Assembly: GCA_031270375.1 (NCBI GenBank)
Contig: JAISXR010000102.1
Location: 1 to 38,069, forward strand
Reading direction: 5' to 3'
Length of the DNA stretch: 38,069 bases
DNA from: Synergistaceae bacterium
Lineage (GTDB): Bacteria; Synergistota; Synergistia; Synergistales; Synergistaceae
The notes below the pieces were generated by a model. It saw only the letters and a program-made list of their open reading frames with translations. It made no database searches and had not been told where the DNA came from. Below, piece by piece: positions 1-38,069 of this stretch. How positions within the stretch are numbered: position 1 is the first letter of the stretch; each line of letters starts with the position of its first letter. A program made the translations under genes and the position numbers.

Positions 1-6
1 TATAAA

Positions 7-915
7 ATGATCGCCGCGGCGATAATAATATTGATCGCCGCCTTTTGCGCGACGCGCTCGTTTTACACCGTGCCGCTGGGCTCGCAGGCGATACTCTTCC
101 GCTTCGGGCGCTATATAGGAACGGAGGAACAGGGGCTTCACTTCAAGGCGCCCTGGACCGAGGTTGTCAGGTTCGACGTTCAGGAGGTGCGGCGGTTCGA
201 GTTCGGCGAGAAGACCGAAGTCCCCGGGCGCGCATACGTCCAGGACGAGAGTGAGCAGAAGATGGTCACGGCCGACAGCAAAATCCTTCTCATCAGTTGG
301 GTGGCGCAGTGGAAAATTTCCGACCCATACCAGTATTTCATAACCAATAACGTTGACGCCGAAAGCAACTACCGCCTCATATCGGGGCTCGCCGAGGCCG
401 ATTTCCGCAAGGAGGTCGCCAGCATGAGGTACGAGGACATACTGACCACGGGCAAAGTGACGCTCTCGGCCAACGCCAAGGCGCGCATCACGAACTCCTT
501 CAAGTCGCTCGGCGTGGGAATTTCGATAGTCGACGTGTTGATAAGCGATGTCAAAGTACCCCTGTCCGTTCAGCAATCCTACAACGACGTCGAGACGGCC
601 AAACAGGCCAAGGCGAGCGCGATAAACGAAGCCGAGGCTTACGCGAACAAGACCGTCGAGGAAGCGAAGGGCAAGGCGCAGGTCGCCGTGAACAACGCGG
701 AGGCTTACAAGATAAACAAAATCGCGGACGCGACGGCTGTATCGACCCGCCTCGCGTCCCTGAACGAAATGTACGTCACCAATCCGGAACTCGTGCGCAT
801 CAACCTGTGGTACGAAAACGTGGGCGACATAATGAAACAGCTCAATATAGTCTTTGTGGACGGCTCCAGCAAGAGCAACATCTTCCTGGGTGACGTTCCG
901 ATAATCCGAAGATAA
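7..915 (+). CDS. hflK: SPFH/prohibitin-family protease modulator HflK
   Basis: 302 aa; N-terminal TM helix followed by SPFH-type sequence (VPLGSQAILFRFGRYIGTEEQGLHFKAPW) and an Ala/Glu-rich coiled-coil; directly followed by an hflC-like gene. Confidence 0.85.
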   Translation: MIAAAIIILIAAFCATRSFYTVPLGSQAILFRFGRYIGTEEQGLHFKAPWTEVVRFDVQEVRRFEFGEKTEVPGRAYVQDESEQKMVTADSKILLISWVAQWKISDPYQYFITNNVDAESNYRLISGLAEADFRKEVASMRYEDILTTGKVTLSANAKARITNSFKSLGVGISIVDVLISDVKVPLSVQQSYNDVETAKQAKASAINEAEAYANKTVEEAKGKAQVAVNNAEAYKINKIADATAVSTRLASLNEMYVTNPELVRINLWYENVGDIMKQLNIVFVDGSSKSNIFLGDVPIIRR

Positions 916-933
916 CGGCTGGAGGCGGCGGCG

Positions 934-1782
934 TTGAAAAAAACTCTCTTCATTCCGGCGGTTTTAATCGTTTTGGCGATAATATACTCGTCCCTCTACA
1001 TGCTGTATCCGTATGAAATAGCCCTGGTCACTCGGTTCGGCGAGGCCAAGCAGACGGTGAGGGAACCGGGGCTCCACTTCAAGGCCCCTTGGATCGACAA
1101 TCTTACCAAATACTCGTCGAGGCTGTACGAATATTACAGCGACACGGCTAGCGTCATCACGTCCAACAAACAGACCATTGAGGTCGACATACTGGCGACA
1201 TTCGTCATAACCGACCCGAAAAAGTTCTACCAGACAAGCCGCACCATAGACAGGGCAATACAAAGGCTCGACGATGTCACTTACTCGGCGATGCTCTCCA
1301 TAGCGGGCAAAAACACTTTCGAGGATATCATAGTGAACAACCGCGAGCCGATTTTAAAGGAAATACTGGATACGACGCGCGAACAGACGAGCGACTTTGG
1401 CCTCGGCATCAAGACGGTGCAGTTCAAAAAAGTGTTGCTTCTGGCGGCTAACGAGGAGCAGGTCTACAAATCCATGATAACGGAACGCGAGCGCGTTTCA
1501 ATTCAAACCTTGGCCGAAGGCGGCGCCGAAAGCAGCAAAATTCGCTCCAAAGCCGACTGGGACGCCGCCGCGATCGTGGCGGACGCCAACGTCAAAGCCG
1601 CGAAGATAAAAGCCGAGGGCGACTTCGAGGCGCAGTCGATAATAAACAGGGCCACGCAAAACAACGTCGAGCTGTACACTTATCTCAAGCAGCTCGAAAT
1701 GTACCGCGCCAGCGTCAAAGCTGGCACGACGGTGATCGTCGACCCGAAAGAGGGCGTTTTCAAAAACCTGCTCGTGCCATAG
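934..1782 (+). CDS. hflC: SPFH-family protease modulator HflC
   Basis: 282 aa, TTG start; N-terminal TM helix, SPFH motif (YPYEIALVTRFGEAKQTVREPGLHFKAPW); tandem with hflK. Confidence 0.85.
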   Translation: MKKTLFIPAVLIVLAIIYSSLYMLYPYEIALVTRFGEAKQTVREPGLHFKAPWIDNLTKYSSRLYEYYSDTASVITSNKQTIEVDILATFVITDPKKFYQTSRTIDRAIQRLDDVTYSAMLSIAGKNTFEDIIVNNREPILKEILDTTREQTSDFGLGIKTVQFKKVLLLAANEEQVYKSMITERERVSIQTLAEGGAESSKIRSKADWDAAAIVADANVKAAKIKAEGDFEAQSIINRATQNNVELYTYLKQLEMYRASVKAGTTVIVDPKEGVFKNLLVP

Positions 1783-1789
1783 TTTGACT

Positions 1790-4700
1790 TCAGCGGCGGC
1801 GCGATACTTGAAGCGCCTTGGTCAGATGCGACTGTATCTCAGCGTATTCCAGGTTATCGAGGCAGGAACGGAGCCATGCCACAAGGTCGGCGCCGGAAGC
1901 GTACTCATACTCTTCGAGTTTTTCCACGCCTTTTTCCATCGCCTGGACATCGAACATCTTGCTGGCTGTTAAAATTGTTTCGAGAATCTTTCGGTCGGGC
2001 GCGTATGACTTCGTCTTCGCCGCTTTGCGGTTGGACGGCCCGTCCAGGTATGCCCGTATGTCCGACAGCAGCCGTTCCATCATTTTTATGAAATCGTTGT
2101 TCTCGGCGAGCAAGGTCTCGAGGTCCTCATGCTTCGCGGCGGCTTCGAGCCGCTCGGCCCATTTGCCCGCCGCCTGCGCGCAGATGCCGTAACTGCTGCC
2201 TTTGATGCCATGCACGGTGATCGCGTATTCGGGCATTTTATACCTCGATATGATCCTCATCTTGTCGAGCAGTTGCGGCGTGCTGTCGGCGTAAGTCCGC
2301 AACACCTTGATGAACACGTCGTCGTCGCCATACCGCGACAGGCCTTCTTCCAGGTCGATACCGGGGATATGGGCTTCTTTCGGCTCCCGTGCGGGCGCGG
2401 AGGAACTGTCGTTCGTCTCCGTCCGTTGGTAATCCTCCGCTCCGGGCGAGGCAACGCCTGCCTGAGACGGGCGCTCGGCTCCGGCCAGGGTTTCCTGGCC
2501 CCGCTTGTCCCTTATCCATTTATTAAGTTCGACATCAAGTCTCATGATGTCTATCGGTTTCGAGATGTAAGAGTTGAAACCGTTTTCGAGGAACATCTTC
2601 TCGCTGCCGGCCATCGCGCTCGCTGTCAGCGCGACTATCGGGACGTTCCGCGCGTAGTCCGAGCCTATCTCCCCGCGTATTATATGCGTGGCTTCGATGC
2701 CGTCCATCTCGGGCATCATGTGATCCATGAGTACGAGATCGTATCTCCGCGTCCCGGAAACCCCAGCCGCTTTGATTTTTTCTATGGCTTCCCTGCCGCT
2801 CGCCACACAGTCTATCGTGAGGCCGTACGGAAGCAGCAACCCCTTCGCCACTTCCAGGTTTGTCAGCACGTCGTCGACTACCAGCACGCAACCGTAAGGC
2901 ATATAAGAGCGGATGAGGTTTTTCCTTCTTCTGTTCCTGTACTCGGCGAAGCGGAATTCTTTCAGGTTGGTGACGGAGGCGTCGCCCATGGGCGACTCGT
3001 CGACTATCTCCTGGAGTATGTTCACGGTGAATGTCGAGCCCTTGCCGAATTCGCTCTCGACGGATATGCTTCCGCCCATGAGTTCCACAAGCCTCTGCGT
3101 GATGGAAAGGCCGAGACCGGTGCCCTCGATGTTTCTGTTCGCTCTGGCGTTCAACTGCTTATATTCCGTGAAAAGTTTGCCTATCTCTTCTTTTCTTATC
3201 CCCTGTCCCGAATCGCTCACCACGAACTTGAGCCTCGCGAAACGGTCTTCCCGCTCCCACGCGAGCCCCAGTTTGACGAAACCTTCCTCGGTATATTTAA
3301 AGGCGTTCGACAGCAGGTTATTCAGTATCTGTTTGACGCGAAGCTCGTCGCCGTTTAGCCTCGAAGGGGTCGAAGGGTCTATGTCCAGCTCCAGTTCTAT
3401 CTTCTTGTTGCCCCTCCTCACGAGGTTGAGCTGAATGGAGCTGCTTATCAAGCCGGATGTGTCGTAATTTGTCGGTACTATCTCCATGCTCCCCGCTTCT
3501 ATTTTCGAAATATCCAGAATATCGTTGATTATGCTCAGAAGCCAGGACCCGGAACTGTATATTTTCTCGAGGTTGTCCATCGTCTCCGTAGCGAGTTCCT
3601 TTTGAATCTCTATTTCGGAGATGCCAAGTATGGCGTTCAAGGGAGTGCGTATTTCGTGGCTCACAGTGGCGAGGAAAGAGCTTTTGGAACGCGACGCTTC
3701 CTCGGCGCGTTTCCTGGCGTTGTCGAGTTCCGTTATATCGTGGACGACAAAGACAACCGCGTGCACCTCCCCGTTTTTATCTATTGCCGGAGCCATTGTG
3801 ATGTCGGCGGTCATTTCCTTTCCGCCGTGCAAATCAAGCACCCTCGTGTAGTGGATCGGCGCCGATGTCTCGAACACGGTGCGGCAGTTTTGCAGTATTT
3901 CTGTCATTCTGCCGTTCGAAATACGAGACGCGAAAAGATTCTCCAGCGTATTGTTTATCACTGAGGACCTGCCTGATATTCCCAGCATATTGTTCATCGT
4001 ATCGGTCGCGAGGACGACGCGCGTCTGTCTGTCGACCACAAATATCACCTCGGAACACGATTGAAGAAGAAGACGGTTGTAGAAATGCTGAAGTTCCTTT
4101 TCCGCTTCGCTCACGTCCCGCATATGCTCCTCGCTCCGACGCATGATGCCGACACGCTTGTAGTCACTCATCAGACGACGATACATGCGGTCGAGTTTTC
4201 GAAATTCCGCCTTGAGGTTTTTGTATTCGTCGTCACGCTTACTGGGGGAATCGGCCGCAGGCGCGGCAAGCAACATCTTGTACTCGATTTCGAGTTTTGT
4301 ATTTTTCATCTCAAGGCTTTTCAACTTTTCCTCGAGATCTTTACGCTCTTCGGCGGCGACGCGCGCGTTCAGCACGGAGGCGTTATGTTCGCTTTCAAGC
4401 TGTCTGTAAGATTCCGCGAGGACTCTCAATTTTTCCGCAGCTTCCGAGTTTTCAGCGTCAGTCCGTTCGTCTCCGGTATTTTTACGATGTTCGAGGAGCG
4501 TTTGATACTCGCCCTCTATCCTGTGATACTCTTCCTCCAGTTTTTTGTGTCTCGTCTCCAGGTTCTTATGGTCGTCCGTAAGCCTGCGGTACTCCTCTAT
4601 CAGGGTGTCTTTTTCCTGTTTTCTGTATTGTTCCGCGTTGGCGTATTCTTCCTCAAGCTGTATGTGCGCTCCCTCGAGGGCGGTGTGTTTCTCTTCGAGG

Positions 4701-5059
4701 GTTTTGTGCGCCTCCTGGAGAGATTTGTATTCGCCCTCCAGTTTTCTGAACGCGTCGAACATCTCATCGGTTTCCTGTTTCCGATACTGCCCTTCCGCGC
4801 CATGTTTGTCCTCAAGCGTTTTGAATTCAGCCTCCAGGCCTTGATACTCGACGGCCAGTTTTCTGTATTCCTCGACGATTTTATTCAGTTCTTCCTGTTT
4901 TTTTATGTCCTCGGCCGACCTGTACTCGTTTTCGAGCCTTCTGTACTCGTAGAGCTTTCGGTACTCGACCTCAAGCCTCTTGTGCTCCCTGTAGAGCATT
5001 TCGAGGATCTGCTCGAACGTCTGAACCGGCGCCTGATTGACAGTTTCTTCCAAGTTCAT
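1790..5059 (-). CDS. Hybrid sensor histidine kinase: long N-terminal coiled-coil, PAS, HisKA, HATPase_c, REC, Hpt
   Basis: 1089 aa; repetitive EYRKLE/YRKQE heptad region; HisKA (FLATVSHEIRTPLNAILG), ATPase boxes (GTGLGLSITQRLVELMGG), REC (DLVLMDHMMPEMDG), Hpt (TVHGIKGSSYGI). No TM segment evident at the N-terminus. Confidence 0.92.
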   Translation of the reverse strand: MNLEETVNQAPVQTFEQILEMLYREHKRLEVEYRKLYEYRRLENEYRSAEDIKKQEELNKIVEEYRKLAVEYQGLEAEFKTLEDKHGAEGQYRKQETDEMFDAFRKLEGEYKSLQEAHKTLEEKHTALEGAHIQLEEEYANAEQYRKQEKDTLIEEYRRLTDDHKNLETRHKKLEEEYHRIEGEYQTLLEHRKNTGDERTDAENSEAAEKLRVLAESYRQLESEHNASVLNARVAAEERKDLEEKLKSLEMKNTKLEIEYKMLLAAPAADSPSKRDDEYKNLKAEFRKLDRMYRRLMSDYKRVGIMRRSEEHMRDVSEAEKELQHFYNRLLLQSCSEVIFVVDRQTRVVLATDTMNNMLGISGRSSVINNTLENLFASRISNGRMTEILQNCRTVFETSAPIHYTRVLDLHGGKEMTADITMAPAIDKNGEVHAVVFVVHDITELDNARKRAEEASRSKSSFLATVSHEIRTPLNAILGISEIEIQKELATETMDNLEKIYSSGSWLLSIINDILDISKIEAGSMEIVPTNYDTSGLISSSIQLNLVRRGNKKIELELDIDPSTPSRLNGDELRVKQILNNLLSNAFKYTEEGFVKLGLAWEREDRFARLKFVVSDSGQGIRKEEIGKLFTEYKQLNARANRNIEGTGLGLSITQRLVELMGGSISVESEFGKGSTFTVNILQEIVDESPMGDASVTNLKEFRFAEYRNRRRKNLIRSYMPYGCVLVVDDVLTNLEVAKGLLLPYGLTIDCVASGREAIEKIKAAGVSGTRRYDLVLMDHMMPEMDGIEATHIIRGEIGSDYARNVPIVALTASAMAGSEKMFLENGFNSYISKPIDIMRLDVELNKWIRDKRGQETLAGAERPSQAGVASPGAEDYQRTETNDSSSAPAREPKEAHIPGIDLEEGLSRYGDDDVFIKVLRTYADSTPQLLDKMRIISRYKMPEYAITVHGIKGSSYGICAQAAGKWAERLEAAAKHEDLETLLAENNDFIKMMERLLSDIRAYLDGPSNRKAAKTKSYAPDRKILETILTASKMFDVQAMEKGVEKLEEYEYASGADLVAWLRSCLDNLEYAEIQSHLTKALQVSRRR

Positions 5060-5063
5060 GACG

Positions 5064-6272
5064 TCATAGCGCGCAAATCACTATAGATTCGTTATGGGCC
5101 CTGTTTATGGCGCGCCCGTTCTCGACGATCGTGGGACATATCTCGCCGTACGAGTAAAAACCCGACAACGTAAGGCCTTCGTGTACATTGTTTCTTAACA
5201 TGTTACCCTCCGCGTCCTTGTCGTCCCCCATGACCATGTATCGCCCTCCGCACGATACACATATAATTGTGGAGTATTTGTAATCATCTACGGCGGCCTC
5301 GGCGATTTTCTCTTTGATCTCGTGAATCGCCATCTTGCAAGAGTCCTGAATATCCTGTCTTTTCATCACCACGACAGAGATCTCCGAATTCTCGGAAATC
5401 GCGCCGAAGAGGGCGCCGGAGCCGTCCTTGGGGTTCAGCGTTTTTATGGTGCGCACCACGGGGATTTTGTCGCGCTCGCTTTTCGAGTTCATGTAAACTT
5501 TGAGAGGCGTGGAGACATACACGGAAATATCTTCCTGCGCTGTAAGATCGTCCACCGGCATGCCGAGGCGCCTGAGGTAGTCCACAAAAGTCATGTCCTC
5601 GACGGCGCGAATCACGTTCTTGTCGGCGCCTGTGACGATATGCTTCTGCCGAGAAATTTCGCTCAGGAAATTCTGCACCGAGAAAACCGGTTTTACGCCG
5701 CCGCTTATGAGGACCAATGCCGCCCGATCCTTGTAGGCGCGTCCGCCCGCGAACATCAAGATTTCTCCGTCAGACGTGTCGGACGAGGGCAGACCCCCGA
5801 AAACAGGCGTGCCGCCGGATAATTCGTCCAGAATATCCACATATTCGTCCAGGGGAACCGCGTCGTTGAAGGGGGGTATGAAAAATAAAATTTCCCCCCG
5901 GCCTCCCGCGGCGGCGGCGGCCGTTTCGTAGGCTTTCGCCAGTTCCTCCCTGACGTTATCGGCATTTATCGCATCCGTGAAGGAAGTGCCGAATAGAACA
6001 TCGTCGCCGGTCAGTACCGTCAGTACCGACGAAAGGATAGTAGCTCCGTTATTCGTGTCGAAATTGGCTATGCTCGTGCATCCTACGATGTCCAAGGGCA
6101 GTCTTTCCTTCAGTTTGGCCAGGAAATCATCATGAGTCATCTCCGCGTCGCAAAAAACAAAGCCGCAACTGTTTTTACCGAGTGGTCCGCTTGCGTTTAT
6201 CTGCTCCATCAATTCGCTGACTGCCGCTTCAGCGTCGTCCATCTCGTTCGTTACCGCGACTATCGAACGCAC
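5064..6272 (-). CDS. FIST N/C-domain signal transduction protein
   Basis: 402 aa; FIST-type features (DIVGCTSIANF, PVFGGLPSSDTSDGEILMFAGG, GFYSYGEICP near the C-terminus); 4-bp gap to the downstream kinase on the same strand. Confidence 0.85.
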   Translation of the reverse strand: MRSIVAVTNEMDDAEAAVSELMEQINASGPLGKNSCGFVFCDAEMTHDDFLAKLKERLPLDIVGCTSIANFDTNNGATILSSVLTVLTGDDVLFGTSFTDAINADNVREELAKAYETAAAAAGGRGEILFFIPPFNDAVPLDEYVDILDELSGGTPVFGGLPSSDTSDGEILMFAGGRAYKDRAALVLISGGVKPVFSVQNFLSEISRQKHIVTGADKNVIRAVEDMTFVDYLRRLGMPVDDLTAQEDISVYVSTPLKVYMNSKSERDKIPVVRTIKTLNPKDGSGALFGAISENSEISVVVMKRQDIQDSCKMAIHEIKEKIAEAAVDDYKYSTIICVSCGGRYMVMGDDKDAEGNMLRNNVHEGLTLSGFYSYGEICPTIVENGRAINRAHNESIVICAL

Positions 6273-6587
6273 CGAGACACATCCCCTTTCACAGGTTCAC
6301 CGTTCCGCAACTTAACAATTCTTTACCCGTACTTGAGCTTACTCATTTTACATTTCAATTATAACTGAAACTTCGCGCATCGAAAAGTGCGGCATGAAGA
6401 CGGTAAAAAAATCGCGCCCTTTTTTGGAAAGCGCGCGAGTCCGGCGTTTACTTTGTTTCTTTGCGTAATAAGATGACAAAATATGCGCGCGAAATTAAAA
6501 AAACTGGTAAAATACTCTGCGAAATATACAAAAACAGAAAAGACCTGAGGCGCTCCATACGGCACATGCCGGTAAAATTTGAGGTGA

Positions 6588-8336
6588 ATGATCTTGAGGA
6601 ACATGAGCACGAAAATGAAACTGATACTGAGCTTCTCCGTGATCGTCGCGATCAATATCTGTTTTGGGCTGTATGCGCTTTATCTTCTCGCCGTCATCAA
6701 CGGAAGAGTCGTGGAGGCTAACAGTTGGACAGAAGGGATCATGGAGCTTGGCAATATGCAGTATGGCGTCACGTCGCTCAGACGATACGACTTGAACTAC
6801 GTACAGCAGACGGAAAAAAACCAGAAACTGACCACTCTTCAGCACAGAACAAAAGCCACCGACGCTGTCGAAGCTGTGATGAAGGACTACAGGGACGACG
6901 TCCTGACCATCCCCTATGACACGGAAGAACAACGGAAGGAGGATCTGGCCGCCATCGACCTGATAATAAGCAACTGGAACGTGTACCTCGATATCTCGCA
7001 AAAATTGCTGGACGCGTCGGACGCCGGCAATGAGGATGAAGTCATGGAAATTCTGAACGGCGACAGCCTCGTCAAGTTCACTGATCTCGAAGCATCCGTC
7101 AACGCTCTCGTCGACTTCAACACAGAAGGATGCCTGGCTGTGATGCTGCAAAGCGAAGAGATATACCAGTCGGCAAAGCGGACGACCGCCGTCACCCTTC
7201 TCTTCATTGCGGGATTCTCCGTGATCATCCCCATTTTTCTGGTGAGACGCATAAAGAAGTCCATCAAGGAGCTGCTTCGCGTTTCAGAGGCGGTCGGGAG
7301 GGGAGTACTCACAGTGTCGGCGGAGGATTTTGTGAACGACGAGTTCGGGAAACTGGCCGCCGAGTACAACAATACCATAGCGAATTTCAAATCCCTCGTG
7401 TCGAAGATGCAGGAATCCGCGGCTTATATGGCCGGGGCAGCCCGGGAATTTCACGAGGGCGAGTCGCGGTCGTCCGCCGGGACGCAGATGATAGCGCAAA
7501 ATATAGGACAGGTCTCCCGCCAGGCTGACAGTCAGCGGACGGAAATAGAGTCCATAACCGTGTCGGCGAACGGCATGGTCGACGATATCGCCAATATCTC
7601 GGAGAAACTCGACACGATTGCTCAGGGAGCGGCTGAGTCCGTGCGGATTTCCAACGAAGGCGGGAAATTCATGCGAGAGGCGATTTCCCAGATGAAAGTG
7701 ATAGAAACCGCGGTGAACGCCTCCTCCGAGGTCGTGAGTTCCCTGGGGAAGAGATCGAACGAAATCGGTCTGATCGTCGGCACGATTGCGGACATATCGA
7801 GCCAGACGAATCTTCTCGCGCTCAACGCCGCCATAGAGGCCGCGCGCGCCGGGGATCAAGGACGCGGCTTCGCCGTCGTGGCGGAAGAGGTGAAAAAATT
7901 GGCGAGCGAATCGCAGACCGCCGCCGAGGAAATATCCAATCTCATATCCTCGATACAGCAAGAGACCGCGCACGCCGTAGAGGCGATGGCGACCGGAAAG
8001 GAAGACGCGAGAGTCGGGGCGCTCGCGATGGATGAGGGAGGACGCGCGTTCGATGAATTGGCGAAAATGGCGGTGCAAAGTTCCGATGGGCTCACGGGCA
8101 TTGCCGCGCTGATGCGTGAAATGTCGACGAAGACGTCAGAAATCGCGTCCGCCGTGAACAAAGTGGAGGACGCGAGCCGCGAAATCGCACATGATTCGCA
8201 GTCGATCGCCGCCGCGACGGAAGAACAGTCCGCCTACGCCTCGAAAGTCTCGAATTCGTCCCAGGAGCTGGCCGGCATCGCCTCCGACATGCTGGAACTG
8301 ACCCGTCATTTCACCACCGTTAGTACCGCGGGATAA
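6588..8336 (+). CDS. Methyl-accepting chemotaxis protein
   Basis: 582 aa; TM, periplasmic four-helix-like region, second TM, HAMP-like segment, conserved MCP signalling hairpin ([40 protein letters not shown]). ATG 6603 is an alternative start. Confidence 0.95.
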
Positions 8337-8396
8337 AAACCACGGGATTCTGCGCGCGCAGACATTTCATATCATGACCCCGCGGCGCGGGATGGG

Positions 8397-8425
8397 TTGC
8401 GTAAAATTAAATTGTGTGGTATAAA
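8397..8425 (+). promoter_or_regulatory. Predicted sigma70-type promoter of the trp leader
   Basis: TTGCGT (8397-8402), 17-bp spacer, TATAAA (8420-8425). Confidence 0.6.
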
Positions 8426-8455
8426 CTTCTCATACAGTTTCTCGGGGGAATTTTT

Positions 8456-8530
8456 ATGATGGGCATTCGAGGAGTTTCTTTTTTTTCGATAGACGGATTT
8501 GTAAATATTTCTTGGCGTTGGTGGCCTTAG
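8456..8530 (+). CDS. trpL: trp operon-type leader peptide MMGIRGVSFFSIDGFVNISWRWWP (24 aa)
   Basis: ATG ATG GGC ATT CGA GGA GTT TCT TTT TTT TCG ATA GAC GGA TTT GTA AAT ATT TCT TGG CGT TGG TGG CCT TAG; three Trp codons in the last five; Shine-Dalgarno-like GGGGGAA just upstream; lies between a promoter and an intrinsic terminator ahead of trpB. Absent from the supplied ORF track, presumably because of size. Confidence 0.78.
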   Translation: MMGIRGVSFFSIDGFVNISWRWWP

Positions 8531-8535
8531 CCGCC
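8520..8535 (+). promoter_or_regulatory. Hairpin overlapping the leader Trp codons (candidate 1:2 pause hairpin)
   Basis: GGTGGC-CTTA-GCCGCC: 6-bp stem with one G-U pair, covering the tandem TGG codons and stop codon. Confidence 0.55.
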
Positions 8536-8560
8536 CGCGTGTTTATTCTGCTTATAACAG

Positions 8561-8601
8561 AAGAGGCCCGGGTAATATAAATTATCTCGGGCCTCTTTTT
8601 T
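8561..8601 (+). terminator. Intrinsic terminator (candidate attenuator terminator) in the trpB leader
   Basis: AAGAGGCCCG GGTAAT-ATAA-ATTATC T CGGGCCTCTT: about 16-bp stem with one bulge, ending in a T run. Confidence 0.85.
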
Positions 8602-8643
8602 ATTTCAGACCGTCATACCGTACAGACTGAAGCGGAATACCAG

Positions 8644-8680
8644 GAAGAGAGGCGAAGATAAAAGCCTCTCTTCTTTTTTT
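8644..8680 (+). terminator. Second intrinsic terminator between the leader and trpB
   Basis: GAAGAGAGGC-10 nt-GCCTCTCTTC perfect 10-bp stem followed by T7; its T run can in turn pair with the A7 of the next inverted repeat (T7GCGGC-GCC-GCCGCA7, 8674-8700). Confidence 0.8.
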
Positions 8681-8772
8681 GCGGCGCCGCCGCAAAAAAA
8701 GGGAGGGATGGGGCGAAAAGCGGCGGAAAAAATTACCGGATCATACTCAAATTCAATAAGGAGGAAATTACA

Positions 8773-10149
8773 ATGAGCAAGATACCCACCCGAATTTATC
8801 TAAGCGAGGACGAGATGCCCAGATATTGGTACAACCTCCGGGCAGTGATGAAAAACAAGCCCGCCCTGATCCTGCATCCCGGAACCCTCGAACCGGTGAC
8901 GGCCGCCGATATGGAGGCGATTTTCTGCCGTGAGGCCGTGAAACAGGAACTCGACGACACGACGAAGCTCGTCCCCATTCCCGAGGGCATTCAGGACTTT
9001 TACCGTGCATACCGGCCCTCTGCGTTGATCCGCGCCTATTACCTCGAAAAGGCGTTGGGGACGCCGGCTGAAATTTATTACAAATTTGAAGGGACGAATA
9101 CTTCCGGCAGCCACAAGCTGAACTCGGCGGGACCGCAGGCCTTTTACGCGAAAGAAGAGGGCCTCGTCAATCTCACAACTGAAACCGGCGCCGGACAGTG
9201 GGGCACGGCGATGGCGATGGCGGCCGCGTTCTACGGCATTGCGCTCACCGTGTACATGGTGAAGATAAGCGCGGAGCAGAAGCCCTACCGCAAGGCCGTC
9301 ATGGAAACCTACGGGGCGAAGGTGTATCCGTCGCCGTCGGAAGTTACCGAAGCCGGCCGTAAGATACTCGAACGAGACCCGAATACCTACGGTTCCCTGG
9401 GATGTGCCATCTCCGAGGCGATCGAGACGGCAGTGAAAACCGATAAATGCCGCTATGTGCTGGGCAGCGTTTTAAACCACGTTCTGCTGCATCAATCGGT
9501 GATCGGTCTTGAGACGAAAACCGCGTTGGACAAGTTCGGCATCGCGCCGGACGTGATCATCGGATGCGCCGGCGGCGGCTCGAACTTGGGCGGCCTCATC
9601 GCGCCGTTCATGGGGGAGAGGATAGAGGGAAAAAACAACATCCGCTTTATCGCGGTCGAACCGGCCTCCTGCCCCAGCTTTACCCGGGGACGCTTCGCCT
9701 ATGACTTTGGCGATACCGCCAAAACCACTCCGCTCATCAAGATGAAAACTCTGGGCAACGGCTTCATCCCCAGCGGCAATCACGCGGGGGGCCTGCGTTA
9801 TCACGGCATGAATTCCGTGCTGAGCCAGCTCTTCGAGGATGGTATGCTGGAAGCCCGCTCCGAAACGCAGAACGACGTGTTCGAAGCGGCGGTAAAATTT
9901 TCGAAGATCGAGGGTATTCTCCCCGCGCCCGAATCAAGCCACGCGATCAAGACCGCCATCGACGAAGCTCTCGAATGCAAGAAAACCGGAGAGAAAAAAG
10001 TGATACTTTTCGGATTGACCGGAACCGGTTATTTCGACCTTTCGGCTTATATGCAATACAACGCCGGAACGCTGAGCGATAGGGTTCCCACCGACGACGA
10101 CCTGGCGAAAGGTTTCGCGACCATACCGGACATTCCGCAGAACTGCTGA
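8773..10149 (+). CDS. trpB: Tryptophan synthase beta chain, TrpB2-like PLP enzyme
   Basis: 458 aa; PLP-lysine motif EGTNTSGSHKLNSA, TETGAGQWGTAMA, GCAGGGSNLGG phosphate loop; long N-terminus typical of TrpB2; no adjacent trpA. Confidence 0.9.
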   Translation: MSKIPTRIYLSEDEMPRYWYNLRAVMKNKPALILHPGTLEPVTAADMEAIFCREAVKQELDDTTKLVPIPEGIQDFYRAYRPSALIRAYYLEKALGTPAEIYYKFEGTNTSGSHKLNSAGPQAFYAKEEGLVNLTTETGAGQWGTAMAMAAAFYGIALTVYMVKISAEQKPYRKAVMETYGAKVYPSPSEVTEAGRKILERDPNTYGSLGCAISEAIETAVKTDKCRYVLGSVLNHVLLHQSVIGLETKTALDKFGIAPDVIIGCAGGGSNLGGLIAPFMGERIEGKNNIRFIAVEPASCPSFTRGRFAYDFGDTAKTTPLIKMKTLGNGFIPSGNHAGGLRYHGMNSVLSQLFEDGMLEARSETQNDVFEAAVKFSKIEGILPAPESSHAIKTAIDEALECKKTGEKKVILFGLTGTGYFDLSAYMQYNAGTLSDRVPTDDDLAKGFATIPDIPQNC

Positions 10150-10236
10150 AGGGACGAGAAATCGCGAAGGATACGAACGTTTCGGGAGTCGGCGCATATA
10201 ATTGCGCGTAAACATCTCCGGCGTGCGTGAAATGAG

Positions 10237-10277
10237 GCCGGGAGGGACAGGCGGACCGCCGCCCCTCCCGGCGTTTC
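10237..10277 (+). terminator. Probable terminator after trpB
   Basis: GCCGGGAGGG...CCCTCCCGGC 10-bp stem followed by a short T run (GTTT). Confidence 0.5.
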
Positions 10278-10814
10278 AAATGGCGATTTATAAAAATTTT
10301 CGGCTATAGAATCGCGCTTTATCCCTTGGAGCGTTTTTGGAAATACGTAAAAAGTGGGCTGCGTACAAAAACTCAATTTACCGTTGACCGAAAAAAATCA
10401 ATATGTACAATAGACAGGACTATCAAATTCGGCATTGAATTAGGTATTGAAGGAGAAAAAATAAAAATAAACGCCGCACAAAATCCGTTCATTGTATCCG
10501 TGACCACGCACTGCCGTGTTGTGCCGTATCTTACCGAGCTGTTTTAGATTTTCCACAAAAATGTATTGATCTCTCCATTCCAATATAAATTGCCGCGTGT
10601 ATTATTTTAGTTAATTCATCACGGATCGAATTTATTTTTTATTTGGTACCTTTGTTAGCAAGAATATTTGTTCGAGTGCGGCGAAATATGAGGGCGTTCT
10701 GCCGCAAACGGATGTCTTTTGCGTAATGGCGCGGCGGACTGCCGGCGACTGAAATACGCGGTTTTTCGATGGCGCGGGCGGGTTTGAGTTTTTTAAAAAA
10801 GTGGAGGGGATAAC

Positions 10815-11171
10815 ATGCGATGGTATTGTTTGGTTAATGAACTGAAACCGGAACACGCGGATGATTACGCTGACATACACAGGACCGCTCATCAGACCAG
10901 ATGGAAGACGCAGCTCGATGCCCTGCGGAATGCGGGCGCTCAAAACTGCGTGGTTTTCATGCATGGAAACGAGTCCATCCTGTTTTATCAGTGTGAGGAT
11001 ATCGACGAAAGTTTCGCCGCGTTGGGTAAGGATGACGACAACAACGAGTGGCAGGCGTTTATCGCGTCATGGTTTGCCGGAACGCCTAAATTTGACGGTT
11101 CGGAGAAGGTAAAGCCGCTGGAAAAGATATTCGACCTCAACGAACAGCTCGACGGATTTCTCCGGCAGTAG
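10815..11171 (+). CDS. L-rhamnose mutarotase (RhaM/DUF718)-like protein
   Basis: 118 aa dimeric ferredoxin-like alpha/beta pattern (YCLVNELKPEHADDYADIHR...LRNAGAQNCVVFMHGNESILFYQCE); GTGGAGGGG ribosome-binding region; first gene of a sugar locus. Confidence 0.65.
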   Translation: MRWYCLVNELKPEHADDYADIHRTAHQTRWKTQLDALRNAGAQNCVVFMHGNESILFYQCEDIDESFAALGKDDDNNEWQAFIASWFAGTPKFDGSEKVKPLEKIFDLNEQLDGFLRQ

Positions 11172-11174
11172 GGA

Positions 11175-12113
11175 ATGTGCGCCATGAAACGCATTACTGT
11201 CGTCGGAAGTTATAACGTGGGGCTTTTCCTAAAGGGCAGCGAGATCCCGGGCGTGGGACAGACTTTGATTGGCGACGAGTTTTTCGAAGGGGGCGGAGGC
11301 AAGGGTTCCAATCAGGCGGTCGCCGCCGCGAAGCTCGGCGCGAACGTTTCGTTCATCGGGCGTATAGGCGCTGACAAGTACGGACTGGACGCCATACAAA
11401 TGTATAACTCGTTCGGCATGTCGCGGAAATCTTTGATCATAGATCCCTCCTCGCATACCGGTATCAGCGTCATTTTCATAGACAAAGACGGAAACAATTC
11501 GATCATGGTGGTGCTCGGCGCCAATCTCAATCTGTGCGGCGACGATCTCGACGCAGCGGAATCGACGTTCAGGGAATCCGAGTACGTCGGATTTCAACTC
11601 GAAAACTCGGTGGCGTTGGTGGATTACGGGATAAGGAAAGCCCACGCGTTGGGAACCAAAGTTCTGCTTGATCCGGCTCCCGTGCAGCAAATAGCCGCCG
11701 ATTTATATCCGTGTATCGACATAATCAAACCGAACGAACATGAAGCGACCCTCCTGACCGGCATCAAGGTTGACGACAGGGAGAGCGCGCTCGAAGCGGC
11801 GCGATGGTTCCTCGGCAGAGGAGTGAAACACGCCATCATCACCCTTGGAGAGAAGGGCGTCGTATACGCGGCGTCGGATTCTGCCCGGGAATTCCCCGCT
11901 TATCCGGTGGTGCCCGTCGATACGACAGGAGCCGGCGATTGTTTCAGCGGGTCTTTGATGTGTGCCCTCTGCGAGGGCAAACCGTTCGGCGAGTCCATTG
12001 GCTTCGCGAACGCCGCCGCCGCTCTCTCAGTCACCAGGCGAGGTGTGGTGGACGCTATTCCGGCGCGCGATGAGGTCGATAATTTTCTGAAGGATGGAAC
12101 CATTTCAAAATGA
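11175..12113 (+). CDS. Ribokinase-like PfkB family carbohydrate kinase
   Basis: 312 aa; GGGGKGSNQAVAAAKLG, IIKPNEHEATLLTG, and PfkB signature DTTGAGDCFSG. Confidence 0.93.
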   Translation: MCAMKRITVVGSYNVGLFLKGSEIPGVGQTLIGDEFFEGGGGKGSNQAVAAAKLGANVSFIGRIGADKYGLDAIQMYNSFGMSRKSLIIDPSSHTGISVIFIDKDGNNSIMVVLGANLNLCGDDLDAAESTFRESEYVGFQLENSVALVDYGIRKAHALGTKVLLDPAPVQQIAADLYPCIDIIKPNEHEATLLTGIKVDDRESALEAARWFLGRGVKHAIITLGEKGVVYAASDSAREFPAYPVVPVDTTGAGDCFSGSLMCALCEGKPFGESIGFANAAAALSVTRRGVVDAIPARDEVDNFLKDGTISK

Positions 12114-13189
12114 CGACGAGGGAGAGAATGCTTGCGGTATACGAACATAAAATCCCCGATCGCTTTCCGGTCGGCATCTATGGACGATACCTGCCGCGGG
12201 GTGAAATAGAGAGAAAACTTCGGGATAAAGGCCTCGGCATAATAACGTATCATCCGCTCGTCACTTTTTTGGGGCCTCCGTGGCACGACCTTCCCGGTTA
12301 TATCTCGGACGTCAGAAACACCAGCGTGCGAGAAGATCGATATTTCGAAAGCGGAAGAATGGTCAGGCGGATCACTTATGAAACGCCGGTAGGATCGGTA
12401 TGGAGCGAAAAAGAACCGTCCGTGGGGGACGGAAGCGAGCATACGAGAAGCTATTTCATCAAAAGCGTGGAAGATTACAAGATCATGACGTATATCGTAG
12501 AACACACCGTGATATCTTCCAACGAACGCGCCATATCGCTCCGCCTCGCGGAACTGGGGGAAGACGGAGTGTTGCTGGGCAGGCTGGACAGAAGCCCGTA
12601 TCAGAAATTGCTGCTCGAGTTTGTGGGCGGCGAGCGTTTTTTGGTGGATATCTTCGAGGAGACGGAGGCCGTCGAGGAATTGATGGACGCAATGTATTTG
12701 AGGCTCGAAGAATCTTATGAACAGGCGCTCTCGACAGAAGCCCTTCTGGTCTGGCAGCCCGATAACGTGACGTCCGACATGACGCCCCCGAGATATTTCG
12801 AAAAATACCTTCTCCCATATTACAAAAAACTCTCGGCCGCGGTGCACGCAAGCGGAAAAAAACTCGCGGCGCACTTCGACGGGAAGGTAAAAGCCATCAG
12901 CGACCTGATACCGCGGTCCGGCGTCGACGTGCTGGATTCCCTGTCTCTTCCGGAAATAGGCGGGGATATGACGCTCACCGAAGCCCGCCGGGCGTTCAGC
13001 GGCGTTTCGGTGTTCCCGAACTTTCCGGCGAACCTGTCACCGGCAGACGAGAAAGACATTCGTGCCTTCCTGCGCGTTCTCAAAGCGGAAGCGGGGACGG
13101 ACGAGCCGTTCATGCTGCAGATCAGCGAAGACCTCCAGGAAGGTTCATGGGCGCGTGTGCTGCCCATTATAGCTGACGAAATGTTGTGA
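12110..13189 (+). CDS. Uroporphyrinogen decarboxylase (UroD)-family protein, divergent and cysteine-free
   Basis: 359 aa; UroD-like N-terminus (TTRERMLAVYEHKIPDRFPVGIYG) and C-terminal barrel; overlaps the ribokinase stop by 4 bp (ATGA). Confidence 0.75.
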   Translation: MTTRERMLAVYEHKIPDRFPVGIYGRYLPRGEIERKLRDKGLGIITYHPLVTFLGPPWHDLPGYISDVRNTSVREDRYFESGRMVRRITYETPVGSVWSEKEPSVGDGSEHTRSYFIKSVEDYKIMTYIVEHTVISSNERAISLRLAELGEDGVLLGRLDRSPYQKLLLEFVGGERFLVDIFEETEAVEELMDAMYLRLEESYEQALSTEALLVWQPDNVTSDMTPPRYFEKYLLPYYKKLSAAVHASGKKLAAHFDGKVKAISDLIPRSGVDVLDSLSLPEIGGDMTLTEARRAFSGVSVFPNFPANLSPADEKDIRAFLRVLKAEAGTDEPFMLQISEDLQEGSWARVLPIIADEML

Positions 13190-13309
13190 TCATCTTTTTA
13201 AACACCGCGGAGGGGGGTATATTTGGATGTGAGCTTTGAACATTCGGGGCGGTTGAAGTCGAGTGGAGCGATTGCGTCATTTGGTTTAAAAAAAGAGGAG
13301 GTAACGATT

Positions 13310-14299
13310 ATGAAGAGATTTCTAACGACGATGGCAGCATTGTTTTTAATGTCTGGTATTCTCGCGGCCGCTTCCGTCTGTTTCGCGGAACCCGTGACTA
13401 TTGGCGTCTCGTTGGACAACCTGGACGACCCGTTCTGGGTGGGAATCAAGACGGGCATCGACGCGGCAGAGAAAGAACTGGGCGATAAGGTCAAGATAAA
13501 TATACAGGTCTGCCAGGGCGACGCCAACGTCCAAAACAAACAGATACAGGACATGGTAACCGCCGGCGCGCAGGCCATTGTGTGCGTTTACGTCGATAAA
13601 GAGGCCATTTTGCAGTCAGTCAAGCTCTGTAACGAGAAAAATGTCCCGTTCATATACTGCGACCGCACGCTTGACAGTACGCCGGACGCGCAGGTGGCGT
13701 GGGGAATCGCCACGGACAACTATGCCCTGACCGTCAACGGATGGAAATGGATGGCCGATTATGCCCGCTCGCAAAATATCAAACTCAAGGTACTTGAGCT
13801 TGTGGGTTCGCTTACCGACAACAATGTCCTGAGACGCACAAAGGGTTTCGAGGATGTGATGAAGGATAACTCCGACATAATAGAGCGCGTCCAGAGCGTG
13901 CCTACCGAGTTCAATCTGGAAAAAGCGCTTGCCGGCACGACGAACGCCCTGCAGGCGGATCCCGACATAAACTGCATTTTCATGCATTCCGACTACCTGC
14001 TTGCCCCGACGATCCAGGCGCTTGAGGCGGCCGGACGCTATGTCAAGATAGGGGAGCCCGGACACGTGATAGTGATGCCGTTCTCCGGCAATTCCGGTTC
14101 CGTAAAGGCCATGAAGGACGGTTACGTCGAGATGACGTTCGGAATGGACGTATATAAGTGCGGTTACGAGGCGATTTTTGCCGGATATAACATAGCCACC
14201 GGAAGTAAAACTTACGACGCTCCGGCCGATGACCCGGGATTCATCCTTACGCAGGAGAATCTGTCGGAAACGGCTCCGAGAGCTTACGGTTCGTTCTAG
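13310..14299 (+). CDS. Sugar ABC transporter substrate-binding protein (RbsB-like)
   Basis: Signal peptide MKRFLTTMAALFLMSGILAAASVCFAEP; IGVSLDNLDDPFWVGIKTGIDAAEKELG; start set at 13310 with AGGAGGTAACGATT upstream. Confidence 0.92.
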   Translation: MKRFLTTMAALFLMSGILAAASVCFAEPVTIGVSLDNLDDPFWVGIKTGIDAAEKELGDKVKINIQVCQGDANVQNKQIQDMVTAGAQAIVCVYVDKEAILQSVKLCNEKNVPFIYCDRTLDSTPDAQVAWGIATDNYALTVNGWKWMADYARSQNIKLKVLELVGSLTDNNVLRRTKGFEDVMKDNSDIIERVQSVPTEFNLEKALAGTTNALQADPDINCIFMHSDYLLAPTIQALEAAGRYVKIGEPGHVIVMPFSGNSGSVKAMKDGYVEMTFGMDVYKCGYEAIFAGYNIATGSKTYDAPADDPGFILTQENLSETAPRAYGSF

Positions 14300-14327
14300 G
14301 GGACCATTGGTTCAGCCAGTGATTCCC
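14299..14327 (+). promoter_or_regulatory. Intercistronic hairpin after the first substrate-binding-protein gene
   Basis: GGGGACCATTGG-TTCAG-CCAGTGATTCCC; begins at the stop codon, no T run. Confidence 0.6.
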
Positions 14328-14415
14328 TGAGCGGGGTTGAATATCTCAAAGCGGTCGGCCGCAGGGTGGGTTCACATTGCTTGGCGCCGGTCGCTTTGAC
14401 TACGGAGGAGTATTG

Positions 14416-15387
14416 ATGGCGGAGACAGCGGGAACAAAACGCGTTTTTATGATATTAGGAAGACAGCACACTCTATTGTTTTTTGTCGTTTTTACTGTCG
14501 CGGCCATCTTCTTCGTGCCGAAATTCGCAAACCCGGAGAACCTGATCAACATATTGGTCCAATCCTCTGACCTCATCATATTGTCTTGCGGCATGACGTT
14601 CGTATTCCTGAACGCGAGCATTGATTTTTCCGTCGTGGCGGTGTTGGCGCTTGCCAGTGTTTTCGGGGCCAAAATACTCACGGGCGGCGGAAATACCGCC
14701 GTCAATATAATTTTGGCGATAATTGCCATGCTCGCGACAGGGGCGGTCATAGGCATTATCAACGGGCTCGCCGTAACCAGGCTGAAGATGCCGTCTTTCA
14801 TAGCCACCATGTCGACCCAGCTCATCTTCTCCGGAATAGCGCTCACCCTGACCCAAAGCAGTACCATCGGCAATATTCCGAACGCTTTCAACGCCATCGC
14901 GCAGGGCAAATTCCTCGGCGTTCCGATTCCGAGCGTCATCACCACCGCCGTGGCCGGAGCGTCCATCTTTCTGCTTCATTTCACCGTGCAAGGACGCAGA
15001 TTTTTTGCCGTGGGGACGAACCAGAGGACGTCCAGAGTGTCGGGCATTTCAATTAAAAAAACGATAATGAGCCTCTTCGTCATCTCGGGAATCTCGGCGG
15101 CCATCGCCTGCATCATCATGACGGCGAGACTCGGCGCGGGAATTCCATCTCTTGGCAAGGACATGGTTATGGACATCGTGGCCGCCGTCGTCGTCGGGGG
15201 AACCAGCGTCTCCGGCGGAGAGGGCGGCATTCTGGGGACGGTGGCCGGCGCGATCCTCATAGTCGTGTTGAACAACAGTTTGAATCTCCTCGGAGCGGAA
15301 TGGTACACGATAAATATCTGCAAAGGCGTTCTGATTCTCGCGGCTTGCATGTTGAACTCCCTGCGGGCCGGGCCGCAAGGCGCCTAG
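14416..15387 (+). CDS. Sugar ABC transporter permease (RbsC-like)
   Basis: Multi-TM; permease motif GGTSVSGGEGGILGTVAGAILI; ATG 14416 preceded by GGAGGAG. Confidence 0.9.
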   Translation: MAETAGTKRVFMILGRQHTLLFFVVFTVAAIFFVPKFANPENLINILVQSSDLIILSCGMTFVFLNASIDFSVVAVLALASVFGAKILTGGGNTAVNIILAIIAMLATGAVIGIINGLAVTRLKMPSFIATMSTQLIFSGIALTLTQSSTIGNIPNAFNAIAQGKFLGVPIPSVITTAVAGASIFLLHFTVQGRRFFAVGTNQRTSRVSGISIKKTIMSLFVISGISAAIACIIMTARLGAGIPSLGKDMVMDIVAAVVVGGTSVSGGEGGILGTVAGAILIVVLNNSLNLLGAEWYTINICKGVLILAACMLNSLRAGPQGA

Positions 15388-15399
15388 GAGGTGTATCTG

Positions 15400-16899
15400 G
15401 TGGGCAAGGCAATCATGGAGCTTAAAAATGTCCGCAAGGATTTCGGCAGCGTCAGCGTTTTGAAGGGCATATCGCTCGTCCTGGAGCGGGGCCGCACCTT
15501 GGGGCTTGTCGGTGAAAACGGCGCTGGAAAATCGACGCTCATGAACATATTGGGCGGCGTATACGCTATGACCTCCGGAGAGATGCGGCTCGACGGCGAA
15601 CCATACTCGCCCCGCAATCCAAAGGAAGCCTCCGAAAAAGGAATCGCGTTCATCCATCAGGAACTCAATCTGTTCACGAATCTCACTGTCGCGGAAAACA
15701 TCTGTCTCGACACGCAAAAAAGGGGTCAGTTCATTCTATCATCGAGACAGATGGGAAAAACCGCCGAGTCGGTTTTGGACAGACTCGGCGTCACGGTTTC
15801 CGCGGGCGCGGTAGTCGAGGAGCTGCCAGTCGGTATGAGGCAGATGGTGGAGATCGCGAAAGCCCTGTCGAAAGAGGCGAAGATCGTCATTTTCGACGAG
15901 CCCACCTCGTCTCTTTCCACGCCGGAAAAAAAGAATCTGTTCCGCGTCATAAGGGAGCTTTCCCAGGCCGGCATCGCTCTGATTTACATTTCTCACGCGT
16001 TGGACGACGTTCTGGATTTGTGCGACGAAATTCTGGTCATTCGCGACGGCGAACAAATTGGCGAACAGACGCCAAAATCAATGATAACCAAGGAAAAAAT
16101 GATACGGATGATGGTTGGGCGGGAGATGGGGCAGTTATATCCGTATAACGCGCGCGAGCGCGGCGGCGAATATCTGAGAGTGAGCGGACTGACCAACGCC
16201 AACGGATTGAGGAACGTCGACCTTGTCATACGCGGGGGAGAAATTGTCGGACTTTTCGGGCTCATGGGGGCGGGGCGCAGCGAACTTGCACGGGCCGTCT
16301 ACGGATTGGATCCCATTGACGGGGGAACGGTTTTTTTCATGGGAACTCAGGAGAGAAACATGTCGCCGGGGATGTGGCTCGAAAGGGGCATGGCCTTCAT
16401 CACCGAAAACCGCAGGGAGGAGGGGCTGCTGCTTCCAAAGTGCGTGCAGGAAAATATCTCGTTGGTCAATCTGGATAAATATAAAACCCGTTTCGGAGTG
16501 CTGAGCAAAAGCGCCGAAAAAAACGATTGCGCCAAGACAGTGTCCCACCTGAGAATAAAATCGGGCAATCCGGACCAACAGGCCGCCCGTCATTTATCGG
16601 GAGGGAATCAGCAGAAGGCCGTCATAGGCAAGTGGCTTCTGATAAATCCCAAAGTCCTCATCATGGACGAACCGACGCGGGGAGTCGATGTCGGGGCCAA
16701 GTATGAAATATATTCCCAGATCAACGATATCGCGGAAAAAGGGAGCGCTATACTCTTCATATCGAGCGAGATGGAAGAACTGATCGGAATCTGCGACAGA
16801 ATAGCCGTGATGTACGGAGGGCGGATTACCGGCGAACGGGCGCGCGGAAATTTTTCTCAGGAAAGCCTGTTGAAATTGGCGATAGGAGACGTTGCGTGA
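15400..16899 (+). CDS. Sugar ABC transporter ATP-binding protein, two ABC domains (RbsA-like)
   Basis: Walker A GENGAGKSTLMN, Walker B IVIFDEPTSSLS and VLIMDEPTRGVDVGAK, signature LSGGNQQKAVIGKWL; start GTG 15400 or ATG 15415. Confidence 0.93.
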   Translation: MGKAIMELKNVRKDFGSVSVLKGISLVLERGRTLGLVGENGAGKSTLMNILGGVYAMTSGEMRLDGEPYSPRNPKEASEKGIAFIHQELNLFTNLTVAENICLDTQKRGQFILSSRQMGKTAESVLDRLGVTVSAGAVVEELPVGMRQMVEIAKALSKEAKIVIFDEPTSSLSTPEKKNLFRVIRELSQAGIALIYISHALDDVLDLCDEILVIRDGEQIGEQTPKSMITKEKMIRMMVGREMGQLYPYNARERGGEYLRVSGLTNANGLRNVDLVIRGGEIVGLFGLMGAGRSELARAVYGLDPIDGGTVFFMGTQERNMSPGMWLERGMAFITENRREEGLLLPKCVQENISLVNLDKYKTRFGVLSKSAEKNDCAKTVSHLRIKSGNPDQQAARHLSGGNQQKAVIGKWLLINPKVLIMDEPTRGVDVGAKYEIYSQINDIAEKGSAILFISSEMEELIGICDRIAVMYGGRITGERARGNFSQESLLKLAIGDVA

Positions 16900-17870
16900 G
16901 ATATACAGCGAAAGACCGTCCCGAAGCGGGTTTTTTTACATACTTTTATAAATACGGGCTATACGTGGTATTGTTGTCGCTGATACTCATTTTTTCGCTG
17001 ATAAATCACAATTTCTTCAGTGTCAACAACGCCCGCAACCTTTTGCAGCAGACGTCATCCGCGGGCATCGCCGCGGCCGGGCTCGTGTTCGTTCTCGTCA
17101 CCGGAGGCATCGACGTCTCGATAGGTTCCACGCTCTTCATGACGTCGATAATTTCGGCCCTGCTCACCGACAACGGGCTGGGTTTTTGGGGCGCGGTCGG
17201 CGCGTCTATGCTGTGCGGCGCGTTGATAGGCTGCGTCAACGGTTTCTTCATCGCGAAGATCAAAATGACGCCGTTGATAGTGACGCTCGCTATGATGTAT
17301 ATCATAAGGGGCGTGGCGATCACCATAGTCGGAATAAAGACCACGTTTTTCAACAATCCCATAGGGATATTCATAGCCAGGACGCGGCTGTTCACGGTAA
17401 TCCCTGTAGTAGTGGCGGTGCTGGCGGTCACCGCCGCCATCGCCCAGTTTATCCTGGGCAAAACCTTATTTGGAAAACAATTGTACGCGATAGGCAACAA
17501 CAGAACCGCCGCCGAAATCTCCGGTATCAAGGTAACGCGGAATATTTTCATATCCTACGTGATATGCGGCATGCTGGCCGGATTGTCCGGGCTTATTTCA
17601 GGGGCGCAGGTCGGGGGGATTTCGCCCACTTTCGCGCAGGGACAGGAATTTATCATAATTTGTTCCACCGTTTTAGGCGGCGTGAGTCTTTTCGGAGGGC
17701 GGGGCAAGGTGTTTCCCGGCGCGTTTTTGGGGGTTCTCATCATCATGTGCATAGAAAACGGGCTCGTGATGGCGAGGACAAATATGTACGCGTATACGAT
17801 AATCAGGGGTATAATCATTTTTATAGCCGTCATGCTCGACAGCCAGCGTAACAGGGGAGAAACGCGTTAA
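16896..17870 (+). CDS. Sugar ABC transporter permease (RbsC-like), second permease
   Basis: Multi-TM; VLVTGGIDVSIGST and LGGVSLFGGRGKVFPGAFLGVLII motifs; overlaps the ATPase stop by 4 bp. Confidence 0.9.
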   Translation: MRYTAKDRPEAGFFTYFYKYGLYVVLLSLILIFSLINHNFFSVNNARNLLQQTSSAGIAAAGLVFVLVTGGIDVSIGSTLFMTSIISALLTDNGLGFWGAVGASMLCGALIGCVNGFFIAKIKMTPLIVTLAMMYIIRGVAITIVGIKTTFFNNPIGIFIARTRLFTVIPVVVAVLAVTAAIAQFILGKTLFGKQLYAIGNNRTAAEISGIKVTRNIFISYVICGMLAGLSGLISGAQVGGISPTFAQGQEFIIICSTVLGGVSLFGGRGKVFPGAFLGVLIIMCIENGLVMARTNMYAYTIIRGIIIFIAVMLDSQRNRGETR

Positions 17871-17910
17871 ATCGGGCTTTCTTTTAGATATACGACGAGG
17901 TCGTAAACCG

Positions 17911-18882
17911 ATGAGCCGACAGAATAAAAAATTTTTGGCCGCGATCGCACTCTTGATGTGCGTCCTGATATTCCCGGTCATTTACCTGGGACTTCAGGAC
18001 GACGACAGGCCTGTGATCGGAATTTCGCTGTACGACATGAAATTCGATTTTTTCAAGGAGATGGAAAAAGGGGCGCGAACCCATCTGGAGGAAATGTCTT
18101 ACAGGTCGGTCGTCGAAGATCAGCGGAGCGACACTAATAAACAGATAGAAAGCTGTCTTGAACTCATCGGCGCGGGAATAAAAGCTCTCATCGTCTCTCC
18201 CATAAACTCCACCGCGATGTCCCGGATAATCAAGGAAGCGCACGGGAAAAATATATACGTCATCGTCATAGATATCGGCTGCAATGATCCCAATTATGAC
18301 GCGTATGTGGTCTCGGACGGCATAGAGGGAGGGCGGATGGCCGGAGAGTTTCTCAAAGACGTGCTGGAGCGGGAAAATAAAACGACAGCGAGAGTGGCGG
18401 TGTTCAGGAACAATCCCGAGGTCGCGGTGGCTCACTCCAGGGGAGACGGTTTTCTCGAGATAGCTTCCGAATACGGATGGTACAAAGAGGCCGATATCGT
18501 GGCCGAAGGGGAGACCGAGCCGGCTTATCGCAAGATGAGCGAGATGCTGCGCGGCGGGTCGAAAGTGGATGTCGTGTTCTGCACCAACGACCCCATGGCG
18601 CTCGGGGTTTCCAGGGCGTGTATCGATAACGAGCGAAAAGACGTAAGGATCATAGGGTTCAACGGCGATGTGGAGGCATTGAGCGCCATCCGCGAGGGGA
18701 AAATGCTGGCGACGATACAGATGTATCCCTACGCGATGGGCGAAATAGCCGCGGATCTCGCCGACATGTTGATAAGGGACGTCCCAATTGACTTTGACCT
18801 GCCCGACTCGAAGACCGTGCTGATCCCGGTCGCGCTGATCCACGAGGGCAATGTGGACAACGCGTACAAATCCCTGCATTGA
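17911..18882 (+). CDS. Periplasmic-binding-protein-like sugar sensor, probably membrane-anchored
   Basis: 323 aa; single N-terminal hydrophobic segment without an obvious cleavage site (KKFLAAIALLMCVLIFPVIYLGL); Peripla_BP fold sequence; immediately upstream of a YesM-type kinase. Confidence 0.85.
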   Translation: MSRQNKKFLAAIALLMCVLIFPVIYLGLQDDDRPVIGISLYDMKFDFFKEMEKGARTHLEEMSYRSVVEDQRSDTNKQIESCLELIGAGIKALIVSPINSTAMSRIIKEAHGKNIYVIVIDIGCNDPNYDAYVVSDGIEGGRMAGEFLKDVLERENKTTARVAVFRNNPEVAVAHSRGDGFLEIASEYGWYKEADIVAEGETEPAYRKMSEMLRGGSKVDVVFCTNDPMALGVSRACIDNERKDVRIIGFNGDVEALSAIREGKMLATIQMYPYAMGEIAADLADMLIRDVPIDFDLPDSKTVLIPVALIHEGNVDNAYKSLH

Positions 18883-18892
18883 GGTTGTTGGG

Positions 18893-20698
18893 ATGTTTCA
18901 AAAAATAAAAATGATTTCTTCGCGCACAAAAATGCATACGCGTCTCATCATAACTTACTCCACCCTCATGGTGGTGATTTTATTGACGCTGGGCATACTG
19001 TTCGGCCGTTCCGCCCGGACGCTTCTTCAGGAAAACGCGGCGAGGAATTTGAACACGACGATATCGGCCGTCGAAAAAAGGCTGGATATCGCTCAAAGCG
19101 AAATGAGCCTCTTCGTCGACTATATAAGGGAGAACCCGGAGATAAAAAAACAACTGGCCGAGGGACACAGAATAACTTCCAATATTTGGCTCAAGCGCCT
19201 CATGACGGAGGTTATCAACAAAAACAGCCAGATATACAGGGCGAGCGTTATCAGCCTGTCGGGTGAATTTCTGTCTACTAACGAGGCTTCTTTCAACGCC
19301 ACGACCCCGCAGGGCGTGATGGGAAACGAATGGTTGCGGGCGATAGACCGTACCGATCCCGACATCGTGGTGTTCCTGCCTCCGCGTTACGATAACTGGA
19401 TCGAAAACAGGCACGTGATGGTGTATTCGCTGGTCAAACCGGTCGTCTATATCGGCAGGGTGGTCGGACATGTGGAGATACAACGGCGAGTGAGCGAATT
19501 TTCGGAGATCATCGGCGGCGCGAACGACGACATAACGCTTGCCATCGTGATGTCGAACGGCAAGGTGTTCTTTTCCAACAAAAAACTCGTCAGCAAAAAA
19601 CTGATAAACCACTATATCGCGGCAAGCTCCGGCAACGCCGTTCATATCCTGCCGAACCCGTTTTCAAACGTGCTCGAGGTGATAGCGGGTACGCGAACCA
19701 AACAGGGGTGGGCTATATTCGCGAACTTGAATTATCAAAAAATACTCGATCCTCTGCAATCCGTTCAAAAAATAATTTTCATGGCGATTTTATTCGTGTT
19801 TTTATTTTCGGTGATGTTCATATTCATCTTCTCGAATCGTCTCACGATTCCGCTTCGCAGGCTGAAGAACCATATTGACACCGTCAATCTCGATAACCTT
19901 CACGTCAATGAAATTCCGCTTCTCAAAAGCGAAAATGACGAAATATCTGCGCTTCAGGATACGTTCGAGAGAATGCAGACGCGCCTGAAAGACGCCATAG
20001 ACATGGAGATGAAGTTCCGGTCTTTGCAGGCCAAAGCGCATTTCGACGCCCTTCAGGCCAGGATCAACCCTCACTTCATATTCAACGTCCTGGGTATACT
20101 AGTCAACATGGCTGAGGAATACGAACAGCCCGAAATAGCCGACGTGTGTCAGAAACTCTCGAACAATCTGCGGTATACCACGCAGGCGAGCGATTCTACG
20201 ACGAACGTCTGCCAGGAAATAGAAAACGTCAAAGATTATCTCGCTCTCTTGAAAAAACGTTTCGAGCACCGCTTGGAATATGATATTTCGGTCGACGAAA
20301 AACTTTATCCGCAGATACTCCCAAAATTCTGCATGCAGCCGCTCATCGAAAACTCTGTCGCCCATGGATTCGCACAAAAAATCTGCGACGTGATGCATAT
20401 TTCGATACTGGGACGTTTCCTCTCATCCGACACGTGGGAGATTCAGTTCAGCGACAACGGAGCGGGGTTCCCACCCGAATATTTAAACGGACTCATAGAG
20501 AGGATAGAGGATTATAAAGTCAAAGTCCTGACCCATGAGAAACCCGAGGAATTGTCGATAGGCGGCATGGGAATAATAAACACGATAGCCCGCCTGAGCT
20601 TTTTCTTCGGGGATAAATTCAGATATGAAATCCGCAACGCCGATGACGATGGGGCAGTGATCAGCCTCATGGGAAAAATGACAGTGAAAGAGGCATGA
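18893..20698 (+). CDS. Sensor histidine kinase, YesM/LytS type (His_kinase + HATPase_c)
   Basis: Two TM segments, HAMP-like linker, ARINPHFIFNVLGILVNMAEE phosphoacceptor motif, QPLIENSVAHGF N box; start set at ATG 18893. Confidence 0.92.
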   Translation: MFQKIKMISSRTKMHTRLIITYSTLMVVILLTLGILFGRSARTLLQENAARNLNTTISAVEKRLDIAQSEMSLFVDYIRENPEIKKQLAEGHRITSNIWLKRLMTEVINKNSQIYRASVISLSGEFLSTNEASFNATTPQGVMGNEWLRAIDRTDPDIVVFLPPRYDNWIENRHVMVYSLVKPVVYIGRVVGHVEIQRRVSEFSEIIGGANDDITLAIVMSNGKVFFSNKKLVSKKLINHYIAASSGNAVHILPNPFSNVLEVIAGTRTKQGWAIFANLNYQKILDPLQSVQKIIFMAILFVFLFSVMFIFIFSNRLTIPLRRLKNHIDTVNLDNLHVNEIPLLKSENDEISALQDTFERMQTRLKDAIDMEMKFRSLQAKAHFDALQARINPHFIFNVLGILVNMAEEYEQPEIADVCQKLSNNLRYTTQASDSTTNVCQEIENVKDYLALLKKRFEHRLEYDISVDEKLYPQILPKFCMQPLIENSVAHGFAQKICDVMHISILGRFLSSDTWEIQFSDNGAGFPPEYLNGLIERIEDYKVKVLTHEKPEELSIGGMGIINTIARLSFFFGDKFRYEIRNADDDGAVISLMGKMTVKEA

Positions 20699-21711
20699 CC
20701 ATGTACAACGTGTTCATCGTGGACGACGAGCCGCCTCTTGTGCGCGTTTTATCGAGAAAAGTGGAAAATTACGGGAGCGGTTTCAGCGTGTGCGGTTTTG
20801 CGTACAACGGAATAGAAGCGGCGCAGAAGCTCGAAAATCTCGACGCCGATGTCCTGTTGTCCGATATAAGAATGCCCGTGATGGATGGGCTCGCGCTGAT
20901 ATCTCTCGTCAAAAGGTCACACCCGGATATACTCTCGGTCGTAGTGAGCGCTTACCAGGATTTTGAATATGCTCAGTCAGCGATACAACTGGGGGCCGTC
21001 GATTATTTACTGAAACCCATAGACTCCGAACAATTCGGAAGGACGTTTAAACGGCTGGAGGAGCTGCTGTTCAGGGATAGCGCTGAAATAGACGAAAAAA
21101 CAGAAACTTGCCTCACAAAAATAGATTTCCTGCTTCTTCAAAATGACAGAAACGAACTGCTCAACGTGTTGGCGAAACTGCGCCGTTTCCTCACGGAAAC
21201 GAAGCATACAGAAAAGTACATGACGGATGTCTCGCGCAGAATCCGCGATATTCTGAGCAGCAGGCTCGGCGTCGAGAGCGCCGTGCTGTCAGAATCCGCG
21301 GGCGGCAAAGATAACTTCGCGTTTTTCACGGAGATAATTGACGAGCACATGGGCTGCGACGGTCCCTCTTCGCCGAAAGTGACGATGGTGCTCATGTCCA
21401 GGATAGACGAATATATCCATAAAAATCTCGAGCACGCCATGTCGCTGTCCGATATCTGCGGCGATATGCACGTGAGTCAGCCTTATATAAGCCGTGTGGT
21501 AAGGATGTATCGACGGATGTCGTTTACGGAATACGTGACCCATTTACGCATACGGAAAGCTCAGGAAATAATGCGAGCCGTGCCGGACGCCAGAATAAAG
21601 GATGTCGCCAATGCCACGGGTTACGAAGATCAGCACTATTTCAGCAAGGTCTTCAAAGCGATTGCCGGTATCACCCCATCCGAATTCAAAGACGACCTGA
21701 AATCGTCATGA
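20695..21711 (+). CDS. Response regulator with AraC-type DNA-binding domain (YesN-like)
   Basis: REC (DADVLLSDIRMPVMDGLALISLVK) and C-terminal AraC HTH (LRIRKAQEIMR...VANATGYEDQHYFSKVFKAIAGITPSEFK); ATGA overlap with the kinase gene. Confidence 0.94.
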   Translation: MTMYNVFIVDDEPPLVRVLSRKVENYGSGFSVCGFAYNGIEAAQKLENLDADVLLSDIRMPVMDGLALISLVKRSHPDILSVVVSAYQDFEYAQSAIQLGAVDYLLKPIDSEQFGRTFKRLEELLFRDSAEIDEKTETCLTKIDFLLLQNDRNELLNVLAKLRRFLTETKHTEKYMTDVSRRIRDILSSRLGVESAVLSESAGGKDNFAFFTEIIDEHMGCDGPSSPKVTMVLMSRIDEYIHKNLEHAMSLSDICGDMHVSQPYISRVVRMYRRMSFTEYVTHLRIRKAQEIMRAVPDARIKDVANATGYEDQHYFSKVFKAIAGITPSEFKDDLKSS

Positions 21712-21780
21712 TGATCGCCGATGAAGGCGTTGTTGACGACTTTGCTCAACCTGTGATGATTTGGGTTGCTCGCGTGACAG

Positions 21781-21809
21781 TTGACACGGTCTTGTCATGC
21801 GATTATAAT
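21781..21809 (+). promoter_or_regulatory. Perfect-consensus sigma70 promoter of the second sugar locus
   Basis: TTGACA (21781-21786), 17 bp, TATAAT (21804-21809). Confidence 0.8.
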
Positions 21810-21930
21810 TTAAGTCGTTTAGCTTGATATAAATTTTCTTTTTATTTTTTTAGTAAATATTTTGCCGCGTCTCGCGTATGTTTTGTACGCGGCGGATGAA
21901 TGTCAGGTAACAGCAGGGGAATCAATCGTT

Positions 21931-23223
21931 TTGCGAAAATATTTTCCTTTGATGGTTTGCGCCGTGTGCGCGTTTCTTTTTGTGTGGGGTTGGTTTGTGC
22001 TGTATCGTTCGGATGATCCCGCGGATACCGGCGTGCTTTTCAGGCTTGGGAAAGGCGAGACGATAAAGTCGATTTCAATTGAGAATACGCGGGGGAAATT
22101 CTCGTTCTTCAGGGAAAATCCCCGGTGGATAGTGGAGGAAAACGGGACGAGATACAGGGCGGGCGATACTAAAATGCGCATCCTGACACAAATTCTTGCC
22201 AGTCTCGACGTGACGAGGGTGCTCGAAGGGGAGCGCGCCGAGTACGGATTTTCCTCTCCTGACGCGGTCGTCAGTTTTGTGATGGACAGCGGAAAGAGCT
22301 TCTCTTTTCTTGTGGGTAACAGGACGCCCGATCTCATGTCGGCGTACGCGCGCGATGCGAATGGCGGGAAATCGGCGCTAATACGCTCTACCGCCGCCGA
22401 TCATCTGACGGGCAGCCTGGCGGCTTATCGGGACAGGGAAATATTAGGTGTCCAGTTGCGGAGGCTCACCGGTATCGCGCGTTACGTCAATGGAGAACTA
22501 CTCTGCGCATTCGCTAAGACCGGCGGCGAGGGATGGCGCATGACATTCCCGTTCGAAGCTCCGGCGAAGGTCGTCGAAATGAGTGAATTCATTGCCGGTA
22601 TGAAAAATTGGAGGATAGCGGCATTCCCGGGCGCGGCGAGCGCCCGATACGGTCTGGATAAGCCGGATGCAGCGATCATCCTGTCCGACGACGCGGGAAA
22701 CGTCCAGACGATCGAAATCGGCCGCCGCGAGGGGATTTATAAATATGTACGTTTTGGGGAATACGGCGATATAGCGGCTCTCTACGCGGCCGACGTGGAT
22801 TTGTCGAAGCTGGATCCTGTCAGGATGATGTTCGTGGCCCCGCTTCGCGCGCCGCTCGCCGATGTGCGTTCCATTAAAATCGAATCCCGCGCGGGTGTTT
22901 ACGGGCTGACTTACGACAAAACCTCGCGTTCCGCCGAATTTTTGGGGACCAGTATCTCGGAGGCCGATTTCATAAATATATTCTACAAATTCATCACCAT
23001 GACGGCCTCCGGTTTCGACGGTTCCTCCGTTCCCCGCGGACATAGCGTCGCTTCGCTGGATATCGAGACGGAGGGCGGGAAAGCGAATCTCGTGTTGCGC
23101 GAGCGCGGCGCGGATTCTTATTTTATGCGGATAAACGGTCTCGACACGCCGTTTTATATGGCCTCGCGGAGACTCGAAGAACTTATGGGCCGTATTGAAG
23201 CGCTGACGGACCGTATCAAATGA
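21931..23223 (+). CDS. DUF4340-like membrane-anchored protein
   Basis: N-terminal TM; KGETIKSISIENTRGKFSFFRENPRWIVEENGTRYRAGDTKMRILTQILASLDVTRVLEGERAEYGFSSPDAVVSF resembles DUF4340 repeats. Annotated ORF begins at 21862, but that part overlaps a leader hairpin; TTG 21931 is preferred. Confidence 0.65.
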   Translation: MRKYFPLMVCAVCAFLFVWGWFVLYRSDDPADTGVLFRLGKGETIKSISIENTRGKFSFFRENPRWIVEENGTRYRAGDTKMRILTQILASLDVTRVLEGERAEYGFSSPDAVVSFVMDSGKSFSFLVGNRTPDLMSAYARDANGGKSALIRSTAADHLTGSLAAYRDREILGVQLRRLTGIARYVNGELLCAFAKTGGEGWRMTFPFEAPAKVVEMSEFIAGMKNWRIAAFPGAASARYGLDKPDAAIILSDDAGNVQTIEIGRREGIYKYVRFGEYGDIAALYAADVDLSKLDPVRMMFVAPLRAPLADVRSIKIESRAGVYGLTYDKTSRSAEFLGTSISEADFINIFYKFITMTASGFDGSSVPRGHSVASLDIETEGGKANLVLRERGADSYFMRINGLDTPFYMASRRLEELMGRIEALTDRIK

Positions 23224-23305
23224 AAGGAGGCGGTTTTGTTTCGCGCTTTACCGACTCGGCGGGGCGGTATCTGTATGCCCCAAATCAGATCAGGAGGGAA
23301 AAATA

Positions 23306-24415
23306 ATGAAGGGTAAGCACAGCACGGCCAAGTTCGTATCACTGTTCCTCGGAATATTTGTCATGGCGTTCATGTGGCAAATCGCGCCGGCTCCGGTGTC
23401 CGCGTCCGAAGCGTATATCGGCAAAATTCCCATAACGCTGAAACACGACGTGCACGGCAATGACGCGCGCTGGGCAAAAATCTACGCGGCCGAGAAATAC
23501 GGCGCGAAGTATGAAGTCATCGACCCCGACCAGGACCTCACCAAGGAAATAGCGGCGGCCGAAACGTTCATCAGCAAGGGCGTGGACGGAATCATCCTCC
23601 ATCCGGTCACGGAGGACGGCGTCAACGAAATTATCCAGGAGATCCGCGACGCCGGAATATATGTGATGACCTACAATGTGGAAGCCTCCGCCAAGAAAGT
23701 GCCCGCGCTTCTCATCGACGAAGCCGAAGTCGCGGCCCAGATGGGCGCCGACATGTGCAAAAAATGGGTGGAACTCTATCCCGACAAACCGGTTAAAATC
23801 GGTCTCGTGAGCTGGACCAACATAGCGTTCTGTTTCGACAACCGCACCGGTCCCTTCCTCGCGGGCGCGAAGACCGTGATCGACTATCTGCCCAAGGACG
23901 ACTGGGGTTTCAAAAACAGCAAGGGCGAGAATCTCACCGGGGCGACATATTGGGAGCACGCCGGCGGAGTGCTCGAGAAGGCCATTCAGGTCACTTCCGA
24001 CGCGATAATCAAACATCCCGACGTCAATATAATCTACGGGGACAACGTATCCAACGGGCTCGGCGTGGCGGCGGCCTATGAGGCGGCGGGCCGCGGCAAG
24101 GCGGTTGACGGGGTGCCCCAGACCGAGATAATAGCCTCGACCGACGCCAGCGACGGCGAACTCAAAAAGATAGCCGACCCGACCTCCTCGCTGAAATACT
24201 GTCTCGGTATGCAGCCCCAGACGTTCGCGTACGCGCAGATCGACATGATGATGGAACTCATTCAGGGCAAACTCGACCCGGATACCTATGTCGTGAGATA
24301 CACCCCCGACACGTATTTCAACTACTACAAGGACAGTATAAAGACCATGCAGGACTGGTATAACACGCAGTATCTGCCCGACTCGCCGCTCGAACTCGCC
24401 GGCGCCGGCAAATAG
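23306..24415 (+). CDS. Sugar ABC transporter substrate-binding protein (second locus)
   Basis: Signal peptide ending ...APAPVSASEAY; Peripla_BP_4-like sequence; AGGAGGG upstream of the ATG. Confidence 0.9.
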   Translation: MKGKHSTAKFVSLFLGIFVMAFMWQIAPAPVSASEAYIGKIPITLKHDVHGNDARWAKIYAAEKYGAKYEVIDPDQDLTKEIAAAETFISKGVDGIILHPVTEDGVNEIIQEIRDAGIYVMTYNVEASAKKVPALLIDEAEVAAQMGADMCKKWVELYPDKPVKIGLVSWTNIAFCFDNRTGPFLAGAKTVIDYLPKDDWGFKNSKGENLTGATYWEHAGGVLEKAIQVTSDAIIKHPDVNIIYGDNVSNGLGVAAAYEAAGRGKAVDGVPQTEIIASTDASDGELKKIADPTSSLKYCLGMQPQTFAYAQIDMMMELIQGKLDPDTYVVRYTPDTYFNYYKDSIKTMQDWYNTQYLPDSPLELAGAGK

Positions 24416-24429
24416 CGCGGTTTCACACC

Positions 24430-24459
24430 GGCCGGCGTCCCCCGGCGGGGATGCCGGCC
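24430..24459 (+). promoter_or_regulatory. Intercistronic hairpin after the second substrate-binding-protein gene
   Basis: GGCCGGCGTCCCC-CGGC-GGGGATGCCGGCC: 13-bp stem with one G-U pair, no T run. Confidence 0.7.
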
Positions 24460-24486
24460 ATCCGCATCTTAGGGAGTTGGGTAAAT

Positions 24487-25980
24487 TTGGAGAACATCCT
24501 CGAAATCAGAAACGTGAGCAAACAGTTCGCGGGCGTAAGGGCACTCGACGACGTGAGTTTCGACGTGATAAAGGGCTCGTGTCACTGTCTCGTAGGCGAG
24601 AACGGAGCGGGCAAGTCCACTCTCATCAAGATACTGACCGGAGCGCACCCCAAAACCTCCGGCTCCGTGAAGTACGAAGGGCGCGAATGGAGTCCGGGAA
24701 GCACGCGCGACGCCATGCACAACGGCATCGGCTGTCTCTTTCAGGAACTGAACGTCGTCGAGAAGCTGAGAGTGGAGGAGAATATCGTCCTCGGGCTCGA
24801 AAAGACCGCGTTCGGTATCATAAGGAAGGGACAGAACCCGAAGGTATTCGAGATGCTGAAGCGCCTCGACGCGAGCATAAAACCGTCGCAGTACATAGAG
24901 GAACTGAGCGTCGCCAAACGTCAAATAGTCGAGATGGCCAAAGCGTTAGCTATGGAATCGAAGATCATAATAATGGACGAACCGACGAGCGCGCTCACCG
25001 CCGAGGAGACGCGCAGGCTTTTCGATATAATCGCCGAACTCAAGAGCGCGGGCATCACGATAATTTACATCACCCACAGGCTCGAAGAAGTGATGGAACT
25101 CGCGGATTACGTCACGGTTCTGCGCGACGGGCATCATATAGCCACCAAACCGAGGCGGGAGATAAAAAGCAGGCAGGACCTCATTCAGATGATGATCGGC
25201 AAGATAATCGTCGAGGGATACGTTCCAAACAGCGTAAACAAAAAAGTTAAACTGATCGAGCTGAAGGATGTGACGAACGACAAACTGAAAGACATTTCTT
25301 TTTCGCTTTACGAGGGAGAAATTCTCGGCTTTTACGGCCTCATCGGCGCCGGAAAAAGCGAGATCGCGCGCGCCATCTTCGGCGCCGACAAGTATTCGGG
25401 CAAAATATTAATCGAAGGGCGCGAACTCAAACCAGGTTCGACGCTGAACACTCTCAGAAGAGGCATAGCGATGGCCCCGGAGGAACGAAGAACCCAGGGC
25501 GTCTGCACCATGCTTCCGATAGCTTCCAATATTCCGATGATGAATTACGGCTCCGTCTCGAAATGGGGGATAAGGAACAGCGCGCGCCAGTCCGCCGTGT
25601 CAAAAAAATATATAGACGCGATAGGGATAGCCTGCCGCAACGAACAGCAATCAGTGGCCTATCTCTCAGGGGGCAATCAGCAGAAAGTCGTCCTGGGCAA
25701 ATGCCTCAACGCGAATCCGCGTGTGCTTCTCCTCGACGAGCCGACGAGGGGAGTCGATGTCGGGGCCAAACAGGAGATTTATCACATCATAAGGGAACTG
25801 GTGAAGGGCGGCTGCTCGGCGATAGTCTTTTCGAGCGAGCTTCCTGAGATATTGGGGCTCGCCGACCGAATCGGGCTTCTTTTCGGGGGGCATATAGTCG
25901 AATTTTTGGAAAACGACGCCGCTTTGGACTCGGGATACATAATGAACATAGTGACTGGAGGAGCCGTGGTCAATGGATAA
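24487..25980 (+). CDS. Sugar ABC transporter ATP-binding protein, two ABC domains
   Basis: GENGAGKSTLIKILTG, IIIMDEPTSALTAEE, LSGGNQQKVVLGKCL, DEPTRGVDVGAKQEIY; TTG 24487 preferred because the ORF-track ATG (24451) lies in a hairpin. Confidence 0.93.
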   Translation: MENILEIRNVSKQFAGVRALDDVSFDVIKGSCHCLVGENGAGKSTLIKILTGAHPKTSGSVKYEGREWSPGSTRDAMHNGIGCLFQELNVVEKLRVEENIVLGLEKTAFGIIRKGQNPKVFEMLKRLDASIKPSQYIEELSVAKRQIVEMAKALAMESKIIIMDEPTSALTAEETRRLFDIIAELKSAGITIIYITHRLEEVMELADYVTVLRDGHHIATKPRREIKSRQDLIQMMIGKIIVEGYVPNSVNKKVKLIELKDVTNDKLKDISFSLYEGEILGFYGLIGAGKSEIARAIFGADKYSGKILIEGRELKPGSTLNTLRRGIAMAPEERRTQGVCTMLPIASNIPMMNYGSVSKWGIRNSARQSAVSKKYIDAIGIACRNEQQSVAYLSGGNQQKVVLGKCLNANPRVLLLDEPTRGVDVGAKQEIYHIIRELVKGGCSAIVFSSELPEILGLADRIGLLFGGHIVEFLENDAALDSGYIMNIVTGGAVVNG

Positions 25981-26950
25981 TCAAGCGGCCGTTACGGGAA
26001 AACGCGCGGTTCGCCTCACCGCGGACGGAGTGCAGAATATCACGATATTCGTCATTTTTATGGCGGTCTGTGCCGTTGGGTATTTTTTCGAGCCGGAACT
26101 TTTCATGTCGAACGAAAACATCATCAATATTTTCGTGTCGTCGTCCAGCGTCATCATGGTCGCGGCTCCCGTGACGCTGGTGCTCATATCGGGCAACCTC
26201 GACCTCTCGGTGGGGGGCGTGGGGGCGATGTGCGCCGTGCTGTTCGGCCTCATGACCCATTATGGCGTAAGCATACCTCTCGCGGTGTTATTCTCCATTC
26301 TCTGCGGGGCGGCGAGCGGGTTCATCTGCGGACTCTCCATCTCCGCGTTCGCACTGCCGTCGTTCATAATATCGCTCGCGTTCAAGTATATCGGCAGAGG
26401 GGTAGCGCTGATTGGGGCGCACGGCGCCGTGGTGTTCGGCATTCCTTACGGAGTGGCGCCCATAGGGGGCTCGATGTTCGGATTTCCCCTTCCCATGCTG
26501 TACGCCATAGCCGCCACGCTTATATTCATGTTCATACAGGCCAATACGGTGTTCGGCAGCAAGTGTTACGCGACGGGCGCCAACATGCAGGCCTCGAAAC
26601 TCTCGGGCGTCAGCGATAAACTGGTGGTTACCGGAGTTTTCACGCTTTCCGGAATCATGGCCGCTTTCGCGGGCATCGTCCTCACGTCGCGCGTCATAGC
26701 CGCCGACAGCGGCATATTCCCTTCGCTCGAAAGCGACTGCATAATAGCGGCGGTACTTGGCGGAACCGACATCAACGGAGGGCGGGGCACGGTGTTCGGG
26801 ATGTTCATAGGCGCTCTTTTCATCACGGTGCTGACCAATATCATGAACATGCAGGGCCTCACGGTCTACGTGCAGAACGTGGTAAAAGGCTTCGTCCTGA
26901 TTCTCGCGATAGTCTTGAACGGCGTAATTCGCGAACGCGTCAGGGTGTAG
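25973..26950 (+). CDS. Sugar ABC transporter permease
   Basis: Multi-TM; LISGNLDLSVGGVGAMCAVLFG and LGGTDINGGRGTVFGMFIGALF motifs. Confidence 0.9.
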   Translation: MDNQAAVTGKRAVRLTADGVQNITIFVIFMAVCAVGYFFEPELFMSNENIINIFVSSSSVIMVAAPVTLVLISGNLDLSVGGVGAMCAVLFGLMTHYGVSIPLAVLFSILCGAASGFICGLSISAFALPSFIISLAFKYIGRGVALIGAHGAVVFGIPYGVAPIGGSMFGFPLPMLYAIAATLIFMFIQANTVFGSKCYATGANMQASKLSGVSDKLVVTGVFTLSGIMAAFAGIVLTSRVIAADSGIFPSLESDCIIAAVLGGTDINGGRGTVFGMFIGALFITVLTNIMNMQGLTVYVQNVVKGFVLILAIVLNGVIRERVRV

Positions 26951-26962
26951 GAGGAAACTGGC

Positions 26963-27925
26963 ATGAGCAAATCGACGAGACAAAACCTGATGCTCCTGGC
27001 GGTACTTGCGGCGATGTTCATCTTCTTCACCTTCCAAAACGCCAGATTCGCTTCCTTGTATAATCTCACCAACATGTTCAGGCAGAGCCTGCCCAACCTC
27101 ATCTTGGGATGCGCCGCGATGTTCGTGATAGTGTCCGGCGGAATAGACCTGTCGGTTGGCGGCACGATGGCGCTTTCCGCGCTTTTTTACGGATATCTCT
27201 GTCTATGGGGGGTAAACGCGTGGCTCGCGATTCCCATAGTGGGCGTTTTGGGGGCTTTTGTGGGCGCGGCCAACACCTTCATAATGGAAAAACTCAAGAT
27301 ACCCGGAATAATGGCGACTCTCGCGACATGGATAATAACCTCGGGCATGGCCTTCATGGTTTGCAGGGCTATCCCGCTGAACGACCCGCTGCTGAAGCCG
27401 GTCGTGATCCTCAATTCCATGAAATTCTTCGGCAACAGGATACCGCTTGCCATTCCGATAGTCGCGGCGGTGTCGGCGATATTTCTGTTTCTCGAACGGC
27501 GTACTGTGTTGGGCAAGTACGCCATCGCGATAGGAGGCAACGAGCTGGCCGCGTATTATTCGGGAATCAGCGTCGTCAAGATCAGGATGATATTTTTCGT
27601 GCTGAGCGGGATCATGGCCGCGCTCTCGGGAATCTGGCAAGTGGCGCGTCTCGGCTCCGCCGATCCCACCATCGGAACGGGAATGGAGTTCAACGTTTTG
27701 GCGGCCTGCATACTTGGCGGTGTAAACATCAAGGGCGGCGAGGGCACCATAACCGGAATGCTTCTGGGCACCCTCATTCTCATGGTTCTCCTGAACGGGA
27801 TGCAGATGATGGGCGTCGACTCCTTCTTCCAGTCGGTCGCGACCGGAGTGGTGCTCTATATAGCGGTGCTCTTGAATACCCTCATGAGCAGGTTCAGGAT
27901 GAAAGTAAAAACCGTCGGCGCGTGA
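26963..27925 (+). CDS. Sugar ABC transporter permease
   Basis: Multi-TM; IVSGGIDLSVGGTMALSALFYG and LGGVNIKGGEGTITGMLLGTLIL motifs. Confidence 0.9.
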   Translation: MSKSTRQNLMLLAVLAAMFIFFTFQNARFASLYNLTNMFRQSLPNLILGCAAMFVIVSGGIDLSVGGTMALSALFYGYLCLWGVNAWLAIPIVGVLGAFVGAANTFIMEKLKIPGIMATLATWIITSGMAFMVCRAIPLNDPLLKPVVILNSMKFFGNRIPLAIPIVAAVSAIFLFLERRTVLGKYAIAIGGNELAAYYSGISVVKIRMIFFVLSGIMAALSGIWQVARLGSADPTIGTGMEFNVLAACILGGVNIKGGEGTITGMLLGTLILMVLLNGMQMMGVDSFFQSVATGVVLYIAVLLNTLMSRFRMKVKTVGA

Positions 27926-28026
27926 ACGCGATTCGCGAAAATTATGGCGCTTATGGAGGGGGCGCAAAAAATGGGCGGTATGCCCGCGGTCAAAAAAATA
28001 ATCAGACAAAAAAGGAGCGTGTGGGA

Positions 28027-28929
28027 ATGAAAAAGACATTGCGCGTTATATTTTCCATGTTGCTGGTCATTACGGCGGCCTCGGCCGTTTTCGCGGCGGA
28101 TTACAAATTCGAGACTGTATGGACGCTCAAAGACAGCCCGGCGATTTCAAATCCGGAGTCCGTATTTTTTGACGCGGACGAGAACTGTTTGTGGGTAGCC
28201 AACACCGGCGACGGTTCCGGTGCGGCGAAGGACGGTTTCGTCTCGAAAATATCGCCCGACGGCAAAGTTATCGCCGAAAAATTCACGAAAGAGGGCCTGG
28301 CGGGGCCGCGCGGCACATGGGTGACGAAAGATTTCGTCTACACCGCCGAAGTGAGCGCGCTGGTCAAAATCGACAAGAAAACCGGCGAGGTTATCGCGAG
28401 ATATCCCGCGAAATCCGAAGGGGCGCAGCAACTCAACGACATAGCGGAAGGCCCGGACGGGACCATTTACTTCTCCGACCTTCAAGGCGACAAGATATGG
28501 ACGGTAAAGGGTGACAGCGCCGAAATATGGCTCGAAACCCCCGACCTCACCTGGCCGAACGGTCTGCGCATCGAGGACGGCAAGATGTACGTCTCCCCGT
28601 GGGGACATGGCGACGAGACATGGGCGACGGAAGTTCTCTCTCATCTGCTCGTGGTGGATCTCGCGACCAAAAAAGTATCGTCCGTCGGCGACAAAGTCCA
28701 GCACGGCTACATGGACGGCCTTGTGAGAATCGACGACGGACATTTCGCCGTTACGAACTGGTGGGACGGCAAAGTGATAATCATCGACTCCAAAACCACC
28801 CGGAACGTAGCCGAGATAACCCTCGAACAGAGCGCGGGCGATATTTTTTACGTTGAGGGCCTCAAGACCCTGTTTGTGCCTATAGGCAACTCCAGCAAAA
28901 TAGTCGCGCTCAAGATAACGAAAGAGTGA
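28027..28929 (+). CDS. Secreted SMP-30/gluconolactonase-like beta-propeller protein
   Basis: Signal peptide MKKTLRVIFSMLLVITAASAVFAADYK; propeller-like repeats (SVFFDADENCLWVANTGDG, IAEGPDGTIYFSDLQGDKIW, TWPNGLRIEDGKMYVSPWG). The 27109 start in the ORF track is an artefactual extension. Confidence 0.8.
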   Translation: MKKTLRVIFSMLLVITAASAVFAADYKFETVWTLKDSPAISNPESVFFDADENCLWVANTGDGSGAAKDGFVSKISPDGKVIAEKFTKEGLAGPRGTWVTKDFVYTAEVSALVKIDKKTGEVIARYPAKSEGAQQLNDIAEGPDGTIYFSDLQGDKIWTVKGDSAEIWLETPDLTWPNGLRIEDGKMYVSPWGHGDETWATEVLSHLLVVDLATKKVSSVGDKVQHGYMDGLVRIDDGHFAVTNWWDGKVIIIDSKTTRNVAEITLEQSAGDIFYVEGLKTLFVPIGNSSKIVALKITKE

Positions 28930-28951
28930 TTTCACAAAACAGCAACCGACA

Positions 28952-28976
28952 GCGAGGGGCGGAAGACGCCCCTCGC
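28952..28976 (+). terminator. Hairpin at the end of the second sugar locus, possible terminator
   Basis: GCGAGGGGCG-GAAGA-CGCCCCTCGC perfect 10-bp stem; following T run is poor. Confidence 0.5.
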
Positions 28977-29017
28977 GTCGTTGTGTGCCCGGCATGAGCG
29001 ATAACTCGCCATCATAT

Positions 29018-29125
29018 TAAGCCCCACGCTATGCGTGGGGAATTGGTTGCTTTTCAGATGGTTTACTGTTTTAAGCCCCTTATAGGGGCGCAATCACAAA
29101 CCACCGCTTGAAGCGGTGGTGGTGT
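29018..29125. mobile_element. Cluster of three hairpins resembling IS200/IS605-type ends (no transposase present)
   Basis: CCCCACGC-TAT-GCGTGGGG (29022-29040), GCCCCT-TAT-AGGGGC (29075-29089), ACCACCGC-TTGAA-GCGGTGGT (29100-29120) within about 100 bp. Confidence 0.45.
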
Positions 29126-29334
29126 TTTTGCGGCAGAGCCACGGCAACGGGCTCTTTGGTATAAACGTATTTTGCCGGCTGCAGCCAGTCGGAATTGTCC
29201 TTGCGAATATCGAAATCAAGAATGTTGATATCGTACAATCCTATCAGCATAAATACTGCCAATACCGTCATTACCACTTTGCTGACGCTCAGGTTACGCA
29301 TGTAATCCGATACGGAAGCGGCGGATATTTCCAT
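29080..29334 (-). CDS. Possible small single-TM protein, unknown function
   Basis: MEISAASVSDYMRNLSVSKVVMTVLAVFMLIGLYDINILDF...; start at 29334, in frame with the 29397 ORF; the last codons come from the hairpin cluster, so the C-terminus may be non-native. Confidence 0.35.
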   Translation of the reverse strand: MEISAASVSDYMRNLSVSKVVMTVLAVFMLIGLYDINILDFDIRKDNSDWLQPAKYVYTKEPVAVALPQKHHHRFKRWFVIAPL

Positions 29335-29366
29335 ATTCGTCACGCTCTCGACAAGGTTCGGAAACA

Positions 29367-31799
29367 CTATTTCTCTCCTCCTTCGGCGTAGCTCCACTTA
29401 TCCCCGGGAAGCCACTCTCTTAGAACCCGCTCGATTTCATGGAATTCCAGAGGCTTCGACAAAAAGTCGTTCATCCCGTTTTGAAGGAACATATCGCGCA
29501 CATCGCCCACCACGTTGGCCGTAAGCGCGACAATGGGCAATTTGGAATACTTCTCCCCCGGCAGCGCGCGGATGATGCGCGTGGCGTCAACGCCGTCAAT
29601 CTCCGGCATCATGTGATCCATGAACACTATATCGTAATCGTTTTCCTTTACGAGTTCGATCGCCTCCGCGCCGGAATTGGCGACGCTCACCTCCGCGCCG
29701 TAGGAAAGAATCACATTTTCGGCTATCACCAGATTTATTTCGTTGTCATCCACCACCAGACAATGAGTATCGCACAGGCGCAACGCGGTTCCGGGCGCTT
29801 CCCGCAAGTCGCACTGAGGCGAGTATGACGTCTCGTCCAGCAAGCGCGCCACTATGAGACAGGTCAGCGGGGCGTACAATTTTTTTACGTGCAGGGGCAA
29901 ACTCCGCTCATCCATCGGATTTCGGGAAATGGCGATCAGCTTCGTATCAGGACAGGCTACGTTAGATACATCGCCGTATCTGTCAAAATCGAAGAACGCG
30001 TGCGAGTATTCCGCAAATTCTGCCGGAGTGTCCACAATATCGCACGGTACCCCCATTTTTCTCAGTTTTTCCCAAAGTCCCCGCTCTATCGGGGCGCTCG
30101 ACAGCCATATCGCCACGCGCCGCCGTGCGTCCGGCAAGAGCGTAATCGCCGCGGCGTCCGTTACTTCCTGTATTACGTAGAACGAAAAGCACGAACCTTG
30201 TCCATAAACGCTCTCCACAGTTATCTCGCCGCCCATGAGCTCCACGAGTTTCTTGGAAATGGCGAGCCCCAGTCCGGTGCCTTCTATTCCGCGGTTTTTA
30301 CGGGTGTCCAATTGCGAAAAATTGTCGAAAAGAAGCGGTATTTCCTCATTGCGAATGCCGATGCCGGTATCACTAACGGAAAACTTTAACTTATATTTTT
30401 CGGGCGCACCGGTGGGTTCCGCGCTGACCGCAAAGTTGATATGGCCGATACGCGTGAATTTTACGGCGTTCGTCAAAAGATTCAAGGCTATTTGCTTTAT
30501 GCGGATCGCGTCGCCCGTCATAACGCGGGGTATGTCGAGATCGTCGTCCACTATGAAATCGAGCGGCTTGTCGCCAATGCGTATGTGGATCATGGTCACT
30601 ATGTCGTTGATGAACGAATGGATATCGTATTTATCCGGGAAAAGCTCTATCGCGCCCGCCTCGATTTTGGAAAAATCCAGAATATCGTTTATTATGGAAA
30701 GAAGAGACGTTCCCGCGTTTTTGATGTTGCCCAGATATTCGAGCACCGACTCCTTGGGGAAATTGCGAATGGCGAGGTCGGTCATGCCCAATATCGCGTT
30801 CATGGGAGTACGGATTTCGTGGCTCATATTCGCCAAAAATTCAGACTTCGCGCGATTGGCGAGTTCCGCAGCTTCCAAACGTCGTTGTTCGGTAATATCG
30901 GTGTAAAATCCTTCCAGTAGGTGCGGCGTGCCGTCGGGATTTTTCTCGATCACGCGGCTGCGTTCCCAAATCCACTTTACGCTGCCGTCCTTCATGATCA
31001 TCCTGAAAGTGGTCTCGAGCGGCAGTCCCTGTGAAAGCGTCTCGGCGTTGAGCCGCTCGAGCTGATCGACGTCTTCGGGATGAACCATGTCGAAAAATTT
31101 CACCAAGTTATTGCCCATGAGTTCGTCCGGCGTGTAACCTATGAGCTGATAGCAGCCCTCGCTCACAAAAGTAAATGTAAAATTGGGCGGATCGTTCAGG
31201 CACTGGTACACCATGCCGGGCAAATTGTGCATAAGGGTTTCCGTGCGGTGCATGAGCAGACGCCGTTCGGCGCTTTCCATCGCGAGGGCCACGAAATCCG
31301 CCAGAGACGAGGCGAAGTTTTGTTCCTCTATGGTCCAAACGCGCGTCGAGGGAAATTGCTCCGAACGGTCCTGCTCTATGCAGACGACCCCCACCAAATC
31401 TCCTCCGACGCGAATGGGCGCGTCGAGCAGCGCGCAAATATTGGGGCCGTAAGTTTCCTGTAAATTAGGCAGAATATCCGTGTCGAAGGCGTCGTTTATT
31501 ATGAGCAGGCGTTCGGTGCGAAGCAGTTTTACATAAAGCTCGCGGTCGACAAGGGGGAAATCTTCCTGCACCATGTGACTGTCGTCGACTATATTGTAAC
31601 TTGCTATGCTCTGCAGAATCGTGGTGTCTTTCGTTACCCGCCATATTCCGACGCGATGAGTATTCAGCGCGCGGCATCCCTCGCTCGCGATGATATTGGC
31701 GGCATCCGCCAATATCCCTGCCGTAAGGGCGGACGTTTTTGTAATCCTCGTAAGCGCGTCGCTCAATTGATTTGCGTATTCAATAGAGCTTCGGTTCAT
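29367..31799 (-). CDS. Hybrid sensor histidine kinase (GAF, PAS, HisKA, HATPase_c, REC)
   Basis: GAF-like N-terminus, PAS/PAC (GSVKWIWERSRVIEKNPDGTPHLLEGFYTDITEQRRLE), FLANMSHEIRTPMNAILGMTDLA, GTGLGLAISKKLVELMGG, REC DIVFMDHMMPEIDG; start at 31799 preceded by GAGGAG. Confidence 0.93.
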   Translation of the reverse strand: MNRSSIEYANQLSDALTRITKTSALTAGILADAANIIASEGCRALNTHRVGIWRVTKDTTILQSIASYNIVDDSHMVQEDFPLVDRELYVKLLRTERLLIINDAFDTDILPNLQETYGPNICALLDAPIRVGGDLVGVVCIEQDRSEQFPSTRVWTIEEQNFASSLADFVALAMESAERRLLMHRTETLMHNLPGMVYQCLNDPPNFTFTFVSEGCYQLIGYTPDELMGNNLVKFFDMVHPEDVDQLERLNAETLSQGLPLETTFRMIMKDGSVKWIWERSRVIEKNPDGTPHLLEGFYTDITEQRRLEAAELANRAKSEFLANMSHEIRTPMNAILGMTDLAIRNFPKESVLEYLGNIKNAGTSLLSIINDILDFSKIEAGAIELFPDKYDIHSFINDIVTMIHIRIGDKPLDFIVDDDLDIPRVMTGDAIRIKQIALNLLTNAVKFTRIGHINFAVSAEPTGAPEKYKLKFSVSDTGIGIRNEEIPLLFDNFSQLDTRKNRGIEGTGLGLAISKKLVELMGGEITVESVYGQGSCFSFYVIQEVTDAAAITLLPDARRRVAIWLSSAPIERGLWEKLRKMGVPCDIVDTPAEFAEYSHAFFDFDRYGDVSNVACPDTKLIAISRNPMDERSLPLHVKKLYAPLTCLIVARLLDETSYSPQCDLREAPGTALRLCDTHCLVVDDNEINLVIAENVILSYGAEVSVANSGAEAIELVKENDYDIVFMDHMMPEIDGVDATRIIRALPGEKYSKLPIVALTANVVGDVRDMFLQNGMNDFLSKPLEFHEIERVLREWLPGDKWSYAEGGEK

Positions 31800-32071
31800 A
31801 ATAAAACTCCTCCCCTGCCTTACATGAGGAATAGCCCACATCCCGGAAGCCGCCTTACCCAGCGCAGTCCTGATTAGGATATTTTATGGCATGTTGCATA
31901 TAGTATATAGTATAAGAAGCGATTGCACGTATGTTTATTAATGATAACCAACAAAAAAAGCGCTAATTTTTTTTAAATGAATGATGCATGAAGAGACAGA
32001 TTGACAACGGTAATCGACGCGAACCGCTTTGTTTGAACGGTCCCGCCGCATACGTATATTGTCAGATACGA

Positions 32072-32094
32072 AACGCCCCCCGAGACCGGGGGGC
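32072..32094 (-). terminator. Probable terminator of hsp20
   Basis: CGCCCCCC(GGTCTC)GGGGGGCG hairpin downstream of the hsp20 stop; weak T-rich tail on the minus strand. Confidence 0.5.
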
Positions 32095-32112
32095 GCATTT
32101 GGAGGAACGGTA

Positions 32113-32568
32113 TTACCCTTTCTTGAGAGAGAGCACGCGGCTTTCGGAAATCATGAGCCTTGGAGCCGCTATCGAGATCATGCCGTTCTCAAAGGAGGCA
32201 TCCGCTTTTTCGGTGTCGATCTCGAAAGGCAGAGACAACTCGTAGTTGAACGAGGACACGGATTTTTTGCTGTACCAGGTTTTGCCGTCATCGGCGCCAT
32301 TATTTTTCTCCTCGCTGTCGTTCTTTGACTTGAGCTGGACGCGGTCCTTCGATATCCTGATTTCGACCTCTTCGGGATTAACGCCCGGCGCTTCGAGCGA
32401 TATGTGGAGCGTGCCGTCCTTTTCGTACATGTCGCAATTGCTGAAACTTCTGCTCTCCGGCGCGTCAGGCGCCCACAGCAGCCTGTTGAAAATATCGTCG
32501 ATATCCACCAGGGAACTGCGACGTCCATTTTGAGCTAAATGGTTTCTGAAGGGTGTCAATGCGAACAT
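32113..32568 (-). CDS. Hsp20/alpha-crystallin family small heat shock protein
   Basis: 151 aa; alpha-crystallin domain (MYEKDGTLHISLEAPGVNPEEVEIRISKDRVQLKSK...FNYELSLPFEIDTEKADASFENGMISIAAPR). Confidence 0.93.
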   Translation of the reverse strand: MFALTPFRNHLAQNGRRSSLVDIDDIFNRLLWAPDAPESRSFSNCDMYEKDGTLHISLEAPGVNPEEVEIRISKDRVQLKSKNDSEEKNNGADDGKTWYSKKSVSSFNYELSLPFEIDTEKADASFENGMISIAAPRLMISESRVLSLKKG

Positions 32569-32620
32569 ATTATATCTCCTCCTCTTACTTAGTCATGATT
32601 GACCTTTACTGATTAATAAT

Positions 32621-32649
32621 ATGATATAACGCTTTGTTAAAAAAGTCAA
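32621..32649 (-). promoter_or_regulatory. Predicted sigma70-type promoter of hsp20
   Basis: Minus strand TTGACT-17 bp-TATCAT about 50 bp upstream of the ATG. Confidence 0.6.
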
Positions 32650-32767
32650 TATTTTTTGGTGAAGATTTGTCAGTTTTTTCTCCGAGCGTTTTCCTCTAAG
32701 TGTGCGACAAAATTATAGGCAAGAAGGGATCATGCGGCAGGTAAATGGACACAGAAGTTGTCATAAC

Positions 32768-32863
32768 TACCGGACAATAGAGAACCAGCTTCACTGGAGC
32801 TTGGACGTAATCTACCGGGAGGACTCCGCAAGAGCGCGTAAGGACAATTCGCCGCAGGTATTC
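32768..32863 (+). pseudogene. Remnant of an ISAs1-like (IS4-superfamily) DDE transposase C-terminus
   Basis: Translated NYRTIENQLHWSLDVIYREDSARARKDNSPQVF resembles the ISAs1 consensus (G)HW-IEN-LHW-LDV-F-ED--R-RK-N-P; no remaining transposase sequence around it. Confidence 0.75.
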
Positions 32864-33671
32864 ATGACGGCGAATCGTACTCGTCGTCCAGCAGCGCCGA
32901 TAAATTCGCCCGGCGTAGGGCGGCAACGGAACTCTCGAAATCGGCCATGCCGAAAACCTCCATGGTGACGGTTCGAAGACATGGTTCGTCCAGGACGCGA
33001 GCGAACATTTTTCGCAAAAAACCGCGCGGCAGACAGGCGAGGCTTTCGTGGTCCCGCCTGTCCGTGCGTCCGTGAATGTGCATGTTGCGGCATCTCGGCA
33101 GCCAGCGGTCGAGAAAACTCCAGACGTCCAGACCGAAACAAAGCAGGTGCCCGACGTCTATGCAGACGGACGTGCCGAACTCCTCTATTATCGGCGGCTC
33201 GACCTCGAAGACGGGATGAATGTTCTCGATCGCGAGTTCGCGCGGAGATCTCAATTCGCCGACAAGCGGAGCCAGGGTTTCCATTGTTCTGTCCAGATAC
33301 CCACCCGTTTCTTCCCCGCCGGGACTAGGGATATGCAGCGTCCAGCATATGGGATCGAGTTTGGACGTCACCCCGACGACACGCGCGAACATCTCGGAGG
33401 AAGCCCTCCGAACGGAGGGGTCGGTGTCGCCGAGCGCGATATCGCACGGTAAATGAACGGTGAAAGCCATATCGTGGTCCGCCGCTATGTTCGCCAACAG
33501 CGTGGTTTCTTCGCGGGACGGGATGTTGGAAATTTCGGGTGTGTCGAAGACCACGAGCTGCATTTCGCCGATCCGGCACGCGCTGGGCCTGCGCGCAAGC
33601 CACAGCAGGTTGTCCGCCAAACCGCTTTCTATGATGTAAGAAGTCGTTCCCAGCCTGAAACGCCTGAGCAT
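32862..33671 (-). CDS. cbiR: Cobamide remodelling phosphodiesterase CbiR (TIM-barrel, AP-endonuclease-2-like)
   Basis: FRLGTTSYI N-terminus, TVHLPCDI, AIENIHP, SVCIDVGHLL, MHIHGRTDRRDHESL; 1-bp gap to a btuCDF transporter. Confidence 0.75.
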   Translation of the reverse strand: MLRRFRLGTTSYIIESGLADNLLWLARRPSACRIGEMQLVVFDTPEISNIPSREETTLLANIAADHDMAFTVHLPCDIALGDTDPSVRRASSEMFARVVGVTSKLDPICWTLHIPSPGGEETGGYLDRTMETLAPLVGELRSPRELAIENIHPVFEVEPPIIEEFGTSVCIDVGHLLCFGLDVWSFLDRWLPRCRNMHIHGRTDRRDHESLACLPRGFLRKMFARVLDEPCLRTVTMEVFGMADFESSVAALRRANLSALLDDEYDSPS

Positions 33672-33672
33672 T

Positions 33673-34701
33673 TTATCTCTCTCGGGGCTTGAAGAGGAGC
33701 CAGAGGAAGAAGGGAGCGCCCATGAAGCATATGATTATCCCCACCGGGATGTCCGCCGGAGCCCAGAGCGTGCGCGCGGCGGTATCGCAGATCACCAGCG
33801 CCGTGCCTCCGATAGCGGCCGAACATGGCGTGAGTGACCTGTGCCTCGCCCCCGCTAAACGTCTCGCGATATGCGGCGCTATCAAGCCCAGGAACGCTAT
33901 CGGCCCGCAATTCGCAACAACGAGCGCCACAGACAGCGACATGCCGGCGAAGAGCAGGCGTTTCGTCACACCGAGCGCGACGCCCCTGGTCGCTGCTATC
34001 TCATCGCCGAACGTTATGAGATCGAGTTCGGCGGAACAGAAAAACGACAGAGCGAAAGCCAGTACCAGCGGCGGAAGCGCCTTCAGCCCCTCCTTCATGC
34101 CCACCGCGCTTATGCCGCCCATTGTCCACGAAAGCAGCTTGTAGGTTTCGACAGCGCCTCCCGTATATTGGAAGACCATTATGAGGCTGGAGAAAAGCGA
34201 ACTCACAGCCACGCCGGCAAGCAGCAGCGACGCGTCGCTTGCGTTCCGGGCCAGGCGCGAAAATACGGATATTATCGCTATAGCGAGAAGGGAACCCGCG
34301 AAAGCGAAGACCGGCACGGCCACGCCGGATATATAATGAATTACGCGCGAACCCAAAACGCCTGCGGCAAATCCCAACCTGATAGCGACGGCCGCACCGA
34401 ACGCGGCTCCCGAAGATACGCCCAGCAGTGACGGCTCGGCCAAAGGGTTGCGAAACAACGCCTGAAAGACCGTCCCGCATATGCCGAACGTCGCCCCCGC
34501 GCACAAAGCCATCAGCACGCGCGGAACGCGAAGCTGCCAGAAGATCTTAGCCTCGGCCAGGTCCGGGGCTATATCCCGCCAGCCGAAGATATCGGCCGGG
34601 GATATCAGCCGAATCCCAATCCACGGAGCAACAGCGGCGACAACCAGCGCTGCCGCGAAGAGGGCGGCTGTCACACTCCGCTCGCCTTGCGAGAAACTCA
34701 T
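33673..34701 (-). CDS. btuC: FecCD-family ABC transporter permease, likely cobamide uptake
   Basis: 342 aa; FecCD motifs (RVLMALCAGATFGICGTVFQALFRNPLAEPSLLGVSSGAAFGA; GPIAFLGLIAPHIARRLAG). Confidence 0.85.
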   Translation of the reverse strand: MSFSQGERSVTAALFAAALVVAAVAPWIGIRLISPADIFGWRDIAPDLAEAKIFWQLRVPRVLMALCAGATFGICGTVFQALFRNPLAEPSLLGVSSGAAFGAAVAIRLGFAAGVLGSRVIHYISGVAVPVFAFAGSLLAIAIISVFSRLARNASDASLLLAGVAVSSLFSSLIMVFQYTGGAVETYKLLSWTMGGISAVGMKEGLKALPPLVLAFALSFFCSAELDLITFGDEIAATRGVALGVTKRLLFAGMSLSVALVVANCGPIAFLGLIAPHIARRLAGARHRSLTPCSAAIGGTALVICDTAARTLWAPADIPVGIIICFMGAPFFLWLLFKPRER

Positions 34702-35495
34702 AAAACGGTTCTCTCCGGCGCCAGAATTTGGCGTCCTCCGGGGGTATCGGCTCTATATCTTCGAAACGGCACGCCGAATATCCCGTTCAACCGATCCGCG
34801 TCGAACAGGCCGGACGGAGGCCCCATCCACTCGATCCGCCCCGCGGACATCGCCGCTACCGTGCCGGACGCGCCAGAAAGTTCCGCCGCGAGGTTTATGT
34901 CATGAGTCACTATTATCATGCTGACGCCGCGGAGGCTGTTTACCCTGGTCATCATATCCATCGTCTCCATCTGGTGCGCGTAGTCCAGATACGTCGTCGG
35001 CTCGTCCATCAGAATCGCGTCCGTTCCCTGCGCTATGGCAGACGCTATCATCACCTTCTGACGTTCGCCTCCGGAAAGGCTCGACAGCCTCCGGTCCGCG
35101 AACGCGGCTGTTCCTGTCATATCCATCGCTTCGGCTACCTCGCGCGCGTCGTTGGTTTTCGACGAAACCCCGCGCCAGGGATATCGGGACAACTCGAGGA
35201 AATCGCGCACGGTATAGGGAACGTCGCTCCGAGAACCCTGAGGCACGTATGCCACGAGACGCGACCTGTCTCTTGCGGGCATACCGGCGGAACGTCTTCC
35301 GCGAATGTTTATCTCTCCCTCGTATCCTCCCATGATTCCGCATATGCACTTGAGCAGAGTGCTTTTGCCGGCTCCGTTTCTGCCGATTACGCAAAAAAAC
35401 TCTCCCTGCTCCACTTTAAAGGAGATGTCGCTCAGAATCCTTTTGCCGTTTAGTTTGAGGGAAAGTCCGGAAATTTTTATCCCGCTGTCTTTCAT
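34698..35495 (-). CDS. btuD: ABC transporter ATP-binding protein, likely cobamide uptake
   Basis: 265 aa; GRNGAGKSTLLKCICG, LSGGERQKVMIASAIAQ, AILMDEPTTYLDYAHQ; overlaps btuC. Confidence 0.85.
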   Translation of the reverse strand: MKDSGIKISGLSLKLNGKRILSDISFKVEQGEFFCVIGRNGAGKSTLLKCICGIMGGYEGEINIRGRRSAGMPARDRSRLVAYVPQGSRSDVPYTVRDFLELSRYPWRGVSSKTNDAREVAEAMDMTGTAAFADRRLSSLSGGERQKVMIASAIAQGTDAILMDEPTTYLDYAHQMETMDMMTRVNSLRGVSMIIVTHDINLAAELSGASGTVAAMSAGRIEWMGPPSGLFDADRLNGIFGVPFRRYRADTPGGRQILAPERTVL

Positions 35496-35558
35496 ATATA
35501 ATGGCCCGCGTCTCTGTTTATTCTTCGCGGGGGAAGGGCGGCACGCCGCCGTCCCTGC

Positions 35559-36464
35559 TTATTCTTCGATCTCCCGCGCGCCTTCGTGTACTATCCGCGC
35601 GAAGGCCTCTAAAATGAGAGGGTATCGCGGGCCTGCCCTGAGCGTGAAATCTCCGCGTATCACGGCTACGTTTCCGTCCCGGGCGGCCCGCAGGTCGCTC
35701 AGATTTTTCCACTGGGCGAGTATCGACTGTGTATCGACGCCCGTCATGCCGTGTTCGCCCACCAGCTCGATAATTATGTCGGGATCGGTCCGAAGCAGTC
35801 CCTCGAGCGAGAGAGCCGCGTACGGTACGTCGCCGGAGAACGCGTTTTTCGCGCCGGCGTCCGCGAGCAAATCTTCATAAAACGAGCCGGGACCGGCTGC
35901 GTATATCTTGCCGAAGGACGCGTCGTCGGCGTCCCTGCCAACCACGACCAACACCCGGGCATCCGCGCCGCCGGACAAGCCCTCGGCGGCCGAAATGGCG
36001 CGCACGGCCTCGCGAAGCTCATCCACCCGTTTTTTCGCCGCGTCCGGTATGCTGCACGCCTCGCCGACCCGCAGTATCGAATCGCAAATCTGTCCGAAGT
36101 CGTCCTGGTAAACTACGACGACCTTGTAACCGAGCGCCTCTGTCCTTTCTTTCAGGTGCTCGTTCATGTTGGAGATGACGACGAGATCGGGTTGCATCGA
36201 CACGACGACTTCCATGTTCACGTTCATCATGTCTCCGACGTTGGCCTTTGACTTGGCCTCCGGCGGCCAGTTGCAGTATTCCGTGACCCCGATAACCCTG
36301 TCCCCGAGTCCCAGATCGAAGATTATTTCCGTCGCCGCCGGAGCGAGCGACAATATGCGCATCGGCGCCCCCTCGGCGGCAAATTTCGCGGCGCTCAACA
36401 CGGCCGCCGCGGCTAAAACCGCCAGACACCTCATAAACCTTTTCATCACATCGCCCACCCCCAT
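35559..36464 (-). CDS. btuF: BtuF-like periplasmic cobamide-binding protein
   Basis: Signal peptide; RILSLAPAATEIIFDLGLGDRVIGVTEYCNWPPEAKSKANVGDMMNVNMEVVVSMQPDLVV (BtuF/FhuD-like). Confidence 0.85.
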   Translation of the reverse strand: MGVGDVMKRFMRCLAVLAAAAVLSAAKFAAEGAPMRILSLAPAATEIIFDLGLGDRVIGVTEYCNWPPEAKSKANVGDMMNVNMEVVVSMQPDLVVISNMNEHLKERTEALGYKVVVVYQDDFGQICDSILRVGEACSIPDAAKKRVDELREAVRAISAAEGLSGGADARVLVVVGRDADDASFGKIYAAGPGSFYEDLLADAGAKNAFSGDVPYAALSLEGLLRTDPDIIIELVGEHGMTGVDTQSILAQWKNLSDLRAARDGNVAVIRGDFTLRAGPRYPLILEAFARIVHEGAREIEE

Positions 36465-36583
36465 CGAATAACCTTTTTAACGGCAGTATTTATTATACAC
36501 TCAAATGTTACACGGTTTTTTGGAAAAATCGGACATAAATTTGAAAAAATCAGTCGTTTTTCGCGGCCCGTATCTCCCGATTC

Positions 36584-36612
36584 TGGACAAAACATCGCGA
36601 TATGCTTATCAT
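36584..36612 (+). promoter_or_regulatory. Predicted sigma70-type promoter of exbB
   Basis: TGGACA (36584-36589), 17 bp, TATCAT (36607-36612); supports initiation at ATG 36664, not 36505. Confidence 0.55.
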
Positions 36613-36663
36613 GAATGCGGATATTCTCAAATATTTCTACGTTGGAGCGAGGCGCGGGCGGCG

Positions 36664-37308
36664 ATGATTTTTAGCGGTTTCGATTTTGGGAGCGGATATG
36701 TTGCGTTTATGGAGTACATGCGCGCGGGCGGAACGATAATGTGGGTCATTTTAGGAATTTCTATAGCAACGCTCGCGATAGTGATAGAGCGGTTCATTTT
36801 TTTCGCCATGATGTCGGTGAACGCGACGCGGTTGGAGGAAGCGTTCGTGGACGCGATGTCGGAAAATGCCGCCTCGGCGCGGCAGAAGATGTCTCTGTAC
36901 AGGAGTTCGCTCGGGCGATTGTTCGAGGAAGCCGCCGCGAACTGGAATGCCGCCGGGGACGACTTGAAGAATTTGCTCGAATCCGGTGTCAGAAGAGAAT
37001 TATACAAATGGCAGGGCAATTTGCACTTGATTGAGACAGCGGCGAAAGTTTCGCCGCTGTTGGGGCTTTTGGGAACGGTTCTCGGTATGGTGGAGATGTT
37101 TCAGACCCTTAGCGCGGGAAGCGCGATAGATCCCGCCGCCGTGACGGGAGGGATATGGAAGGCGCTGTTCACCACGGTCGCCGGGCTGATGGTAGCGATT
37201 CCCGCGATAATGATTCACGGCCTGCTCTCCGCGCGGATAGGCCGCGAAGAGGAAAAACTGCTGCGTGGGATGGACTTTATAATGCGCGAACACACCGGTC
37301 GCGGGTAA
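36664..37308 (+). CDS. exbB: MotA/TolQ/ExbB proton channel family protein
   Basis: TM segments; TAAKVSPLLGLLGTVLGMVEMF and GGIWKALFTTVAGLMVAIPAIM motifs; followed by exbD. Confidence 0.9.
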   Translation: MIFSGFDFGSGYVAFMEYMRAGGTIMWVILGISIATLAIVIERFIFFAMMSVNATRLEEAFVDAMSENAASARQKMSLYRSSLGRLFEEAAANWNAAGDDLKNLLESGVRRELYKWQGNLHLIETAAKVSPLLGLLGTVLGMVEMFQTLSAGSAIDPAAVTGGIWKALFTTVAGLMVAIPAIMIHGLLSARIGREEEKLLRGMDFIMREHTGRG

Positions 37309-37321
37309 AGCGGGCGCGCGA

Positions 37322-37717
37322 ATGCGGCGGACGAAAACGAGAAGCTGCGACGTTGACATAACCCCGCTGATCGACATGATGTTCATGCTGATAATATTTT
37401 TCATGCTGACCGCGGTGTTCATTCAGGGCGCCATACCGATCGACTTGCCGCAGGGAAACGCGTCCGGCGTCGCGGAACGGAAACCGGTAATGGTGTCGGT
37501 GACGGAAGACGCGCGAATTTTATGGGCGGGTGAACCGGTGACTTCCGCCGACCTGCCCCGCGTCGTCGGAAACGCCCTCGCGGCGAGCGACGATATCCTG
37601 ATAGCGGGTGACAGAGACGCCCCTTACGGTGTTGTCGCCGAACTGCTCGACGCATTGCGGGCATTGGGCGTCGAAAGCGTCTCGCTCGTCTTCGGCGGGA
37701 AAAATAAAAACGAATGA
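37322..37717 (+). CDS. exbD: ExbD/TolR biopolymer transport protein
   Basis: 131 aa; DVDITPLIDMMFMLIIFFMLTAVF N-terminal TM motif. Confidence 0.9.
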   Translation: MRRTKTRSCDVDITPLIDMMFMLIIFFMLTAVFIQGAIPIDLPQGNASGVAERKPVMVSVTEDARILWAGEPVTSADLPRVVGNALAASDDILIAGDRDAPYGVVAELLDALRALGVESVSLVFGGKNKNE

Positions 37718-38069
37718 TCCGAAAAATCGTCTCCATCATCCTGAGCGCGGCGATACATGTTTTGTTGCTTTGCGCGTTGTTGTTTCATGCCGCGAAAGGA
37801 AGCGGCGGAAATGGGGGGAGCGGAGGCACGCATATCCGTGCGGCACTTGTCTCCGCCAGCGGATCGGACGCCTCCGAAGGGCCGGATGCCGGCTTGGAAA
37901 CCGGCGCCGCGAACGGACAAGCTGGCGCCGAAGCGTCAAAGGCGGAAGAAACGCCGAATGCCGATCCCGAACGCGCGATTGAGACGGCCGAAAGCGAAGC
38001 CGCCGCCGAAACCGCGGAACTGCTCCAAATACCGGAGCCCGGGCCTGAAATTATCGAACCGCCAAAAGA
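37714..38069 (+). CDS. tonB: TonB-like protein, N-terminal part, truncated by the window end
   Basis: ATGA overlap with exbD; MIRKIVSIILSAAIHVLLLCALLFH TM anchor followed by an Ala/Glu/Pro-rich region (...LLQIPEPGPEIIEPPK). No stop before the window end. Confidence 0.65.
   Translation, partial: MIRKIVSIILSAAIHVLLLCALLFHAAKGSGGNGGSGGTHIRAALVSASGSDASEGPDAGLETGAANGQAGAEASKAEETPNADPERAIETAESEAAAETAELLQIPEPGPEIIEPPK

Follow-up and report, generated by a model that had tools for sequence, protein, structure and literature searches.

Introduction

The methylcobamide:CoM methyltransferases of the MtaA/MtbA type, represented by the structure 4ay7, belong to the URO-D family and possess a His-Cys-Cys zinc site. 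We take His237, Cys239, and Cys316 of MtaA, numbered by counting in the printed alignment, to be the zinc ligands. HemE belongs to the same fold family. Within the superfamily, His-Cys-Cys sites serve sulfur substrates, and carboxylate substitutions occur in O-methyltransferases, which use oxygen substrates (PMC10418091). CdmB performs corrinoid methyl transfer without zinc in a cavity lined mainly by aromatic residues, and a Moorella O-demethylase shows zinc-free activity (PMC13222342). Our literature search revealed no account of URO-D proteins in sugar operons.

Here, we analyze a URO-D-like gene located in the window, that is, the whole 38,069-nt stretch of DNA under study. A preliminary description had noted that the gene product lacks Cys, carries an H-F-D-G sequence at the motif position, and is encoded with a 4-bp overlap to a kinase gene. 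It proposed a carbohydrate-modifying enzyme involved neither in heme synthesis nor in corrinoid methyl transfer.

Results

A cysteine-free URO-D protein encoded in a sugar uptake operon

PF01208 was the sole Pfam match of the protein, with 43.1 bits at a cut-off of 23.9 (E = 4e-11, residues 173-276), which assigns it, if weakly, to the URO-D family. Its relatives, described below, align over the full length, as seen in the clade alignment and the tree. MtaA-type NCBIfam models reached 21-28 bits at cut-offs of 235-600, including TIGR01463 with a below-threshold 26.5 bits (cut-off 235.4), and the hemE model gave no match in the NCBIfam search. Three H-D-E relatives examined also had no NCBIfam match, and a phmmer search of the PDB with the protein as single query returned noise only. 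The AlphaFold2 model calculated from a two-row alignment had a pLDDT of 37, and the H-D-E site was mapped by alignment to MtaA only.

The translation confirmed the absence of Cys (0 of 359 residues). At the genome Cys frequency of 1.36%, the probability of this outcome is ~0.008, and among the 141 called genes with 300 aa or more, 3 likewise encode no Cys. Thus, the absence of Cys alone is a weak signal. It is not a family trait either, since all other H-D-E relatives contain at least one to two Cys each. The H-F-D-G sequence (residues 255-258) and the overlap with the kinase gene were found as described (Table 1).

Table 1. Features of the URO-D locus in the window
Feature	Position	Strand	Basis
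rhaM-family mutarotase	10815..11171	+	PF05336, 2.4e-13
PfkB kinase, ribokinase-like	11175..12113	+	TIGR02152 (NCBIfam ribokinase), 305 bits, cut-off 299.65
URO-D superfamily protein, 359 aa, 0 Cys, His-Asp-Glu site	12110..13189	+	ORF translation, Pfam, ligand columns, tree
ATGA, 4-bp overlap of kinase stop (TGA 12111-12113) and URO-D start (ATG 12110-12112)	12110..12113	+	Sequence
Asn219 codon; Asn in nearly all H-D-E/H-D-D rows, Asp in His-Cys-His class	12764..12766	+	Clade alignment
H255-F-D257-G258, columns of MtaA His237-x-Cys239	12872..12883	+	Alignment to 4ay7
Glu340 codon, column of MtaA Cys316 (presumed third zinc ligand)	13127..13129	+	Alignment to 4ay7
Sugar-binding protein (Peripla_BP_4, RbsB-like)	13310..14299	+	Pfam, NCBIfam
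BPD_transp_2 permease	14377..15387	+	Pfam
Tandem ABC ATPase, rbs type	15391..16899	+	Pfam
BPD_transp_2 permease	16896..17870	+	Pfam
Second Peripla_BP_4 protein, adjoins sensor kinase	17911..18882	+	Pfam
Sensor histidine kinase (His_kinase, HAMP)	18851..20698	+	Pfam
Response regulator, AraC-type	20695..21711	+	Pfam

According to Pfam, the operon encodes a mutarotase and a kinase and lacks an isomerase and an aldolase. The consensus scans gave matches near chance levels and did not define the operon ends. No corrinoid protein was found across the 38-kb window. A second rbs-type ABC system, consisting of a binding protein, an ATPase, and two permeases, is located 3' of the sensor/regulator pair at positions 23306-27925.

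Ligand columns and triad classes

The ligand columns were mapped with a profile of the URO-D proteins of the own genome and of a genome of the same genus, to which MtaA (4ay7) was aligned over its full length. The HIC and PGC motifs of MtaA share columns with H255, D257, and E340 of the window protein. The URO-D ORFs that we collected comprise 46 with an H-D-E, 24 with an H-D-D, 17 with an H-C-H, and 10 with an H-C-C triad, plus a few others. Since the triads sort into distinct classes, the substitutions are joint rather than single; judging from the alignment, the step from His-Cys-Cys to His-Asp-Glu is an exchange of the sulfur-based zinc site as a unit. Nor is the motif change due to chance, as it is fixed across a clade of ~70 proteins. 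H and D do not vary across the H-D-E/H-D-D alignment, and H, D, E, and N are retained despite an identity of only ~20-29% between the window protein and its relatives.

Two URO-D proteins (L179:8798-9886 and L180:8863-9912) carry His-His-Cys in the ligand columns and Gln at position 219 and represent a further class. An ORF of 1532 aa (L162:4833-9428) has a URO-D (HDD) domain at its C-terminal end only, and the remainder gave no Pfam match.

Phylogeny and distribution

The first relative, with 32% identity, came from a Victivallales MAG (L015) and was the sole match in a search of genome contigs. From the class and phylum of this genome, we collected ~70 relatives with H-D-E or H-D-D plus Asn219, mostly from Lentisphaeria and its phylum. 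In a maximum-likelihood tree that included MtaA and two HemE sequences, the HDE and HDD proteins grouped together (100/100), as did the HCH proteins (100/95) and the HCC proteins with MtaA and HemE (99/99). The window protein falls within the HDE+HDD clade, which excludes HemE, MtaA, and the His-Cys-His paralogs; its basal position in the HDE half has weak support (82/54). By its sequences, the H-D-E/H-D-D clade is an uncharacterized branch of the URO-D family, described here. The tree and the missing hemE model match bear out the earlier notion that the protein does not serve heme synthesis.

No close homolog of the window protein was found among 188 genomes of its own phylum or in viral contigs or plasmids; scans of viral contigs with alignments A2, A4, and A5 gave no match. 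Very large URO-D expansions were observed in several genomes (e.g., G206, G248, and G207), with one Lentisphaeria genome reaching up to ~90 candidate places.

Gene neighborhoods of the clade members

Genes near URO-D loci were called as longest ORFs, and the neighbors at own-genome, control, and clade loci were labeled by phmmer against a reference set so small that distant family members are missed. Within 6 kb of the 71 HDE/HDD members, we found Gfo/Idh (23), FGGY kinase (5), corrinoid protein (2), RACo (1), MTTB (2), and MtaB (1), with missing neighbors under-counted because the contigs are short and the assemblies fragmented for most of the genomes. Around HDE genes, the Gfo/Idh density was 0.89 per 10 kb in the nearest 1.5 kb, ~4-fold the value of about 0.2-0.3 seen at distances above 3 kb. 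Eleven Gfo/Idh genes lie within 1.5 kb of HDE relatives, nine of them on the same strand; around HDD genes, no proximal peak was seen. At L064 and L065, genes for an AraA-like isomerase and an FGGY kinase adjoin the H-D-E genes.

Some clade members reside beside methyltransferase genes. The row at L082 reads corrinoid protein, RACo, HDE, and HCH, with the RACo and HDE genes overlapping by one base. At L166, a corrinoid protein gene is located upstream of, and on the same strand as, an HDN-HDD-DDH run. The same order of four URO-D paralogs, HDN-HCC-HDE-HCC, recurs in two genomes (L138:8092-12192 and L141:6705-11068). The preliminary description had raised a constant association of the homologs with mutarotase, PfkB kinase, and rbs-type transporter; among the 71 clade members, the window member alone has this set.

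URO-D paralogs and corrinoid machinery

The own genome, whose contamination is given as 6%, contains 18 URO-D places above the Pfam cut-off (the window gene and ~17 more), of which the window gene scores lowest. The paralogs are mostly of the His-Cys-His class. Those of this class occur in the same kind of operon as the window gene, with an rbs-type ABC system and a PfkB or FGGY kinase, but they differ from it by their H-C-H ligands, Asp at position 219, and a clade of their own (100/95). Sugar-gene density around the own-genome URO-D genes showed no decay with distance out to 9 kb, and control contigs were therefore used for comparison. At the other URO-D loci, which span 210 kb, we counted 10 rbs-type ATPases and 9 sugar kinases; the twenty control contigs, with 227 kb in total, gave 3 and 0, respectively. 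We conclude from this enrichment (19 vs. 3) that the sugar context is real.

A genome of the same genus (G001, 97% complete) has two HCH genes flanking an rbs-type ATPase, permease, and binding protein and gave no match to RACo, indicating that URO-D proteins of sugar operons can work without RACo. In G003 and G037, HCC genes are grouped with corrinoid protein and RACo genes; the recovery of these groups demonstrates that our method is able to detect corrinoid operons. In G045, an HCH gene immediately follows a corrinoid protein gene, and the HCH class is thus not purely corrinoid-free.

Of the 23 Lentisphaeria genomes in which clade members were verified, 22 have RACo, compared to 71 of 175 others (Fisher 3e-7, uncorrected for phylogeny and genome size). 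The own genome encodes four RACo, two corrinoid proteins, MtaB, CODH, acetyl-CoA synthase, and a CdhD-type subunit, so that an O-methyl group could be utilized by the organism, which may be a methylotrophic acetogen. The genes for CODH, acetyl-CoA synthase, and the CdhD-type subunit, and that for MtaB with a corrinoid protein and RACo, are located on contigs C82 and C285 (L103 and L101) of this genome (G000). In different genomes, many of the RACo_C_ter matches span a single in-frame stop, frequently TGA; the match may simply extend beyond the natural stop.

Discussion

The window protein shares with the MtaA/MtbA-type enzymes the URO-D family, the motif His, and the ligand columns. It differs from them by Asp257 and Glu340 in place of both Cys, by its separate clade, and by NCBIfam subfamily scores of about 26-28 bits at cut-offs of 235-244. 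The superfamily and a probable hard (oxygen or halide) substrate are common to the window protein and the corrinoid methyltransferases I CdmB, MtvB, OdmB, and VdmB. However, CdmB, the sole member compared, has a motif that aligns as FQG and binds no metal, and the window gene, unlike those systems, has no corrinoid protein nearby. HemE shares the fold family; the window protein is set apart from it by a position outside the HemE branch, the sugar operon, and the H-D-E site.

In the preliminary description, the lack of Cys was taken as an argument against corrinoid methyl transfer. This reasoning is unsound, because carboxylate sites serve O-methyltransferases (PMC10418091) and CdmB is zinc-free (PMC13222342). 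The L082 operon with its corrinoid protein and RACo, and the RACo, MtaB, CODH, and acetyl-CoA synthase genes of the own genome, also speak against it. By the rule in PMC10418091, the loss of Cys rather predicts a hard, oxygen-bearing substrate, and the target of the protein is probably an oxygen of the imported sugar.

Our main reading, with a probability of about 0.4, is that the window protein takes part in corrinoid-linked O-demethylation of an O-methyl sugar. The metal binding, substrate, and corrinoid use that we infer are as follows. H255, D257, and E340 would hold a divalent metal, probably Zn2+, which would bind a hard oxygen ligand of the imported sugar. The O-methyl group would then be transferred to Co(I) of a corrinoid protein whose gene lies elsewhere in the genome and enter the Wood-Ljungdahl pathway, and the freed pentose would be phosphorylated by the ribokinase-like enzyme of the overlapping gene. 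This reading is favored by the clean triad classes, the 100/100 clade, the match to the MtaA columns, and the PMC10418091 rule, as well as by the gene orders at L082, L166, and L138/L141, the co-occurrence with RACo, and the corrinoid genes of the own genome. It is disfavored by the lack of a corrinoid protein in the 38-kb window, by the fact that just 2 of the 71 clade members have one in their 6-kb vicinity, by two corrinoid proteins facing ~18 URO-D genes in the own genome, and by the HCH sugar-operon genes of G001, which occur without a RACo match.

We slightly prefer O-demethylation over a corrinoid-independent metal enzyme, which is a realistic if somewhat doubtful alternative. Here, the H-D-E site with Zn2+ or Mn2+ would enolize, epimerize, or cleave (by β-elimination or retro-aldol reaction) a sugar or oxidized sugar and might thereby supply the isomerase or lyase step missing from an operon that has mutarotase and kinase. 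The abundance of rbs-type ATPases and sugar kinases at the own-genome URO-D loci and the HCH genes around the rbs-type transporter of G001, a genome with no RACo match, are in line with this chemistry. So are the AraA-like isomerase and FGGY kinase at L064 and L065 and the Gfo/Idh genes adjoining H-D-E relatives, although Gfo/Idh is common in these genomes and no such link is seen at the window member. Sets of oxidation-elimination enzymes are known from levoglucosan catabolism (PMC7676230), but the literature searched yielded no precedent on a URO-D barrel, and the clade members at L082, L138, L141, and L166 lie within methyltransferase operons.

The zinc-free activity of CdmB and the Moorella O-demethylase (PMC13222342) raises the question of whether the window protein could be a metal-free corrinoid methyltransferase of the CdmB/MtvB kind, in which H-D-E would bind the substrate and not a metal. 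This seems unlikely, since the CdmB motif, in one alignment, is FQG with neither His nor Asp, as opposed to the invariant H and D of the clade, and the CdmB cavity consists mainly of aromatic residues (PMC13222342). Least probable, and in our estimate very unlikely, is that the protein is a HemE or else a URO-D protein with no enzymatic function, be it vestigial or regulatory: the gene is single, divergent, and rare, but the tree places its product outside HemE, H, D, E, and N persist at ~20-29% identity, and the gene overlaps the kinase gene by ATGA.

The carbohydrate role put forward in the preliminary description is thus supported by the own operon, the sugar uptake and kinase context of the paralogs, and the Gfo/Idh genes near H-D-E relatives; its corrinoid-free premise was not upheld. 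A placement within HemE or among zinc methyltransferases with alternative ligands had been held to speak against that role. The protein lies outside HemE and the His-Cys-Cys MtaA group, but a relation to alternative-ligand methyltransferases is partly indicated by the carboxylate-ligand O-methyltransferases, zinc-free CdmB, the L082 operon, and the own-genome corrinoid genes.

At somewhat less than even odds, the H-D-E/H-D-D clade may constitute a new URO-D-fold class that acts directly on carbohydrates, as metal-dependent lyase, epimerase, or sugar O-demethylase, and was co-opted into sugar uptake operons beside the parallel His-Cys-His branch. Anaerobes contain very large numbers of URO-D homologs, yet the reactions known for them are few, and the ligand-set class (HCC, HCH, HDE, or HDD) combined with gene context provides a simple criterion by which to sort them. 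Should the sugar role prove correct, it would mean anaerobic demethylation of O-methyl sugars or, alternatively, new sugar chemistry on a heme-biosynthesis fold.
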